The notes beneath the pieces are model-generated. The model was not told the DNA's origin. It did no database searches and saw nothing but the letters and a program-made list of their open reading frames with translations. Position numbers and translations under genes: made by a program. From an uncultured Sphingomonadaceae bacterium (GTDB lineage Bacteria; Pseudomonadota; Alphaproteobacteria; Sphingomonadales; Sphingomonadaceae), in the NCBI GenBank assembly GCA_902806235.1, contig CADCVW010000047.1, forward strand, positions 1 through 64,000: a DNA stretch of 64,000 nucleotides, written 5' to 3'. Below, piece by piece: positions 1 through 64,000 of the stretch; positions within the stretch are counted from its first letter, which is position 1, and every line of letters begins with the position of its first letter.

Positions 1-229
1 AGCTGCGACGTGGCTGCCATATCGGTACCGTTCTATGCCGAGACAGTACGGCGGTCAGCAGACTTGACCTGGAACAACTTCAGTACGGTGACAGGTGAAT
101 TTTATGAGCGGCCGTTGCTTGCTGCTCACCCACCTCCGACCTGCGAAACGCAGTCATGCCGGTGCATGGCGGCTCGCAGCCCACGTCGTGCGCGATGTTC
201 ATGGGCGACTTGCTCCAGGCTAGGATCTG
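1..229. other. Unassigned sequence left of the IS element
   Basis: About 230 bases precede the transposase stop codon. Short open frames occur on both strands, but none has a recognisable domain, a good ribosome-binding site or the codon pattern of the neighbouring genes. It may be the remnant of whatever the insertion sequence entered, or part of the element's own end. I see no confident feature here. Confidence 0.4.
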
Positions 230-1044
230 TTAGCCCCTGAGCCAGTTGAGGGTAGCGGCGAGGCAGAGCACGCCGGCGAAGGAGCGGGCGGTCTGTTCGT
301 AGCGGGTGGCCACCGCGCGCCGCTTCTTCAGCCTGGCCCAAAGCCGCTCGACCCGGTTGCGGTTATGGTAGGCCCAAGCGGGGCAGGCGACCTGCTCGTT
401 GTTGCGCTTGGGCGGCACGGCCGGGCGGGCGCCCAGGCTCCAGACGTGCTCGCGGAAGGCGTGGCATGAGTAGCCCCGGTCGACGACGATCGGGCGCGGC
501 ACGCCCGGCAGTTGGGCGAGCAAGGGAAGGGCGTGGGGCAGTTCGTGCGCTTGGTCCGGGGCTAGGCGGAAGGCGACCGGGCGCCCCGCCCCGTCCGCGA
601 TCACGACGGCCTTGGTGCCATATCCACCACGAGATCGGCCAAGCGCTTCACCGCCGCCGTTGCCTGCGCCAGTTCCCCCTTTTTGGCCGCCCCCGCCGCC
701 TTCTGGTGCGCCCGCATGCTGGTGGTGTCGAGAAAGGCCATGCCCAGCGTCACCCGGCACTCCAGCGCCAGCCCGAGCAGCCGGTTCCACACACCAAGGC
801 GCGCCCAGCGGATGAACAACTGCGCCGCCATCCACCGAGGGCCTCCCACGAAAGTAGTATCTTCGTGGGAGGCCCTCCACGGCCCGAACGCGGCCGGGAT
901 CGCCCGCCACTTGGCCCCGTTGGCGTGTCGCCAGATGATCGCTGCCACCGTGCGTCGCAGGTTGAACGGCGGCACCTTGGCTTGCGGCCGGCACGCTTCC
1001 ACCATCGGCCCCAGCACCGCCCACTGCTCGTGCGTCAGCACCAT
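230..1044 (-). pseudogene. IS5-family transposase, frameshifted and carrying a palindromic insertion
   Basis: DDE transposase of the IS5 family. The N-terminal half reads in one frame from 1044 (MVLTHEQWAVLGPMVEACRP, then FIRWARLGVW and the FLDTTSMRAH segment with the first catalytic Asp) to a stop at 601. The C-terminal half continues in another frame from about 632 (GGYGTKAVVIAD, VDRGYSCHAFREH, NRNRVERLWARLKKRRAVATRYE) to 230. The switch falls at the family's usual 'RLADLV/GGYGTK' point, but I see no A- or G-run slippery heptamer there. A decayed -1 shift is therefore as likely as programmed frameshifting. Fourteen extra codons (835-876) interrupt the conserved 'GPW-WMAAQ' segment, so activity is doubtful. 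Confidence 0.8.
835..876. repeat. 42-bp insertion containing a perfect 15-bp inverted repeat
   Basis: The arms at 838-852 and 862-876 are perfect reverse complements (AGGGCCTCCCACGAA and its mirror) around a 9-nt loop. With three further bases (835-837) the segment is 42 nt and adds 14 residues, RASHEDTTFVGGPR, in frame between the conserved Trp residues of the transposase. Flanking CCGTGG and CGGTGG could be an imperfect short duplication. It resembles in-frame palindromic mini-elements, but a snap-back sequencing or replication artefact is possible. Confidence 0.75.
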
Positions 1045-1091
1045 GCCCCAACCTTCGGCAATACAGCAGAGATGGAAAAAGCACTCAGGCG

Positions 1092-1552
1092 CTAAGCGCG
1101 GCCGGACGCCTCAAGGAACGCCCGCATCGTGGCGGGCCGGCGCAGATCGGCGCGAAGCGTAACGGGAACGCGCAGTCCCGGCACGCCGGCGAGCAGCTTC
1201 GCCATCGCGTCGCGCCCGCTACGCGCCACCTCCTGCGGCGGGTTGATCACCCGGCCGCGGAAATCTCGCAGCAGCTTGGCCGCGATGGCGAGCACTTTCG
1301 GGTTCGCATCCGCGTCCGTGACGAGGTTCAGCAGGCAGGAGAAGCGCTGGAAATCGTGGCGGTAACTTTGCCGGAGATAGCCGGGGGTGAGCTGGACTCG
1401 CTTGTATTCGTTCGGCGTCGTCACGCGCAGGCGATAGATGTCGGTCACGCCGGCGTGGGCGTGCTGGCGGTGCTTGTCGTGCACCAGCTCGCCCACGCGA
1501 TCCGAGCCGACGAGATAGGCGAAATTCGGGGGCTCGGCCGCCACCGCGTTCC

Positions 1553-1556
<4 letters not shown>
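1092..1556 (-). pseudogene. N-terminal part of an ATP-grasp-like/TPR-associated protein truncated at the IS
   Basis: The frame starts with GTG at 1556, overlapping the TGA of the ABC permease (GTGA), and gives 154 residues. The text FAYLVGSDRVGELVHDKHRQ, then LNLVTDADANPKVL, RGRVINPPQEVARSGRDAM and LLAGVPGLRVPVTLR resembles, from memory, the region preceding an ATP-grasp-like C-terminal domain in sphingomonad proteins. Here the frame ends at 1092, next to the insertion sequence, and the expected nucleotide-binding domain is missing. I infer truncation by the IS and loss of function. It was probably translationally coupled to the ABC exporter genes. Confidence 0.55.
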
Positions 1557-2319
<763 letters not shown>

Positions 2320-2323
<4 letters not shown>

Positions 2324-3267
2324 GCCGCCCGCCGCTCGCGCACCAGGTCGACGAAGATGTCCTCCAGCGAGCTTTGCCGCGTGTCGAGATCGGTGAATGA
2401 CAGCCCCGCGCGCGCCAGCCCGGCCAGGAGCGAGGGCACCCCCGTCCGCTCCGCCCGCGCATCGAAGCGGTAGCGGAGCGCGCGCCCGTCGTCGGCGAGT
2501 TCCAAGTTCCAGTCGGCGAGTTCGGGCGGCACGGCGGCTAGCGGGGCCGCAAGGTGCAGCGTCAGCTCCTTCCTGCCAAGCTTCCGCATCAGCGCGGCCG
2601 TTTCCTCCACCACGATCAGCTCGCCGCCGCTGATGACCCCGACGCGGTCAGCCATCTCCTCCGCTTCCTCGATGTAATGGGTGGTGAGGATGATTGTCAC
2701 GCCTGTCCCGCGCAAGGAGCGCACGAGCGCCCACATGTCGCGGCGGAGCTCGACGTCGACGCCGGCGGTGGGCTCGTCGAGAAACAGCACGCGCGGCTCG
2801 TGGGCGAGCGCCTTGGCAATCATCACCCGCCGCTTCATGCCGCCCGACAGTTCCCGGATCTGCGCGTCGCGCTTATCCCACAAGGACAGGTCGCGCAGCA
2901 GCCGCTCGATCAATTTCGGGTCGGCCGGCCGGCCGAACAGGCCGCGGCTGAAGGCTACCGTCGAGCGCACCGGCTCGAAGGCGTCCGTGTGGAGCTCCTG
3001 TGGCACCAGCCCGATTAGCGCGCGCGCCCGGCGGTAGTCGCGGACGATGTCGTGCCCGCCCACCGTCACCGCGCCGGCGGACGCGGTGACCAGCCCGCAG
3101 ACGATGGAGATGAGCGTCGTCTTACCCGCCCCGTTGGGGCCCAGCAGCGCGAAGATCTCGCCGGGCGCTATGTCCAGGTCCACGCCGTTCAGCGCGCGGT
3201 GGCCGGAAGCGTAGGCCTTCTCCAGGCCGCGGATGCTGATGACGGGCGGCGCGTCGGCCTGCTGCAC
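2320..3267 (-). CDS. ABC transporter ATP-binding protein (ABC-2 exporter)
   Basis: The 315-residue ATPase subunit powers the adjacent permease. It shows Walker A GPNGAGKT at residues 43-50, Q-loop Q90, signature LSGGM at 140-144, Walker B VLFLDEP at 160-166 and switch His197 ([11 protein letters not shown]). The residues after about 230 form the usual C-terminal extension of CcmA/DrrA-like ATPases, ending [17 protein letters not shown]. The likely start is GTG at 3267. First gene of the exporter operon. Confidence 0.93.
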
Positions 3268-3362
3268 TGGAGTCCCCTCGCGAACGGGCGGAGCCTTAGG
3301 GCAAGGGCGCGTTCGACGGCAAACGGCTTCCGCCCGCGCGACGGCGCGGCTAAGCGATCGCC

Positions 3363-4352
3363 ATGGCTCCTCCCCTGTACGGCGCGATCGAGGCGGGCGG
3401 CACCAAGATCATCGTTGCGGTCGGCCGCGGCCCCGACGAGCTGCTCGCCGACGCGCGCATTCCCACCGCGGCGCCGGAGGAAAGCTGGCCCCGCGTGCTC
3501 GCCTTCTTGGCCGACGCGTCGCGCGCTCACGGCCCGCTCCGCGCGATCGGGCTGGCTTCCTTCGGCCCCGTCGATGTCCGCCGCGGGTCGCCGACCTGGG
3601 GCCGCCTGCTCCGCACCACCAAGCCTGGCTGGAGCGGCTTCGACATGGCGGGCCCGCTCGCCGCGCGCTTCGGCGTTCCCGTCGGTTTCGACACGGACGT
3701 CAACGGCGCGGCGCTGGGCGAGGCGCGCTGGGGCGCGGCGCGGGACCTTTCCTGCGCCGCCTACGTCACGGTGGGCACCGGCGTCGGCGGCGGCGCAGTG
3801 ATCGACGGCCGCCCGCTCCACGGGCTGCTGCACCCGGAGATGGGCCACGTCCCCGTGCGCCGCGTGGCCGGCGACGACTTCCCGGGCGTCTGCCCGTTCC
3901 ATACAGATTGCATCGAAGGCATGGCGAGCGGACCGGCGATCCTCGCGCGCTGCGGGACGTCGCTGGACAAGCTCCCCGCCGAACACCCGGTGCGCGGACT
4001 CGTCGCCGCCTACCTCGGCCAGCTGTGCGCCCAGATCGCACTACTCCTCTCGCCCGAGCGCATCGTGCTCGGCGGCGGGGTGATGACGGGCGGCGGGCTG
4101 CACGGCGCGGTCGCGCGCGAGATGAACGGCTGGCTGCGCGGCTACGTCCAGGCCGAGGCGGTGGAGGCCCCCGGCTACCTAGTCCCGCCCGCGCTCGGCG
4201 ACCGCGCGGGGCTGCTCGGCGCGCTCGCGCTCGCGGCGGACGCCGGGGGCCGAGCCGCGAGCCGCGCCACGGCTTCCGCCAGCCGCCGCACGCTCTCCTC
4301 GCGCGGTCCCGACGTGTCCACCCGCGCGTCGCTCCACGGCCGGTCGTTGTAG
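3363..4352 (+). CDS. ROK-family sugar kinase (fructokinase-like)
   Basis: This phosphorylates a hexose, most likely fructose, with ATP. The N-terminal phosphate-binding loop reads [10 protein letters not shown] (residues 7-16) and the catalytic Asp lies in [12 protein letters not shown] (about residue 112). The ROK zinc site is complete (H162, C177, H180, C183 in GH...[10 protein letters not shown]), matching the YdhR/ScrK type rather than glucokinase. The family core ends near residue 300 (GLLGALALA). The last roughly 50 residues are Ser/Arg-rich and run antisense through the convergent kinase gene, so they are probably a read-through tail after loss of the original stop. Confidence 0.9.
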
Positions 4353-4756
4353 CCTTGGGCGATCATCTCCGCCGTGCGCCCGCGCTCCCAGTCCGAGAAG
4401 CGCCGCCCCCGCCCCGGCCCGAAGATCGCCTCCAAGGGCGGGCACAGGTTAATGAACAGCGCCCGCACCCCCGCCCCCACGAGCCGCTCCTTGAGGTACA
4501 TATGGTCCACCCGGCGCAGCGGATAGCCGAGCACGACGGGCGCCTCCGGCTGGGCCGCGGCGATCGCCGCCTCCGCCATACCGCGCGCGACGGAGAGGCT
4601 GGACGCGAACCAGGGCCGGTCGCGCCGCTGATACCGGTCGCCGTCGACGTAAGCGCCACCCAGCCGTGCGGCGAGCGCCGTGCCCAGCGTCGTCTTGCCC
4701 ACGCCTATGGAACCGTGGAGGAAGATGGCGAGCGGCGGCGCGGTCACGCCCGGCAC
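4175..4756 (-). CDS. P-loop kinase-like protein of unknown substrate
   Basis: This 193-residue protein has an N-terminal Walker A, FLHGSIGVGKTTLG, followed by GGAYVDGDRYQ, which resembles the substrate-binding Asp region of shikimate/gluconate-kinase-like P-loop enzymes. A later RGRRFSDWERGR could be a lid segment. The natural domain seems to end near ARLAARPP. The last 20 or so residues (Ala/Ser/Pro-rich) overlap the 3' end of the ROK kinase on the other strand. I cannot name a substrate. Confidence 0.7.
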   Translation of the reverse strand: MPGVTAPPLAIFLHGSIGVGKTTLGTALAARLGGAYVDGDRYQRRDRPWFASSLSVARGMAEAAIAAAQPEAPVVLGYPLRRVDHMYLKERLVGAGVRALFINLCPPLEAIFGPGRGRRFSDWERGRTAEMIAQGYNDRPWSDARVDTSGPREESVRRLAEAVARLAARPPASAASASAPSSPARSPSAGGTR

Positions 4757-4903
4757 TACGCGTGCGCCGCCGTTCGGCTCCCGGCACGCGCCGGCTTCTC
4801 GTTACCATTTGCGACAATTTCGCCCCGCGCCCGGGACAGGGGCGCGACAGTCGCGATCCAAATGGGACGGCGGCGCGGGGAAGAAGGTCCGCCCGCCTGG
4901 ACG

Positions 4904-5335
4904 AAAGGATCGAACACCAGGAATCTGCTCATCGCCGGCGGCGCGGCGAGCGCCCAGCCGGTCCACGCCTTCCGCGACGGCCAGCTCACGGAAGGGGAAG
5001 CCGCGGCGCGCGCCGACGCTTGATTCGCGTGGCTAAACGGGAACCACGACGGCCGGCTCACCCGCCGGGAGCTCTGCGACGCCCGCCAGGCGCGCGCCGA
5101 GCAGCGCGCGGAGCGTGGCGAACGCCGCGGCCGGCCGCAGCTCGGCCAGCGCTGCGGGTTGAGTGCGGCGCGCACGTCGGCGCGGCTCGACCGGAACGAC
5201 GACGGCTTCATCACCCGGGCCGAGTTCCGCGCCCGCGCGCTGGAGCGCTTCGCGCGGCGTGACGCGAACCGCGACGGGCGGCTCACGCGGTTCGAGCGGC
5301 CGGCCGCCGCTGAGCAGCGCGGAGCGGCACATCCG
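4904..5335 (+). pseudogene. Decayed EF-hand calcium-binding protein gene
   Basis: A Shine-Dalgarno-like GAAAGGA near 4904 precedes RNLLIAGGAA, which looks like the start of a signal peptide whose ATG is missing. The same frame then gives AFRDGQLTEGEAAARADA, a TGA at 5021-5023 (one change from CGA), and continues FAWLNGNHDGRLTRRE. Three 12-residue EF-hand loops are recognisable: NGNHDGRLTRRE, DRNDDGFITRAE and DANRDGRLTRFE. Loss of the start, a shortened signal region and an in-frame stop mark it as a pseudogene of a periplasmic EF-hand protein of the type common in sphingomonads. Confidence 0.65.
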
Positions 5336-5402
5336 GCGGGGAGGAGCGGCAACGATCCTTTCCGTTCGCGCGCTCAGCCGCAAGACAGCGAAGAAGCGCG
5401 AG

Positions 5403-6371
5403 GTGAGCGAAGCGCGGCCCCACCTGCTCGTCGTCGACGACGAACAATCGATCCGCGATCCGCTCGCCGATTATCTCGAGCGCAACGGCTTCCGCGCGAG
5501 CCGGGCGGCGAGCGCGAAGGAAGCGCGCCGGCTGCTCGCCGCCTACGCGATCGACCTCGTCGTGCTCGACGTCATGATGCCCGGCGAGGACGGGCTCAGC
5601 CTCGCGCGCCCGCTCCGCTGGCCGACCGCCGCGGCCGCCGCGTACCGGCCCGCCCCCCCCGGCGCCAGTGCCGGCGGAGGGGCCGGACGACGTACGCGGA
5701 CTGATCGAGAGCTTTGACGCGATGCGCACGCGGATCGACGACATGCTGGGCGAGAAGGACCGGATGCTCGGCGCGATCGCCCACGACCTGCGCCCTCTGC
5801 TCGCCTCGCTCCGGCTGAAGGCCGAGGCGGTGGCGGACGAGGCGGAGCGCGCGCGCATGGCGGAAACGATCGAGGAGATGGACCGCACGCTCGGCGACAT
5901 TCTGTCCTTCGCACGGCTCGGCCGCGCGAGCGAGCCCGCGACGCGGGTCGATCTGCCGCGCTGGTCGACGCGCTAGTCGATGACCTGCGCGAGCTCAGAA
6001 TGCATGTCGAAGCGGAGCCGGGCGAGCGGCTGGTAGCATCCTTGCGCCCGGAGCTAATGCGCCGCGCGCTGCGCAACCTAGTGGACGACGCGGTCAAATA
6101 CGGCGGCCGCGCCCGAGTGCGCTTGCGGCGCGACGGTGCGGCCGCGCTGGTCGAAATCGACGACGACGGGCCGGGCATCCCGGAAGCCGACCAGGAGCGC
6201 GCGACGGAGGACTTCGTTTGGCTTGAAGCGTCGCGCAACCGCCGCACCGGCGGCTCGAGGCTCGGCCTCGCTACCGCCCGCGCTGTGGTCCGCGAGCACG
6301 GCGGCGAGCTCCGCCTCAGCAACCGCCCGGGAGGCGGGCTGCGCGCCACCGTGCGCCTGCCGTCGGGCTGA
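5403..6371 (+). pseudogene. Two-component system remnant: response-regulator receiver fused by deletion to histidine kinase
   Basis: From GTG 5403 a receiver domain is clear: HLLVVDDEQSIRDPLADYLE, then LVVLDVMMPGEDGLSL with the phospho-acceptor Asp. After LARPLR (about 5625) the frame runs into a HAMP-like tail, and by 5668 the coding frame has shifted to VPAEGPDDVRGLIESFDAM, a kinase HAMP end, and an H-box (AHDLRPLLASLR). The frame shifts again near 5955 to LVDDLRELRMHVEAEPGE and an HATPase domain. The regulator's DNA-binding domain and the kinase sensor are gone. Key positions are altered: N-box LRNLVDDAVKYG (Asp for Asn) and G-box GGSRLGLATA (Arg for Gly). This is clearly nonfunctional. 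Confidence 0.8.
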
Positions 6372-6443
6372 GCGCGGCAGCCGCGGCGCGCGATTGCGCG
6401 GCGCGGGCGGTGACGGCATAACCGCAGCGGTGAGGACGGCGGC

Positions 6444-7973
6444 ATGAGCGGAGCGGCGGATCGCGCGCCGGTGATCGTCGGCGTCGGCCAGGTGAACGAT
6501 CGCCCGGCGGACGACGCGGCCGGGCTCGACTCCTTCCAACTGATGCTGGCGGCGCTGCGCCGCGCGGCGGCGGACGCTACGGCGAACGGCGGAGGCGGGG
6601 GCTGGCTCGACCGCGCGGACTCGCTCGCCGTCGTGCGCCAGATCGCCTTTCCCGGCCTGGGCGACCTGTCGGCCGGTCTCGCCGGCGCGCTCGGCCTCAC
6701 GCCGCGCTTCCTCCACCAGACCCCGCAGCCGACCGGCGAAAGCCCGGTGCGGCTGCTCAACGAGGCCGCCAACCGGATCGCGGCGGGCGAGGCAGAGATA
6801 GCGCTGATCGTCGGCGGCGAAGCGTTGCGCACCGCCGCGCGCCGCGCCGCCGCGGCGGCCGCGGGCGGTCCGCCGCCCGACGCGATGGCCGACCTCGCGG
6901 GCAGGGGCCCGCCCTCCCCGCGCAAGCGCTACGGCCTCGTCGCGCCCGTCGACGTGTACCCGCTATACGAGAACGCCTGCCGCGCGGCGTGGGGCCAGAG
7001 CTTCGCGGAAGCGCGGTCGGAGACGGGGGAGATCTGGGCGCGCCTCGCCGCGGTCGCCGCGGAAAACGAGCACGCCTGGCTGCAGCGCGGCGCGAGCGCG
7101 GAGGAAGTCGTCGCCCCGAGCTCGGCCAACCGGCCGATCGCCTGGCCTTATCTCAAGCTGATGGTCGCCAACGCGGGCGTGAACCAGGCCGCGGCCGTCA
7201 TCGTCACCTCCGCCGCCCGCGCACGCGCGGCGGGCATGGCGGAGGATCGGCTGGTCTTCGTCGGTCCGGGCGCGGCGGCGCACGAAGCGGACGAGCCACT
7301 CGACCGGCCGGACTTCGCCCGCTCGGCGGGGATGGAGGTGTCGTTGCGCCGCGCACTGCAGCTGAACGGGCTCACGACCGCCGACCTCGACCTCGTCGAG
7401 CTGTACAGCTGCTTCCCTTGCGTCCCGAAGATGGCGCGGCGCGTCATCGGCTGGCCCGCCGAGCGCCCAGCCAGCGTGTTCGGCGGCCTGACCTTCGGCG
7501 GCGGGCCAATCGGGAACTACATGACCCACGCGATCGCGAGCATGACGGACGCGCTCCGCGTGGGGAAAGGGCGGCGCGGCCTGCTGTTCGCCAACGGCGG
7601 CTACGCGACGCACAACCATTCGCTGGTGCTGCGCCGGGACCCGCCGACGCCCGGCGCCTTTCCCCAGGATTTCGACTGCCAGCGGGAGGCCGAAGCGCTG
7701 CGCGGCCCCGCGCCGCCGTTCCGCGACGACTACGCCGGGCCGGGGACGGTCGAGACCTGCACGGTGCTGTTCGACCGCGCGGGCGCACCGCGTTTCGGCG
7801 CGGTGGTGGGCCGCAGCCCCGCGGGCGAGCGCTTCCTCGCCCGGGTGCCCGCGTCGGACGAGGCAGGGCTGGCCATGCTGATGGACGAAGCGCGCGAGCC
7901 GGTAGGGACGCCCGGCGTCGCGGAACGGGCGGACGGCCTGACCTTGTGGCGGACGACCCCGCCCCCGACCTAG
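6444..7973 (+). CDS. Thiolase-like acetyl-CoA acetyltransferase / SCP-x type protein
   Basis: The 509-residue protein has the thiolase fold layout: VIVGVGQVNDRP at the start, ALIVGGEALRT, VELYSCFP near residue 315 and FGGGPIGNYMTHAIASM near 355. It belongs to the thiolase-like subgroup (SCP-x/OB-associated) often annotated acetyl-CoA acetyltransferase, and probably acts on acyl-CoA in lipid or steroid-type metabolism. The last 90 residues resemble a small beta-barrel lipid-transfer-associated extension. The ATG at 6444 follows a purine-rich GTGAGGA. The gene stands alone, and the exact substrate is not predictable. Confidence 0.82.
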   Translation: MSGAADRAPVIVGVGQVNDRPADDAAGLDSFQLMLAALRRAAADATANGGGGGWLDRADSLAVVRQIAFPGLGDLSAGLAGALGLTPRFLHQTPQPTGESPVRLLNEAANRIAAGEAEIALIVGGEALRTAARRAAAAAAGGPPPDAMADLAGRGPPSPRKRYGLVAPVDVYPLYENACRAAWGQSFAEARSETGEIWARLAAVAAENEHAWLQRGASAEEVVAPSSANRPIAWPYLKLMVANAGVNQAAAVIVTSAARARAAGMAEDRLVFVGPGAAAHEADEPLDRPDFARSAGMEVSLRRALQLNGLTTADLDLVELYSCFPCVPKMARRVIGWPAERPASVFGGLTFGGGPIGNYMTHAIASMTDALRVGKGRRGLLFANGGYATHNHSLVLRRDPPTPGAFPQDFDCQREAEALRGPAPPFRDDYAGPGTVETCTVLFDRAGAPRFGAVVGRSPAGERFLARVPASDEAGLAMLMDEAREPVGTPGVAERADGLTLWRTTPPPT

Positions 7974-7999
7974 CGGTCCGTAATCAGGAGTAATCGCCC

Positions 8000-8881
8000 G
8001 TGCCGATCGACCCCGCGTTCCGTTTCTTGGTGGTCGAGAGCGAAGCCGCCCAGGAGCGCGAGGAGCGGCGGCGGAGCGCCGGCAAGAGCGGCGGCGAGAC
8101 CTTCGCGGCCACGCTCGGCCAGCTGGCCCCGGGCTGCGCGGTGGAGCTGGTCGCCCCGGCCGACGACGACGAAGCCGGGCCGGTGATCGCCGAGCGTCTG
8201 GCCGGCTTCGACGCGGTGTTCCTGTCGGGCGCGACCATCCACGTTTATAAGGACTCGCCGGAGGTACGCCGGCTGCTGGACTTCGTGCGCGCGGTGCTCG
8301 CCGGCCCCGCGCCGAGCTTCGGCTCCTGCGCGGGGCTGCAGCTCGCAGTTGCTGCGGCGGGCGGCGAGGTGCGGGAAGCGCCGCGGCGGGAGGCGGGGAT
8401 CGCGCGGCGGATCACGCGGACGGCGAAGGGCCGCGACCACCCGCTGCTCGCCGGGCGCGGGGTCGTGTGGGACGCGCTGGTGCTCCGTTCCGACGAAGTG
8501 GCGCGGCTGCCGGACGGCGCGACGTTGCTTGCTACCAGCGCCGCGGCGCGCGTCCAAGCGGTGGAGATCAAGACGGGCGCGGGCGTCTTCTGGGGCGTCC
8601 AGTACCACCCAGAACTCGCCCCCGGCGAACTCGCCGCCGCCTTGCGCCGGAGCGCGGACGAGTTGACGCAAGCCGGGCTGGCGCGGACGCCCGCGGACGT
8701 GGAGGCCCAGGCCGCGCTGCTCGACGAGCTCCACCGCGACTCCCGCCGGCGCGACGTCCAATGGCGGCTGGGCGTGGACGACGAGGTCGCGCGGGAGGAG
8801 CGGCGCCGGCTGGAGCTGCGCAACTTCATCGACCATCTAGTGCTGCCGGCGCGCGAGCGGCGGCGGGGCGGGGCCGCCTAG
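8000..8881 (+). CDS. Class I glutamine amidotransferase-like protein
   Basis: The 293-residue protein carries a triad-type GATase-1 domain: nucleophile in FGSCAGLQLA (Cys110) and VQYHPEL (His203, Glu205). This suggests hydrolysis of a gamma-glutamyl bond, as in GuaA-like stand-alone amidotransferases. An extra charged C-terminal segment (about residues 215-293) is unlike GuaA and may contact a partner. The start is GTG at 8000 with AGGAG about 10 nt upstream. It ends on a CTAG shared with the convergent methyltransferase gene. Confidence 0.85.
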   Translation: MPIDPAFRFLVVESEAAQEREERRRSAGKSGGETFAATLGQLAPGCAVELVAPADDDEAGPVIAERLAGFDAVFLSGATIHVYKDSPEVRRLLDFVRAVLAGPAPSFGSCAGLQLAVAAAGGEVREAPRREAGIARRITRTAKGRDHPLLAGRGVVWDALVLRSDEVARLPDGATLLATSAAARVQAVEIKTGAGVFWGVQYHPELAPGELAAALRRSADELTQAGLARTPADVEAQAALLDELHRDSRRRDVQWRLGVDDEVAREERRRLELRNFIDHLVLPARERRRGGAA

Positions 8882-9549
8882 CGCTTGCGGGCGAACCAGA
8901 TCACGTGGCGCGGCCCCTTGCCGTTGACCCGCGCCCGCACGCCGACCTCCTCCACCGCGAAGCCCGCCGCGCCGAGCCGCCTGGCGAACGCCTTGTCCGG
9001 CGCGGCCGACCACACCGCGAGCACGCCGCCGGGCCTGAGCGCCGCCTTCGCCGCGGCGAGTCCCGCCGGCCGGTACAGCCGGTCGTTGCCCTCGCGGGTC
9101 AGCCCGTCCGGCCCGTTGTCGACGTCGAGCAGGATCGCGTCGTAGGTCGCCGGCGCGCCCTCGATGACGGCAGCCACGTCGCCCACCACCAGCCGCACCC
9201 GCGGGTCGTCCAGGCAGCCTGCGGTCAGCGCCGCCATCGGCCCGCGCGCCCATTCGACGATGCCGGGCACAAGCTCGGCCACGTCCGCGAGCCCATCAGC
9301 GGGGAGCGCCCGGAGCGCCGCGCGCAGGGTGAAGCCCATGCCGTAGCCGCCGATCAGCAGCCGCGGGACCGTTCGCCCGCCGAGCCGGTCGAGCGTCATG
9401 GTGGCGAGCGCCTCCTCCGACCCGCTCATCCGGCTGCTCATCAGCTCGTTGCGGCCGAGCGCGACGATGAAGTCGCCGCCGCGCCGGAACAGCCGGAGCT
9501 CGCCGCCGCCCGGCACGGGGGCGACGCCCAGCAGCTCGCGCGGGGTCAC
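8878..9549 (-). CDS. Spermidine-synthase-like SAM-dependent methyltransferase
   Basis: This 223-residue Rossmann-fold protein resembles polyamine synthases without the N-terminal beta domain. Visible motifs are RLLIGGYGMGFTLRAAL (SAM/dcSAM-binding glycine loop), DVAELVPGIVEWARG (acidic residue binding the cofactor ribose), RVRLVVGDV and YDAILLDVDNGPDGL. The family is annotated as spermidine synthase or methyltransferase; the usual catalytic tetrad of spermidine synthase is not obvious. Its stop codon overlaps that of the convergent amidotransferase. Confidence 0.8.
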   Translation of the reverse strand: MTPRELLGVAPVPGGGELRLFRRGGDFIVALGRNELMSSRMSGSEEALATMTLDRLGGRTVPRLLIGGYGMGFTLRAALRALPADGLADVAELVPGIVEWARGPMAALTAGCLDDPRVRLVVGDVAAVIEGAPATYDAILLDVDNGPDGLTREGNDRLYRPAGLAAAKAALRPGGVLAVWSAAPDKAFARRLGAAGFAVEEVGVRARVNGKGPRHVIWFARKR

Positions 9550-9555
9550 CCGGCG

Positions 9556-9912
9556 CTACTTGCCCTTACGGTTCTTGCGCGCCGCATAGCGAGCGTCGCG
9601 CAGCGCCTTCTTCTCCGCCTCGCTCATCTGGTGCTTAGCGGGCGTCTTGCGGGCAATCTCTGCGGCCTCGGCCGCCGCCGCGGCTTCTTCCGCCGCACGG
9701 CGCTTGGCCGCTCTTTCCTCCTCGCGCGCTTCGCGGGCGAGGCGGCGCTTCTCGGCTTCCGCTGCTTCCTTTGCCGCGCGCTTGGCCGCGCGCTCGGCGA
9801 GCGCGGCCTCGTCGGCCGGCGGCTTGGCGCGCAGCTTCTCCAGCGCGCCATCCCGCGCGCGCTGCGCCGCCGCCCTGCGCTCCTCGAACCCCGGATCCTT
9901 GAAACCTGCCAT
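9556..9912 (-). CDS. DUF6481 family coiled-coil protein
   Basis: This is a 118-residue, highly charged protein made almost entirely of Ala/Glu/Lys/Arg helix, with probable coiled coil from residue 10 to 85. The N-terminus MAGFKDPGFEERRAAAQRAR and the C-terminus KKALRDARYAARKNRKGK match the DUF6481 family of sphingomonads as I recall it. The ATG at 9912 is chosen because the upstream part of the frame is not family-like. Function unknown; the basic tail could bind nucleic acid. It lies seven bases downstream of the methyltransferase start. Confidence 0.8.
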   Translation of the reverse strand: MAGFKDPGFEERRAAAQRARDGALEKLRAKPPADEAALAERAAKRAAKEAAEAEKRRLAREAREEERAAKRRAAEEAAAAAEAAEIARKTPAKHQMSEAEKKALRDARYAARKNRKGK

Positions 9913-10075
9913 TTCTACGAACTTCGTCCTTTCGTGCCGGGGACCGCCTATCGCGCGCTCCGCCGTGTGGGCAAATGGTTTCGCCGGGCGCGCGTTGCCA
10001 GTGGCCGGGGCGGCGGCTAGCATCCGCGCTCCGCGTTCGACTCCTCGGGTCCGCGGTGATGGGCGGGGGCCTTCG

Positions 10076-11338
10076 ATGGAACGGCTGAAGCGGGCGGGTG
10101 CGTGGGTGCGGCGGCGGCCGTGGCTGTCGGGCGCGCTGGCATTGGGGCTGGCGCTGATCCTGTGGGCGGCGCTCACCCCCGACGAGCCGACCTACGAATA
10201 TGTCACGGCGACCGTGGACCGCGGCGAGGTCGTCCGCCGCGTCGCCGCCAGCGGCAAGCTGCGCGCCTTGAACACGATTAAGGTCGGCGCGGAGGTGTCC
10301 GGGCAGATCACCAAGGTGAACGTCGACTTCAACTCGCCAGTCACCGCCGGCCAGGTGCTCGCGGAGATCGACCCCACGCGGCTCCGCGCCCGGGTGGAGC
10401 AGGCGCGCGCGCAGGTGGCGTCCGCCCGCGCCGCGCTCGCCCAGGCCGAGGCCGCGACCGGCCGCGCCCAGGCCGACCTCGGCATACAGCAGCGCGAATA
10501 TGGCCGCCGTTCCGCGCTCGCCGAACGGGGCTTCGTCTCCGGCTCGGGGCTCGACACCGCGCTCGGCGGGCTGTCCTCCGCCCGCGCCGGGACGCGCACG
10601 GCAGCGGCGCAGGTAGCATCCGCCCGCGCCGGCATCGCCCAGGCCAACGCCGAGCTCAGTTCCGCGCTGCAGGAGCTCAGCCGCACGCGCATCGTCTCGC
10701 CCGCCAGCGGCGTGATCATCAACAAGCTGGTCGAACCCGGCACCACCGTCGCCGCGAGCTTCCAGACGCCCAACCTGTTCGAGATCGCCGCCGACACCAC
10801 GCGGATGCAGGTGGAGGCGTCGGTCGACGAGGCGGACATCGGCCAGGTCCGCACCGGCCAGCCGGTGCGCTTCACCGTCGACAGCTACCCCGACGAGCGC
10901 TTCGCCGCCTCCGTGCGCCAGATCCGCCAGGCGGCGACGGAAGCGCAGAACGTGGTGAGCTACCTCGTCATCCTCGACGTGGACAACGAGGAGGGTAAGC
11001 TCCTGCCCGGCATGACGGCCAACGTCGAGATCATCACCGGCCGCCGCGCGAACGTGCCGCGCGTGCCCACGACCGCGCTCCGCTTCCGCCCGCGCGAGGA
11101 CGACCGGCCGGAAGGCCCCGCCCCGCCCGCGGGCCGGCCCGCGGTGTGGGTCGCCACCGCCGACCCGTTCCGCCCCGCGCGTCGGGCGCTGCGGCTTGGC
11201 CTCGCCGGTGACGACTACGCGGAGGTGACGGGCGGGCTCGCGCCCGGTGAGGCGGTGCTGATCCGCAGCCGATCGACGGAGAAGCGCGATCCCGCCGAGG
11301 GCGTCGACGAGGAAGAGGGCGATGACGCCGCTGCTTGA
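10076..11338 (+). CDS. Efflux RND/ABC periplasmic adaptor subunit (MacA-like, HlyD family)
   Basis: The 420-residue membrane-fusion protein is the periplasmic link of a tripartite exporter. A single N-terminal membrane anchor spans about residues 17-36. It is followed by the barrel-sandwich half [30 protein letters not shown], a long Ala-rich alpha-hairpin (about 100-215), the second half [18 protein letters not shown], and a beta-barrel with [16 protein letters not shown]. The ATG at 10076 begins MERLKRAG, directly before the anchor. The gene overlaps the ATPase gene by 17 bases, so expression is coupled to macB-like genes. Confidence 0.93.
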
Positions 11339-12023
11339 GGCGCGCGAGCTCCGCAAGGAGTACGCGCTCGGCGGCGAGGTGGTGCGCGCGGTCGACGGGG
11401 TGGACCTGGACATCGCCCACGGCGAGTTCGTCGCCATCATGGGGGCGAGCGGGTCGGGCAAGTCGACCTTCATGAACATGATCGGCGCGCTGGACGTGCC
11501 CACGGCGGGCACGCTGCGCATCGACGGCACGGACATCGGCGCGCTCAGCGGCGACGAGCTCGCCGCCATCCGCAACCGCAAGATCGGCTTCGTTTTTCAG
11601 CAGTTCAATCTGCTGCCGCGCACCACCGCGCTCGACAACGTCGCGGTGCCGCTGATCTACGCGGGCGTGGACGCCGCCGAGCGCCGGGCGCGGGCGGCGC
11701 GTAGGCTGGGCGCGATGGGCCTCGCCGACCGGATGGACCACACGCCCGCCAAGCTGTCGGGCGGCCAGCAACAGCGCGTCGCTATCGCCCGCGCGCTGGT
11801 TACCGAGCCGCTGCTGCTTCTCGCCGACGAGCCCACCGGCGCGCTCGACACCGCGACGTCCGAGGACATCATGGGGGTGTTCCAGCGGCTAAACGGCGAA
11901 GGCATCACCGTGGTCGTCGTCACCCACGAGCCCGACATCGCGGCCTACGCCGCGCGCCGCGTGCTGTTTCGCGACGGTCGGGTGATCGAGGACGCGCCCG
12001 TGCGCGAGCGGCGGGCGGCGTGA
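11322..12023 (+). CDS. MacB-type ABC transporter ATP-binding protein
   Basis: The 233-residue ATPase belongs to the MacB/LolD group. It has Walker [10 protein letters not shown], the Q-loop in [10 protein letters not shown], the [15 protein letters not shown] signature, Walker [14 protein letters not shown], and the switch region VVVVTHEP. It drives the permease encoded immediately downstream. The start lies inside the adaptor gene and the stop overlaps the permease GTG (GTGA), giving a tightly packed adaptor-ATPase-permease operon. Unlike E. coli MacB, the ATPase and permease are separate polypeptides. Confidence 0.95.
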
Positions 12024-13273
12024 GCGGGCGGCTGCGGCGCGGGCTTTCCGGCTGGCTCATCAACGTCCGCATCGCACTCACCGCGCTCCGCGTGAACCTC
12101 ACGCGGTCGGTGCTGACCACGCTCGGCGTGATGATCGGCGTGCTCGCGGTGATCCTCGCGGTCGCGGTGGGCAACGGGGCCAAAGTGTCGGTAATGGAAT
12201 CGATCAACGCGCTCGGCTCCAACATGGCGATCGTCGTTCCCCAGCCCGACCGGCGCGGCGGGCAGCGCACGGGGGAGCGCGGGCGGCTCACCGAACGCGA
12301 CGCGCGGGCGATCGAGCGGCTGGTGCCCGGCGTCCGCGCCATCGCCCCGCAGCTGCGCTCCTCGGTCCAGCTCACCGTGCCCGGCGGGCGGGCGAGCAGT
12401 TCGGCGATCGGCGTTACCCCCGACTACGGCCGCGTCGCGGGCGTCGACGTCGATATCGGCCGCTTTGTCTCTGACCTCGACGAGCGCACGGCCGCGCGCG
12501 TCGCGGTGCTCGGCCCCAGCGTCGCCGCTAAGCTGTTCGGCGACTTCGATCCGGTGGGCCAGAGCGTCCGCGTCAACCGCGTGCCGTTCGAGGTGGTGGG
12601 GGTGCTCCAATCCAAGGGATCGAGCTTCGGCAACGACAACGACGACCTGCTGCTCGTGCCCTTGTCCACCGCGCGGCAGCGGCTCGCCTCCGCCACGACC
12701 CCGCAAGGCCCCGACGACCTGCAGCTCCTCTTCGTCGGCGTGGAGGACGGCGTCGACTTGCGCCAAGCCAAGCGCGACATGACGCGCGTGTTGCGCGACC
12801 GGAACAACGTGCGGCGCGGCGAGACCAGCCCCTTCACCATCAGCACCACGGAGGAGTTCATGGAGGAGTCGAACACCGTCACCGGCGTGTTCCAGGGCGT
12901 GCTGGTTGCCATCGCCTCCATCTCGCTGCTCGTCGGCGGCATCGGCATCATGAACATCATGCTCGTGTCGGTGACGGAGCGCACCCGCGAGATCGGGCTG
13001 CGCATGGCCTTGGGCGCGCGGCGCCGCGACATCCGTAACCAGTTCCTGGTCGAGGCGGCCGTGCTGTGCGTGATCGGCGGGGCGATCGGGCTGGCGCTGG
13101 CGGTGGGCGCGGCAGCGGTGTTCGAGAGCGTCGCCGACTTCCCCGCCCCCATTGGCCCCGGCACCGCGGTGGGCGCCATCCTCTTCTCCGCCCTAATCGG
13201 CCTGCTTTTTGGCACCTATCCCGCGATCCGCGCTTCCCGCCTGTCGCCGATCGAGGCGCTGCGGAGCGAGTAA
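12020..13273 (+). CDS. MacB-family ABC transporter permease
   Basis: The 417-residue permease has an N-terminal helix (about residues 36-56, [20 protein letters not shown]), a large periplasmic MacB_PCD domain, and three C-terminal helices. The conserved [36 protein letters not shown] precedes the FtsX domain, which ends [14 protein letters not shown]. The start is GTG at 12020, overlapping the ATPase stop. Together the three proteins should export a small molecule or peptide, probably via a TolC-like porin encoded elsewhere. Confidence 0.95.
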
Positions 13274-13318
13274 AGCCGTCCGGCGTTCCCCTCCCGTTCG
13301 ATTGAATGGAGGTGAGCG

Positions 13319-13531
13319 ATGGCGGAAAAGACGTTCAAGGCCGGCGACCATGTGAAGTGGGGCACGCCGCAGGGCGAGACCTCCGGCACCGTCGTCAAGA
13401 AGGAGACGGGCACGACCAAGGCCGGCGGCCATACCGCCAAAGCGAGCAAGGAGGAGCCGCAGTACCGGGTGAAGAGCGACAAGTCCGGCAAGGAAGCGGT
13501 GCACAAGCCCGCGGAGCTGAAAAAGGGCTGA
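13319..13531 (+). CDS. DUF2945 (HVA1/TUDOR-like) small protein
   Basis: A 70-residue protein, FKAGDHVKWGTPQGETSGTV, TKAGGHTAKASKEEPQYRVKSDKSGKEAVHKPAEL, matches the DUF2945 'hypervirulence-associated TUDOR' family almost end to end. AGGTGAGCG just upstream of the ATG at 13319 serves as ribosome-binding site. Family members are small cytoplasmic proteins of unknown role, often near stress genes. The gene appears monocistronic. Confidence 0.85.
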   Translation: MAEKTFKAGDHVKWGTPQGETSGTVVKKETGTTKAGGHTAKASKEEPQYRVKSDKSGKEAVHKPAELKKG

Positions 13532-13537
13532 CGCGGC

Positions 13538-14641
13538 TCAGGGCTGGAACGAGAACAAGCGCGTCGGCAGCGATGCCGGCGCGCCCGGATTGAACCAGAC
13601 GGTGTCCTGGATGCGGCTCGCGGTCACGTAGATGCGCCCGTCCGGCCCTTCGGCGAAGGTGTCGGGCCAGCGCAGCCGGCGGTCGGCGAGCACCCGCTCG
13701 ACCCGGTCGCCGACGAGCCGGGTGATCGACGAGTCGCCGGGCGACGTCAGGTAGAGCGTCCCCGCCCGGCTCATCCACAGCCCGTCGGCGACGTGGGTGG
13801 TCGCCACCTTGCGCACGCCCGCCCCGCGCGCCTCTTCGTCCACGCCGTCGCGCAGCAGGTCCGCGTCGATCGCGTAGAGCGTGCGCCCTGTCAGCGCCTG
13901 CCAGTAGAGCGTCCGCCCGTCGTTCGACAGAGCGATGCCGTCCGCGGCGAAGAAGGGCTGGCGGCCGTCCGGGCGGCGCAGCGGGCGGTCGTCGACCTCC
14001 ACCGTCACGTCGCCCTCCGGCTGGGTGCTCGGGTGGCCGTCGAGCGCGCGGAACGACCGCCCGCTCACCAAGTCCACGACAATGATCGCGCCCCGCGCGC
14101 CCGAGTCGGTGATGTACCCCGTCCGCCCGTCCGGCGAGAAGCGGATATCGTTGAGGTAGGTGCCCTGCAGCGCCACGTCGCCCGGCACGGGGATGACCTT
14201 GGTGACCTGGTCGGTCGCCAGGTCAATCTTCACCAGCTTGGGCGCGCCTTCCAGGATGCGCTCGTTGCCCGGCGCGCCGGGGTCGAGCACCCACAAATTC
14301 CCGCGCCCGTCCGGCACGATCGACTGGACGCAGACGAAATAGTTTTGGACAGCCAGCTCCGTTGCCTTCGCGTTGCGCCACGAATTCCAGCGCGCGTCGG
14401 GGTAGGGCCGCAGGCTCCCGTCGGCCATCACCTCCGCCACGGACACCGGCGCGTCGTCCGTCCAGCGCGGGAAGTTGACGAAGCGCCGCCCGTCCGCGCT
14501 CACCGCCGCGCCCGTGACCTGGTGGGGGAAGCGCGCCTCCTCCCGCAGCGGCCGGGGCGCGCGGGAGCGCGCAGCGACGCCTGCCGCCAGCGCCAGGCCG
14601 GCGAGCGCCAGCGCGGGGATCGTGGCTTGTTTCCTGTTCAC
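13538..14641 (-). CDS. Yellow/major-royal-jelly-like or SMP-30-type beta-propeller protein, exported
   Basis: The 367-residue protein begins with a signal-like segment (VNRKQATIPALALAGLALAAGVAARS) and continues with propeller repeats such as GNLWVLDPGAPG, LNDIRFSPDGRTGYITDSG, FFAADGIALSNDGRTLYWQAL, ADGLWMSRAGTLYLTS and WPDTFAEGPDGRIYVTAS. This pattern fits the L-dopachrome-tautomerase-related/MRJP family or the SMP-30 lactonase fold. GTG at 14641 is chosen as start because GAAGGAGG lies at good spacing upstream; the longer upstream frame has no such site. Probable periplasmic hydrolase or binding protein, substrate unknown. Confidence 0.82.
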   Translation of the reverse strand: MNRKQATIPALALAGLALAAGVAARSRAPRPLREEARFPHQVTGAAVSADGRRFVNFPRWTDDAPVSVAEVMADGSLRPYPDARWNSWRNAKATELAVQNYFVCVQSIVPDGRGNLWVLDPGAPGNERILEGAPKLVKIDLATDQVTKVIPVPGDVALQGTYLNDIRFSPDGRTGYITDSGARGAIIVVDLVSGRSFRALDGHPSTQPEGDVTVEVDDRPLRRPDGRQPFFAADGIALSNDGRTLYWQALTGRTLYAIDADLLRDGVDEEARGAGVRKVATTHVADGLWMSRAGTLYLTSPGDSSITRLVGDRVERVLADRRLRWPDTFAEGPDGRIYVTASRIQDTVWFNPGAPASLPTRLFSFQP

Positions 14642-14754
14642 GCGTCGCCTCCTTCGAGTCCGAAGGGCAACAACCCCGCACGGCCCGCTCGGCTCCGGGG
14701 CGTGACGGCGGCGGAACGCGCTGCGATAAACCGGCGCGAGCAGGAGGAGGAACC

Positions 14755-16134
14755 ATGACCGCCACGGCCGCGCCGGACGACGCCATTCCCTTGGCCGCGC
14801 CGCCACATGCGCCCGACGTCCTCGGCCACCCGCGTGGGCTATGGTTTCTGGCCTTCGCCGAGGCTTGGGAGCGCTTCTCCTATTACGGGATGCAGGCGCT
14901 GCTCGCGCTGTACATGGTCAAATATCTGCTGCTCCCCGGCAACGTCGAGCGCGTAGCGCTGTTCGAGCCGCTGCGCGCGCTCTACGGCGGGATCGACGGC
15001 CAGCCGCTCGCCTCCGCGGTGGTCGGCACCTATTTCGCGCTCGTCTACCTCACGCCCATCCTTGGCGGGCTGATCGCCGACCGCTTCATCGGCCGGCGCC
15101 GCGCGGTGCTGCTCGGCGCGATCATCATGTCGCTCGGCCATTTCCTGATGGCTTGGGAGGCGGCGTTCCTATTTGCGCTGCTCGCGCTCGTGGTCGGCGT
15201 GGGCCTGTTTAAGGGCAACATCGCGAGCCAAGTGGGGGCGCTTTACGCCGACACCGACTTGCGCCGCGCCGACGCCTTCCAGATCTTCTACCTCGGCATC
15301 AACGCGGGGGTGATCGCCGCGCCCCTAATCGTCGGCACGCTGGGCGAGACGGTGGGCTGGCACTGGGGCTTCGGCGCGGCGGGCGTCGGCATGCTCCTCG
15401 GGCTGCTGATCTACGTCGCCGGCCAGCGCCACCTGCCGCCCGAGCCCGCCCGCCTCGCGGCCGGCGCGCCCCGCGCCGCGCTCGACCGGCGCGAGAAGCT
15501 GGCGGTCGCCGCCTTGCTGCTGCTCATTCCGGTGCTGGCGCTGGCGATCGTGCCGAACAACCAGATCTTCAACGTTTACCTCGTCTGGGGCGACCGCGAC
15601 TTCGACCTGAACTTCCTCGGGACGGAGCTGCCGACCACTTGGCTTGTCACGCTGGACGCCTTGGTGAGCGTGACCTTCCTCGCGCTGGTCGCGCTTTTCT
15701 ACCGCTGGTGGGCGAAGCGCCGTGCCGAGCCCGACGAACTCGGCAAGCTGATCATCGGCTCCGCCTTCTCCGTCGCCGGGATGCTCTGCCTGTTCGCGGC
15801 CGCCGCGACCAAGGGCGAAGGCGAAAAGATCGGGCTCGGCTGGCCCGTGCTGTTCCACGTGCTCAACAGCATCGGCTTCGCGCACATGTTGCCCGTCAGC
15901 CTCGCGTTGTTCGCGCGGCTCGCGCCGGCTTCGCTCAACGCCACGGTGATCGGCCTCTACTACCTCGCCTTCTTCGCCGCCAACGCGCTGGTCGGCTGGG
16001 TCGGCGGCTTCTTCGAAAGCCTGCCCACCACGACCTTCTGGCTTCTCCACGCCGGCTTCGCCGCGGCGGCGGGGACGGTGTTCCTGCTGTTCAAGCTGCT
16101 GCTCGCGCCGCGGCTGATGGCAGCGCCGGCCTAA
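14755..16134 (+). CDS. POT-family proton-coupled oligopeptide transporter
   Basis: This 459-residue MFS-type transporter of the POT/PTR2 family imports di- and tripeptides with protons. The diagnostic first-helix motif is present (AEAWERFSYYGMQALL, i.e. ExxERFxYYG). The second-loop motif GGLIADRFIGRRRAVLLG and FYLGINAGVIAAPLIVG are also conserved. About 12-14 hydrophobic helices are visible. GGAGGA ends just before the ATG at 14755. The window also carries two secreted S9 peptidases, which could supply its substrates. Confidence 0.93.
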   Translation: MTATAAPDDAIPLAAPPHAPDVLGHPRGLWFLAFAEAWERFSYYGMQALLALYMVKYLLLPGNVERVALFEPLRALYGGIDGQPLASAVVGTYFALVYLTPILGGLIADRFIGRRRAVLLGAIIMSLGHFLMAWEAAFLFALLALVVGVGLFKGNIASQVGALYADTDLRRADAFQIFYLGINAGVIAAPLIVGTLGETVGWHWGFGAAGVGMLLGLLIYVAGQRHLPPEPARLAAGAPRAALDRREKLAVAALLLLIPVLALAIVPNNQIFNVYLVWGDRDFDLNFLGTELPTTWLVTLDALVSVTFLALVALFYRWWAKRRAEPDELGKLIIGSAFSVAGMLCLFAAAATKGEGEKIGLGWPVLFHVLNSIGFAHMLPVSLALFARLAPASLNATVIGLYYLAFFAANALVGWVGGFFESLPTTTFWLLHAGFAAAAGTVFLLFKLLLAPRLMAAPA

Positions 16135-16140
16135 ACGCGC

Positions 16141-17538
16141 TCAGGCGGCCGTCACGGCCTCCAGCGCGTCCGTGAAGCGGCGGCGCCACCAGAGCACGTC
16201 CTCCTCCACCACATTGTCCATCATCCGCCGCCAGCGCGCGATCCGCTCCTCCCGCGGCATCTGCAGGGCGGTGTTGATCGCCTCCGCGAGCTCGTCGGGG
16301 CTGTGCGGATTGACAATCAGCGCGTCGCACAATTGGTGCGCCGCCCCCGCGAAGCGCGACAAAACGAGCACGCCAGGGTCTGCCGGATCCTGCGCCGCGA
16401 CGAACTCCTTGGCGACGAGGTTCATCCCGTCGCGCAACGGCGTGACCAGGGCGACGCGTGCGGCGCGGTAGATGCCGGCCAGCGTCTCCCGGCCGTAGCC
16501 CTTGTTGACGTAGCGGATCGGCACCCAATCCAATTCCGCGAACTCGCCGTTGACGCGCCCCGACAGCCCGTCGAGCTGGGCGCGGATCTCGAGATAGGTG
16601 TCCACCGTCTCGCGACTGGGCGGCGCGATCTGCAGGAAGCTGACCTTGGCGCGGCACTCGGGGCGCTGTTGCAGGAAGCGTTCGTAGCCGAGGAAGCGTT
16701 CGGGCAGCCCCTTGGAATAGTCGAGCCGGTCAACGCCGACGAGGAGGCTCCTACCCGCCCGGCTCGCCCGCATCCGCTCGGCAGCGCGCAGCGCGCCCTC
16801 GCTCGTCGCGGCGGCGACGAAGCTTTCGGTGTCGATGCCGATCGGACAGCTGATCGCCCGGATCGTCCGGTCGCCTACGGTGACGCGGCCATCCTCGCCC
16901 AGCGTGGCCCCCATCAGGCTGGTCGCGTAGTGGAGGAAGGATTCGAGCCATTCCTCCGTGTGGAAACCGACCACGTCATAGGCGAACAAGGCTTCGACGA
17001 GCTGGCGGTGGTGCGGCAGCGAGCGCAGCAGTTGGGTCGGCGGCCAGGGGATGTGGAGGAAGAAGCCGAGCCGGTTCCCGAGCCCGCGCGCGCGCAGCTC
17101 TTGGCCGAGCGGGATTAGGTGGTAGTCGTGGACCCAGACGAGGTCGTCCGGCTCGATCAGCGGGACCACCGTGTCGGCGAAGCGCTCGTTGACGCGCTGA
17201 TAGCCGCCCTCGAACCCGCGCTCGAAACGGGTCAGGTCGAGCCGGTAGTGGAACAAGGGCCACAGCGTCCGGTTCGCGTAGCCGTTGTAGTACTCGTCGA
17301 AGTCGTGCTCCTCCAAATCCACGGTCGCCGTGGTCACGCCGTGCGCGCGCTGTAGATTGAGCTGGCCGGTGAAGGCGTCCACCGTCTCGCCGGACCAGCC
17401 GAACCACAGCCCGCTGTACTCGCGCAGCGCGGCGGACAGCGCCACCGCGAGCCCGCCCTGGTTGCCGCCGCCTTCGCCGGTGGGCGGCTGGACGCGGTTG
17501 GAGATGATGATCAGGCGGCTCAGCGGAAGGCGCTCCAC
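16141..17538 (-). CDS. otsA: Trehalose-6-phosphate synthase
   Basis: A GT20 enzyme that joins UDP-glucose and glucose-6-phosphate. Its 465 residues include the N-terminal IIISNRVQPP, the glycine stretch GNQGGLAVALSAAL, LWPLFHYR, VWVHDYHLIPLG, GVDRLDYSKGLPERF and the nucleotide-binding TPLRDGMNLVAKEFVAAQ near the C-terminus. The start is GTG at 17538, overlapping the 3' end of the GH15 gene by 19 bases. Last gene of the otsB-GH15-otsA operon for trehalose, a compatible solute. Confidence 0.95.
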   Translation of the reverse strand: MERLPLSRLIIISNRVQPPTGEGGGNQGGLAVALSAALREYSGLWFGWSGETVDAFTGQLNLQRAHGVTTATVDLEEHDFDEYYNGYANRTLWPLFHYRLDLTRFERGFEGGYQRVNERFADTVVPLIEPDDLVWVHDYHLIPLGQELRARGLGNRLGFFLHIPWPPTQLLRSLPHHRQLVEALFAYDVVGFHTEEWLESFLHYATSLMGATLGEDGRVTVGDRTIRAISCPIGIDTESFVAAATSEGALRAAERMRASRAGRSLLVGVDRLDYSKGLPERFLGYERFLQQRPECRAKVSFLQIAPPSRETVDTYLEIRAQLDGLSGRVNGEFAELDWVPIRYVNKGYGRETLAGIYRAARVALVTPLRDGMNLVAKEFVAAQDPADPGVLVLSRFAGAAHQLCDALIVNPHSPDELAEAINTALQMPREERIARWRRMMDNVVEEDVLWWRRRFTDALEAVTAA

Positions 17539-19301
17539 GGCTGGGACAGGAGGACGGCGCAGTTAATCAGCCCGACCAGCGAATAGGTCTGCGGATAGTT
17601 GCCCCACAGCTCGCCGGTCTGCGGGTCGATGTCCTCCGACAGGAGCCCGGCGGGGGTGCGCCGCGCGAGCATCTCGGAGAAGAGTTCGCGCGCGTCCGCG
17701 TCTCGGCCGGTGTGGTGCAGCGCTTCAATCAGCCAAAAGGTGCACACGTTGAAGGCGGTGTGCGGCAACCCGAAGTCGTCCTCCGTCGCGTAGCGCAGCA
17801 TGTGCGAACCGCGGCGCAGGCCGGCCTCGCAAGCTTCCAGCGTGCCGCGGAACCGCGGGTCGTCAGGGCTCAGGAAGCGTAGGTCGAGCAGCTGGATCAG
17901 GCTCGCGTCGAGATTGTCGTGGCCGAAGGTCGCCGACATTCGGTCCGTGTCCGGCCGCCACGCCGCCCCTTCGATCGCGGCGCGCAGCCGGGCGGCGTGG
18001 CCGGCCCAATGGGCGCGGCGTTCCGCCAGCCCCAGCGCGGCGGCCGCGTTGGCCAATCGATCGCACGCCGCCCAGCACATAGCGGCGGAGTAGGTGTGGA
18101 CGTTGGCCTTGGTCCGGAGCTCCCACAGTCCCGCGTCGGGCTGGTCGAAGGCGGCTATGGCCCGCTCCCCCACCCGCTCCAGCGCGCGGAAGTCCTCCAG
18201 GCCCGCCGGGCGGAACAGCCGCCGGTCGAAGAAGGCCTGCGCGTTGGACAGGACGATCTGGCCGTAGGCGTCGTGCTGCACCTGCCGGTAAGCGTCGTTG
18301 CCGACGCGCACGGGGCCCATGCTCCGGTAGCCGGGGAGCGCCGGGGCAAAGCCCTCCTCCAGCCGCGCCTCCCCGCCCACGCCGTAGAGCGGCTGAATGT
18401 GCCCGCCGCTGGCCTGGTCGACGATGTTACGGAGATACTCCAGATAGCCTTCGAGCACGTCGAGCGCGCCCAAGCGGTTGAGCGCCTGCACCGTGTAGTA
18501 GGCGTCGCGGATCCAGCAGTAGCGGTAGTCCCAGTTGCGCTCGGACCCGTCGTGCTCGGGAACCGAAGTCGTGAGCGCGGCGACGATCGCGCCCGTCTCC
18601 TCGTGTTGGCAGAGCTTGAGAGTGATCGCCGATCTGATCACCGCGTCCTGCCACTCGGGCGGGGTGGCGAGCCCGCGCACCCAGCCGCGCCATTCGGCCA
18701 TCGTGCGCTCGAGCATCAGGTCCACCGCCGGCCCGAGCTCGTCGGCGAAGCCTTCGTCCGGGCCGAGGAAGAAGTGAAGCGGGCGCTCGACGCGGAATGC
18801 CCCCTCCGCCTCCACCAGCCCCACCGGCGCATCGGTGGTGAGGCGCAGCGTGAGGCCGGGCAGCAAATAGCGGAGGTGGTTGGAGCCGCTCGTCACCGGC
18901 GGGACCATCGCGCCCCAATCGCCCGCGGGCCTGAGCCGCACGCGGACGCGCGGCGAGCCGGCGAGCGGGCGCACGATCCGCGCGAAGGCGACCGGGCGGT
19001 AGGTGCGGCCGAGCCGGCGGTAGCGGGGGCAGAAGCTCAGGATTTCCAGCGCGTTGCCCGCGCCGTCGCGCTGCACGGTGCGGAGTACCGCCGTGTTGCG
19101 CAGGTAGTCCTGCTCGGTCTCGGTCGCGCCCTCGAGCGCCACGTCCCAAAACCCGCGCTCGGGCGCCTCGCCGCCGAGCAGCGCGGAAAAGGCGGGATCG
19201 CCGTCCACCCGCGGCACGCAGCCCCAGACGAACCGCCCGCCGCTGTCCAACAGCGCGGAGACTTGGCAATTGCCGATCGGCCAAAGGTCCAGATCGCTCA
19301 C
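17520..19301 (-). CDS. Glycoside hydrolase family 15 protein
   Basis: This 593-residue GH15 protein (glucoamylase/trehalase-like) sits between otsB and otsA. A beta-sandwich N-terminus (WPIGNCQVSALLDSGGRFVWGCVPR) is followed by an (alpha/alpha)6 barrel with the conserved NWDYRYCWIRDAYYTVQALN and the C-terminal WGNYPQTYSLVGLINCAV. GTG at 19301 overlaps the otsB stop (GTGA); the long upstream extension of this frame is only the shadow of otsB. Its association with ots genes is common, but whether it hydrolyses trehalose or another alpha-glucan is not decided by sequence. Confidence 0.92.
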   Translation of the reverse strand: MSDLDLWPIGNCQVSALLDSGGRFVWGCVPRVDGDPAFSALLGGEAPERGFWDVALEGATETEQDYLRNTAVLRTVQRDGAGNALEILSFCPRYRRLGRTYRPVAFARIVRPLAGSPRVRVRLRPAGDWGAMVPPVTSGSNHLRYLLPGLTLRLTTDAPVGLVEAEGAFRVERPLHFFLGPDEGFADELGPAVDLMLERTMAEWRGWVRGLATPPEWQDAVIRSAITLKLCQHEETGAIVAALTTSVPEHDGSERNWDYRYCWIRDAYYTVQALNRLGALDVLEGYLEYLRNIVDQASGGHIQPLYGVGGEARLEEGFAPALPGYRSMGPVRVGNDAYRQVQHDAYGQIVLSNAQAFFDRRLFRPAGLEDFRALERVGERAIAAFDQPDAGLWELRTKANVHTYSAAMCWAACDRLANAAAALGLAERRAHWAGHAARLRAAIEGAAWRPDTDRMSATFGHDNLDASLIQLLDLRFLSPDDPRFRGTLEACEAGLRRGSHMLRYATEDDFGLPHTAFNVCTFWLIEALHHTGRDADARELFSEMLARRTPAGLLSEDIDPQTGELWGNYPQTYSLVGLINCAVLLSQPWSAFR

Positions 19302-20032
19302 GCCGCGAGCCAGTCGTGCACCGCGGCTACGTCGGGGAGCCGGTAGACAGCGGCCGTCTCCCGCGCGGGGCCGACGAGCACCCCCGCGCCGCCCGCCGCG
19401 GCGGCCGCCTCGAACCCGTCCTCGTCCGTCAGGTCGTCGCCGACGAACAAGGGCAGGCAGCCGGCCATCGGCGGCTCGGCGAGCATCGCTCGCACCGCGC
19501 CGCCCTTGCCCTCGCCCGCCAGCCGCATATCGAGCATCATCTTGCCCGGCTGGAGCTCGAAGCGGTGCTCGGCCGCCAGCGCATGCGCGAACTCGGCCGC
19601 CTCCGCCTCCAGCGTCGGGGCGAGCCGGTAGTGAAGCGTCAGGCCGAAGCTCTTTTCCTCGACCAGCAGCCCCGGCCGCTCGGCCGCGAAGCGCCGCGCC
19701 GACGCCGCGGCCGTGTCGAACGCGCCCGCCGCGCCCGGCCACTCCAGCCGGCCGTCGGCATAGCGCCGCTCGCCGCCGTGGCTTCCCGCCACCGCCGCGA
19801 CCCGGGCGGGGTGGAGGAAGCCGTCGATCTGCGCCACCGAACGCCCGCTCACCAGCGCCATGCGCCCGCCGAGCGCTTCGGCCAGCCGGCCGAGCAGCGC
19901 GCGCAACGCGTCCCCAACCCGAATCGCGTCCGGCCGCTCGGCCAGCTCGACTAGCGTGCCGTCGAAATCGAGGAACAGCCCATGGCGTGCCCGGTCGAGC
20001 GGCGGGGGCGGAGGCAAGCTGCTGAAATCCAT
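19298..20032 (-). CDS. otsB: Trehalose-6-phosphate phosphatase
   Basis: This 244-residue HAD phosphatase removes phosphate from trehalose-6-phosphate. The catalytic DFDGTL (Asp22 nucleophile, Asp24) follows a Pro-rich N-terminus; GSHGGERR and VGDDLTDEDGFEAA (acidic Mg-binding motif) are typical of OtsB. First gene of the trehalose operon and coupled by GTGA overlap to the GH15 gene. Confidence 0.94.
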   Translation of the reverse strand: MDFSSLPPPPPLDRARHGLFLDFDGTLVELAERPDAIRVGDALRALLGRLAEALGGRMALVSGRSVAQIDGFLHPARVAAVAGSHGGERRYADGRLEWPGAAGAFDTAAASARRFAAERPGLLVEEKSFGLTLHYRLAPTLEAEAAEFAHALAAEHRFELQPGKMMLDMRLAGEGKGGAVRAMLAEPPMAGCLPLFVGDDLTDEDGFEAAAAAGGAGVLVGPARETAAVYRLPDVAAVHDWLAA

Positions 20033-20142
20033 CGCGCGCTCCCCTGCCGCCTGGGGCCGGCGCGCGCAACCGCGCGGATTCGGCTAATCGTCTACCGTGC
20101 GGCAACCGTTCGGTGGCATCGCTGGTCGCCAGGAGGTTCGCA

Positions 20143-20457
20143 ATGCGCGTCGAAGCCGAACTATTGCCGGAAGCGCCGATGGTGGAGCGCCGCGCCGTGC
20201 GCCACGCCCTGTCGTGCGAGGCCAAGGTACGCGAGCGCGGCAAGACGGGGCTGTCCGTCCACATCCTCCACATCTCCACCTCCGGTTGCCGGATTGAGAC
20301 CGGCTACGACCTGCCGTTGCGCGCCTACGTCTGGCTCAAGATGCCGGAGCTAGAGAGCTGGACCGCGCACGTCACCTGGTGCCGGGGGCGCTTCGCGGCA
20401 TGCAACTTCGAACGCACACTCCATCCCGCGGTGGTGGAGCGGCTGACGGCGCGCTAA
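20143..20457 (+). CDS. PilZ-domain protein
   Basis: This 104-residue single-domain protein has RRAVRHALSCEAKVRERGKTG, LHISTSGCRIETG, LRAYVWLKMPELESWTAHVTWCRGRFAACNFERTLHPAVV. That is the PilZ beta-barrel pattern with an Arg-rich lead and a (D/H/N)xSxxG-like ISTSGCR. The short lead (RRAVRH rather than RxxxR) makes c-di-GMP binding plausible but unproven. ATG 20143 is preferred over the upstream in-frame ATG because AGGAGG lies 7 nt before it. Confidence 0.82.
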   Translation: MRVEAELLPEAPMVERRAVRHALSCEAKVRERGKTGLSVHILHISTSGCRIETGYDLPLRAYVWLKMPELESWTAHVTWCRGRFAACNFERTLHPAVVERLTAR

Positions 20458-20478
20458 CCGTCGCACGTTTCCGCGCCG

Positions 20479-20853
20479 TCAGCCTAGTTCGACCAGCGGT
20501 TGAAACCCGCCGAAGATCATCCGCTTGCCGTCGAACGGCATCGGGTTGCGCGCCGGATCCATGCGCGGCTCGTTCTTGATGAATTGCTCGTCCATCATCT
20601 TGGCCATGGCCGCGTCGCGCGTTTCCTTGTCGGGCCACTCGATCCAGGACAAGACCACGCTCTCCCCTTCCTCGGCCGCCACCGCGCGGCGGAAGTCGGT
20701 GACCTGGCCTGCGGGCACGTCGTCCTCCCAGCATTCCACAATCCGTGTCGCACCCAGCTCCACGAACAGCGGATCGGCGGTGCGGGCGTGGTCGATGAAG
20801 CGCTGCTTGTTCGCGGCGGGCACCGCAATCACGAAACCGTCGACGTAGCTCAT
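20479..20853 (-). CDS. DUF1428 family protein
   Basis: The 124-residue protein starts MSYVDGFVIAVPAANKQRFIDHA and contains VECWEDDVP, FRRAVAAEEGESVVLSWIEWPDKETRDAA, MPFDGKRMIFGGF, all hallmarks of DUF1428, a dimeric alpha/beta-barrel (ferredoxin-like) family of unknown role. The ATG at 20853 overlaps the upstream VOC gene stop (ATGA). Last gene of the four-gene operon divergent from the HxlR regulator. Confidence 0.9.
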   Translation of the reverse strand: MSYVDGFVIAVPAANKQRFIDHARTADPLFVELGATRIVECWEDDVPAGQVTDFRRAVAAEEGESVVLSWIEWPDKETRDAAMAKMMDEQFIKNEPRMDPARNPMPFDGKRMIFGGFQPLVELG

Positions 20854-21278
20854 CGTCCTACTCCCTTCGCGGGCGCGCCGATCGACCAGGTGTGGCCGAA
20901 CGGGTCGCGCAATTGGCCGTAGCGGTCGCCCCAGAACTGGTCGGCGAGCGGCATGGTCGCGACAGCGCCGGCTTCCGTCGCGCGAGCGAACCAGCGGTCC
21001 GCGTCGTCGACCTGAAGGTGGAGCGCGACCGCCGCCGGTGTTCCAACCTCACGCCCGGTGTACTCCGGGAAATCGTCGTTCAGCATCACGGAGCCGCCGT
21101 TCACCGCCAAGTGGGCGTGGATAATGCGGCGGCCGTCCTCCCCGCGCATCGGCGGCATCGCCTGCTCGGCCCCGAAGGCGCGCTCGTACCAGGCGATCGC
21201 CTCGGCCGCGCGGCCGTCGCCGATGGTCAGGTGCGGCGTGACGCCCGCCGTTGGGCCGTGGTTCTCCCGCGCGCTCAC
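20850..21278 (-). CDS. VOC family protein (PhnB/glyoxalase-like)
   Basis: The 142-residue protein has two beta-alpha-beta-beta-beta modules: TPHLTIGDGRAAEAIAWYERAFGAEQ, HAHLAVNGGSVMLNDDFPEY and LHLQVDDADRWFARATEAG, DQFWGDRYGQLRDPFGHTWSIG. It is closest to the PhnB-like vicinal oxygen chelate group, whose metal ligands and substrate are usually uncertain. The start is GTG at 21278, overlapping the YciI-like gene stop (GTGA). Confidence 0.88.
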   Translation of the reverse strand: MSARENHGPTAGVTPHLTIGDGRAAEAIAWYERAFGAEQAMPPMRGEDGRRIIHAHLAVNGGSVMLNDDFPEYTGREVGTPAAVALHLQVDDADRWFARATEAGAVATMPLADQFWGDRYGQLRDPFGHTWSIGAPAKGVGR

Positions 21279-21712
21279 ATCCCCCTCCCGTCGTCCGTGG
21301 CGACCCGCTCGCGCAGTCGCTCCTCCTGGTCGGCTAGCTCCGGCGTCATCGCCTCGCCGAAGTCGGCAAGCTCAAACAGCGGGCGAAGCTCCAGCTCGCC
21401 GCCGTCCGGCATCGGGTTGGGGCAGCGCTTCGCCCACTCGACCGCCTCAGCCATGTCCTTGACCTCCCACAGCCAGAAGCCCGCGACTAGCTCGCCGACC
21501 TGAGGAAAAGGGCCGTCAACCACCGCGCGGGCCATCCCGTCAAAGCGCACCCGCTTGCCCGCGGACGAAGGGTGCAGCCCCTCGCCCGCCTTCAGCACGC
21601 CCGCGGCGGCCAGCTCCTCGTTATATCTGCCCATTTCCTCCAGCAGCTCGGTCGGGGGCATTGTCCCCGCCTCGCTGTCGGCCGTCGCCTTGACCAGTAC
21701 CATCACCCGCAT
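21275..21712 (-). CDS. YciI family protein
   Basis: A 145-residue member of the YciI/DGPF family with the family order RVMVLVKATADSEAG, EMGRYNEELAAAGVL, LHPSSAGKRVRFDG, VVDGPFPQVGELVAGFWLWEV (the DGPF-like motif). Some family members are sigma-factor-associated; here the neighbours are VOC proteins. ATG 21712 is preferred because AGGAAGAG precedes it; an in-frame ATG at 21724 is the alternative. Second gene of the HxlR-linked operon. Confidence 0.88.
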   Translation of the reverse strand: MRVMVLVKATADSEAGTMPPTELLEEMGRYNEELAAAGVLKAGEGLHPSSAGKRVRFDGMARAVVDGPFPQVGELVAGFWLWEVKDMAEAVEWAKRCPNPMPDGGELELRPLFELADFGEAMTPELADQEERLRERVATDDGRGM

Positions 21713-21732
21713 CTCTTCCTCCATCGCCCCGC

Positions 21733-22155
21733 TCAAGCGGCCTTGCGCGGCTGCTCCAGCGCCGCCGCGTCCATCCACATCACGTCCCAGTTGTGTCCGT
21801 CCGGGTCCTCGTAGCCGCGGCCGTACATGAAGCCGTGGTCCTGCGGCGGCGACGGGTCCGCCGCGCCCCCCGCGCGTACCGCGGCCTCCACCGCCGCGTC
21901 GACTTCCGCGCGGCTGTCCGCGGACAGGCAGAGCGACACCTGCACGGCCACGTGCGCGTCGACGATCGGCTTGCTCGTGAACTGACGCCACTTATCGTGG
22001 GTGAGCAGCATGACGTGGATCGCCTCGCTCAGCACCATGCACGCGGCGGTGTCGTCGCTGAACTGCGGGTTCCTCGTTGCCCCTACCGCCTCGTAGAAAG
22101 CGACGGAGCGCGCCAGGTCGCTCACCGGCAGGTTAATGAAGATCAGTTTGGCCAT
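21733..22155 (-). CDS. VOC family protein (glyoxalase/extradiol dioxygenase-like)
   Basis: This 140-residue protein, MAKLIFINLPVSDLARSVAFYEAVGATRNPQFSDD, with VMLLTHDKWRQF and a second half ending GFMYGRGYEDPDGHNWDVMWMD, belongs to the lactoylglutathione-lyase-like VOC group. ATG 22155 is preceded by GGGAGGAG. It is the promoter-proximal gene of the operon running left from the divergent region 22156-22219, so its expression is probably controlled by the HxlR protein encoded on the other side. Confidence 0.88.
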   Translation of the reverse strand: MAKLIFINLPVSDLARSVAFYEAVGATRNPQFSDDTAACMVLSEAIHVMLLTHDKWRQFTSKPIVDAHVAVQVSLCLSADSRAEVDAAVEAAVRAGGAADPSPPQDHGFMYGRGYEDPDGHNWDVMWMDAAALEQPRKAA

Positions 22156-22203
22156 CCACTCCTCCCATTGCCGACTCGATGTTTGCGGAGCATGACGCTT
22201 TCT

Positions 22204-22239
22204 GTTACGGATCGCAACTATGCAGTTACAAAAAGCAAC
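22204..22239 (+). promoter_or_regulatory. Tandem operator candidate for the HxlR-type regulator
   Basis: Two copies of GTTAC-N5-GCAAC occur at 22204-22218 and 22225-22239. Corresponding positions are 21 bp apart, two turns of the helix, so both face the same side. GTTAC/GCAAC are imperfect mirror images (GTTAC against GTTGC), as expected for a dimeric winged-helix protein. The pair straddles the regulator's start codon (22220) and lies about 50 bp from the divergent VOC gene. Autoregulation plus control of the operon is an inference. Confidence 0.6.
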
Positions 22240-22927
22240 TGATACGGCCAAGCGAAGCTACAACGACGCCTGTGGGGCCGCCCACGCGCTCGATCTAGCC
22301 GGCGAACGCTGGGCGCTGCTCGTGATCCGCGAGCTGATCTTCGGGCCCAAACGGTTCAGCGACCTGCGCGCTGACCTGCCCGGCATCAGCGCCAACGTGC
22401 TGACGCAGCGGCTGGAAGGGCTGGAGGCCGCAGGCGTGCTGCTTCGCCGCCGTTTTCCCCCACCCGCGGCGACCCAAGTATACGAGCTCACGCCCTGGGG
22501 CTACGAGGCCGAGCCGATCTTCGTCGCGCTCGGCCGCTGGGCGGCGCGCTCGCCCGCGCACGATCCGACGCTGCCGCTCAGCGCCGTGTCGCTGATGCTC
22601 TCCTTCCGCACCATGTTCGACGCGACCCGCGCCGACGGGTTCAAGGCACGGGTCGGCTTCCGCCTGCCCCGCGATGGCTTCGTCGCGCGGGCGGCAAAGG
22701 GCCGCCTCCGCATCCGCCGCGAGGAGCCGCGCGAGGCGGACGTCGACGCGCTCCTCGCCGGCCCACCGCCCGCCGTCGCCGCCGCGGCATACGGCGGCGT
22801 CCCGCTCGACCAACTGGAGACCGACGGCTTGCTCGGCCTTACGGGCGACCGCGCGCTGGCCGCGCGCTTCCTGTCCCTGTTTCTGCTGCCGCCCAAGGCA
22901 GTGGCCGCACCTGGCGTCGCCGACTAA
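22220..22927 (+). CDS. HxlR-family winged-helix transcriptional regulator
   Basis: This 235-residue regulator has the HxlR core ALDLAGERWALLVIRELIFGPKRFSDLRADLPGISANVLTQRLEGLEAAGVL followed by the wing and YELTPWGYEAEPIF. It then carries a C-terminal domain of about 100 residues (SLMLSFRTMFDATRADGFKARVGFRLPRDGFVARAA) resembling an SCP2 ligand-binding module. This makes it a two-domain member, larger than redox-sensing HxlR proteins of about 110 residues. No Cys lies next to the HTH except C18, so ligand sensing by the C-terminal domain is more likely than thiol switching. Confidence 0.88.
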   Translation: MQLQKATDTAKRSYNDACGAAHALDLAGERWALLVIRELIFGPKRFSDLRADLPGISANVLTQRLEGLEAAGVLLRRRFPPPAATQVYELTPWGYEAEPIFVALGRWAARSPAHDPTLPLSAVSLMLSFRTMFDATRADGFKARVGFRLPRDGFVARAAKGRLRIRREEPREADVDALLAGPPPAVAAAAYGGVPLDQLETDGLLGLTGDRALAARFLSLFLLPPKAVAAPGVAD

Positions 22928-23610
22928 GAGCCCGCCCCCTCGCGCCACGCGAGCGTAATGGACATTCGCCGGTTCTTGGGGTCGTAGCGGTCGGCCGGGT
23001 TGTACGGCTCGCGGTCCGCCACCCCCTCGATCCGCGCGAAGCGCGCCGGGGCCAGGCCCGCCTCGCCCAGCGCCACCCGCGTCGCCTCCGCCCGCGCGGT
23101 GGACAGGAGCCAATTGCTCATGGTCCGCCCCGCCGCGTAGGGCAGCGCGTCCGTGTGGCCGCGCACAATCACCTGGTTGGGCACGCCAGCCACCACCTGC
23201 GCCACCGCGCCCAGCAGTTCGCGCGCTTCACCCGACAAGCTGTCGGTGCCCAGCCGGAACATGGAGAAGTCGGCCTCGTCGACGAGGTCGATCCACAGGC
23301 CTTCGCGCGTGTCGGTAAAGCGTACCTTGCCGCTCAGCCGGCGCAGCGCCGCCTTCGCCGCCATGTGCTCCGTCAGCCGCTTCTTCAGCGCCTCGAAGCG
23401 CTTCCGGTCCTCCGCCCGGGCCTCGCCCTCATTCGGGCCGCCCTCGGTACCCTGCGGGATGACAATGGAGCGGCTTCCCGTGTGCGTCGCCCCGTGCGGG
23501 TAACTGTCCTTGGCGATGATCGAGTCGCCGCCGAGCAGGCAGTTGGAGCCCGCGCTGTTCTGCCTCAATTCGACCAGGGTCGGCGTGAAATCGTCGGTGA
23601 GCCAAGTCGT
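22924..23610 (-). pseudogene. motB: motB, N-terminally truncated flagellar stator/OmpA-domain gene
   Basis: The frame carries DDFTPTLVELRQNSAGSNCLLGGDSIIAKDSYPHGA, a charged linker, and an OmpA/MotB peptidoglycan-binding domain with QVIVRGHTDALPYAAGRTMSNWLLSTARAEATRVAL and NRRMSITLAW. Intact MotB has about 60 more residues with the plasma-membrane helix that forms the proton channel. Here the homology begins abruptly at about 23605 and an in-frame TAA lies just upstream. No motA or other flagellar gene is in the window. A TTG at 23568 could start a soluble product, but without the membrane segment it cannot be a stator. Confidence 0.75.
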
Positions 23611-23677
23611 AGGCGGCGCAGGAGTTTGCCCGGCGCGGGCGGTTTACAAGCGTGCCGCCCTTCCCCACCGACGCCCC

Positions 23678-24070
23678 ATGCCGATCGCCGCCCTCACCCT
23701 CGCCGTAGTCGGCCTCGACTTCCCCAACGAGCGCGGCCCCGCGCGGCGCTTCGAGCTGGCGCTGATCCGGCCGGGGGAGCCGGTGGAGCTCCGGCCGGAG
23801 CCGCGCAACCCAGCGGACCCGCGCGCGGTGGGGGTGTGGAGCGCGCGCGGCGTGCGGCTCGGCTTCCTGTCCGCCGAACGGTGCGGCTGGATCGGCGGGA
23901 TGATCCGCGACGGGCGCGAGGTGCGGGCGGCGTTCCAGGGGACGGCGGGGCGCGCGGCGTTCGTCCGCGTCGCCTTCGACGGGGCGGAGCCGGTGCTGCC
24001 GACGGTGGGCCCGGCAGGGCCGGAGCGGGCCGACGACGGCTTCTGGCCGGACGAGCCGCCGAGCGATTGA
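23678..24070 (+). CDS. HIRAN-domain protein
   Basis: This 130-residue protein shows the HIRAN pattern VVGLDFPNERGPARRFELALIRPGEPVELRPEPRNPADPRAVGVWS, GVRLGFLSAERCGWIGGMI. The domain recognises DNA ends in helicases such as HLTF, but single-domain bacterial forms are of unknown role. The C-terminus is acidic and Pro-rich (ADDGFWPDEPPSD). ATG 23678 begins just before the domain. It neighbours the truncated motB. Confidence 0.78.
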   Translation: MPIAALTLAVVGLDFPNERGPARRFELALIRPGEPVELRPEPRNPADPRAVGVWSARGVRLGFLSAERCGWIGGMIRDGREVRAAFQGTAGRAAFVRVAFDGAEPVLPTVGPAGPERADDGFWPDEPPSD

Positions 24071-24204
24071 GCGACGCAGACCCGTCCGGCTTCGACATCG
24101 GGCGCGCGGCGCGCTAGGCACGGCGGAAAAGAGGGGTGGTCGATGGGGGTGGAAAGGCACGAACCGCGGCGACGGTCGGCGCACGCGGCCGCGGGGACGG
24201 TGCG

Positions 24205-25212
24205 GTGATCCCCGCGCCCTTCCTCCTCTACCTCGGGCACGGCGCGGACCCGCTCGGCATCAAGACCTCGCGCGGGCTGGCCGAGTTCCGGCGCGGGGAC
24301 TGCGTGGGCGAGTTCCGGTCTGACGAAGGCCCGCTCACCCTAGGGCTGCCGCGGCTCGGGATTCGGGAGGCCGCCGCCCTGGGCGCGCGCACCCTGGTGC
24401 TCGGTATCGCCGGGCCGGGCGGGCGGCTGCCGGCCGAGTTGGTCGACGACGCGGCTGAGGCATTGGAAGCCGGACTGCACGTCGCCGCCGGGCTGCACGA
24501 GCGGCTGCGCGACCAGCCGCGGCTCATCGCGCTGGCCGCCGCGCGCGGGCTCGAGCTGTTCGACGTGCGCGATCCGCCGGCGGACCTCGCGGTCGGCACG
24601 GGCGCGCCGCGCGCGGGACGACGGCTGCTCACCGTCGGCACCGACTGCTCCGTCGGCAAGATGTACGCGACCCTCGCGCTGGCGCGGGGCCTGCGGGCCC
24701 GCGGCCTTTCCGCCGACTTCCGCGCGACGGGGCAGACGGGCATCCTGATCGCCGGGAGCGGCGTGCCCGTCGACGCGGTGGTCGCCGACTTCATCTCCGG
24801 CGCGATCGAGCGGCTCGCGCCCGCGCGCGACGACGGCGGCTGGGACCTGATCGAGGGGCAGGGCTCGCTGTTCCACCCGTCCTTCGCCGGCGTTTCGCTC
24901 GGGCTGCTGCACGGCGCGCAGGCGGAGGCGCTGGTGCTCTGCCACGAGCCGGGGCGGCCGCACCTGCGGCTGCTGCCCGGCTTCCCGGTGCCGGGCCTTG
25001 CCGAGTGCCTGGCGCGCAACCTGGAGGCGGCGCGGCTCACCAGCGCGCACGTCCGTGCCGTCGGCGTCTGCCTGAACACCTCCGCGATGGCCCCCGCCGA
25101 CGCGCGCCGGCTGTGCGCGGAAACGGAGGACGCGCTGGGCCTGCCCTGCACGGACCCGATCGCCTTCGGCGTCGATCCCATCATCGACCGGCTGCCGTGC
25201 CCCGCGTCCTGA
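24205..25212 (+). CDS. dgcN: D-glutamate N-acetyltransferase-like protein (DUF1611)
   Basis: A 335-residue DUF1611 protein. An N-terminal Rossmann-like domain is followed by a P-loop-type motif, TVGTDCSVGKMYATLALA (about residues 144-160), and LIEGQGSLFHPSFAGVSLGLLHG. DgcN is reported to acetylate D-glutamate with acetyl-CoA, the first step of a D-Glu catabolic route completed by DgcA. The start is taken as GTG at 24205 because the family N-terminus (PAPFLLYLGH) begins there. The 3' end overlaps dgcA by 16 bases. Confidence 0.83.
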   Translation: MIPAPFLLYLGHGADPLGIKTSRGLAEFRRGDCVGEFRSDEGPLTLGLPRLGIREAAALGARTLVLGIAGPGGRLPAELVDDAAEALEAGLHVAAGLHERLRDQPRLIALAAARGLELFDVRDPPADLAVGTGAPRAGRRLLTVGTDCSVGKMYATLALARGLRARGLSADFRATGQTGILIAGSGVPVDAVVADFISGAIERLAPARDDGGWDLIEGQGSLFHPSFAGVSLGLLHGAQAEALVLCHEPGRPHLRLLPGFPVPGLAECLARNLEAARLTSAHVRAVGVCLNTSAMAPADARRLCAETEDALGLPCTDPIAFGVDPIIDRLPCPAS

Positions 25213-26186
25213 CCGTCCGGGCCGCGCGCTTCCCGCTCGCTCGGCCGTTCCGCATCGCGCGCGGCGTCAAAACGGCGGCGGACGTGATCGTGGTGGAGCT
25301 GGGCGGGGGCGACGTCACCGGCCGTGGCGAAGGCGTCCCCTACCCGCGCTACGGCGAGAGCGTGAAGGGCGCGCTCGCCGCGGTGGAGGCGGCGCGGGCG
25401 CTGGTGGAGGGGGGCGCGGGCCGGGCCGAGCTGCTTCAAGCCATGCCGCCCGGCGCGGCGCGCAACGCGGTCGACTGCGCGTTGTGGGACCTGGAGGCTC
25501 GGGCTGCGGGGCGGGACGTCGCCGCTCTGCTCGGCGCGCCCCGGCCGGGGCCGCTCGCCAGCGCACTCACCATCGGCTTGGACGCGCCGGACGCGATGGC
25601 GCGAGCGGCGGCGGCGGTCGCGGACGCGCCGCTCCTGAAGGTGAAGGTCGACGCGGACGACCCCGAAGCGCGGCTGCGGGCGGTGCGCGCGGCGGCGGCG
25701 CGGGCCGCGCTGATCGTCGATCCCAACGAAAGCTGGGATCGCCCGCTCGTGGAGCGGCTGGGGCCGGCGCTGGCGGCGCTGCGCGTCGACCTGCTGGAGC
25801 AGCCGGTGCCCGCGGGCGAAGACGATTGGCTTGAGGGCTACGTCGCGCCCGTGCCGATCTGCGCCGACGAGGCTGTGCACACCGCAGCCGACCTGCCCGT
25901 CGTCGCCCGCCGCTACCAGGCGGTGAACGTCAAGCTCGACAAGGCGGGCGGGCTGACGGCCGCGCTGGAGCTCGCGGCGGCCGCGCGCGGTGCGGGGCTC
26001 CGGCTGATGTGCGGTTGCATGATCAGCTCCTCCCTGTCGATCGCCCCCGCGCTCCACGTCGCGCGGGCCGCGGACTTCGTCGATTTGGACGGCCCGCTGT
26101 GGCTGGCCGACGACCGGCCGGGCGGGGTGCGCGACGAGGGCGGCGTCCTGCACCCGCCCGCGCCGGGCTTCTGGGGGGAGGCATGA
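25197..26186 (+). CDS. dgcA: N-acetyl-D-glutamate racemase / dipeptide-epimerase-like enolase-superfamily protein
   Basis: A 329-residue enolase-superfamily enzyme with a complete active-site set: the KxK motif LLKVKVDAD (Lys148, Lys150), metal ligands in IVDPNES (Asp175), LLEQPVP (Glu201) and ICADEA (Asp224), and a second base in VNVKLDKAGG (Lys246/249 region). It is closest to the dipeptide epimerases, and partnership with dgcN indicates DgcA, which racemises N-acetyl-D-glutamate. The start is GTG at 25197 inside dgcN; the stop overlaps the transporter ATG (ATGA). Confidence 0.83.
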   Translation: MPRVLTVRAARFPLARPFRIARGVKTAADVIVVELGGGDVTGRGEGVPYPRYGESVKGALAAVEAARALVEGGAGRAELLQAMPPGAARNAVDCALWDLEARAAGRDVAALLGAPRPGPLASALTIGLDAPDAMARAAAAVADAPLLKVKVDADDPEARLRAVRAAAARAALIVDPNESWDRPLVERLGPALAALRVDLLEQPVPAGEDDWLEGYVAPVPICADEAVHTAADLPVVARRYQAVNVKLDKAGGLTAALELAAAARGAGLRLMCGCMISSSLSIAPALHVARAADFVDLDGPLWLADDRPGGVRDEGGVLHPPAPGFWGEA

Positions 26187-27505
26187 CGCACGCCCTCCGC
26201 GCCTGGTTCGCGATCCCCTTATGGAAGCGCGTCCTCGGGGCGCTGCTTCTCGGCCTTCTCCTCGCCGCGGTCGCGCCGGAGGCGGCACCCGCGGTGGCGT
26301 GGGCCGGCGAGCTGTTCGTGCGCGCGATCCGCATGCTGGTCGTGCCCGTGGTGCTCGTCACGGTGGCCGCCGGTATCACCGCGCTCGGCGACCCCAGGCG
26401 CATCGGCGGGCTCGGCGGACGCGCGGTGGGGCTGTTCGCGCTGACCACGGCGGCAGCCGTATCCGTCGGGATGGCGGTCGCCGGCCTCGTCGGCCCGGGC
26501 GTGGGGGCGCCGCTCGGCGGCGCCGTGCCGAAGGTGCTGGGCGAGCCCCCTTCCCCCTACGACCAGCTGCTGGGCATCGTCCCCACCAATATCTTCGAAG
26601 CGCTGGCGAAGGGCGACATGCTCGCCGTGCTGTTCGTCGCGATCCTGCTCGGCGTCGGCGCACTCCTGGCGGGGGAAGCGGGGCGGCCCCTCGCGGAGCT
26701 GCTCCGCTCGGCGTCGGCGGTACTTCTCAAGGTGGTCGGCGTGGTCATGGAGTTCACGCCCTTCGGCGTGTTCGCGCTGGTCGCCAACGCTGTCGCAGCC
26801 GCAGGCGCCGCGGTGTTCGTCAACGTCGGCTGGCTGGCCTTGGCGGTCCTGCTCGGCTCGACTGCGCAGGTGCTCCTCGTCCACCTGCCCTTGCTCCGCT
26901 TCGCCGCGCGGGTGCCGGTGGGGCGTTTCTATCGCGGCACGGCCGACGCCCTCCTCGTCGCCTTCTCCACCGCGTCGAGCTCGGCGACGCTCCCCGCGGC
27001 AATGCGCGCGGCTGAACGGCTCGGCGTCGGCCGTCCGGTGTTCTCCACCGTGCTGCCGCTCGGCGCGAGCATCGGCAAGGACGGCACCGCGATGTACGTC
27101 GGGCTGCTCAGCGTTTTCACGCTGCAGGCGCTCGGCCAGCCGCTCACGCCCGCGACCTACGCGCTGGTGCTGCTCACAGGCGCGCTCGCCGCCTTCGGCA
27201 CCGCGCCCGTGCCCTCGGCGAGCCTGTTCATGCTCGCCGCCGTGCTCTCGGCGGTCGGCGTGGCCCCGGAGCAGACGTCGCTGGTGGTCGGCTTCGTGCT
27301 GCCCTTTGACCGGCTGCTCGACATGACCCGCACCGTGCCGAGCGCGAGCGCCAACCTTACAGTGGCGACCACGGTGGCGCGCTGGGAAGGGGAGCTGGAC
27401 GAGTGGGCGATGCGGGGGAGCGAAGAAGGTCGGAGAGTTGACCTGCCGCCGGCCGCAGTCGATCCACGCGTCGCCGGCGGCGACGAGCTTGCGGAGGCGA
27501 GGTGA
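26183..27505 (+). CDS. DAACS-family dicarboxylate/amino acid:cation symporter
   Basis: A 440-residue glutamate/dicarboxylate symporter (SLC1/GltP-DctA type). Conserved features include FVRAIRMLVVPVVLVTV, ALAKGDMLAVLF, the Ser-rich hairpin AFSTASSSATLPAAMRAA, LPLGASIGKDGTAMYV and DRLLDMTRTVPSASANL, where the Asp and Arg bind substrate. The usual NMDGT motif reads GKDGT here. The ATG overlaps the dgcA stop, so uptake and conversion of D-glutamate are probably co-expressed. The last 35 residues are hydrophilic and unconserved. Confidence 0.92.
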   Translation: MTHALRAWFAIPLWKRVLGALLLGLLLAAVAPEAAPAVAWAGELFVRAIRMLVVPVVLVTVAAGITALGDPRRIGGLGGRAVGLFALTTAAAVSVGMAVAGLVGPGVGAPLGGAVPKVLGEPPSPYDQLLGIVPTNIFEALAKGDMLAVLFVAILLGVGALLAGEAGRPLAELLRSASAVLLKVVGVVMEFTPFGVFALVANAVAAAGAAVFVNVGWLALAVLLGSTAQVLLVHLPLLRFAARVPVGRFYRGTADALLVAFSTASSSATLPAAMRAAERLGVGRPVFSTVLPLGASIGKDGTAMYVGLLSVFTLQALGQPLTPATYALVLLTGALAAFGTAPVPSASLFMLAAVLSAVGVAPEQTSLVVGFVLPFDRLLDMTRTVPSASANLTVATTVARWEGELDEWAMRGSEEGRRVDLPPAAVDPRVAGGDELAEAR

Positions 27506-27506
27506 T

Positions 27507-28739
27507 ATGCGCAGCGGAATGCCGAAACCCGGCGAGTTCCTGTGGGGCACAGCGACCGCCGCGCACCAGATCGAGGGCAACAACGTCAACTCGGATTTCT
27601 GGGTCGTCGAGCATGCGACGCCCACCTTGTTCCGCGAACCTTCGGGCGACGCCTGCGACAGCTACCACCGCTACAACGAGGACGCCGCGCTGGCCGCCGG
27701 GCTCGGCTTCAACGCGCACCGTTTCGGCATTGAATGGGCGCGGATCGAGCCCGAGCCGGGGCGGTTCTCCGCGGCGGCGCTGGACCATTACGCAAGGGTG
27801 CTTGAGAGCTGCCGCCGCCACGGGCTCGCGCCTATGGTAACGCTGAGCCACTGGACCGTGCCGCGATGGTTCGCGGCGCGCGGCGGCTTCGAGCAAGCGG
27901 ACAGCGTCGACCTGTTCGCCCGCTTCGCCGACAAGGTCGGTCGCCGGCTGGGCGGCCTGATGACGGCGGCGACCACGTTCAACGAAGCCAACATCGGCCG
28001 CCTGGCGCGCGTCCTGTTCAACGCGGACGGCCCCCGGTTCCGGGCGGCGTCGCGCGCCATGTTCGCGGCGGCGGCCGAGGCGTCCGGTTCCGATCGGTTC
28101 GCGTCCGTGCTGTTTCCGGACCTGGCCAGATCTGAGGAGAACCAGATCGCGGCACACGTCGCCGCCGTGCAGGCGCTCAAGGCCGCGGACGACCTGCCCG
28201 TCGGGCTCACCTTGACCATGCAGGCCGTCGAGGCCGCGGAGCCCGGGGCGGACGTCGAGGCGTTCACCGACGAACTCTACGGCGCCTGGCTCGGCGCGGC
28301 CGAGCCCTGCGACTTCGTCGGCGTGCAGACTTACACGCGCATCCGCGTGGGCGCCGCGGGGCGGCTGCCGCCGCCGGAGGGCGCGGAAAGGACGGGGGCG
28401 GGTTATGAATTCTACCCGCAGGCGCTCGGCGACACGATCAGGTTCGCGGCCGAACGGTTGAGGAAGCCCATCTACGTGACCGAGAACGGCATCGCGACCG
28501 ACGACGATGCCCGGCGCGTGGCGTATATTGACGCCGCCCTGGCCGAGCTGAGGCGGGCGCAGGCCGACGGGATCGACGTGCGCGGCTATTTCCACTGGTC
28601 CTTGCTGGATAATTTCGAGTGGACGGCCGGCTATTCCCAGAAGTTCGGGCTCGTCGCGGTGGATCGCGCGTCGTTCGAGCGCACGCCGAAGCCGAGCGCC
28701 CGGCACCTGGGGCGCATCGCCTCGAGTGCGCGGACCTAG
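27507..28739 (+). CDS. Glycoside hydrolase family 1 beta-glucosidase-like enzyme
   Basis: This 410-residue GH1 enzyme retains both catalytic glutamates: Glu160 in TTFNEAN (acid/base; the usual NEP is NEA here) and Glu326 in YVTENG (nucleophile). FLWGTATAAHQIEGNN at the start and FHWSLLDNFEWTAGYSQKFGL near the end are family hallmarks. No signal peptide is visible, so it is cytoplasmic. The ATG lies one base after the symporter stop, with GGAGG upstream, making it the last gene of the dgcN operon although its chemistry is unrelated. Confidence 0.92.
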   Translation: MRSGMPKPGEFLWGTATAAHQIEGNNVNSDFWVVEHATPTLFREPSGDACDSYHRYNEDAALAAGLGFNAHRFGIEWARIEPEPGRFSAAALDHYARVLESCRRHGLAPMVTLSHWTVPRWFAARGGFEQADSVDLFARFADKVGRRLGGLMTAATTFNEANIGRLARVLFNADGPRFRAASRAMFAAAAEASGSDRFASVLFPDLARSEENQIAAHVAAVQALKAADDLPVGLTLTMQAVEAAEPGADVEAFTDELYGAWLGAAEPCDFVGVQTYTRIRVGAAGRLPPPEGAERTGAGYEFYPQALGDTIRFAAERLRKPIYVTENGIATDDDARRVAYIDAALAELRRAQADGIDVRGYFHWSLLDNFEWTAGYSQKFGLVAVDRASFERTPKPSARHLGRIASSART

Positions 28740-28791
28740 GCCGCAGCGGGCGCGGGTCGCCACGGGCGCGGCGCGCGGCGGAGCGGCCCGC

Positions 28792-30855
28792 TCACGGCCG
28801 CCGCGTCAGCCTCCGCTCGAAGAACCCTTCCGTCGCCCGGAACGCCCGCAGCCAGTTGTCGTGCCGGAAGAAGCCGTGCCGCTCGTTCGGCAGCACCAGC
28901 TCCTCGTAGGGCACCCCCCGCGCTGCCAGCTCGCGCGCGAGCAGCAGCGACTGGGCGAAGGGGACGTTGCGGTCGTCGTCGCCGTGGATCAGCAGCACCG
29001 GCGAGCGCCAGCGGTCGATGGCGGCCAAAGGCGAGCTGTCCCACTGGAGCCGCCGCGCCCGCTCCTGCGCTTCCGGCGACAGCGTGTTGGCGACGGGGCG
29101 GAGCAGGCTGTGCACGCCGTGCAGGTCGACGCCCCCGGCGAACAGGGCGCTGTCCCGGGCGAGCGCGAGCGCCGCGAGATAGCCGCCCCAGCTGCCGCCC
29201 CAGACGCCGATCCGGGCGGAATCGGCGCTCGGCTGCGCGGCGAGCCACCTGCCGGCGGCGAGCACGTCGCGGTACTCGGACGCGCCCTCGCGGCCCGTCT
29301 CCGCCGCGTCGCGCCAGCGCAGCCCGTAGCCGGTGCCGCCGCGGTAATTGACGGACAGCACGTGGAAGCCCCGCGCGGCGAGGTGCTGGTTTAAAAGGTA
29401 GGTGCGCGAGTAATAAGCGGACGGGTGGAAGCCGCGCAGCATCTGCCGCCGCGGGCCGCCGTGGATGAAGACGAGCGCGGGGCAGCGGCGCGGCGCGGCG
29501 CATCCCCGCGCGCGGAAGAACTGGCCGCGCACCGCTAGCCCATCCGTCGCGCGGAAGGTGACGGACTCGGGCGCCGCCGCGCGGGGCATCGCGGCGGGCG
29601 GAGCGAGCGGCGTCGCGCGGTCGCCGAGCAGGACGGGGTGCGCCGGACTGTCGGCGTCCGTCGCCACCGCCGCCACCGCGCTCCCCGCCACGACGGGCAG
29701 CGAGTGGATCGCGTCGCCCGCGCCCGCCCCCAGCCGGACGGGCGCGCCCGCTGCCCCGCGCCGCCACACGCGCCGCCCGTCGGGCTCGTCGGCGTTGGCG
29801 GCGTAGAGCAGCGCGCGGTCGTCCGGGCCGAGGAGGAAAGTCTCCACCTCGTACTCGCCGGCGGTGAGCGGCTGCGGCGTCCCGCCCTTCGCGGCGTCGA
29901 GCGCGTGGACGTGCAGCCAGCCCGTCCGCTCCCACGGGAACAGGATGCGCCCGTCCCGGCTCCAGTGAAGGTTGCGGCTCCGCGTCCCCGCCCAGCGCCC
30001 GCCGGGGCCGGGCGGCGCGGCCCACAGGACGCGGGCGCCGCCGCTGGCGGCGTCGACGACGCGGATCGACCACCAAGCGCCGACGTCCGGCGCAGTCCCC
30101 GGCGGCGGGCTCATGTGGCGGACGAAGGCGAGCTCGCGCCCGTCGGGCGAAAAGGCGGGCTCGGCGGCATGGCCGAGCCCCGGATCGAGGTAGCGCAGCC
30201 GCGGCTCGGTCCCGTTCGTGGGAGTCGGGTCGAGCAGCGCGACGTAGCCATGCTCGCCGCGGTCCTCGACGAAGGCCAGCCGCGCGCCGTCGGGCGACCA
30301 GAGAAGGCGCGACGCGCTCCCCTTCACCCGGGCGAGGCGGCGGGGCGGCGCGCCGCGCGTCCAGAGCCGGATCTCGTTCCCCTCCAGAAAGGCGAGCCGC
30401 TCGCCGCCGGGCGCGAAGGCGGGCGAGTGGCCCTCGCCGACCAATTCGGGTGCCCCGCCCGTCGTCGACACGACGAACAGCTGCTGCGGCGGCGCGACCG
30501 GGGCCGCGCCGGCGTTCGGTAGCGCCTCGTCCGGCCACTCCTCGTCGCCACCGCGGACGAAGGCGAGCAGCCGCCCGTCGTCGCTGAGCGCCAAGCCGTG
30601 GAGCTGCCGACCGTCGTCCTCCGCGAAGCTCGTGAGGCGGCGGGCGGGGCGGCCGGGCCCGCCGACCCACAGGTTGCGGACGCCCGCCCGGTTCTCGACC
30701 CAAGCGAAGAGCGGAACCTGCTTCGCTCCGGTCAGCCCGCCCGCGTGCGGCAGCGCGAGCGCCTCGGCGAGCGGGTCGCGCTGCGCGAGGACGGGCTGGG
30801 CAAGCAGGAGCAGGAGGTGCCAGGGCCAGCGGCGGAGGAGGGAGCGCAGCGTCAT
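28792..30855 (-). CDS. S9-family prolyl oligopeptidase, exported
   Basis: A 687-residue serine peptidase with a signal peptide (RRWPWHLLLLLAQPVLAQ), a WD40-like PD40 propeller (repeats such as SPDGARLAFVEDRG and AFSPDGRELAFVRH) and a C-terminal alpha/beta hydrolase. The triad is visible: Ser555 in GGSWGGYL, Asp628 in HGDDDRNVPF, His660 in NERHGF. Expected to act in the periplasm on short peptides. ATG 30855 starts at the signal peptide; the frame is open for another 1.3 kb upstream but that part is a shadow. Confidence 0.9.
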   Translation of the reverse strand: MTLRSLLRRWPWHLLLLLAQPVLAQRDPLAEALALPHAGGLTGAKQVPLFAWVENRAGVRNLWVGGPGRPARRLTSFAEDDGRQLHGLALSDDGRLLAFVRGGDEEWPDEALPNAGAAPVAPPQQLFVVSTTGGAPELVGEGHSPAFAPGGERLAFLEGNEIRLWTRGAPPRRLARVKGSASRLLWSPDGARLAFVEDRGEHGYVALLDPTPTNGTEPRLRYLDPGLGHAAEPAFSPDGRELAFVRHMSPPPGTAPDVGAWWSIRVVDAASGGARVLWAAPPGPGGRWAGTRSRNLHWSRDGRILFPWERTGWLHVHALDAAKGGTPQPLTAGEYEVETFLLGPDDRALLYAANADEPDGRRVWRRGAAGAPVRLGAGAGDAIHSLPVVAGSAVAAVATDADSPAHPVLLGDRATPLAPPAAMPRAAAPESVTFRATDGLAVRGQFFRARGCAAPRRCPALVFIHGGPRRQMLRGFHPSAYYSRTYLLNQHLAARGFHVLSVNYRGGTGYGLRWRDAAETGREGASEYRDVLAAGRWLAAQPSADSARIGVWGGSWGGYLAALALARDSALFAGGVDLHGVHSLLRPVANTLSPEAQERARRLQWDSSPLAAIDRWRSPVLLIHGDDDRNVPFAQSLLLARELAARGVPYEELVLPNERHGFFRHDNWLRAFRATEGFFERRLTRRP

Positions 30856-30980
30856 GCGCGTTCCCTTGCGGCCGAGGGCGGCGGTCGGCAAGCGCCCGGT
30901 CGCATCGGCTTCGCCCCGCCCTTGAGCCGAAAAGGCGGAAGAAAGACGACGAAGTTGACCACGCGCCTTAGGCTCGCGGC

Positions 30981-31377
30981 GTGACCCGCATCCCGCCGCT
31001 CCGCGCTCCCTTGCTCGCCCTCCTTCTCCTCCTCGCGCCCGCCCCGGCCGCGGCCGCCGACGCGGCGCTCCAGGCGCGGGTGGAGCGTGCACCTGCTGCG
31101 CTGGATCGCAGAGCAATCTTGGGACGCGGCGTGGCGGGACACGCTGCCGGTGGCGGGCGCGGACGGCACGCTCGCCGGGCGTTTCCGGGGCACGCCGCTC
31201 GAGGGACGCCTCTTCGCCAAGACGGGGTCGCTCAACGCGACCAATGCGCTGTCGGGCTACCTCCTGACGCGGAACGGGCGCACCCTGCTCTTCTCCGCTT
31301 TCGCCAACGACGTGCCGCCGGGCGCGGACGGGGCGGCGGTCATCGACCGCGCGCTGCTGCTCGTCGCGGCGGACTAG
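30981..31377 (+). pseudogene. dacB remnant (D-Ala-D-Ala carboxypeptidase, PBP4 type)
   Basis: GTG 30981 opens a convincing signal peptide (PLRAPLLALLLLLAPAPAAAADAALQARVER), but after about 35 codons the reading frame changes at about 31086 and only the end of an S13 carboxypeptidase remains: LPVAGADGTLAGRFRGTPLEGRLFAKTGSLNATNALSGYLL, with the KTG motif, ending at 31377. Roughly 350 residues with the SxxK and SxN motifs are missing. An internal deletion is the simplest reading. The C-terminal open frame (31087-31377) is unlikely to be functional. Confidence 0.75.
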
Positions 31378-31497
31378 GCCGTGTCCGCCTTGGCGGCAGC
31401 CTGTTGCGCCGGCGTCATATTTCTGGAACTTACAGCGGGGGCGGTGGCGCAGGGCGGAGACCTCGCGGCGCCGTCGGGGAACCGAGGGGGGATCACC

Positions 31498-34485
31498 ATG
31501 CGTGTTCGCGCGCCGTTCAAGGCCGTTTTGTTGTCGGGCGCGGCGTTCGCCGGCCTCAGCCTGTCCGCCGCGGCCGCCGCGCAGGTCACCGATCCGGAGG
31601 ACACCACACCGCCCGCCGTCACCCCCACCGGCGCGGCGACGCCCGACGAGGGCGCGGAGGTGACGGTGGCCGAGGAGGGCGCGGGCGAGGCCATCGTCGT
31701 CACCGGCTCGCGCATCCGGCGCGACCCCAACGACAGCCCGCTGCCCTTGCAGATCGTCACCACGGACGAGATCGAACGCAACGGCATCAACAATCCCGAA
31801 CAGCTGCTTCAATTCCTCACCACCAACGGCACGGGCGCGGACAACCTCGCGTCCAACGCCGACGTCACCTCCGGCCAGCAGCGCGGCAACAACGGCGCGT
31901 CCTTCGCCAACCTGCGCGGCCAGGGCTCGGGGGCGACGCTGGTGCTCCTCAACGGCCGCCGCGTCGCCTCCCACGGGCTCCAGGGCTCGGCGGTGGACGT
32001 CAACCAGATCCCCTTCTCCGCGATCGAGCGGGTGGAGGTGCTGAAGGAGGGCGCGTCCGCCATCTACGGCTCGGACGCGATCGGCGGCGTGATCAACTTC
32101 ATCCTGCGCAAGGACTACCAGGGCGTCGGCGTGCAGGGTTTCGTCGACGTCGCGGAGGAAGGCGACCACACGATCTACCGCACCTCCGCCATCGCCGGCT
32201 ACGGGGACCTCCGGTCGGACGGGTTCAACATCATGGGGGCAGTCAGCTTCAGCGACGTGCCCGAGCTGCGCGGGAACCAGCGCGACTTCGTGAACACCTT
32301 CCAGCCCGACCGGGGCCTCTCCCCCGACACGCGCGGCACGCCGTTTGGGACGATCTTCCCGCTGGCCGGCACCTTCTTCCCCGACGCCGCCTCCACCCCG
32401 CTGATCCCCGGCACGACCACGCGGGCGAGCGGCGGCCTCAACGTGCTCGACCTGCCCGGCCGCGAGGGCTGCGGCGTGATCGACGGCCAGGGTCCGTACG
32501 ACGCGGAGCTGTGGACCACCCCGTCCGCCGCGCTCGCCTGCGCCTGGGACACCGGCCGCGCCGCCGTGCTGCAGCAGCCGTTGGAGACCTTCACCTGGCT
32601 CGGGCGCGCGGTGGCGCGGCTAGGGGAGCACGAGATCGCGCTGGAGGCGACGGGCTCCGACGCCACCGCGATCAAGCGCTTCTCCAACGTCCAGATCACG
32701 CCCAACACCACCACCCAGCGCTACGAGCATCCGGTCGGCGCACCGGGCTACGACGTCGTCTACAGCCGGCTCCTCCAGGCCTTCCCGACGCTCGCTGCGC
32801 GGGCTCCCGACGGTTTCGCCTACCGCTGGCGCTGCATTGAGTGCGGCCCGCGCGAGATCGTCACGGACACGCAGACGGCGCGCTACGCGCTCGGGCTGGA
32901 AGGACCGCTCTTCTCGCGCTGGGACTACCGCGCGGGGCTGTCATACGCCGAGTCCGAGTCGCAGTCTGAGCTAGGTTCCGGCTTCTACTATCGCGGCACG
33001 CTCGCCAGCGGCGCGCCGGACCCCAACGTGCCGCTCGTGCCCGGAACGACGAACCTGCGCGGGCTGATCGGTGCGCTGAACAGCGGGCTGATCAACCCGT
33101 TCTTGCTGCCGGGTCAGGCTCAATCCGCGGCGGGGTTGGCCGCGTTGCAGTCGGCGTCGGCCGAAGGCGTGATCCTGTACGGCGGCAAGTTCTCGGTGAC
33201 GCAGGTCGACGGCTCCGTCTCCGGGCCGCTGTTCGACCTGCCCGGCGGCGCGGTGCAAGTCGCCTTCGGCGTCGACTACCGGAAGGAGAAGTACCGCTTC
33301 AACGGCGACGTCCGCGACGTGGTGAACCGGCCGGTGATCATCGCCGCGCCGTTCGACGACGCCAACGCGCTCGGCGGCGCGTCGCGGGAGATTAAGGCGG
33401 CCTACGCCGAGATCCTGATCCCGTTCTTCGACGAGCTCGACATCACGCTCGCCGGGCGGATCGACGAATATACGGGGTTCGGCACGACCACCAACCCGCT
33501 GGTCAACTTCCTGTTCGAGCCGGTGCGGGGGCTGAAGTTCCGCGGCAACTACAACACCGCGTTCCGGGTGCCGACGTTCAATCAGATCTTCAACGGGCGG
33601 ATCGAGTCGCTCTACACCGGCGCGGACCTCGCCGATCCGCGGACCTGCCCCGGCGCGCGGCCGGACCCGGCGCGGCCGGGCTGCGATAGCATCGCGCGGC
33701 AGGTGGACATCATTAACGGCGGCAACCCGGTGCTGGGGCCGGAAACGGCGGAGATGTATAGCCTAGGCGTGGTGTTCGAGGCCGGGCGCAACTTCAGTGC
33801 GTCCGCCGACTATTTCTCCATCACGCGCGACAACACCATCCAGGTGCTGACGCTCCGGCAACTCGTCGACAACTCTCAGCTTTTCGACGATCGCTTCGTC
33901 CGCGACGCAGGGGGTACGCTGCTGGCGATCGACCAAACCTTCATCAACGCCGGCGAGTCCAAGACGGAGGGCGTCGAGTTCGTCGTCCGCGCCGGGCTGG
34001 ACGTGGGGCGCGGACGCTTCACGGCGGGGCTGGACGGGACCTTGCTGACGAAGAAGACGGAGCAGGTGGTCGCGGGGGCGCCGGTCGAGGACCGGCTGGG
34101 CGTGTTCTCCTTCAGCGGCGACCTCGGGCTAAAATGGAAGCACAACGCCTTCGTCAACTACTTCACGGACGACGTCAGCATCACCTTCACCCAGCTGTTC
34201 CGGAACGGCTACGCCAACCAGCAGCTGCCGGGCATCGCCAACGGCTCGGTGACGCGGCCGGACGTGCGGGCGCGGGTGAAGGACTACGTCACCTACAATC
34301 TGTCGGTCGCCTACACGGGGCTGGAGAACCTCCGGCTGACCGCGGGTGTCAAGAACCTGTTCGACACCGACCCGCCGTTCGCGATCAGCTACGACAGCTT
34401 CACGGGCGGAGGATCGAGCTGGGAGCCTCGCGTCGCCGACCCGCGCGGGCGCTCGTTCACCTTTCAAGCGGACGTGAAGTTCTAA
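31498..34485 (+). CDS. TonB-dependent outer-membrane receptor
   Basis: A 995-residue receptor with a signal peptide (MRVRAPFKAVLLSGAAFAGLSLSAAAAAQ), a short Thr/Pro/Glu-rich linker, and a plug domain: IVVTGSRIRRDPNDSPLPLQIVTTDEIERNG (TonB-box-like start), LLNGRRVASHG, IERVEVLKEGASAIYGSDAIGGVINF. A long beta-barrel ends in aromatic Phe (FTFQADVKF), as in outer-membrane proteins. Two pairs of Cys in the barrel loops may form disulphides. The ligand is not predictable; sphingomonad relatives often import carbohydrates, peptides or aromatic compounds. ATG 31498 follows GAGGGGG. Confidence 0.93.
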   Translation: MRVRAPFKAVLLSGAAFAGLSLSAAAAAQVTDPEDTTPPAVTPTGAATPDEGAEVTVAEEGAGEAIVVTGSRIRRDPNDSPLPLQIVTTDEIERNGINNPEQLLQFLTTNGTGADNLASNADVTSGQQRGNNGASFANLRGQGSGATLVLLNGRRVASHGLQGSAVDVNQIPFSAIERVEVLKEGASAIYGSDAIGGVINFILRKDYQGVGVQGFVDVAEEGDHTIYRTSAIAGYGDLRSDGFNIMGAVSFSDVPELRGNQRDFVNTFQPDRGLSPDTRGTPFGTIFPLAGTFFPDAASTPLIPGTTTRASGGLNVLDLPGREGCGVIDGQGPYDAELWTTPSAALACAWDTGRAAVLQQPLETFTWLGRAVARLGEHEIALEATGSDATAIKRFSNVQITPNTTTQRYEHPVGAPGYDVVYSRLLQAFPTLAARAPDGFAYRWRCIECGPREIVTDTQTARYALGLEGPLFSRWDYRAGLSYAESESQSELGSGFYYRGTLASGAPDPNVPLVPGTTNLRGLIGALNSGLINPFLLPGQAQSAAGLAALQSASAEGVILYGGKFSVTQVDGSVSGPLFDLPGGAVQVAFGVDYRKEKYRFNGDVRDVVNRPVIIAAPFDDANALGGASREIKAAYAEILIPFFDELDITLAGRIDEYTGFGTTTNPLVNFLFEPVRGLKFRGNYNTAFRVPTFNQIFNGRIESLYTGADLADPRTCPGARPDPARPGCDSIARQVDIINGGNPVLGPETAEMYSLGVVFEAGRNFSASADYFSITRDNTIQVLTLRQLVDNSQLFDDRFVRDAGGTLLAIDQTFINAGESKTEGVEFVVRAGLDVGRGRFTAGLDGTLLTKKTEQVVAGAPVEDRLGVFSFSGDLGLKWKHNAFVNYFTDDVSITFTQLFRNGYANQQLPGIANGSVTRPDVRARVKDYVTYNLSVAYTGLENLRLTAGVKNLFDTDPPFAISYDSFTGGGSSWEPRVADPRGRSFTFQADVKF

Positions 34486-34508
34486 GGGAGGCCGTCGCTG
34501 GTCAAGCC

Positions 34509-34615
34509 GTCGTCCCAGCGGAAGCTGGAACCGTTCTCGACCTGCACCGCCATGCAGCGACAGCAGTAGCGGGGCAGTCCTCCGCGAGAGCGGTCCTAGC
34601 TTCCGCTAGGACGAC
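34509..34615. repeat. Intergenic inverted repeat pair
   Basis: The arm at 34509-34528 (GTCGTCCCAGCGGAAGCTGG) is mirrored with small differences at 34595-34615, about 65 bp apart, in the gap between the convergent TonB receptor and serine hydrolase genes. It looks like a member of a dispersed intergenic repeat family and could fold as a long hairpin terminator. Confidence 0.55.
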
Positions 34616-34636
34616 GCGCTTACCTTGATGGCGTGC

Positions 34637-35833
34637 TCACCGTTCCGGCAGCTTCGCCAGCAGCCGCTCCTCCACCGGGTGGTAGGCGGAGCGGCCCTCC
34701 GCCGGGGCGAGGTTCGCGGCGAAATAGGCGATGCCGACGCCGGCCGCGCGGTCGAGCCACAGGCCGGAGCGCAAGGAGTAGGCGTCGCCCGCGTGGCCGG
34801 CGAGGCGGCGCCCGGTCCCGCTCGGGTCGTCGCGACAGCCGGGAACGCGCGCGGGCAGGCTCTGGCTGCCGAGGCCGTAGGCGCAGTAGAAACCCCCGCT
34901 CGTGTCGCCATTGCGGCCGTCGAAGGTCCAAGCGGGGCGCAGCAGCTCGTCGACGCTCCGCGCGGACAGGAAGGCCCGCCCGCCGTGACGGCCGCGGTTA
35001 AGCAGCATGCGGCCGATCACGGCCAGCTCGCGCATCGAGATGCGCAGGCCCCCTTGCGGCGAGAACAGCGCCCCGTTGTCGCCGAGGACGTAGCCGGCCA
35101 AGTCGCAGCCGGAGCCTTCTGTCGCGACTGGGCACGCCGGCGGGCGGCCGCGCAGGTCGTCGCGCGCCACCGTGCCGTCCGGGCGGTAGAGCACCACCGC
35201 GCGGGCGGCGCTGCTGTCGCCGCACCCGCTCCAGTTGAAGCAGGCTTGAAGGCCGAGCGGCCGCAGCACCGTCCGGGCAATCAACCGGTCGAAGCGCTCG
35301 CCCGTCGCGCGCTCCAGCGCGGAGGCGATCACCGGATAGTTCATGTTGGAATAGCGGAAGAACGCGCCGGGCGGGTGGTCCGCGTCAAAGCTCCCCGGCC
35401 GGCCGAGCGCGTCGCGCACCGTGCGGCCGAGCGGGATGACGTAGTTGTCGCCCTCGTCCTTGATGCTGGAGGTGTGCGACAGGAGCGCGCGCAGCGTGAT
35501 CGCCCGGTTCGGGTGCGCCGGGTTGCGCAGGGGCCAGTCGAGGTGGCCGGATACGTCGGCGTCCAGGTCCACCCGGCCCTCCTCCGCCAGCCGCATCACG
35601 CCGAGCGCGACGACGAGCTTGGACACGGAGGCGACGCGGACGGGATTGTCGGCGGTGGCGGCGCGGCCGCTCGCCCGGTCGGCGAGCCCCGCCGCCCCGG
35701 CGCCGGTCGTCCCGGCCGCGTCGAGCGCCGCCCAGGCGCTGGCCTCGCGAGGAGGCGCGGCGGTAGCCTCGGGCGGGCGCGCCCGGCACGCGCCCAGCGC
35801 GAGCAGGAGGAGGAGCGGGAGGACGAGACGCAT
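34637..35833 (-). CDS. Serine hydrolase (beta-lactamase class C / PBP-like), lipoprotein
   Basis: The 398-residue protein starts MRLVLPLLLLLALGAC, a lipoprotein signal with lipobox LGAC (Cys15). The SxxK motif is SVSK (Ser69, Lys72) and the second motif YSN (Tyr161 and Asn163). It lies in the serine beta-lactamase/esterase superfamily, where many members are esterases or D-peptidases rather than antibiotic-resistance enzymes. A third motif near the C-terminus reads HAG (RRLAGHAGDAYS), as in family VIII-like hydrolases. Confidence 0.87.
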   Translation of the reverse strand: MRLVLPLLLLLALGACRARPPEATAAPPREASAWAALDAAGTTGAGAAGLADRASGRAATADNPVRVASVSKLVVALGVMRLAEEGRVDLDADVSGHLDWPLRNPAHPNRAITLRALLSHTSSIKDEGDNYVIPLGRTVRDALGRPGSFDADHPPGAFFRYSNMNYPVIASALERATGERFDRLIARTVLRPLGLQACFNWSGCGDSSAARAVVLYRPDGTVARDDLRGRPPACPVATEGSGCDLAGYVLGDNGALFSPQGGLRISMRELAVIGRMLLNRGRHGGRAFLSARSVDELLRPAWTFDGRNGDTSGGFYCAYGLGSQSLPARVPGCRDDPSGTGRRLAGHAGDAYSLRSGLWLDRAAGVGIAYFAANLAPAEGRSAYHPVEERLLAKLPER

Positions 35834-35869
35834 GAACGGCCCTCGGGCCCGCGCCGCGGGCGGATGGAG

Positions 35870-35946
35870 TGGCGCGCCCGGCAGGGTTCGAACCTGCGAC
35901 CCCGAGCTTAGAAGGCTCGCGCTCTATCCAACTGAGCTACGGACGC
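35870..35946 (-). tRNA. tRNA-Arg(UCU)
   Basis: A complete cloverleaf can be folded on the minus strand. The acceptor stem is GCGTCCG/CGGGCGC (one G-T pair), the D-arm contains AGTTGGATA, the anticodon stem is CGAGC/GCTCG around loop CTTCTAA with anticodon TCT, and the T-arm is GCAGG-TTCGAAC-CCTGC. CCA is encoded at the 3' end. Length 77 nt. Confidence 0.97.
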
Positions 35947-35998
35947 GTAGCTTCGCGCTATAGCCGATCGGGGCGCGGGCGGGAACGGGGGCGCGGCG

Positions 35999-36721
35999 AT
36001 GATCCGCAGGGTGGAGGGCGAGGCGCTGGCGAGCGCCCGGTTCCGGTATTTCGATTTCGTGATGGCCGCTTTCGTCACCGTGCTGCTGCTGAGCAACGTC
36101 CTCGGCGCGGGCAAGGTGGCGAGCATCCCCCTGCCGCTGATCGGCGACTGGCCGTTCGGCGCAGGGATACTGTTCTTCCCGCTCGGCTACGTCATCGGCG
36201 ACGTGCTGACGGAGGTGTATGGCTACGCCCGGGCCCGGCGGTGCATCTGGGCGGGATTCACCGCGCTCTTGTTCATGGCGGCGATGAGCTGGGTGGTGGT
36301 GGCGCTGCCGCCCGCGCCGGACTGGGAGGGCCAATCGGCTTACGAGGCGGTGTTCGGCCAGGTGCCGCGCATCGTCGGCGCGTCCATCGTCGCCTTCTGG
36401 GCGGGCGAGTTCGCCAACAGCCTGGTGCTCGCGCGGATGAAGGTCTGGACGGAGGGACGCGCGCTCTGGACGCGCACGATCGGCTCGACGGTGGTGGGCC
36501 AGGCGGTCGACAGCCTGCTCTTCTACCCGCTCGCCTTCCTGGGCGTCTGGCCGACGGAGCAGGTCGTCGCGGTGATGGGCACCAACTACCTGCTGAAGGT
36601 GGGCTGGGAGGTGCTGCTCACCCCGCTCACCTACCTCGTCGTGAACCGGCTGAAGCGGGCGGAGGGCGTGGACGCGTTCGACTCAGGCACTGATTTCACC
36701 CCCTTCGCCGTGCGGGCCTGA
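35999..36721 (+). CDS. yhhQ: Queuosine precursor transporter (VUT family)
   Basis: A 240-residue integral membrane protein of the YhhQ/DUF165 family, which imports 7-cyano-7-deazaguanine for queuosine synthesis. FDFVMAAFVTVLLLSNVLGAGK, FFPLGYVIGDVLTEVYGYARARR, AFWAGEFANSLVLARMK and TIGSTVVGQAVDSLLFYPLAF are the conserved helical segments (about six helices). It starts at ATG 35999, 53 bases after the tRNA on the opposite strand. The gap to the next gene is three bases. Confidence 0.93.
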   Translation: MIRRVEGEALASARFRYFDFVMAAFVTVLLLSNVLGAGKVASIPLPLIGDWPFGAGILFFPLGYVIGDVLTEVYGYARARRCIWAGFTALLFMAAMSWVVVALPPAPDWEGQSAYEAVFGQVPRIVGASIVAFWAGEFANSLVLARMKVWTEGRALWTRTIGSTVVGQAVDSLLFYPLAFLGVWPTEQVVAVMGTNYLLKVGWEVLLTPLTYLVVNRLKRAEGVDAFDSGTDFTPFAVRA

Positions 36722-36724
36722 CGG

Positions 36725-37040
36725 GTGGGCCCGTGGCGGCTCGGCAAGCTGTGGCTGGTCGACGCGCACGGCCTCGCCAAGGACGCGCTGCACGTCCACG
36801 TCGGGCTGAGCTTAATGCTGGGCGCGGCGGCCCTGCTCCGGCTGCGGCTGCGCGACCCGCGGCTCCCGGGCCTGGTGCTGCTCGCGGCGCTGGGGGGCGG
36901 GGCCTGGGACGGCTGGGACACGGTGCGCTACGACGGCGAAGCGCCGCGCTGGGCCGGGAGCGCGAAGGACGTGCTGAACACCTTGTTCTGGCCCGCCGTG
37001 CTTTGCGGGCTGGCGCTACACCAAGCTGCTGGGGCGCTAG
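36725..37040 (+). CDS. Small membrane protein, probably frameshifted at its end
   Basis: GTG 36725 opens [76 protein letters not shown], a short protein of about 105 residues with two or three helices that resembles conserved uncharacterised membrane proteins. As written, the frame reads on to 37384, antisense through purQ. Shifting by one base near 37010 gives ...RYTKLLGR and a TAG at 37038-37040 that overlaps the purQ stop. I infer a one-base mutation or sequencing error; the coordinates assume the restored end. Confidence 0.6.
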
Positions 37041-37702
37041 GCGAGCGCCTCCACCAGACCCTCGAACAAGCGCCGCCCCCCTCGCCCACCGTGTGCGGGG
37101 TCGAAGGCGCGCTCGGGGTGGGGCATCAGGCCGAGCACGTTGCTGCGTTCGTTGACGATGCCGGCGATGTCGCGGGCGGAGCCGTTGCAAGGGTCGGCGT
37201 AGCGGAAGGCGACGCGGCCTTCGCCCTCCAGCCGGTCGAGCGTGGCCTCGTCCGCCTGGTAGTTGCCGTCGTGGTGGGCGACGGGCAGATCGATCACCTC
37301 GCCCGGCTCGTAGCGGCGGGTGAACGGCGTGTCCGCGTTGCCCACGCGGAGCGGGGCGTCGCGGCAGACAAAGCGTATCCCTGAGTTGCGCATCAAGGCG
37401 CCCGGGAGCAGCCCGGCTTCGGTCAGGATCTGGAAGCCGTTGCACACGCCGAGCACGGCGACGCCCTTGTCCGCCGCGTCCTTCACTGCGCGCATGACGG
37501 GCGAGCGCGCGGCCATCGCGCCCGAGCGGAGGTAGTCGCCGTAAGAGAAGCCGCCGGGGACGCCGATCAGGTCGAGGTCGTCCGGCAGTTCGGTCTCGCG
37601 ATGCCAGAGCATGACGGGTTCCCGCCCGGTTGCTTCCCGTAGCGCGACCGCCAGGTCGCGGTCGCAGTTGGAGCCGGGAAAGACGACCACGGCGCTCCTC
37701 AC
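37037..37702 (-). CDS. purQ: Phosphoribosylformylglycinamidine synthase, glutaminase subunit
   Basis: The 221-residue GATase subunit of the three-part FGAM synthase (PurL-PurQ-PurS) delivers ammonia from glutamine in purine synthesis. [26 protein letters not shown], the nucleophile in GVCNGFQIL and MPHPERAFD with the His/Glu pair are present. The start is GTG at 37702, overlapping the purS stop (GTGA). purL is not in this window, so the synthase is encoded in two places. Confidence 0.96.
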
Positions 37703-37932
37703 GGCAGCTCCACGCGGTAATTTTCGATCACGGTGTTGGCGAGGAGCCGGCGGCACATCTCGTCGATCGCCTCCGCCGGGGTGCCGTCGGCGAGCTCCAG
37801 CTCGATCAGCTTGCCGACGCGGACGTCGGCGACGGCGTCGGCGAAGCCCAGCCCGTCGAGCGCGTGGTGGACGGCGCGGCCCTGCGGGTCGAGCACCCCG
37901 GGCTTGAGGGTGACGTGGACGCGGGCCTTCAT
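37699..37932 (-). CDS. purS: Phosphoribosylformylglycinamidine synthase subunit PurS
   Basis: A 77-residue Pur[60 protein letters not shown]. It bridges PurL and PurQ in the FGAM synthase complex. It lies downstream of purC after a roughly 150-base repeat-containing spacer and is coupled to purQ. Confidence 0.96.
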
Positions 37933-37950
37933 GGGCGGGGCTCCAAAGCT

Positions 37951-38086
37951 CCCTCTCCCGCTGAGCCGAGAGAGGGTGAACCGTCCGGACAGGACGGTTC
38001 ACGGGTGAGGGCACGCCCTATCGACGGGCGATTGCGGCGGTGGGCGGCCTACCCTCACCCAACCCTCTCCCGCAAGCGGGAGAGGG
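37951..38086. repeat. Cluster of intergenic hairpins between purC and purS
   Basis: Three mirrored units lie in this spacer: CCCTCTCCCGC...GAGAGAGGG (about 37951-37976), GAACCGTCC-N5-GGACGGTTC (37978-38000, 9-bp perfect stem) and CCCTCTCCCGC-AA-GCGGGAGAGGG (38063-38086, 11-bp perfect stem). They resemble REP/BIME-like intergenic repeats. They sit inside the pur unit and may attenuate or stabilise its message. Confidence 0.6.
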
Positions 38087-38088
38087 CT

Positions 38089-38868
38089 TCACTTGCCCCG
38101 CTTCTTGCGGTGGGTCTCCATGTCGAGCACCATGTTGGCGTCGCCTTCCGGCAGGAGGCCCAGCCGCCGCGCGATCTGCTGATAGGCCTCAATCTCGCCG
38201 CCGAGGTCGAGCCGGAAGCGATCCTTGTCGAGCTTCTCGTTGCTCTGCAGGTCCCATAGGCGGCAGCCGTCCGGGCTGATCTCGTCGGCGAGGATCACGC
38301 GGGCGTAGTCGTTCTCCCACAGCCGGCCGAACTCGAGCTTGAAATCGACGAGCCGGATGCCGATCGCCGCGAACATGCCGCTCAGGAAGTCGTTCACGCG
38401 GATTGCCATGTCGGCGATGTCGTTCATCTCGTCCTGGCTCGCCCAGCCGAAGCAGGCGATGTGCTCGTCGGCGACGAGCGGGTCGCCGAGCGCGTCGTCC
38501 TTGAGGCAATATTCGATGATGGTGCGGGGGAGCTGGGTCCCCTCCTCGATGCCCAACCGCTTGGACAACGAACCCGCGGCGACGTTGCGCACGATCACCT
38601 CCAGCGGGATGATCTCCACCTGGCGGATCAGCTGCTCGCGCATGTTGAGGCGGCGGATGAAGTGGGTGGGCACGCCGATGCGCCCCAACGCCGTGAACAG
38701 GTGCTCGCTGATGCGGTTGTTGAGCACGCCCTTGCCGGAGATCGTGCCCTTCTTCTGCGCGTTGAAGGCGGTCGCGTCGTCCTTGAAATACTGGATCAAG
38801 GTGCCGGGCTCGGGACCCTCGTAGAGGATCTTGGCCTTGCCTTCGTAGACTTGGCGGCGGCGTGCCAT
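38089..38868 (-). CDS. purC: SAICAR synthetase
   Basis: A 259-residue phosphoribosylaminoimidazole-succinocarboxamide synthase. The N-terminal [34 protein letters not shown] is the PurC start, and [32 protein letters not shown] and [11 protein letters not shown] carry the family signatures. It joins aspartate to CAIR. It is encoded upstream of purS-purQ in the same direction. Confidence 0.97.
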
Positions 38869-39191
38869 GGGCGGGCTCCCGGGAGCTGGAAAGAACGGCG
38901 CCCCGCGCCGCGGCGGGAGCTCGCGCGCGACACGGGGCGGGGAGCGGGGCTATAGCCGACGGGGGCGGCGGGGGGAAGCGGCGGCTGGGCTCTCCTGCCG
39001 CGAAGCGAGAGGGCCGTTGCCTCGCTCACCTCCACCGTCATCCCCGCGCAGGCGGGGAATAATGACCCTCGACGTGCGCGGGTGCGCACCTGCAAAGGTC
39101 GAAGGTTATGGACCCCCGCGTTCGCGGGGGTGCAGGGTCGATTTGGAGGGGCCTGGAGGTAGAGCCAAACTTCCCTACCCCATCTTTCCCC
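38869..39191. other. Intergenic region with mirrored repeats
   Basis: About 320 bases without a gene lie between purC and an S9 peptidase gene. They contain two hairpin repeats: CCCCGC/GCGGGG at 39052-39067, embedded in a GTCAT...ATGAC mirror, and ACCCCCGCG-TT-CGCGGGGGT at 39112-39131. The upstream part should contain the purC promoter, but I cannot place boxes with confidence. Confidence 0.5.
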
Positions 39192-41258
39192 CTACTTCGA
39201 CGCCAGCGCCTCCCGTAGCCCCGGCGCGAACTCCGCGCCGTGGAGGACCTGCGCGGTGGACGCCTTGACCGCGCCGCCGATCGGCTCGGCGCGTCCGCCG
39301 AGGCAGCTCTGCAGAAAGTTCTCGGCCACCGCGTTGAAGGCGATGTTGTTCACGGGACGGGCAAAGCCGTGGCCTTCGTCGGGGAACAGGACGTAGGTGA
39401 CGGGAATGCCTTTGGCCTTCATCGCGTCCACGATCTGGTCCGACTCCGCCTGCTTGACCCGCGGGTCGTTGGCGCCCTGGCCGATCAGCAGCGGCTTCGT
39501 GATCCGGTCGGCGCGGCCGAGCGGCGAGCGCGCTTCAAGCAGCGCGCGGCCTTCGGCAGTCGCCGGGTCGCCGACGCGGGCGTAGAGCTGGCGCTTGCCC
39601 GCCTCCCAATAGGCGGGGATCGACTGGATCAGCGTGAACAGGTTGGACGGGCCGACGATGGACACGCCGCAGCGGAACTTGTCGGGGGTGAAGGTGAGGC
39701 CGACGAGCGTCGCGTAGCCGCCGTAGCTGCCGCCCATGATCGCCACCTTGTCGGGGGTGGTGACGCCTTGGCGCACCGCCCAGTCGACTGCGTCGATGAG
39801 GTCGTCGTGCATCTTGCCGGCCCATTCACGGTTGCCGGCGCTGATGAAGCGCTTTCCGAAGCCGGTGGAGCCGCGGTAGTTGACGCTCATCACCGCGTAG
39901 CCGCGGTTGGCGAGCCACTGGTGCGAACCGTTGTAGCCGTACTGGTCGCGCGCCTGCGGCCCGCCGTGGACGAGCAGCACGAGCGGCGCTGGGCGGTCGG
40001 CGCGACCGTCCCTATTCGCGTCGGCCCCGGCCGGGAGCGTGAGGTAGCTCGGCAGCGTCAGGCCGTCGCGGGTGCGGATCTCCACGCCGTGCATGGGGAC
40101 CAACGGTGCGCCGGCGAGCTCCGGCCGGCTGACGAACAGTTGGGTGAGCTTGCGGCCGCGACGGTCGAACAGCCAGGTCTCCGACGGGCGCACGACGGGG
40201 TCGACCGCTACCGTCCAGCGGCTGTTGTCGTCGGTCTGCGAGGTGACGATCGGCGGCGCGCCGAGCCGCTGCTCGAGAAAGCGGAGGTCGGCGCCGATCG
40301 CGCGGTCGAGCGGCTTCCATTCGGGCTTGAGGTAATCGGCGCGGTAGGCCTGGACTGCGAAGGTCCTAGGGTCGACCAGCACGCCGCCGATGTCGGCGCG
40401 CGCGTCCTGCGCTAACGGCCGGGTGCGGCCGGTGGCGACGTCCTGCGCGAGCAGCGCGGCGGTGTCGCGCCCGCGGCTGTCGATCCAGTAGAGCGTGCGG
40501 CCGTCGGCGCTGAAGCCGACGGGCGAGGTGGTGAGCGCGTCATCCAGGCCGATGCGGGCGAAGGGCTCCGCCTCGATCTTGCCGTCGGTCATGCGGTGGT
40601 AGTCGACGCCGCCTTCCGCGTCGGGCTTGGCGGCGATGCGGAGCTTGAGATCGTTGTCAGCGACAAAGCCCGCGTAGCCGTCGTTCTGCTGTACCAGCGT
40701 CAGCTTGCCTGTCTTGAGGTCGAGGCTGTGGACGTCGTGATAGCGCGGGTCGCGGTTGTTCAGGCCGACGAGGACGCGGTCCTTGATCCGGTTAGAGGTG
40801 CCGACAATCATCGCCCGCGTCTTTTCGAACGGGGTGAGCGTGGTCTGGCGGCCGGTGGCGACGTCGACGCCGTAGAGCAGGAAGTTCTCGTCGCCGCCCT
40901 TGTCGTTGACGAACAGGATCTGGCGCGCGTCCGGCGACCAGTTGTAACTGCGGATCGGCCTCGCCTTCTCGTTCGTCAGCGCGCGCGCCGCCTGCGGGTC
41001 GGACGCGGGGGCGACCCAGATGTTGAGCACGCCGTCGCGCGGCGCGATCCACGACAGCCAGCGGCCGTCGGGGGAGATGCGGCCGGCGGTGCGCGACGGG
41101 TTGCCGAACAGCTTGTCGCGCGCGATCAGCGGGGGAGCATCGGCCGGCGCGCCGGCGGCAGGCGCGGGCGCGCTCGCGGCGGACCCTTGCGCGATCACGG
41201 GCGCGGCGAGCGCGACGACGCCCGCCGCGGCGAGCAACGTGCCAGTCAAGTAACGCAT
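39192..41258 (-). CDS. S9-family peptidase (acylaminoacyl-peptidase-like), exported
   Basis: A 688-residue peptidase with signal peptide [24 protein letters not shown], a propeller domain ([28 protein letters not shown]) and a C-terminal hydrolase domain: catalytic Ser in [12 protein letters not shown], Asp in GANDPRVK and His in [49 protein letters not shown] is typical of the DPP/AAP group. It probably acts periplasmically, complementing the other S9 enzyme and the POT transporter. Confidence 0.93.
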
Positions 41259-41265
41259 GGTAGTT

Positions 41266-41311
41266 CCCTCCCCTATTCTTTGGTAAAGCTAGACCGAAGA
41301 ACAGGGGAGGG
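41266..41311. terminator. Hairpin downstream of the DUF4349 gene
   Basis: 15-nt arms (41266-41280 and 41297-41311, CCCTCCCCT/AGGGGAGGG core) pair with one mismatch around a 16-nt loop. It lies between the DUF4349 stop and the S9 peptidase start, both on the minus strand. No strong T-run follows, so it may be a Rho-assisted terminator or mRNA-stabilising hairpin. Confidence 0.45.
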
Positions 41312-41328
41312 CCAAGCGTTATTGCAGC

Positions 41329-42294
41329 TCAGGCCGGCTCGGCCGCCGACGCGGGCCGGTCCCATCGCAGCAGGCCGAAGCGCCGCGCGATCCACCACAA
41401 GGAGCCGAGCAGCAGCGCCCAAGGCGCGAGGCTCGCCAGCAGGAGCAGGATCATCCCCGCGCCCGAGACCAGATTGTCGCCCGCCTCGGCGAGAGCGCGG
41501 CGGAACGGGGCGCGCGTCTCGAAGCCGGGGACGAGGTCGCCCGAGCCGTACTGGAAGACCATGGGCGTGGTGGCGAGCGACTCCTCGTCGGCCTCGCGGC
41601 TCTGCCGCTGCGCGCGGATGCGCTCGCGGAGCTGCTGGGCCTGGTAGGTCAGCTCGACGCGTTCACCGCGGCCGGCGCGGGCGAGCTGCTCCTCCGTGCG
41701 GGCGAGGTCCTCCTGCAGCTGGGCGATGGTGCGGGTCGCGCCGCGGATGGCCGCGCCCACCTCCACCCCGGTGATCTCGCTGTCGACGAGCATCCCGTCG
41801 GCGCGCGCAACCCCCTCCACCCCGTTCTTGCCGAAGCCGCGGGCGATCACGGGGTCGAGCTTGAAGGCGAGCATCGCCTCGATGTCGCGCTCGCCGACCA
41901 GCCGGTAGCGCATCCCGGTGATCCGGCACCGCGCCGCGCCCAGCTTCTCGCAGGCGGAGGCGTGGGCCTCCTGCACCGCGCTGATGCGGTCGGCGGGGAG
42001 GCGGAAAGCGTAGCGGTAGTTGAAGGCGACGCCCGGCGCAGCGGTGGGGGCGATGGAGGGGCCGCCGGCCGAGGCGTCTATCTGCGCTCGGGACGCTCCC
42101 GCCGCGACCGGCGGTGGCGGCGCCATGGGCGCAGCCATGTCGGTGGTCGAACCCTCTTCCGGGCGCGGCGGGGCTTCCTGCGTGTCGAACACCCGCGTGT
42201 CGCGCGATGCCTCTTCCGTCCGCTCTTCGCTCCGTCCGCCGCAGCCCGCCAACAGGGCGAGCGCGGTCGTCGCGCACAGCATCCGCTTGATCAT
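41329..42294 (-). CDS. DUF4349 domain-containing lipoprotein
   Basis: The 321-residue protein has a lipoprotein signal (MIKRMLCATTALALLAGCGG, lipobox LAGC). The DUF4349 domain reads YRYAFRLPADRISAVQEAHASACEKLG, RITGMRYRLVGERDIEAML, then a coiled-coil (AAIRGATRTIAQLQEDLARTEEQLARAGRGERVELTYQAQQLRERIRAQRQ) and one C-terminal helix (AGMILLLLASLAPWALLLGSLWWIARR). The architecture suggests an inner-membrane-anchored envelope protein of unknown function. Confidence 0.88.
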   Translation of the reverse strand: MIKRMLCATTALALLAGCGGRSEERTEEASRDTRVFDTQEAPPRPEEGSTTDMAAPMAPPPPVAAGASRAQIDASAGGPSIAPTAAPGVAFNYRYAFRLPADRISAVQEAHASACEKLGAARCRITGMRYRLVGERDIEAMLAFKLDPVIARGFGKNGVEGVARADGMLVDSEITGVEVGAAIRGATRTIAQLQEDLARTEEQLARAGRGERVELTYQAQQLRERIRAQRQSREADEESLATTPMVFQYGSGDLVPGFETRAPFRRALAEAGDNLVSGAGMILLLLASLAPWALLLGSLWWIARRFGLLRWDRPASAAEPA

Positions 42295-42413
42295 GCCTAC
42301 CCTCCACGATGAGCTCTGATCGGCCCCAGATACAATAGTACACGACTAGTGTTTCGCCGCCAAGCGGGCGCGTTCGGCTCGCGTTCCGGGGCGTCCGCGC
42401 CTATCTTGAGGGC

Positions 42414-44675
42414 ATGGCAGACATCGACCTCGCGACCGCCCCCGACCCACTCGACCACATCGTCGAAGCGCCGCTCGATAGCGCGCTCAGCGAGCGCTAC
42501 CTCGTCTACGCGCTGTCCACGATCACCGCACGAAGCCTGCCGGACGTGCGCGACGGGCTGAAGCCCGTGCACCGGCGGCTGCTGTGGGGAATGCGGCTGC
42601 TCCGCCTCGACCCGACGAGCGCCTACAAGAAATGCGCGCGCGTCGTCGGCGACGTGATGGGCAAATATCATCCGCACGGCGACCAGTCGATCTACGACGC
42701 GATGGTGCGGCTCGCCCAGCCCTTCGCGCTACGCTACCCGCTGGTCGACGGCCAGGGCAATTTCGGCAACATCGACGGCGATAATGCGGCGGCCATGCGC
42801 TACACGGAAGCGCGCCTTACCGCCGCCGCCAATGAGCTGATGGCGGGGCTCGACGAGGGCACCGTCGAGTTCCGGCCGACCTACAACGGCGAGGAGGAGG
42901 AGCCGGAGGTCTTCCCCGGGCTGTTCCCCAACCTGCTGGCGAACGGCGCGTCGGGCATCGCGGTGGGCATGGCGACGAGCATCCCGCCGCACAACCTCGC
43001 CGAGATCATCGATGCGGCGACGCTGCTGATCGACGACCCGCACCTCGACGACGCCGCGCTGATGGGCGTATTCCGCGGGCCGGACCTGCCGACAGGCGGG
43101 GTGCTCGTCGATCCCCCCGCGTCGATCGCGGCGGCATACAGGAGCGGGCGCGGCTCGTTCCGCGTGCGGGCACGCTGGACGGTGCAGGAGTTGGGGCGCG
43201 GCACCTGGGCGGCGGTGGTCTCCGAGATCCCTTACGGCGTGCAGAAGGGCAAGCTGATCGAGCAGATCGCCGCCCTGGTCGACGAGCGCAAGCTGCCGAT
43301 CCTGGCGGAAGTGCGCGACGAATCGGACGAGGCGATCCGCATCGTGCTGGAGCCGCGCAGCCGCGCGGTGGACCCGCAGCTGCTGATGGACAGCCTGTTC
43401 AAGCTGACCGACCTTGAGGTGCGCGTGCCGCTCAACCTCAACGTGCTTGATGCGCAGAGGCGGCCCGGCGTGATGAGCCTGAAGGAAGCGCTGCTCGCCT
43501 GGGCGGCGTTCCAGGTGGAGACCTTGGTCCGCCGCGCGCAGCACCGCGCGGCGCGGATCGACGAGCGGCTGGAGCTGCTCGCGGGCTACCTGACCGCGTA
43601 TCTCAACCTCGACCGCGTAATCGCCATCATCCGCGAGGAGGACGAGCCGAAGCCGGTGCTGGCCGCCGAGTTCGCGCTGACCGACCGCCAGGCCGAAGCC
43701 ATTCTCAACATGCGGCTGCGCAGCCTGCGACGCCTGGAGGAGATGCAGCTCCGGAAGGAGCGGGCGGGGCTGGAGAAGGAGCGGGCGGAGCTAACCAAGC
43801 TGCTCGAATCGCCGCAGCGGCAGCGCACCCGGCTGAAGAAGGATTTGGCGGCGCTCCGCGCGCGCTACGGCCCCGACACGGCGCTCGGCGCGCGGCGGAC
43901 CACGCTAGAGGAAGCGGGGCCGACGCGCGAGATCCCGCCGGAGGCGTGGATCGAGCGCGAGCCGGTGACGGTGATCCTCTCCCAGCGCGGCTGGATCCGG
44001 GCGATGCGCGGCCATGTGCCTTTGGGCGAGGCGGAGGCGGCGAAGTTCAAGGAAGGCGACGGGCCGCTCTTCGCCTTCCACGCGCACACCACCGACAAGC
44101 TGCTGCTGGCGACCGCGGGGGGGCGTTTCTACACGCTCCACGCCGACAAGCTGCCGGGCGGGCGGAGCTTCGGCGAGCCGGTGCGGCTGATGGTCGACCT
44201 GGAGGGCGAAGCGGAGATCATCGCGCTGTGCAAGGCGCGGCCGGGGGCCAAGCTGCTGCTCGCCTCCACGGACGGGCGCGGCTTCGTGACGAACGCGGGC
44301 GACGCGCTGGCCGAGACGCGCAAGGGCAAGCAGGTGGTGAACGTCAAGGAAGGCGAGCGGCTGCGCGTGATCCGCGAGGTGCCGGAAGGCGCGGACTCAG
44401 TCGCGGCGATCGGCGAGAACCGCAAGCTGGTGCTGTTCCCCTTGGCCGAGGTGCCGGAGCTGACGCGCGGCGCGGGCGCGCCCTTGCAGCGCTACCGCGA
44501 CGGGGGGTTGAGCGACGCCGTGGCGCTGCGTTTCGCCGACGGCCTGAGCTGGACGATGGGCGGCGCCTCCGGGCGGACGCGGACGGAGGCCGACCTGACC
44601 GCCTGGCGCACCGCGCGCGGCGCCGCCGGGCGGATGGCGCCCAACGGCTTTCCGCGGGACAACCGGTTCGGGTGA
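42414..44675 (+). CDS. parC: DNA topoisomerase IV subunit A
   Basis: A 753-residue type IIA topoisomerase subunit that decatenates chromosomes with Par[51 protein letters not shown] and the catalytic Tyr130 ([11 protein letters not shown]) are conserved. The coiled-coil tower (about residues 415-480) and a C-terminal beta-pinwheel follow. In the quinolone-determining segment the E. coli Ser80 equivalent is Gln91 and Glu84 is Asp95, probably the normal alphaproteobacterial state. Confidence 0.96.
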
Positions 44676-44682
44676 GGCGGAG

Positions 44683-45894
44683 CTAGGCGAGCGCTTCCGC
44701 CAGCCGCGCAGAGACGAGCGCCTCCAGCGCGTCGCTCTCGGGAAAGCCGGCCGAGATCCAGTCGCGCTCGATCGCCTGGAGCGTCGCCGCCACCTTGGGG
44801 CCGGGCTTGAGCCCCCGCGCGATCAGCGCGCCGCCGGTCAGCGGCAGCTTGGGCTTCTCCCAGCCGTCGAGCGCGCGGAGTGCCGGGCCCGGGTCGGGCG
44901 AGAGCAGGAGCAGGCGGTCGCGCGCGGCGTCCGTCCCCAAGCGGTAGGCGAGCGCGCGCGGCTCCTCGGCCCGCCAGCCGGGGGCGGTGGTCGCGGCTAG
45001 GCGCGCGCGGGCGGCGTTGCTGAGCTTAAGGCGCGCGGCGACGGCCTCCCCCAGCCCGCCTTCCGGCCCGAGCAGCGCGGCCAGGCGGCGCAGCGGGTCA
45101 GGCGCGCCTTCGTGCCGGGACTCACGCTCCTCCAGCGCGCGAAGGCGGACGACGCCGTCGTCGCCGATCTCCGGCAGCACGGGGCGAAGGATGCCCTGCC
45201 CGACCATCAGCGCCAGCGTCGCCGCCGGGCGGGGCATGGCGAGGAGTTTGAGCAGCTCGTCGGCGATCCGCTCGCGCGACAAGGCCATCAGGTCGTTGGC
45301 ACGTGCGGCGCAGGCGTCGAGCGCAGCCCGATCCGGCTCCGCGCCCCCGAAGCGCGCTTGGAAGCGGAAGAAGCGTAAGATGCGCAGGTGGTCCTCCGCG
45401 ATGCGGGTGAGCGGGTCGCCGATGAAGCGGACGCGGCGCTCGGCCAGGTCGGCGAGGCCATGGTGGAAGTCATGCACCTCGCCGGTGAGCGGGTCGGCGA
45501 ACAGCGCATTGATCGTGAAGTCGCGCCGCGCGGCGTCCTCGCGCCAGTGGGCGGAGAAGGCGACGGTGGCGCGGCGGCCGTCCGTTTCCACGTCGCGGCG
45601 GAGCGTGGTGATCTCCAAGGGCTTGCCGCCGACCACCGCGCCCACCGTGCCGTGGAGGAGGCCGGAGCGCGAGGTCCACAGCTCGACGCCGGCCGCCTCC
45701 AGCCGCCGCACCGTCTCCTCGGGCGGGAGCCTGGTGGCGATGTCGACGTCGGCGGCGGGCTGCCCGAGCAGGCTGTCGCGCACCCAGCCGCCGACGTACC
45801 GGCTCTCCCCCTCCGCCGCGCCGACGGCGCGGAGCAGGCGGGCGAGGCCGTCGGGGTCGAAGCCGGCGGGGGGAACGGGAACGGTGGTCGGCAT
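44683..45894 (-). CDS. cca: CCA tRNA nucleotidyltransferase
   Basis: This 403-residue class II nucleotidyltransferase adds or repairs the tRNA 3'-CCA. YVGGWVRDSLLGQPAADVDIATRLPPEE carries the GG(x)RD and DxD active-site motifs; RRDFTINALFADPLTGEVHDF and DLAERRVRFIGDPLTRIAEDHLRILRFFRFQARFG are the B and C motif regions. It converges on parC with seven bases between stops. Confidence 0.96.
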   Translation of the reverse strand: MPTTVPVPPAGFDPDGLARLLRAVGAAEGESRYVGGWVRDSLLGQPAADVDIATRLPPEETVRRLEAAGVELWTSRSGLLHGTVGAVVGGKPLEITTLRRDVETDGRRATVAFSAHWREDAARRDFTINALFADPLTGEVHDFHHGLADLAERRVRFIGDPLTRIAEDHLRILRFFRFQARFGGAEPDRAALDACAARANDLMALSRERIADELLKLLAMPRPAATLALMVGQGILRPVLPEIGDDGVVRLRALEERESRHEGAPDPLRRLAALLGPEGGLGEAVAARLKLSNAARARLAATTAPGWRAEEPRALAYRLGTDAARDRLLLLSPDPGPALRALDGWEKPKLPLTGGALIARGLKPGPKVAATLQAIERDWISAGFPESDALEALVSARLAEALA

Positions 45895-45926
45895 GGCCGA
45901 GGTGCGCGCCTTTACTTCTTCTCGTC

Positions 45927-46007
45927 ATCCCGGGCCTGACCCGGGACCCATCTTTCTTCTGCCGACGACGGCGAAGGAGAAGGTGGGTCCCGGGTCAAGC
46001 CCGGGAT
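45927..46007. repeat. Intergenic mirrored repeat (24-bp arms)
   Basis: Arms at 45927-45950 and 45984-46007 pair with one mismatch (core CCCGGG and GACCCGGGACCCA) around a 33-base loop. It lies just upstream of cca and downstream of the NUDIX gene. The sequence type is common between sphingomonad genes, so it is probably a dispersed repeat also able to fold as a hairpin in transcripts of the NUDIX operon. Confidence 0.65.
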
Positions 46008-46066
46008 AACGCTGTTGCGTGATGGAGCGCCGCACTCCCCGGGGCGAGCGAACGCCGGCCGTCTTC

Positions 46067-46663
46067 CTATCCCGCCCGCAGCCGCCGTGACAGGTTGACG
46101 ATCATCGCCGCCGTCGCGCCCCAGATGCGGCGGCCGTCCCAGTCTATCCGGTAGTGGGGGCGCTCGCGCCCCCGCCACATCACCGTGGCGAAGCGCTGGT
46201 TCGCCGGGTCGGTGACGAAGCCGAGCGGCGCTTCGAAGATCGCCGCCACCTCCGCCTCCGCCGCGCACAGCGGCAGGCCGGGCGGGATGATGCCCACCAC
46301 GGGGGTGACGAGATAGTCGGTGACGGTGCGGTAGCGGTCGGCCAGCCCGATCACGTCCACCGCGCCGCGCGGCAGCGCCACCTCCTCCTCGGCTTCGCGC
46401 AGCGCGGCAGCGACGGGGCCGGCGTCGTCCGGGTCCACCCGCCCGCCGGGAAAGGCGACTTGCCCCGCGTGGTGGCGCATGAACTCTGGCCGCTGGGTGA
46501 GGAGCAGGGTCGGCTCCGGCCGGTCCACCACGGCGGCGAGCACGGCGGCAGGGACGGGGACGCCGGCGGTTTCGCCCGCGCCGTCCGGGTCGTCGCCGGG
46601 AAGCAGGTCGAGCCCCGCCGCCGGCCGCGCGAGCGCGGCGGCGAGCCGCTCGCGCAAGGTCAC
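46067..46663 (-). CDS. CoA pyrophosphatase, NUDIX family
   Basis: A 198-residue NUDIX hydrolase of the NudL/PCD1 group. RHHAGQVAFPGGRVDPDD followed by AALREAEEEVAL is the CoA-pyrophosphatase-extended Nudix box; the first box Glu is Asp here. The start is GTG at 46663, overlapping the DUF1285 stop (GTGA). Together with DUF1285 and the downstream cca gene it forms a block frequent in alphaproteobacteria. Confidence 0.9.
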   Translation of the reverse strand: MTLRERLAAALARPAAGLDLLPGDDPDGAGETAGVPVPAAVLAAVVDRPEPTLLLTQRPEFMRHHAGQVAFPGGRVDPDDAGPVAAALREAEEEVALPRGAVDVIGLADRYRTVTDYLVTPVVGIIPPGLPLCAAEAEVAAIFEAPLGFVTDPANQRFATVMWRGRERPHYRIDWDGRRIWGATAAMIVNLSRRLRAG

Positions 46664-47214
46664 GCGGCGGCGAAGGGAAAGAAGGCGCCGCCGCTCCACA
46701 AGCCGGGCGGGTCGGCGTCCTCGGCGAGCGCCAGCTCGGCGAGCTCGTAATAGACGGGGCGCGCGAGCAGCGCCTCCAGCCCACCGCGGACGTGGAGGTA
46801 AGGGTGCGGGCCGTCCGAATCCGCCGCGTCGGCGAAGCGTAAGGGGTGCTCCGGCCCCGCGACGACCAGATCGCCCGTGTTGAGGCGGAAAGCGAGCCGG
46901 CGGTCGCGGCCTGCACCCTCGCTCAGCAGCTCCACCGCGAGGAACGGCGCGTCCTCCACGTCGATGTCGAGCCTCTCGCCCGGCGTGACTAGTACGAAGC
47001 GCCCGTCGGGCTCGCGGCGGAGGATAGTGGAGAAGAGCCGCACCAGCTCCGGGCGAGTGATCTCCGATTCCTCGTGCCACCAGCGCCCGTCGCGGGCGAT
47101 GCGCATGGCGGAGTGGCCGCAGTGGGTGGGGTTCCATTTCTCGACCGGCGGCAGCCGCCGCTCGGCGGCGAGCCGCGCCACCTCCGCAAGGGACAGCCGG
47201 GAGAAGTCCTCCAT
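46660..47214 (-). CDS. DUF1285 domain-containing protein
   Basis: A 184-residue DUF1285 protein: LPPVEKWNPTHCGHSAMRIARDGRWWHEESEITRPELVRLFSTILRREPDGRFVLVTPGERLDIDVEDAPFLAVEL. The family has a two-domain beta-rich structure and no established function. Coupled to the NUDIX gene downstream. Confidence 0.92.
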   Translation of the reverse strand: MEDFSRLSLAEVARLAAERRLPPVEKWNPTHCGHSAMRIARDGRWWHEESEITRPELVRLFSTILRREPDGRFVLVTPGERLDIDVEDAPFLAVELLSEGAGRDRRLAFRLNTGDLVVAGPEHPLRFADAADSDGPHPYLHVRGGLEALLARPVYYELAELALAEDADPPGLWSGGAFFPFAAA

Positions 47215-47223
47215 GCCGCGATC

Positions 47224-47757
47224 CTAGGCCCAATCGGCCGCGCGGGGAAGCGCGGGGACGAGCAGCCCGCGCGCGGGCAGCGCCGCGCCCGGCGCGAAGC
47301 GGGCGAGGAGCCGGCTCGGCTCCCACGGCCCGGGCAGCCGCCAGCCGGCGGTGCGGGACGCGTCGAAGCCGAAGCGGCCGTAGTAGGGCGCATCGCCGAC
47401 CAGAGCGAGCGCGGGGACGCCCACGTCGTCGGCCGCCGCCAGCGCCGCGCACATCAGGCCGCGACCGATCCCCTCCCCCTGCCGCATAGGCGCGACCGCG
47501 ACGGGGCCGAGCAGGACGAGGGAATGGCAATTGCCCCCGTCGGCGGCGAGCAGGATCGGCCAGCACTGGAGGCTGCCTGCGAGCGCGCCGGCCTCGTCGA
47601 AGGCGGCGAAGGACAGCGCCGCCACCGGCTCCGCCCCTTCGCGCAGACGGTAGGCGGTGCGGCCTCGCCGGTCGGGGCCGAAGGCGGCGTCGAGCAGCGC
47701 CTCCACCGCGGCCCCGTCCGCCGCGCGGAGCGGGGCGAGCTCGAGCACGGCGCTCAC
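47224..47757 (-). CDS. GNAT family N-acetyltransferase
   Basis: The 177-residue protein has the acetyl-CoA binding motif VAVAPMRQGEGIGRGLMCAALAAA and ALVGDAPYYGRFGFDAS, which is typical of the YhbS-like GNAT group. The probable start is GTG at 47757 (VSAVLELAPLRAADG); the upstream part of the frame is antisense to folB. Substrate unknown. It lies nine bases from the DUF1285 start. Confidence 0.87.
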   Translation of the reverse strand: MSAVLELAPLRAADGAAVEALLDAAFGPDRRGRTAYRLREGAEPVAALSFAAFDEAGALAGSLQCWPILLAADGGNCHSLVLLGPVAVAPMRQGEGIGRGLMCAALAAADDVGVPALALVGDAPYYGRFGFDASRTAGWRLPGPWEPSRLLARFAPGAALPARGLLVPALPRAADWA

Positions 47758-47817
47758 CGCGCGCCGGCGGCGCGGGCCGCTTCCGTCGCGGAGGGGAACT
47801 GGGCTAGGGCGCGCGCC

Positions 47818-48195
47818 ATGGGACCCACGCACAACGCCACGCTCCGGTTGGAGGTCCGCGACCTCGTCGTGGACGTGCTGACCGGCATCTATTCGGAGGA
47901 AACGCACCTGCCCCAGCCGCTGCGCGTTTCCGCGCTGGTGGACCTGGACGCACCCGACCACTTCGCGCCGGACGCGCCCTTGGCCGCGTCAAAGAGCTAC
48001 ATGGACGTGCGCCACGCGATCAGCGCGCTGCCGCCGGGCCGGCATTTCACGCTGGTGGAGGCGGTGGCGGACCACATCATCGACACCCTGTTCCTGCAGG
48101 ACCCCCGCGTGCGCCGGGTGGAGGTGCGCATCGTCAAGCTCGCCATCGCGGAAGCGGGCGAGACCATCGGCATCCGCCGGGCGCGCGGGCGGTGA
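47818..48195 (+). CDS. folB: Dihydroneopterin aldolase
   Basis: A 125-residue FolB-type enzyme of folate synthesis: VRDLVVDVLTGIYSEETHLPQPLRVSALVDLD, SYMDVRHAI, FTLVEAVADHIIDTLFLQDPRVRRVEVRIVKL. The family's substrate-binding Glu lies in TLVEAVA. The start is ATG 47818 and the stop overlaps the reductase GTG (GTGA). The divergent GNAT gene starts about 60 bases away. Confidence 0.93.
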   Translation: MGPTHNATLRLEVRDLVVDVLTGIYSEETHLPQPLRVSALVDLDAPDHFAPDAPLAASKSYMDVRHAISALPPGRHFTLVEAVADHIIDTLFLQDPRVRRVEVRIVKLAIAEAGETIGIRRARGR

Positions 48196-48965
48196 GCGCG
48201 CGCCCGCTCGCGCTCGTTACCGGCGGGCGGCGGCGGCTAGGGGCGGCAATCGCGGCGCGGCTGGCGACGGCGGGCTACAACCTCGCGCTGCACGGGCGCG
48301 AGGCGGGCGGGGAACTGGACGCGGCGCTCGCGGCGGCGATCAGGGCGGGCGGCGCGCGGGCGGAGGACCTGACCGCCGACCTGGCCGACGGGGCGGCGGC
48401 CGAGGCGCTGCCAGGGGAAGCGTCGGCGCGCTTCGGCCGGCCGGTCGCGTTGCTCGTCAACTCCGCTTCGGCCTTCGCGTGGGACACGCCGGCGGACGCG
48501 ACCATGAGAGGGCTGCTCGATCATTACGCGGCCAACGCGGCGGCACCTACCTTGCTCGCCCGCGCCGTGGCGCGGCAGAGAGCGCCCGGCGCTTGCGTCG
48601 TCAATATTCTCGACCAGCGGGTGGCGCAGCCGATCGCCGACCAGTTCTCCTACACGATGAGCAAGGTGGCGCTGGCCGAGATGACGCCGGTGCTCGCGCG
48701 CTTCTTCGCGCCCGGGCTGCGCGTCAACGCGGTCGCGCCGGGACTGACCATCCCGACGCCCGACTATTCGCCCGGGCAGCTCGGGCGGCTGGCGGCGCGG
48801 ATGCCGCTGCGCGCCCTACCCCGGCCGGAGGAGGTCGCGGAAGCGGTGCTGTTCCTGGCGCGGGCGGGGGCGGTGACGGGGCAGGTGATCTTCGTGGACG
48901 GGGGAGCACACCTGGAGCGGTGGGAAGCGGATTTCGTCCGGCTGGAGCGGGACGCCCGAGACTAA
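48192..48965 (+). CDS. SDR-family pteridine reductase-like protein (FolM/PTR1 type)
   Basis: A 257-residue short-chain reductase. TGGRRRLGAAIAARL (residues 10-24) is the TGxxxRxG cofactor motif of pteridine reductases, with Arg favouring NADPH. The usual catalytic Ser is replaced by Asp141 (NILDQRVAQPI), 13 residues before Tyr154 and Lys158 (FSYTMSK), exactly as in PTR1/FolM. Translational coupling to folB supports reduction of dihydropterin or dihydromonapterin. Confidence 0.82.
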   Translation: MSARPLALVTGGRRRLGAAIAARLATAGYNLALHGREAGGELDAALAAAIRAGGARAEDLTADLADGAAAEALPGEASARFGRPVALLVNSASAFAWDTPADATMRGLLDHYAANAAAPTLLARAVARQRAPGACVVNILDQRVAQPIADQFSYTMSKVALAEMTPVLARFFAPGLRVNAVAPGLTIPTPDYSPGQLGRLAARMPLRALPRPEEVAEAVLFLARAGAVTGQVIFVDGGAHLERWEADFVRLERDARD

Positions 48966-49166
48966 GACGAGGATCGCGCGGCGATCGTCGGCCTAGGCGA
49001 GGTAGAACGTCCGGGACCGGCCGCGCCCGTCTGGGCCGCGTTGACCGATCCCCGCCTGCGCGGGGGCAGGCTCCCGGACTCAACGCGGCGCCCCTTCCCG
49101 CTTACGACGCGGGAGTAAATCCTGCGTTGTCGGTCATGGCTGGCGCGAGGCTGGCCGGCGTGAACT
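48966..49166. other. Intergenic region with a CCCCGC/GCGGGG repeat
   Basis: About 200 bases between convergent genes. A mirrored CCCCGCCTGCGCGGGG unit at about 49050-49065 belongs to the same repeat type as at 39052. It may serve as a bidirectional hairpin terminator. No coding signal is seen. Confidence 0.45.
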
Positions 49167-49973
49167 TTACTCGCAGCGCCCCAGCCCTTCGCGCACCACC
49201 GCCCAGTCGGCGCGTGCCGCGGCGGCGAACTCCGCCTGCTCGACCACCGCGTCCGGCAGCGTCGCGGGCAGGCCGCAGGCAAGGCGGTACCAAAGCAAAG
49301 TGCCCTTTGCAGGCGGCGGCGCGGCGACGTCCACCAGCTCGCCCAGCGACACGGACCACGCGGGCGGCGCGGCCGGGCGCCGCGTCACTAGGAGCGACAA
49401 TGGCCGACCATCTGCGGCGAGGAGGAAGAAGCGCGTTTCGCTCTCGCCGGGCAGCGTGCCGGGTACATGGAGCGCGGAGGCGAGCGCGGTGACGGCGGGC
49501 GGAGCGCCGGGACCATTCGCCTCCGCGAGCAGGGCCCGCACCCGCGCGGCGAGCGCGGGCGAATGGGGCAGCATCGCGTCGCGGAACGGCAGGCGCAGCT
49601 CGCCGGGGCGGTCGGGCACTGGGGCGGCAAAGACTAGCACCTCCGTCCCGCTCGGGTCGGGCGCGGTGCCGCCCGGGCCGCGGGGCACGTCGGCCAGCCA
49701 GCGAAGCCGGGCCGGCTGAGCGGGGCCCTTAAGCAGCGCGGCAGTGGCGGCCTGAACCACGAAGCGCTCGTGCCCGGCCGGAGCGCCCGGCGCGCGGCGC
49801 GCGCGGGTCACCCGGGCGTGGGCGACGACCGGCGCTTCGCTCGCGAGCCGCGCCACCGCAGCCGGGCCGGAGATGACGGCGGCTGAGGGCGGCGTGGGCT
49901 GGGCATCGGCCGGCCCGTCCGCGAACAGCATGGCGAGCATGGAACAGCGAAAAAGTTGAGGGGTTGAAATCAT
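49167..49973 (-). CDS. Hypothetical exported protein
   Basis: The 268-residue protein starts MISTPQLFRCSMLAMLFADGPADAQP, a weak signal peptide ending AQP. I do not recognise a family. Recognisable elements are a repeated Ala/Pro-rich composition, ARLRWLADVPRG, GTEVLVFAAPVPDRPGELRLPFRDAMLP, FFLLAADGRPLSLLVTRR and two Cys (in LACGLP and GRCE at the very end) that might pair. It is divergent from tonB across a roughly 250-base regulatory gap. Confidence 0.65.
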   Translation of the reverse strand: MISTPQLFRCSMLAMLFADGPADAQPTPPSAAVISGPAAVARLASEAPVVAHARVTRARRAPGAPAGHERFVVQAATAALLKGPAQPARLRWLADVPRGPGGTAPDPSGTEVLVFAAPVPDRPGELRLPFRDAMLPHSPALAARVRALLAEANGPGAPPAVTALASALHVPGTLPGESETRFFLLAADGRPLSLLVTRRPAAPPAWSVSLGELVDVAAPPPAKGTLLWYRLACGLPATLPDAVVEQAEFAAAARADWAVVREGLGRCE

Positions 49974-50116
49974 TCGCTTGCTCTCATTGCTTGTCGCGTG
50001 ATGGGACAGGCGGCATGAATGCTTCGTGATCGGGCTGCAAGCTCGGTTCTGGGGCATTGCGCGGCGGAGAAGCACAGGTTAATAACCCCTCAACACAATG
50101 ATATGTTGAAACATAT
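49955..50116. promoter_or_regulatory. Divergent regulatory region of tonB: paired 11-mers and a 16-bp palindrome
   Basis: GTTGAGGGGTT at 49955-49965 is repeated in inverted orientation, perfectly, at 50084-50094. ATATGTT-GA-AACATAT at 50101-50116 is a perfect palindrome about 105 bases before the tonB start, in an AT-rich island unusual for this GC-rich sequence. These are candidate binding sites for regulators of the divergent unknown gene and the tonB operon. I cannot place promoter boxes. Confidence 0.5.
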
Positions 50117-50220
50117 AGAGGGTCTGGCGCCGTGGCGGTGACCGACCCCGCCCAGGCTCAAGCAGGCGCCGACGACCCGCTAGGTTGGGGATCGGTGCCG
50201 ACTAAGGAGAGTTGAATTCA

Positions 50221-50922
50221 ATGGCATATGCTGATCGGGGGATGAGTGGTGGCCGCTTGGCGGCGATCATCATCGTAGCCTTGATCCACGCGATCATCGG
50301 CTACGCCTTCGTGACCGGCCTCGCCTACAACGTGGTGAAGAAGGTTACGGAGGATACGGCTATCTTCGACGTCGAGGAGGAGCCGCCCCCCCCGGAGGAA
50401 GAGCCCCCGCCCCCGCCGCCAGAGGACATCCCGCAGGTGGAGCCGCCGCCCATGGTGCCGCCGCCGATCGTGCGGACGAACCAGGCGCCCCCGCCGATCC
50501 AGACGGAAACGCGTCCGACTTTCGAGCCGCGTCCGTTTAACCCGGTACCGTTGCCGCCGGGCCCGGTAGCTGCACCCCCGCCGCCTCCGCCGCCCCCGCC
50601 TCCGCCGCCCCCGCCGCCGAAGCCTAAGCAGGCAGCGACCCGGGCGACGCAGCGTGGCGGATCAATAACGGACGCCGACTACCCGTCCGCCGCGCTGCGC
50701 GCAGAGGAACAGGGCACAACGCGGATCTCGTTGCAGATCGGCGCGGATGGTTCCGTGGCGGGCTGTTCGGTGGTGGGCTCCAGCGGCTCCTCATCGCTTG
50801 ACGATACCGCATGCAAGCTCGCCCAACGCCGCTTTCGATTCCGCCCGGCTAAGGACGAGAACGGCACAGCGGTGGCGGACACGCAGACCAAGAGCATCGT
50901 GTGGCGCATTCCGCGCGACTGA
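50221..50922 (+). CDS. tonB: TonB energy-transducer protein
   Basis: A 233-residue TonB with an N-terminal membrane helix (LAAIIIVALIHAIIGYAFVTGLAY), an acidic Pro/Glu region (EEEPPPPEEEPPPPPPEDIPQ), a run of 15 prolines and a C-terminal TonB domain (YPSAALRAEEQGTTRISLQIGADGSVAGCSVVGSSG...FRFRPAKDENG). It couples the proton motive force to outer-membrane receptors with ExbB and ExbD. AAGGAG precedes ATG 50221. First gene of the energy-transduction operon. Confidence 0.94.
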   Translation: MAYADRGMSGGRLAAIIIVALIHAIIGYAFVTGLAYNVVKKVTEDTAIFDVEEEPPPPEEEPPPPPPEDIPQVEPPPMVPPPIVRTNQAPPPIQTETRPTFEPRPFNPVPLPPGPVAAPPPPPPPPPPPPPPPKPKQAATRATQRGGSITDADYPSAALRAEEQGTTRISLQIGADGSVAGCSVVGSSGSSSLDDTACKLAQRRFRFRPAKDENGTAVADTQTKSIVWRIPRD

Positions 50923-50997
50923 CGACCTATTGCGCCGGGCTACTCCGCTGGTCCGGCGCTTCAATCCAGCATTCAAAATTCCTAGGGAGAGAATTCG

Positions 50998-51876
50998 ATG
51001 GCAGCCCCCTCCGTATTAGGCGCTGAAAACCCGTACGGCCTGTGGGCCGCGCTCGAGCAAGGCGGCGCGATCGCCTGGGCCGTGTTCCTGATCCTGGTCG
51101 CGATGTCGATCGTGTCCTTCTACATCATGTTCACCAAGCTGTTCGAGCAACAGAAGATCATGAACGAAGCCAAGCGCGTACGGCAGAACTTCTGGAACTC
51201 GCCCAACCTGCGCGACGGCGCCAACAAGCTGTCCAAGAACGGCGCCTACCGCCAGCTGGTCGACGACGGCCTGCTCGCGGAGGAGCAGCACACCAAGCTC
51301 ACCGACCCGGTCGACCAGCATGAATGGATGCTCGGGGCCATGAACCGCAGCCAGGCGTCTATCGGCTCCAAGCTGGGCGAAGGCCTCGCCTTTCTCGCCA
51401 CCGTGGGCTCCACTGCGCCGTTCATCGGCCTGTTCGGCACCGTGATCGGCATCTACCGCGCGCTGATCAAGATCGGCTCGTCGGGCTCCGCGTCCATCGA
51501 CCAGGTCGCCGGCCCGGTCGGCGAGGCGCTGATCATGACGGCGCTCGGCCTGGCGGTCGCCGTGCCGGCGGTGCTCGGCTACAACTGGCTGATCCGCCGC
51601 AACAAGTCGGTGATGGAGGACCTGAGCCGCTTCTCCACCGACCTGCACGGCTACATGATGTCGGGCGGCAAGGTGAAGCCTTCGCTGGCGGCGGCCGCGG
51701 CCGGGGCGGGCTCGACGTCTGGCGCTACGTCGACCACCCCGCGCACGACTACCACGACCGCCACCGGCGGCACGGTGCCCCCGATGAAGACGGGTTCGGC
51801 CGCGGCCGTGCCCCCCACCTCGGGAACCAACACGGCCAACCCGTCGGTCGGCACCAACACCACCAACATGCGCTAG
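50998..51876 (+). CDS. exbB: ExbB/TolQ-family proton channel protein
   Basis: A 292-residue MotA/TolQ/ExbB protein: first helix GGAIAWAVFLILVAMSIVSFYIMFTKLF, long cytoplasmic loop, then FLATVGSTAPFIGLFGTVIGIYRALIKI and AGPVGEALIMTALGLAVAVPAVLGYNWLIRR. The last 60 residues are a Thr/Ser/Gly/Pro-rich tail with no helix, longer than in E. coli ExbB. It forms the pentameric stator of the TonB motor. GGGAGAGAATTCG before ATG 50998 provides the ribosome-binding site. Confidence 0.95.
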   Translation: MAAPSVLGAENPYGLWAALEQGGAIAWAVFLILVAMSIVSFYIMFTKLFEQQKIMNEAKRVRQNFWNSPNLRDGANKLSKNGAYRQLVDDGLLAEEQHTKLTDPVDQHEWMLGAMNRSQASIGSKLGEGLAFLATVGSTAPFIGLFGTVIGIYRALIKIGSSGSASIDQVAGPVGEALIMTALGLAVAVPAVLGYNWLIRRNKSVMEDLSRFSTDLHGYMMSGGKVKPSLAAAAAGAGSTSGATSTTPRTTTTTATGGTVPPMKTGSAAAVPPTSGTNTANPSVGTNTTNMR

Positions 51877-51960
51877 GCGGACGGGCGCGGGCCGCTTGAC
51901 GGCGGCCCGCGGCCACCCGACAGTTGTCTAAAGAAAACACCGAAGTAGGATGCTCCCACC

Positions 51961-52449
<489 letters not shown>

Positions 52450-52475
52450 CCCTTCGAGCCTAGGAGTACGATTAC

Positions 52476-52907
52476 ATGGCCATGTCGTCAGGAGGCACCG
52501 CCGAAGGCGAGCCGATGATGGACATCAACACGACGCCGTTGATCGACGTCATGCTGGTGCTCCTGATCATGTTCATCATCACCATTCCGATCCAGACGCA
52601 CGCGGTGAAGCTCGACCTTCCCGTGAACTCGAACCAGAACAACCCGCCGCCGATCGACCCGGTGAAGAACAAGGTGTCGGTGATGCCCAACGGCGCGATC
52701 ACCTGGAACGGCGCGCCTGTCGATACCACGACGCTGCGCCAGTACCTCGACCAGACGCAGCAGCTCGACCCGATCCCCGAACTCCACCTCCAGCCGCATC
52801 CCGACGCGCGCTACGAGGTAGTGAACGAGGTGCTGGCGATCACCAAGCGCGCCAAGGTCGAGAAGATGGGCTTCGTCGGCAACGAGAGCTACTACAAGCA
52901 GTTCTGA
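52476..52907 (+). CDS. exbD2: Biopolymer transporter ExbD (second copy)
   Basis: A 143-residue ExbD paralogue with the same membrane segment (MMDINTTPLIDVMLVLLIMFIITIPIQTHAVKLDLP) but a different, Cys-free periplasmic domain (LRQYLDQTQQLDPIPELHLQPHPDARYEVV). Two unlike ExbD subunits after one ExbB suggest a heteromeric stator or two alternative motors. The operon ends at the terminator 24 bases downstream. Confidence 0.95.
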   Translation: MAMSSGGTAEGEPMMDINTTPLIDVMLVLLIMFIITIPIQTHAVKLDLPVNSNQNNPPPIDPVKNKVSVMPNGAITWNGAPVDTTTLRQYLDQTQQLDPIPELHLQPHPDARYEVVNEVLAITKRAKVEKMGFVGNESYYKQF

Positions 52908-52930
52908 GCCGCAGGGTCAGAGACGAGGGA

Positions 52931-52956
52931 AAGGGCGGCCGCGGGCCGCCCTTTTT
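52931..52956 (+). terminator. Rho-independent terminator of the tonB operon
   Basis: GGGCGGCC-GCG-GGCCGCCC (52933-52951), extended by AA/TT, is followed by TTTTT. It lies 24 bases after the second exbD stop. A strong intrinsic terminator. Confidence 0.9.
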
Positions 52957-52974
52957 CGTTCGGGAGCATCGCGC

Positions 52975-53307
52975 ATGATCGACGCCGACGCCTTCTTCGC
53001 GGTAAACGTGCGCGTGGGCACCGTCCTCAGCGCCGAGATGAACGCGAGGGCGCGCAAGCCGGCTTACGTACTCGGCATCGACTTCGGCCCCGAACTGGGC
53101 GTGAAGCGGAGCTCGGCGCAGGTGACGCAGCTGTACGCCGCCGAAGACCTTGTCGGCCGGCAAGTAGTCGCAGTGGTCAACCTCACGCCGCGCCGCATCG
53201 CGGGGGTAGAGAGCGAGGTGCTGGTGCTGGGCGCGGCGGACGCGGAGGGGCGCGTGGCGCTGCTCGCGCCGGACTGTCCGGTGCCGAACGGGGCGCGGGT
53301 GCACTGA
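52975..53307 (+). CDS. csaA: tRNA-binding/chaperone-like protein CsaA
   Basis: A 110-residue OB-fold protein: FFAVNVRVGTVLSAEMNARARKPAYVLGIDFGPELGVKRSSAQVTQLY, VVAVVNLTPRRIAGVESEVLVLGA. This is the CsaA/EMAP-II-like tRNA-binding domain, implicated in secretion-related chaperoning in Bacillus. Full length for the family. It lies just after the terminator and so has its own transcript. Confidence 0.93.
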   Translation: MIDADAFFAVNVRVGTVLSAEMNARARKPAYVLGIDFGPELGVKRSSAQVTQLYAAEDLVGRQVVAVVNLTPRRIAGVESEVLVLGAADAEGRVALLAPDCPVPNGARVH

Positions 53308-53537
53308 GCGGCGGCGGTGGGTGCGTCGGGAGACTGCGGACCGTTTCTACTCTCCCGCGCCTCTCCCACTCGCCCCCGTTCGCGCCGAGCTTGTCGAAGC
53401 GCCTCCCTGCACGGGCCGCCGCTGAAGGGTGAAGGAAAGGGCTTCGACGGACTCAGCCCGAACTGTTGGGGGGAAACCAACAGGACGAAAATGTGGGCCC
53501 TGCCCTACAACGAACCGGATCGGTTGTTCCGAGCCGC
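53308..53537. other. Intergenic region with a GTCGAAGC mirrored repeat and a small hairpin
   Basis: GAGCTTGTCGAAGC at 53387-53400 is mirrored imperfectly at 53441-53454, a repeat type also seen at 58719-58796. CTGTTGG-GGGGAAA-CCAACAG (53463-53483) could form a 7-bp hairpin before the decayed HTH gene. No coding signal. Confidence 0.5.
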
Positions 53538-54000
53538 ATGGACCAGCCCATCACTCCCGTCCGCGCCCGGCGCGACAGCTGGACGTCCCAGCGCCAGTTC
53601 GACTTCGTCGCGGGCCCGCGCGCCGGCTTGTCGGCCGAGCGCGCCGCCCGCGCCGTAGGGATGAGCCGCCAGACCGCCTACGCCGCCCCGGCGCCGACAG
53701 CTTCCGCGCCGCCTGGCACGCGGCGGCGCGCGACGCCGTCCTCGCCCGCCGCCCGCCGCCGCCGCCTACGTCCGCCGCGCTCAGCCTCTGGCAGCGGGCG
53801 CTGCTGCCTGTCGAGCGTTCCCGTTTCCACCGCAACCGGCTGCTGTGCACGGACATCGTCCACGACGACCGCGCGTTCCTGCGCCTGCTTCGCCAAGTCG
53901 ATCACCGCGCCGCGCGCGTTGCCACGCCGACGATGGACGAATGCGAGTTTTACGCCGCGCTCGCCCGCCTCGCCCCGTCGAATTCTCGCGAAACGCCGCT
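53538..54000 (+). pseudogene. Decayed helix-turn-helix protein gene
   Basis: ATG 53538 opens MDQPITPVRARRDSWTSQRQFDFVAGPRAGLSAERAARAVGMSRQTAYA, a helix-turn-helix start resembling small sphingomonad phage-like or terminase-like HTH proteins. The frame then shifts by deletion near 53685, and the continuation GADSFRAAWHAAARDAVLARRP, LWQRALLPVERSRFHRNRLLCTDIVHDDRAFLRLLRQVDH, MDECEFYAALARLAP lies in another frame. The true end is unclear and is given approximately. Confidence 0.6.
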
Positions 54001-54083
54001 TTCCGGGCACCTTCGTCAGCTTCCATGGCGCGCGGACGACGGCGGCGAGGCGGAGGACGGGTCGGCTGTCGCTCGCGGCCCCC

Positions 54084-55862
54084 TCACGCCGCGACGTCGA
54101 ACTGTAACCGAGCCAGCCGAGCGTACAGCCCGCCGCGCACGACGAGCTGGTCGTGCGTGCCTTCCTCCGCGATGCGGCCCTCGTCCATCACGACGATGCG
54201 GTCGGCAGCGCGGACAGTGGCGAGGCGGTGGGCGATGACGACGGTGGTCCGGCTCGCCATCAGCCGCTCGAGCGCGTCCTGCACCAAGCGTTCGGACTCC
54301 GCGTCGAGCGCGGACGTCGCCTCGTCGAGGAGGAGCAAGGGCGCGTCGCGCAGGATGGCGCGCGCGATGGCGATGCGCTGGCGCTGGCCGCCCGACAGCC
54401 GCACCCCGCGCTCGCCGAGGAAGCTGTCGAAGCCGCCGGGGAGCGCGTCGATGAAGGCTTCGGCGTTGGCTGCGCGCGCGGCGGCGCGGATGTCGGCTTC
54501 ACTCGCGTCCCAGCGGCCGTAGCGGATGTTGTCGCGGGCGCTGGCGGCGAACAGCACCGCTTCCTGCGGGACGATTGAGATGCGGCGGCGGACGTCGGCC
54601 GGGTCGGCGGCGGGCAAGGGTACGCCGTCGAGCGACACGGAGCCCTCCTGCGGGTCGTAGAAGCGCAGCGCGAGCTGGAACAGCGTCGATTTGCCCGCAC
54701 CGGACGGGCCGACCACCGCGACCCGCTCGCCCGCGCGGACGTGCAGGGTGAAGTCGCGCAGCGCGGAGGCGTCGGGGCGCGTGGGGTAGCGGAAGGTCAC
54801 GCCGGAGAAGCGGAGCTCGCCGCGCGGAGGCTGCGGCAGCGCGACGGGGTTCGCGGGCGCCGCGATGTCCGGCTCCTCGTGCATCAGCTGGGCGAGCCGG
54901 TGCGCCGCGCCCGCGCCGCGCAGCAGGTCGCCGTAGACTTCGGTCAGCGCGCCGAACGCGCCGGCGACGATGCCGCCGACGAGCACGAAGGCGGCGATGG
55001 AGCCACCCGACAGCCGGCCGGCAGCGACGTCGAGCGCGCCCTGCCACAGCACGAAGGTGATGGAGCCGAAGATCAGCCCGATGACGATCGCGGTCATCGC
55101 GGCGCGGATGCCGAAGCGGCGGCGCGCGGTCTGGAAGCTGCGCTCGACCGCTTGCGCGAACCGCGCGCCTTCCCTCGCCTCCTGCCCGAACGCCTGGACG
55201 ATCCGCATCGCGCCGAGCGCCTCGGACGCGGTCGAGCCGACGTCGGCGATGCGGTCCTGGCTCTCCTGGGAGAAGCGCCGGACCCGGCGGCCGAGGACGA
55301 CGATTGGGCCGATCACGAGCGGGATGCCGAGCAGCAGCAGGCCGGCGAGCTTGGGGCTGAGCGCGAACAGGTAGGCGACGCCGCCAATACCCATCACCAC
55401 GTTGCGGAGCGCGACCGAGACCGTCGTCCCCACCACCTGCTCGATCACCGACGTGTCGGCGGTGAGGCGCGAGGCAATCTCCGACGGGCGGTTCTCCTCG
55501 AAGAAGCGCGGGGCGAGGCGGAGGAGGTTGCTCTGCACCGCGGTGCGCAGGTCGGCGACCACCCGCTCGCCGAGCCAGGACACGAAGTAAAAGCGGGTTG
55601 CGGTGGCGAGCGCGAGCACGACCACGATGCCGAGCAGCCCGCGGAAATAAGGCGCGACCTCGCCGCCGCCCGCGGCGAAGCCCCGGTCGATCACCTGGCG
55701 GAAGCCGTAAGGGATGGCCAGCGTCGCCGCTGCCGCGACGAGCAGCGCCAGCGCGGAGGCGGCGATCGCGCCCGGGTAGCGCGCGGCAAAGCGCCACAGC
55801 AGCGTCAGGTTGGCGATGTCCCGTTCGCGCTCGCGCTGGAGGACGCTGATGTCGGCGTTCAT
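54084..55862 (-). CDS. ABC exporter, fused permease-ATPase (MsbA/ABCB type)
   Basis: The 592-residue half-transporter has six transmembrane helices (e.g. AASALALLVAAAATLAIPYGF; GIVVVLALATATRFYFVSWLGERVVADLRTAVQSNLLRL) and an ATPase with Walker A VGPSGAGKST, the Q-loop region RRISIVPQEAVLF, signature RLSGGQRQRIAIARAIL and Walker B LLLLDEATSALDAES with AHRLATV. The homodimer probably flips a lipid or exports a hydrophobic compound. The start is ATG 55862 (MNADISVLQRER). Confidence 0.93.
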   Translation of the reverse strand: MNADISVLQRERERDIANLTLLWRFAARYPGAIAASALALLVAAAATLAIPYGFRQVIDRGFAAGGGEVAPYFRGLLGIVVVLALATATRFYFVSWLGERVVADLRTAVQSNLLRLAPRFFEENRPSEIASRLTADTSVIEQVVGTTVSVALRNVVMGIGGVAYLFALSPKLAGLLLLGIPLVIGPIVVLGRRVRRFSQESQDRIADVGSTASEALGAMRIVQAFGQEAREGARFAQAVERSFQTARRRFGIRAAMTAIVIGLIFGSITFVLWQGALDVAAGRLSGGSIAAFVLVGGIVAGAFGALTEVYGDLLRGAGAAHRLAQLMHEEPDIAAPANPVALPQPPRGELRFSGVTFRYPTRPDASALRDFTLHVRAGERVAVVGPSGAGKSTLFQLALRFYDPQEGSVSLDGVPLPAADPADVRRRISIVPQEAVLFAASARDNIRYGRWDASEADIRAAARAANAEAFIDALPGGFDSFLGERGVRLSGGQRQRIAIARAILRDAPLLLLDEATSALDAESERLVQDALERLMASRTTVVIAHRLATVRAADRIVVMDEGRIAEEGTHDQLVVRGGLYARLARLQFDVAA

Positions 55863-55984
55863 GGCACCGCACCTAGGGACCGTGCCCGACAGCGACAATG
55901 ACCGGGGCCGCCCGGCCATTGCGCCGCAACCGAGGCGCGCGCTACTCGTTCGCCTTCTTACAGTTGCGTTACGGAAGGATGTTG

Positions 55985-57241
55985 ATGCTTTACAGCGCGT
56001 ACGAGTTGCAGCGGTCCTTCCTCAACAACGCCAGCGCGATGGCCGGGATCGGCGCGGGCTGGCTGAACAGCCCGGCGAACCCTTGGTTCTATACGGACGC
56101 CGGACCGATGATGGCCTCCGCGCTCGACGTCTTCGCTCATGCTTCCGCGCCGCGCGGCAAGCCGGAATTCGGCTTTCGCTCCACGCTGGTCGACGGCGGG
56201 CCGGTGGCGGTCCACGAGGAGGTCGTGCTGAGGAAGCCCTTCGGCCAGCTCAAGCACTTCCGGCGCGAGGACGTGGAGGGCGGGCCGCGGCTGTTGATCG
56301 TCGCGCCGATGTCCGGCCATTACGCGACCCTGCTGCGCGGCACGGTTGAGCGGATGCTGCCGGGGCACGAAGTGTACATCACCGACTGGCGCGACGCGCG
56401 CTGCGTACCGACGACAGAGGGCAAGTTCGACCTCGACGACTATGTGGATTACCTCGTCGAATACCTCGAGCACATCGGCCCCGGCGCGCACATGCTGGCG
56501 GTGTGCCAGCCCTCGGTCCCCTGCTTGGCGGCAGTGTCTCTGATGAGCGAGGCGGGGCATCCGGCGCGGCCCCGCACGCTGACCATGATGGGCGGCCCGA
56601 TCGACACGCGCGAGGCGCCCACCGCCGTCAACACGCTGGCGACGGAGCGGCCGTTCGCCTGGTTCAAGCAGAACGTGATCGCCACCGTGCCCTACAACTA
56701 CCCCGGCGCGGGGCGGCGCGTTTACCCCGGCTTCCTGCAGCTCGCGGGCTTCATGAGCATGAACCTCGGCGACCACCTGCTGTCGCACTGGGAGATGTTC
56801 AAGCACATGAGAGCCGGCGACGGGGAAAGCGCGGACGCGACCAAGCGCTTCTACGAGGAATACCGGTCGGTGTGCGACATGACCGCCGAGTTCTACCTGC
56901 AGACAATCGACGTGGTGTTCCAGCGCCACCTGCTGCCACGCGGCGAGATGACGCACCGGGGCCGGCGCGTAGACCCGGGCGCGATCACGGACGTCGCGCT
57001 GCTGGCGATCGAGGGCGAGCGCGACGACATTTCGGGGCTGGGGCAGACGCGCGCGGCGCTGACGCTGGCGACGAACTTGCCGGAGGCATGCAAGCGCTAC
57101 CACATGGCCGAGGGCGTCGGGCACTACGGCATCTTCAACGGGTCCAAGTGGCGCGAGCGGATCGCGCCGGTGGTGGAGGCGTGGATCGCGGGCCGAGAAG
57201 AAGGTGCGCCGCAGCGGGTGGTGCGGGCGCGGGCGGCTTAG
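55985..57241 (+). CDS. phaZ: Intracellular polyhydroxyalkanoate depolymerase
   Basis: The 418-residue PHB depolymerase carries the nucleophile elbow AVCQPSVPCLAA (Cys174 in place of the lipase Ser), which is characteristic of intracellular PhaZ acting on native PHA granules. YITDWRDARCVP and YNYPGAGRRVYPGFLQLAGFMSMN are conserved family segments. The His of the triad lies in GVGHYGIFNGSKWR. ATG 55985 is chosen because GGAAGG lies 7 nt upstream; ATG 55979 is too close to it. The window has no PHA synthase. Confidence 0.92.
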   Translation: MLYSAYELQRSFLNNASAMAGIGAGWLNSPANPWFYTDAGPMMASALDVFAHASAPRGKPEFGFRSTLVDGGPVAVHEEVVLRKPFGQLKHFRREDVEGGPRLLIVAPMSGHYATLLRGTVERMLPGHEVYITDWRDARCVPTTEGKFDLDDYVDYLVEYLEHIGPGAHMLAVCQPSVPCLAAVSLMSEAGHPARPRTLTMMGGPIDTREAPTAVNTLATERPFAWFKQNVIATVPYNYPGAGRRVYPGFLQLAGFMSMNLGDHLLSHWEMFKHMRAGDGESADATKRFYEEYRSVCDMTAEFYLQTIDVVFQRHLLPRGEMTHRGRRVDPGAITDVALLAIEGERDDISGLGQTRAALTLATNLPEACKRYHMAEGVGHYGIFNGSKWRERIAPVVEAWIAGREEGAPQRVVRARAA

Positions 57242-57299
57242 GAGCAGGGATGGCGCAAGGGCCTCCTCCCAGTCGGGGAGGGAGCTTGCAGCGCTTCCT

Positions 57300-58694
<1,395 letters not shown>

Positions 58695-58718
58695 GCGGGC
58701 TCCGTAACCTATCCCGTC

Positions 58719-58796
58719 AGCCCTGAGCCTGTCGAATGATGGGCCACGCGAACCGGCCGTGGCGCGTGCGGCCCGCCCTTCGACGCACTCAGGGCT
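58719..58796. repeat. Intergenic mirrored repeat (AGCCCTGAGC...GTCGAA type)
   Basis: The arms AGCCCTGAGCCTGTCGAA (58719-58736) and their mirror at 58779-58796 match at 15 of 18 positions, with an inner GGGCC/GGCCC mirror. It sits in the gap upstream of fumC, between it and the sspB stop. Confidence 0.6.
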
Positions 58797-58841
58797 TACA
58801 GATTTTTGATTAGTTCAACACGGGCGGCGGTGATGGGGGCC

Positions 58842-59324
58842 CTACTTCTTCCGCTTGAAATCCACGGACACGACGTTGGAGCCGTCCGCCGCAGCCTCGG
58901 CCACCGCCGGGTCGTTCTCCGCGTCGTCGTGGTCGTCGATGCCCCCCGCGTCCGCCTGCGCCTGGAACTGCAGCGCGAAGTTCACCGCCGGATCGACGAA
59001 GCCGGTGATCGCGGCGAAGGGAATCTGCAGCCTGGACGGCATCTGGTTGAAGCTCAGCCCCACTTCAAAGCGGTCGGGCCCGACCTTCAGATCCCAATAG
59101 CGGTTCTGGATGACGACCGTCATCTCGTCGGGGAACCGCTCGGCGAGGTGGCGCGGGATGTCGACGCCGGGGGCGGCGGTCTTGAAGGTGATGTAGAAAT
59201 GGTGCTCGCCGGGGAGGTGGCCCGCCGCCTCGACCGCGCCGAGCACGCGGCCGACCACGGCGCGGAGCGCTTCCTGCACGATCTCGTCGTAAGGGATTAG
59301 GCTGTCGGGGCCGGCGTCGCTCAT
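58842..59324 (-). CDS. sspB: ClpXP adaptor SspB (alphaproteobacterial type)
   Basis: The 160-residue protein SLIPYDEIVQEALRAVVGRVLGAVEAAGHLPGEHHFYITFKT, with VQNRYWDLKVGPDRFEVGLSFNQMPSRLQIPFAAITGFVDPAVNFALQF, matches the alphaproteobacterial SspB family, which tethers ssrA-tagged and other substrates to ClpX. The acidic linker (DDHDDAENDPAVAEAA) ends in a basic tail (VVSVDFKRKK) that would be the ClpX-binding module. ATG 59324 is preferred over the upstream in-frame start. Confidence 0.88.
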   Translation of the reverse strand: MSDAGPDSLIPYDEIVQEALRAVVGRVLGAVEAAGHLPGEHHFYITFKTAAPGVDIPRHLAERFPDEMTVVIQNRYWDLKVGPDRFEVGLSFNQMPSRLQIPFAAITGFVDPAVNFALQFQAQADAGGIDDHDDAENDPAVAEAAADGSNVVSVDFKRKK

Positions 59325-59400
59325 GCCCGCCCCCTGAACCCGGCTCCCGCGCCGGTCAAGCGATTGCGTTAACCGCTCCGCGGCGGGTAGAGGCGCGCCC

Positions 59401-60021
59401 ATGCGCACCGCCGTCCACAGCCGCCGCACCGCCGAAACGAGCGTGGAAGTGCGCTTGGACCTCGACGGGACGGGGCGGTACGAGGTCTCGACCGGCGTCG
59501 GCTTCTTCGACCACATGATGGAGCAGCTGTCGCGCCATTCGCTGATCGACCTGACGCTGCGCTGCAAGGGCGACCTGCACATCGACAGCCACCACACGGT
59601 AGAGGACTGCGGGCTGGCGGTGGGGAGTGCTTTAGCACAAGCGCTCGGCGACCGGCGGGGGATCGAGCGCTTCGGCCACGCCTACGCGCCGATGGATGAG
59701 GCACTGACGCGGGTGGCGATCGACATCTCCGGGCGGCCGCAGCTCGTTTGGCGCACCGCCTTCAGCCAAGCCCGCCTCGGCGACATGGACACGGAGCTGT
59801 TCGAGCACTGGTTCGCCTCCTTCGCGCAGACGGCGGGGCTGACGCTCCACGTCGAGACGCTGTACGGCCGCAACAACCACCACATCGCCGAGAGCGCGTT
59901 CAAGGCGCTCGCCCGCGCGCTCCGCGCTGCCGTCGCGATCGACCCGCGCAAGGCGGGCGAAATCCCGTCGACCAAGGGGACGCTGGGCGGGGTCGCCTCG
60001 CTCACCCAGCCCGCGGCGTGA
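59401..60021 (+). CDS. hisB: Imidazoleglycerol-phosphate dehydratase
   Basis: This 206-residue monofunctional HisB (no phosphatase domain) catalyses the sixth step of histidine synthesis. Metal-binding [14 protein letters not shown] and [19 protein letters not shown] repeat the family's HHxxE pattern. First gene of a hisB-hisH-hisA-hisF-hisE series; the stop overlaps the hisH GTG. Confidence 0.97.
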
Positions 60022-60641
60022 GCGGCCTCGCGCTCATCGACTACGGTGCGGGCAACCTGCGCTCCGTCCACAACGCGCTCGCCGCGGTAGGGGCCGAGAG
60101 CGTGGCCGTTACCGACGATCCGGACGCGGTACGCGCGGCGGACCGGATCATCCTGCCCGGCGTGGGCGCGTTCGGCGCGGCGATGGTGCAGCTCCGCGCG
60201 ATCCCGGGCATGGTGGAGGCGCTGGACGAGACAGTGCGCGCGGGCGGGCGGCCGTTCCTCGGCGTGTGCGTGGGGATGCAGCTGATGGCAGAGTGGGGCG
60301 AGGAGCACGGGACTCACCGCGGCCTCGGCTGGCTGCGCGGGACGGTGGCGCCGATCCGCCCGGCCGACCGGCGTGCGCGCGTGCCGCACATGGGATGGAA
60401 CGACGTGGCGCCAGCCGCCCCCCACCCGCTGTTCGAGCCCGGAGAAGCCTACTTCCTCCACGGCTACGCCTTTACGCCCGAGCCGGACGCGGAGGGCTGC
60501 GTGCTCGCCGCCACCGACCACGGCGGGCCGGTCGTCGCCGCCGTCGGGGTCGGCTCCGCCGTGGGCGTCCAGTTTCATCCGGAGAAAAGTCAAGGCTACG
60601 GCCTATCCTTCCTCCGCCGCTTTCTGGACTGGCGGCCGTGA
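60018..60641 (+). CDS. hisH: Imidazole glycerol phosphate synthase, glutaminase subunit
   Basis: The 207-residue GATase subunit of the HisH-HisF complex: [22 protein letters not shown], nucleophile in GVCVGMQLM and the His/Glu pair in [12 protein letters not shown]. It feeds ammonia to HisF. The GTG start at 60018 overlaps hisB (GTGA) and the stop overlaps hisA (GTGA). Confidence 0.97.
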
Positions 60642-61378
60642 TCGTCTTTCCCGCGATCGACCTCAAGGACGGCCAGGTCGTGCGGCTGGCCGAGGGCGAC
60701 ATGGCGCGCGCCACCGTCTACGCCGACGACCCGGCGGAGCAGGCGCGGAGGTTCGCCGCGGCCGGGGCGGAGCACCTCCACGTCGTCGACCTGGACGGTG
60801 CCTTCGCCGGCCGCCCGGAGAACGGGCGCGCGGTCGAATCGATCGTGCGGAGCTTCCCCGGCCACGTCCAGCTCGGCGGCGGCATCCGCAACCGGGAGAC
60901 GATCGAACGCTGGTTCGACCTCGGCGTGGCCCGCGTGGTGATCGGTACGGCGGCGCTGGAGGACCCGGCGCTGGTGCGCGGCGCGGCGCGCGACTTCCCC
61001 GGCGGCGTGGTCGTCGCGGTGGACGCGCGCGGCGGGCTCGTCGCCACGCGTGGCTGGGCGGAAGTGTCGGACGTGCCCGTCGCCGACATGGCGGCGCGCT
61101 TCGCCGATGCGGGGGTCGCCGCCCTTCTCTTCACGGACGTGGGCCGCGACGGGCTGTTGAAGGGGTGCAACCTCGAGGCGACCGTCGACCTTTCGCGGTG
61201 TACCCGCGTCCCGGTAATCGCCAGCGGCGGGGTGGCGGGTCTCGATGAAATCAGGGCGCTGTCGTGGCACGCCGCAAAGCGCGAAGACGCGGGTGGGATT
61301 GAAGGGGTGATCGTCGGCCGCGCGCTCTACGACGGGCGAATCGAGCTGGGCGATGCGCTGGCGGTGGCCGCGGCGTGA
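60638..61378 (+). CDS. hisA: ProFAR isomerase
   Basis: A 246-residue (beta/alpha)8 isomerase: [22 protein letters not shown] with catalytic Asp, [53 protein letters not shown] with the second Asp. GTG start at 60638. Coupled to both neighbours by GTGA overlaps. Confidence 0.97.
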
Positions 61379-62139
61379 CCGTCCGCGTACGCGTGATCCC
61401 CTGCCTGGACGTGGCGGACGGCCGCGTGGTGAAGGGCGTGAATTTCGTCGACCTGGCGGACGCGGGCGACCCGGTGAAGGCCGCGCGCGCCTACGACGCG
61501 GCGGGCGCGGACGAGCTGTGCTTCCTCGACATAACGGCAAGCCACGAGGCCAGGGGCACGCTGCTCGGCGTCGTCGAGCGCACGGCGGCGGTGGCGTTCA
61601 TGCCGCTGACGGTCGGCGGGGGCGTGTGGAGCGTGGAGGACGCGCGCGCGCTGCTACTGGCGGGTGCGGACAAGGTGGCGGTGAACTCCGCCGCGGTCGC
61701 CCGACCGGAGCTAGTGGCGGAAATGGCCGAGCGCTTCGGCAGCCAGTGCGTGGTGGCCTCGGTGGACGCGAGGGCCACTACCCCCGGCCGCTGGGAGATC
61801 TTCACCCACGGCGGGCGGCGCGCGACCGGGATCGACGCCGTCGCCCACGCGCGCCGGCTGGCGGCGCTGGGCGCGGGCGAGCTGCTCGTCACCTCCATGG
61901 ACCGCGACGGCACGCGCGACGGCTACGACCTCCTCCTCACGCGGGCCGTGGCCGACGCCGTAGACGTGCCGGTGGTGGCGAGCGGCGGCGTGGGCGCGCT
62001 CGAGCACCTGGTGGAGGGCGTCCGCGACGGCGGCGCCGCGGCCGTGCTCGCGGCGTCCATCTTCCACTTCGGGCGGCACACGGTGGCCGAAGCGCACGAC
62101 GCCCTCCGCGCGGCCGGTTTCCCCGTGCGCCGCCATTGA
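61375..62139 (+). CDS. hisF: Imidazole glycerol phosphate synthase, cyclase subunit
   Basis: The 254-residue cyclase carries catalytic Asp in [20 protein letters not shown] and [39 protein letters not shown] and [19 protein letters not shown] bind the two phosphates. It forms IGP and AICAR with HisH. GTG start at 61375. Confidence 0.97.
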
Positions 62140-62171
62140 CGACGCGGGGCGGAGCATCCCAAGGCGCGGCC

Positions 62172-62489
62172 GTGGACACGCTCGGTCACCTCGAATCCAC
62201 CATCGCCGCCCGCGCCGACGCCGACCCGGCGACCTCCTACGTCGCCAAGCTCCGCGCCGCGGGGCTTCCCCGCGTCGCGCAGAAGCTCGGCGAGGAAGCG
62301 GTGGAGCTGGTGATCGCCGCGCTCTCCGCCGACCGCGAGGCGGTGCGCGGGGAGGCGGCGGACCTGCTCTTCCACCTGCTCGTCCTGCTCGGCGAGGCGG
62401 GCGTACCGCTGGCCGAGGTGCTGGCCGAACTCGACCGGCGTGAGGGCGTGTCCGGGCTGGCGGAGAAGGCGGCGCGAGAGGAGATCTGA
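62172..62489 (+). CDS. hisE: Phosphoribosyl-ATP pyrophosphatase
   Basis: A 105-residue MazG-like HisE: LGHLESTIAARADADPATSYVAKLRAAGLPRVAQKLGEEAVELVIAAL, GEAADLLFHLLVLL, with the acidic EExxE/ExxD metal site. The start is taken as GTG 62172. Second step of histidine synthesis. Confidence 0.93.
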   Translation: MDTLGHLESTIAARADADPATSYVAKLRAAGLPRVAQKLGEEAVELVIAALSADREAVRGEAADLLFHLLVLLGEAGVPLAEVLAELDRREGVSGLAEKAAREEI

Positions 62490-62493
62490 CACC

Positions 62494-62871
62494 ATGCCCA
62501 TCGACGCCACCCTCCCCTACGACCCGAATAACGTCTTCGCCCGCATCCTGCGCGGCGAGCTGCCGGCGAAGCGCGTGTGGGAGGACGAGCACGCGCTCGC
62601 CTTCCACGACATTGCGCCGCAGAGCGCGGTCCACGTGCTGGTGATCCCCAAGGGGCCGTACGTGTCGTGGGACGATCTTTCCGCTCGGGCGTCGGACGCG
62701 GAGATCGCCGGCTTCGTCCGCGCGGTCGGGACGGTGGCGCGCGAGCTCGGGCTGGTCGCGCCCGGCTACCGGCTGCTCGCCAACACGGGCGCCCACGGCG
62801 GGCAGGAGGTACCGCACCTCCACGTTCACCTGTTCGGCGGCGGCCCGCTCGGGCCGATGCTCGTGCGCTAG
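62494..62871 (+). CDS. HIT-family nucleotide hydrolase (HinT-like)
   Basis: The 125-residue protein NNVFARILRGELPAKRVWEDEHALAFHDIAPQSAVHVLVIPKG ends with the histidine triad QEVPHLHVHLFGGGPLG. It hydrolyses purine nucleoside phosphoramidates. Placement after hisE is common in alphaproteobacteria. ATG 62494 lies four bases after the hisE stop, and its stop shares CTAG with the convergent gene. Confidence 0.92.
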   Translation: MPIDATLPYDPNNVFARILRGELPAKRVWEDEHALAFHDIAPQSAVHVLVIPKGPYVSWDDLSARASDAEIAGFVRAVGTVARELGLVAPGYRLLANTGAHGGQEVPHLHVHLFGGGPLGPMLVR

Positions 62872-63341
62872 GGCCGCGCGGCGGCCGCGAGGACGAGCGA
62901 GGCCGCGAGCAGCAGCGCGCTGGGCAGGTACTGCAGGACGGCGCCGAACAGGCTCGCGCCTTTGTCGCGGCCGCGGGCGGCGGTCAGGCTGCCGATCACG
63001 AACAGCGCCCCCGCCCCGGCCACCGCGCCGAGCCAGCGCTCCGGCAGCAGCAGGGCGGCGGCGATATAGGCGGGCGCGGCGAGCGCGACCTGGGCGGCGA
63101 GATCGCTCGCGGGGACCGCGCTCGCGCCCCGCGCCCGCACTGCCAGCCCCTGCCCCAGCGCGACCGCCAAGCACGCCGCGACCGGCAGCAGGCAGGCGAA
63201 GCCGTAGAACAGCCGGTCGCCCAGGTCCGTCCCGTAGCTCCAAGGCCGCCAGCCGCTCAGGCCCGCGAAGCCGAGGCCGGCCAGCGCCAGCACCGCCCCG
63301 ACGGCCGCGCGCGACATCCCTCGTTCATGCTCCGCCCTCAC
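62868..63341 (-). CDS. Small integral membrane protein, MAPEG-like
   Basis: The 157-residue protein has four hydrophobic segments (VGAVLALAGLGFAGLSGW; FYGFACLLPVAACLAVALGQGL; LAAQVALAAPAYIAAALLLP; LGAVAGAGALFVIGSLTAA and LQYLPSALLLAASLVLAAA). The order of helices and the loop RGRDKGASLFGAVLQYLPS resemble MAPEG-type membrane proteins, but conserved glutathione-binding residues are not clear. ATG 63341, or internal ATG 63317, may start it. Confidence 0.65.
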   Translation of the reverse strand: MRAEHERGMSRAAVGAVLALAGLGFAGLSGWRPWSYGTDLGDRLFYGFACLLPVAACLAVALGQGLAVRARGASAVPASDLAAQVALAAPAYIAAALLLPERWLGAVAGAGALFVIGSLTAARGRDKGASLFGAVLQYLPSALLLAASLVLAAAARP

Positions 63342-63515
63342 CTGCGACTCCTTTTCAAACTGGCGTGACTCTATGGGGGAGCCGCGTCAGGCTACCAACA
63401 AGGCGAGACTTACGCGGGCATGTCCCCGGCCGACGCTCGCGCACCCACAAGGTGCTTGACCGTCGCGCAACCGTGCCGGACAAGCGCGATCAAACTAAGA
63501 TTACGAGGGGTTAGT

Positions 63516-64000
63516 ATGGCGACCGCAGCGCCCAGGGGTGGTGTCTTCCAGCGCATGTTCGCGCGCAAGTCGATCGCGCAGGTCCAGCGGGAGTCGGCCA
63601 ACAGCGAACTCAAGCGAACCTTGGGCAAGTGGAACCTGCTCCTGCTCGGCGTCGGCTGCATCATCGGCGCGGGCATCTTCGTTCGCACCGGCAGCGCGGC
63701 GGCGCTCCACGCGGGGCCGGCGGTTCTCCTGTCGTTCGTGGTCGCCGGCGTCGTCTGCGCCTTCGCGGGCCTCTGCTACGCCGAGCTTTCCTCGACCCTG
63801 CCGGTCTCCGGCTCGGCCTACACCTACGGCTACACGACCTTGGGCGAGTTCGTCGCCTGGATCATGGGCGCGCTCCTGCTGCTCGAATACGGCTTGGCCG
63901 CGTCCGTCGTCGCAGTCGGCTGGGGTGGCTACGTGGTCAGCCTCTTGGCGGACTTCGGCCTCGTTATCCCGCCGCAGTTTACCGGCCCGGCCGGCTACAC
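63516..64000 (+). CDS. APC-family amino acid permease (start only)
   Basis: The first 161 residues of an amino acid permease run off the window end: RMFARKSIAQVQRESANSELKRTLGKWNLLLLGVGCIIGAGIFVRTGSAAALHAGPAVLLSFVVAGVVCAFAGLCYAELSSTLPVSGSAYTYGYTTLGEFVAWIMG. GCIIGAGIF is the unwound substrate-binding helix 1 motif of the APC superfamily, and the basic N-terminus with ELKR(T)LG is typical of the cationic amino acid transporter group. ATG 63516 follows GAGGGG. Confidence 0.93.
   Translation, partial: MATAAPRGGVFQRMFARKSIAQVQRESANSELKRTLGKWNLLLLGVGCIIGAGIFVRTGSAAALHAGPAVLLSFVVAGVVCAFAGLCYAELSSTLPVSGSAYTYGYTTLGEFVAWIMGALLLLEYGLAASVVAVGWGGYVVSLLADFGLVIPPQFTGPAGY

Follow-up and report, generated by a model that had tools for sequence, protein, structure and literature searches.

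The window, a 64,000-nucleotide stretch of contig C47 from a 2.72-Mb assembly (112 contigs, 90% complete) of an uncultured Sphingomonadaceae bacterium, carries a tight run of four plus-strand genes, identified from the sequence and its list of open reading frames: dgcN, dgcA, an SDF/DAACS symporter gene and a GH1 gene (Table 1). The overlap between dgcN and dgcA is 16 bases, dgcA and the symporter gene share an ATGA, and 1 base lies between the symporter stop and the GH1 start. This is the layout described in the original prediction, and we infer from it that the four genes are co-transcribed. No promoter-like or terminator-like sites and no informative repeats were found in the region. Directly upstream of dgcN, Pfam identified a HIRAN-domain protein.

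Table 1. Features of the dgcN-dgcA region, in window positions
Feature	Position	Strand	Description
POT-family peptide transporter	14821-16095		
HIRAN-domain protein	23510-24070		Pfam
dgcN	24205-25212	+	GTG start, TGA stop; D-glutamate N-acetyltransferase-type protein; DUF1611_N and P-loop DUF1611
dgcA	25197-26186	+	GTG start, TGA stop; predicted N-acetyl-D-glutamate racemase, enolase superfamily; MR_MLE_N and MR_MLE_C
SDF/DAACS symporter gene	26183-27505	+	ATG start, TGA stop; predicted D-glutamate importer
GKDGT codons (NMDGT in GltTk)	27074-27088	+	Lys at the Na2-liganding Met position, from alignments
TM8 codons S387 to N391	27341-27355	+	At the GltTk N405 and D409 (Na1) positions, from alignments
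GH1 gene	27507-28739	+	ATG start, TAG stop; beta-glucosidase-like
S9 peptidase gene	28792-30855	-	Convergent, after GH1; signal-like N-terminus; PF00326, 136.2 bits

DgcN (PF07755, 243 bits; PF17396, 76 bits) scored 481.9 bits against the NCBIfam DgcN equivalog, narrowly above the cut-off of 480 by only 2 bits, and its top PDB match was 7xrj. DgcA scored 432.3 bits against the racemase_DgcA equivalog, clearly above the cut-off of 400; against the L-Ala-D/L-Glu epimerase equivalog (NCBIfam PRK15129) it reached 299.5, below the cut-off of 343. Conserved residues were retained in both enzymes: DgcN showed no deviations in 126 near-invariant columns (83 homologue rows) and DgcA one in 86 (78 homologue rows), and the KxK, metal-ligand and second lysine motifs of DgcA were intact by eye.

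A DgcN-DgcA pathway for D-glutamate was reportedly described by Yu et al. in 2023 in ISME J. Both window enzymes match NCBI models named for that pathway, and their genes are likewise adjacent. The window operon differs by the added SDF symporter and GH1 genes, and by the absence of the LysR and amidohydrolase genes that are common in sphingomonads. In PMC11747546, the EC names for D-glutamate N-acetyltransferase and N-acetyl-D-glutamate racemase are used and a strain grew on D-glutamate; dgcN also features in PMC10845958 and in PMC12363236, which cites Yu et al. DUF1611 was in addition named in two papers devoted to other topics.

To assess gene context, we surveyed the 6 kb around dgcN in 98 loci, comprising a second locus of this genome on contig C67, 17 loci from family genomes and 80 named loci; at least two genomes occur twice, and the method favours sphingomonads because the queries come from one. 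A DgcA match lay near dgcN in 89 loci, a LysR gene in 75, an amidohydrolase (Amidohydro_3) in 62, an SDF symporter in 50 and a GH1 gene in one. The pairing of dgcN with dgcA is not due to chance, given the DgcA matches in 89/98 loci. Partner genes were fewer at the more distant dgcN loci. The usual sphingomonad set consists of dgcN-dgcA, a LysR gene, a symporter gene and a gene for a secreted amidohydrolase resembling D-aminoacylase or N-acyl-D-glutamate deacylase, and this set supports D-glutamate as the substrate. The C67 amidohydrolase has a signal-like N-terminus by eye; its best PDB match was D-aminoacylase (1rjp), with N-acyl-D-glutamate deacylase (3gip) among the next. With these matches, the link between the operon and D-amino acids does not depend on the names given to DgcN and DgcA. 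An S9 peptidase 55-69% identical to that of the window flanks the dgcN loci of several relatives and is absent beside the C67 dgcN.

The operon is most likely of a known type for the uptake and consumption of D-glutamate, and the reading we consider probable is that it serves D-glutamate import and racemisation, with the GH1 gene as an unrelated passenger. The substrate, the direction of transport and the ion coupling are all predicted from sequence. The symporter would carry D-glutamate into the cytoplasm, where DgcN, using acetyl-CoA, would acetylate it to N-acetyl-D-glutamate; DgcA would racemise this to N-acetyl-L-glutamate, and a housekeeping deacetylase would convert the product to L-glutamate. 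In most sphingomonad relatives, the secreted D-aminoacylase-like amidohydrolase of the locus would free D-glutamate from N-acyl-D-glutamate outside the membrane. Since the window lacks both the amidohydrolase and the LysR gene, its copy would rely on free D-glutamate or on the amidohydrolase of C67. On this reading, a sphingomonad would consume D-glutamate by way of a dedicated importer, joined in relatives by a likely secreted deacylase. The original prediction of D-glutamate uptake and racemisation is thus supported by the equivalog models, the intact conserved residues, the conserved gene set and the neighbour resembling N-acyl-D-glutamate deacylase in relatives.

The PDB relatives of DgcA, 4gfi among them, include the L-Ala-D/L-Glu epimerases 1jpd and 1jpm and leave room for a dipeptide substrate. 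The operon would then recycle murein dipeptides, with DgcA acting as an L-Ala-D/L-Glu epimerase and DgcN modifying the same dipeptide. DgcA is close to the E. coli epimerase 1jpd (259 bits), with a DLDGP stretch in both, and S12, M19 and TonB genes abound at the loci that a second DUF1611 clade, clade B, occupies in this genome and family. However, DgcA matched the DgcA model and not the epimerase model, the linked transporter is of the acidic-amino-acid type rather than a peptide transporter, the operon contains no dipeptidase, and the usual partner is a D-aminoacylase-like enzyme. We consider murein dipeptide recycling unlikely.

This genome contains four DUF1611 genes, and the contigs of the three that are not in the window carry all three amidohydrolase homologues found in it (E <= 1e-20). 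The C67 locus has the order LysR-dgcN-dgcA-amidohydrolase-SDF, and its DgcN and symporter are 80% and 78% identical to those of the window. Compared with this sphingomonad arrangement in C67 and relatives, the window has a DgcN 60-80% identical to theirs, the same symporter subfamily and, as in some relatives, the S9 flank; it differs in that two genes are missing, GH1 is added and branches are longer. Branch lengths were 0.28 for window DgcN against a median of 0.15, and 0.30 for the symporter against 0.093. The longer branches, together with the missing regulator and amidohydrolase, suggest that the window copy could be drifting to another role. Two dgcN copies were seen in 2 of the 58 dgcN-bearing family genomes (E <= 1e-110, with the best few candidates per genome scored). 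The window and C67 copies both fall within a 12-row clade in which the branching order is not resolved, and at 80% DgcN identity a recent duplication of C67 was unsupported. To probe for a binning artefact, we compared four-letter composition. Correlations with the two halves of the window were 0.81-0.92 for the stretches from C67, C62 and C4 and 0.63-0.84 for stretches of five relatives, which speaks weakly for one genome, as C67 also correlated with two relatives at 0.88.

We also consider it unlikely that the window copy is a diverged duplicate of C67 that handles a different acidic D-amino acid or an amide (D-Asp, D-Gln or D-Asn). The longer branches and the presence of two copies in one genome would fit such a change of substrate, but DgcN and DgcA deviate at 0 of 126 and 1 of 86 near-invariant columns. 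In addition, the C67 dgcA (L005:8918-9882) carries a 19-nt frameshifting gap relative to relatives, which is either genuine or an error of assembly; in this incomplete assembly, the window dgcA is thus the sole gene of its type that is intact.

The symporter belongs to the SDF family (PF00375, 317.6 bits, profile positions 1-387 of 387) and scored below every NCBIfam cut-off (GltP 174.8 against 638, DctA 204.4 against 513). Alignment with GltTk placed G313, K314, D315, S405 and N409 in the window protein, so that the sodium ligands N313, M314 and D409 are replaced by G, K and N, and N405 by Ser. According to PMC5110648, the ligands of Na1 in GltTk are the side chain of D409 and the backbone carbonyls of G309, N313 and N405; Na2 is bound by backbone carbonyls and M314, and Na3 by the side chains of N313 and D315 together with T94, S95 and Y91. 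PMC8431971 reports that the known sodium-coupled SLC1 carriers conserve Met314, whereas E. coli GltP and B. subtilis DctA, which are coupled to protons, have Leu there; M314C and M314S retain 3:1 coupling, indicating that Met alone does not decide stoichiometry. A search of PMC6482001 for the residue names gave no hit. In our alignment, positions 314 and 409 are Leu and Asn in E. coli GltP and DctA. The window symporter shares Asn at 409 with these proton-coupled proteins; unlike it, they keep the Asn residues at both 313 and 405. Arg401 is kept in the window symporter; the TM8 Asp and Arg are also found in GltTk and GltP, and the Thr of the TM7 motif is retained too. The residues that contact the amino and distal carboxyl groups, which we take to include the amino-binding TM8 Asp, are kept.

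GKDGT is not an oddity of the window gene: the motif occurs in 41 of 51 dgcN-linked symporter rows and is clade-wide. Lys or Arg at 314 accompanied Asn at 409 in 44 of the 51 rows, which are related by descent and include some genomes twice and so do not represent 44 independent events; Met with Asp was found in 7. A wider tally of SDF-like proteins at all loci covered 68 rows, one of them all gaps and four of them E. coli GltP and DctA, each entered twice. It gave 48 rows with a basic residue and Asn, 8 with Met and Asp, 7 with Leu and Asn and 1 with Met and Gln. Outside this pairing were 3 distant rows, with the motif FRATP and possibly misaligned, that had a basic residue and Asp.

The original prediction correctly picked out GKDGT in place of NMDGT; its suggestion that this may reflect altered substrate choice needs revision. 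Because the change of N-M to G-K and the paired TM8 change of D to N fall on sodium ligands while substrate contacts are kept, ion coupling is the likelier change, and the window symporter may have altered coupling with acidic amino-acid binding retained. The least expected part of the operon is this importer, in which a fixed positive charge seems to have taken over from the sodium-binding site. We tentatively suggest that sphingomonad dgcN-linked symporters could be a clade of carriers whose own Lys or Arg, at the Na2-liganding Met position and combined with Asn for the Na1-liganding Asp, stands in for bound sodium; import of D-glutamate would then be sodium-free, either proton-coupled or as facilitated flow. 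No mention of the GKDGT motif was found in the literature searched. The paired replacement of Met/Asp by Lys/Asn offers a natural test case for the loss of sodium coupling in SDF carriers, which is usually studied with point mutants.

The product of the fourth gene is a GH1 family member (PF00232, 229.7 bits, cut-off 22.6) with the catalytic Glu motifs TFNE and VTENG in its translation and no signal peptide evident by eye. It shares full-length similarity and both catalytic motifs with its PDB matches, the GH1 beta-glucosidases 6ier and 4r27. Among 397 family genomes, dgcN (E <= 1e-110) was present in 58, GH1 (E <= 1e-80) in 35 and both in 9, and among these 9 the two genes lay within 100 kb of each other in the window genome only. 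The dgcN-dgcA-DAACS-GH1 arrangement, for which a neighbourhood survey had been proposed, recurred nowhere else among the 58 dgcN genomes. S. liriopis (L120) has a GH1 gene, 55% identical, on the opposite strand and convergent with the symporter gene at a distance of about 2 kb past it; this is a second, if looser, dgcN-GH1 neighbourhood and counts against the passenger view. Clustering of 18 GH1 loci (the window and L120 included) gave one large protein family present in 11, whose L192 member is a TonB receptor. Pfam analysis of selected neighbours of GH1 kin found a carboxylesterase, an AMP-binding protein and a TonB receptor at L192, a carboxylesterase at L120 and other kinds at L069.

A recurrent role for GH1 in the operon was rejected, its adjacency being unique in the 397-genome survey and L120 the one other neighbourhood found. 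The unique adjacency, the location of its kin near other genes and the lack of an evident signal peptide suggest that GH1 is a passenger. It seems to have arrived behind the symporter gene by chance, and the two are probably translated together. Of the two roles first suggested for it, chance addition is favoured over substrate release, correcting a possible over-reading of the gene. A functional GH1 that frees a glycosylated D-glutamate derivative or a muropeptide sugar before racemisation is very unlikely: despite the one-base gap on the same strand, the lack of a detected terminator-like site in the region and the intact catalytic motifs, the enzyme is cytoplasmic by sequence, the operon has no sugar transporter, the GH1 kin examined sit in unrelated loci, and the adjacency is confined to this genome among the 58 with dgcN.

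The second DUF1611 clade comprises the C62 and C4 genes of this genome (L006 and L007) and L078-L097. Its members are about 50% identical to window DgcN, and the two that were scored fell below the DgcN cut-off. The 22 clade-B loci contained S12-type genes (18), TonB receptors (17), DgcA-like racemases (15), HTH-cupin regulators (15), M19 dipeptidases (12) and amidohydrolases (11), and look like D-peptide scavenging islands. The POT-family peptide transporter of the window is 39% identical to that of the C62 island. A polytopic membrane protein adjoins the clade-B DUF1611 gene at L007:8519-9673 and L085:7842-8939, and is present in 6 of the 21 other loci, L085 counted. Neither of the two members scanned had a Pfam or NCBIfam match; the protein presumably resembles a YkvI-type transporter. 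One genome, G084, carries seven DUF1611 genes.
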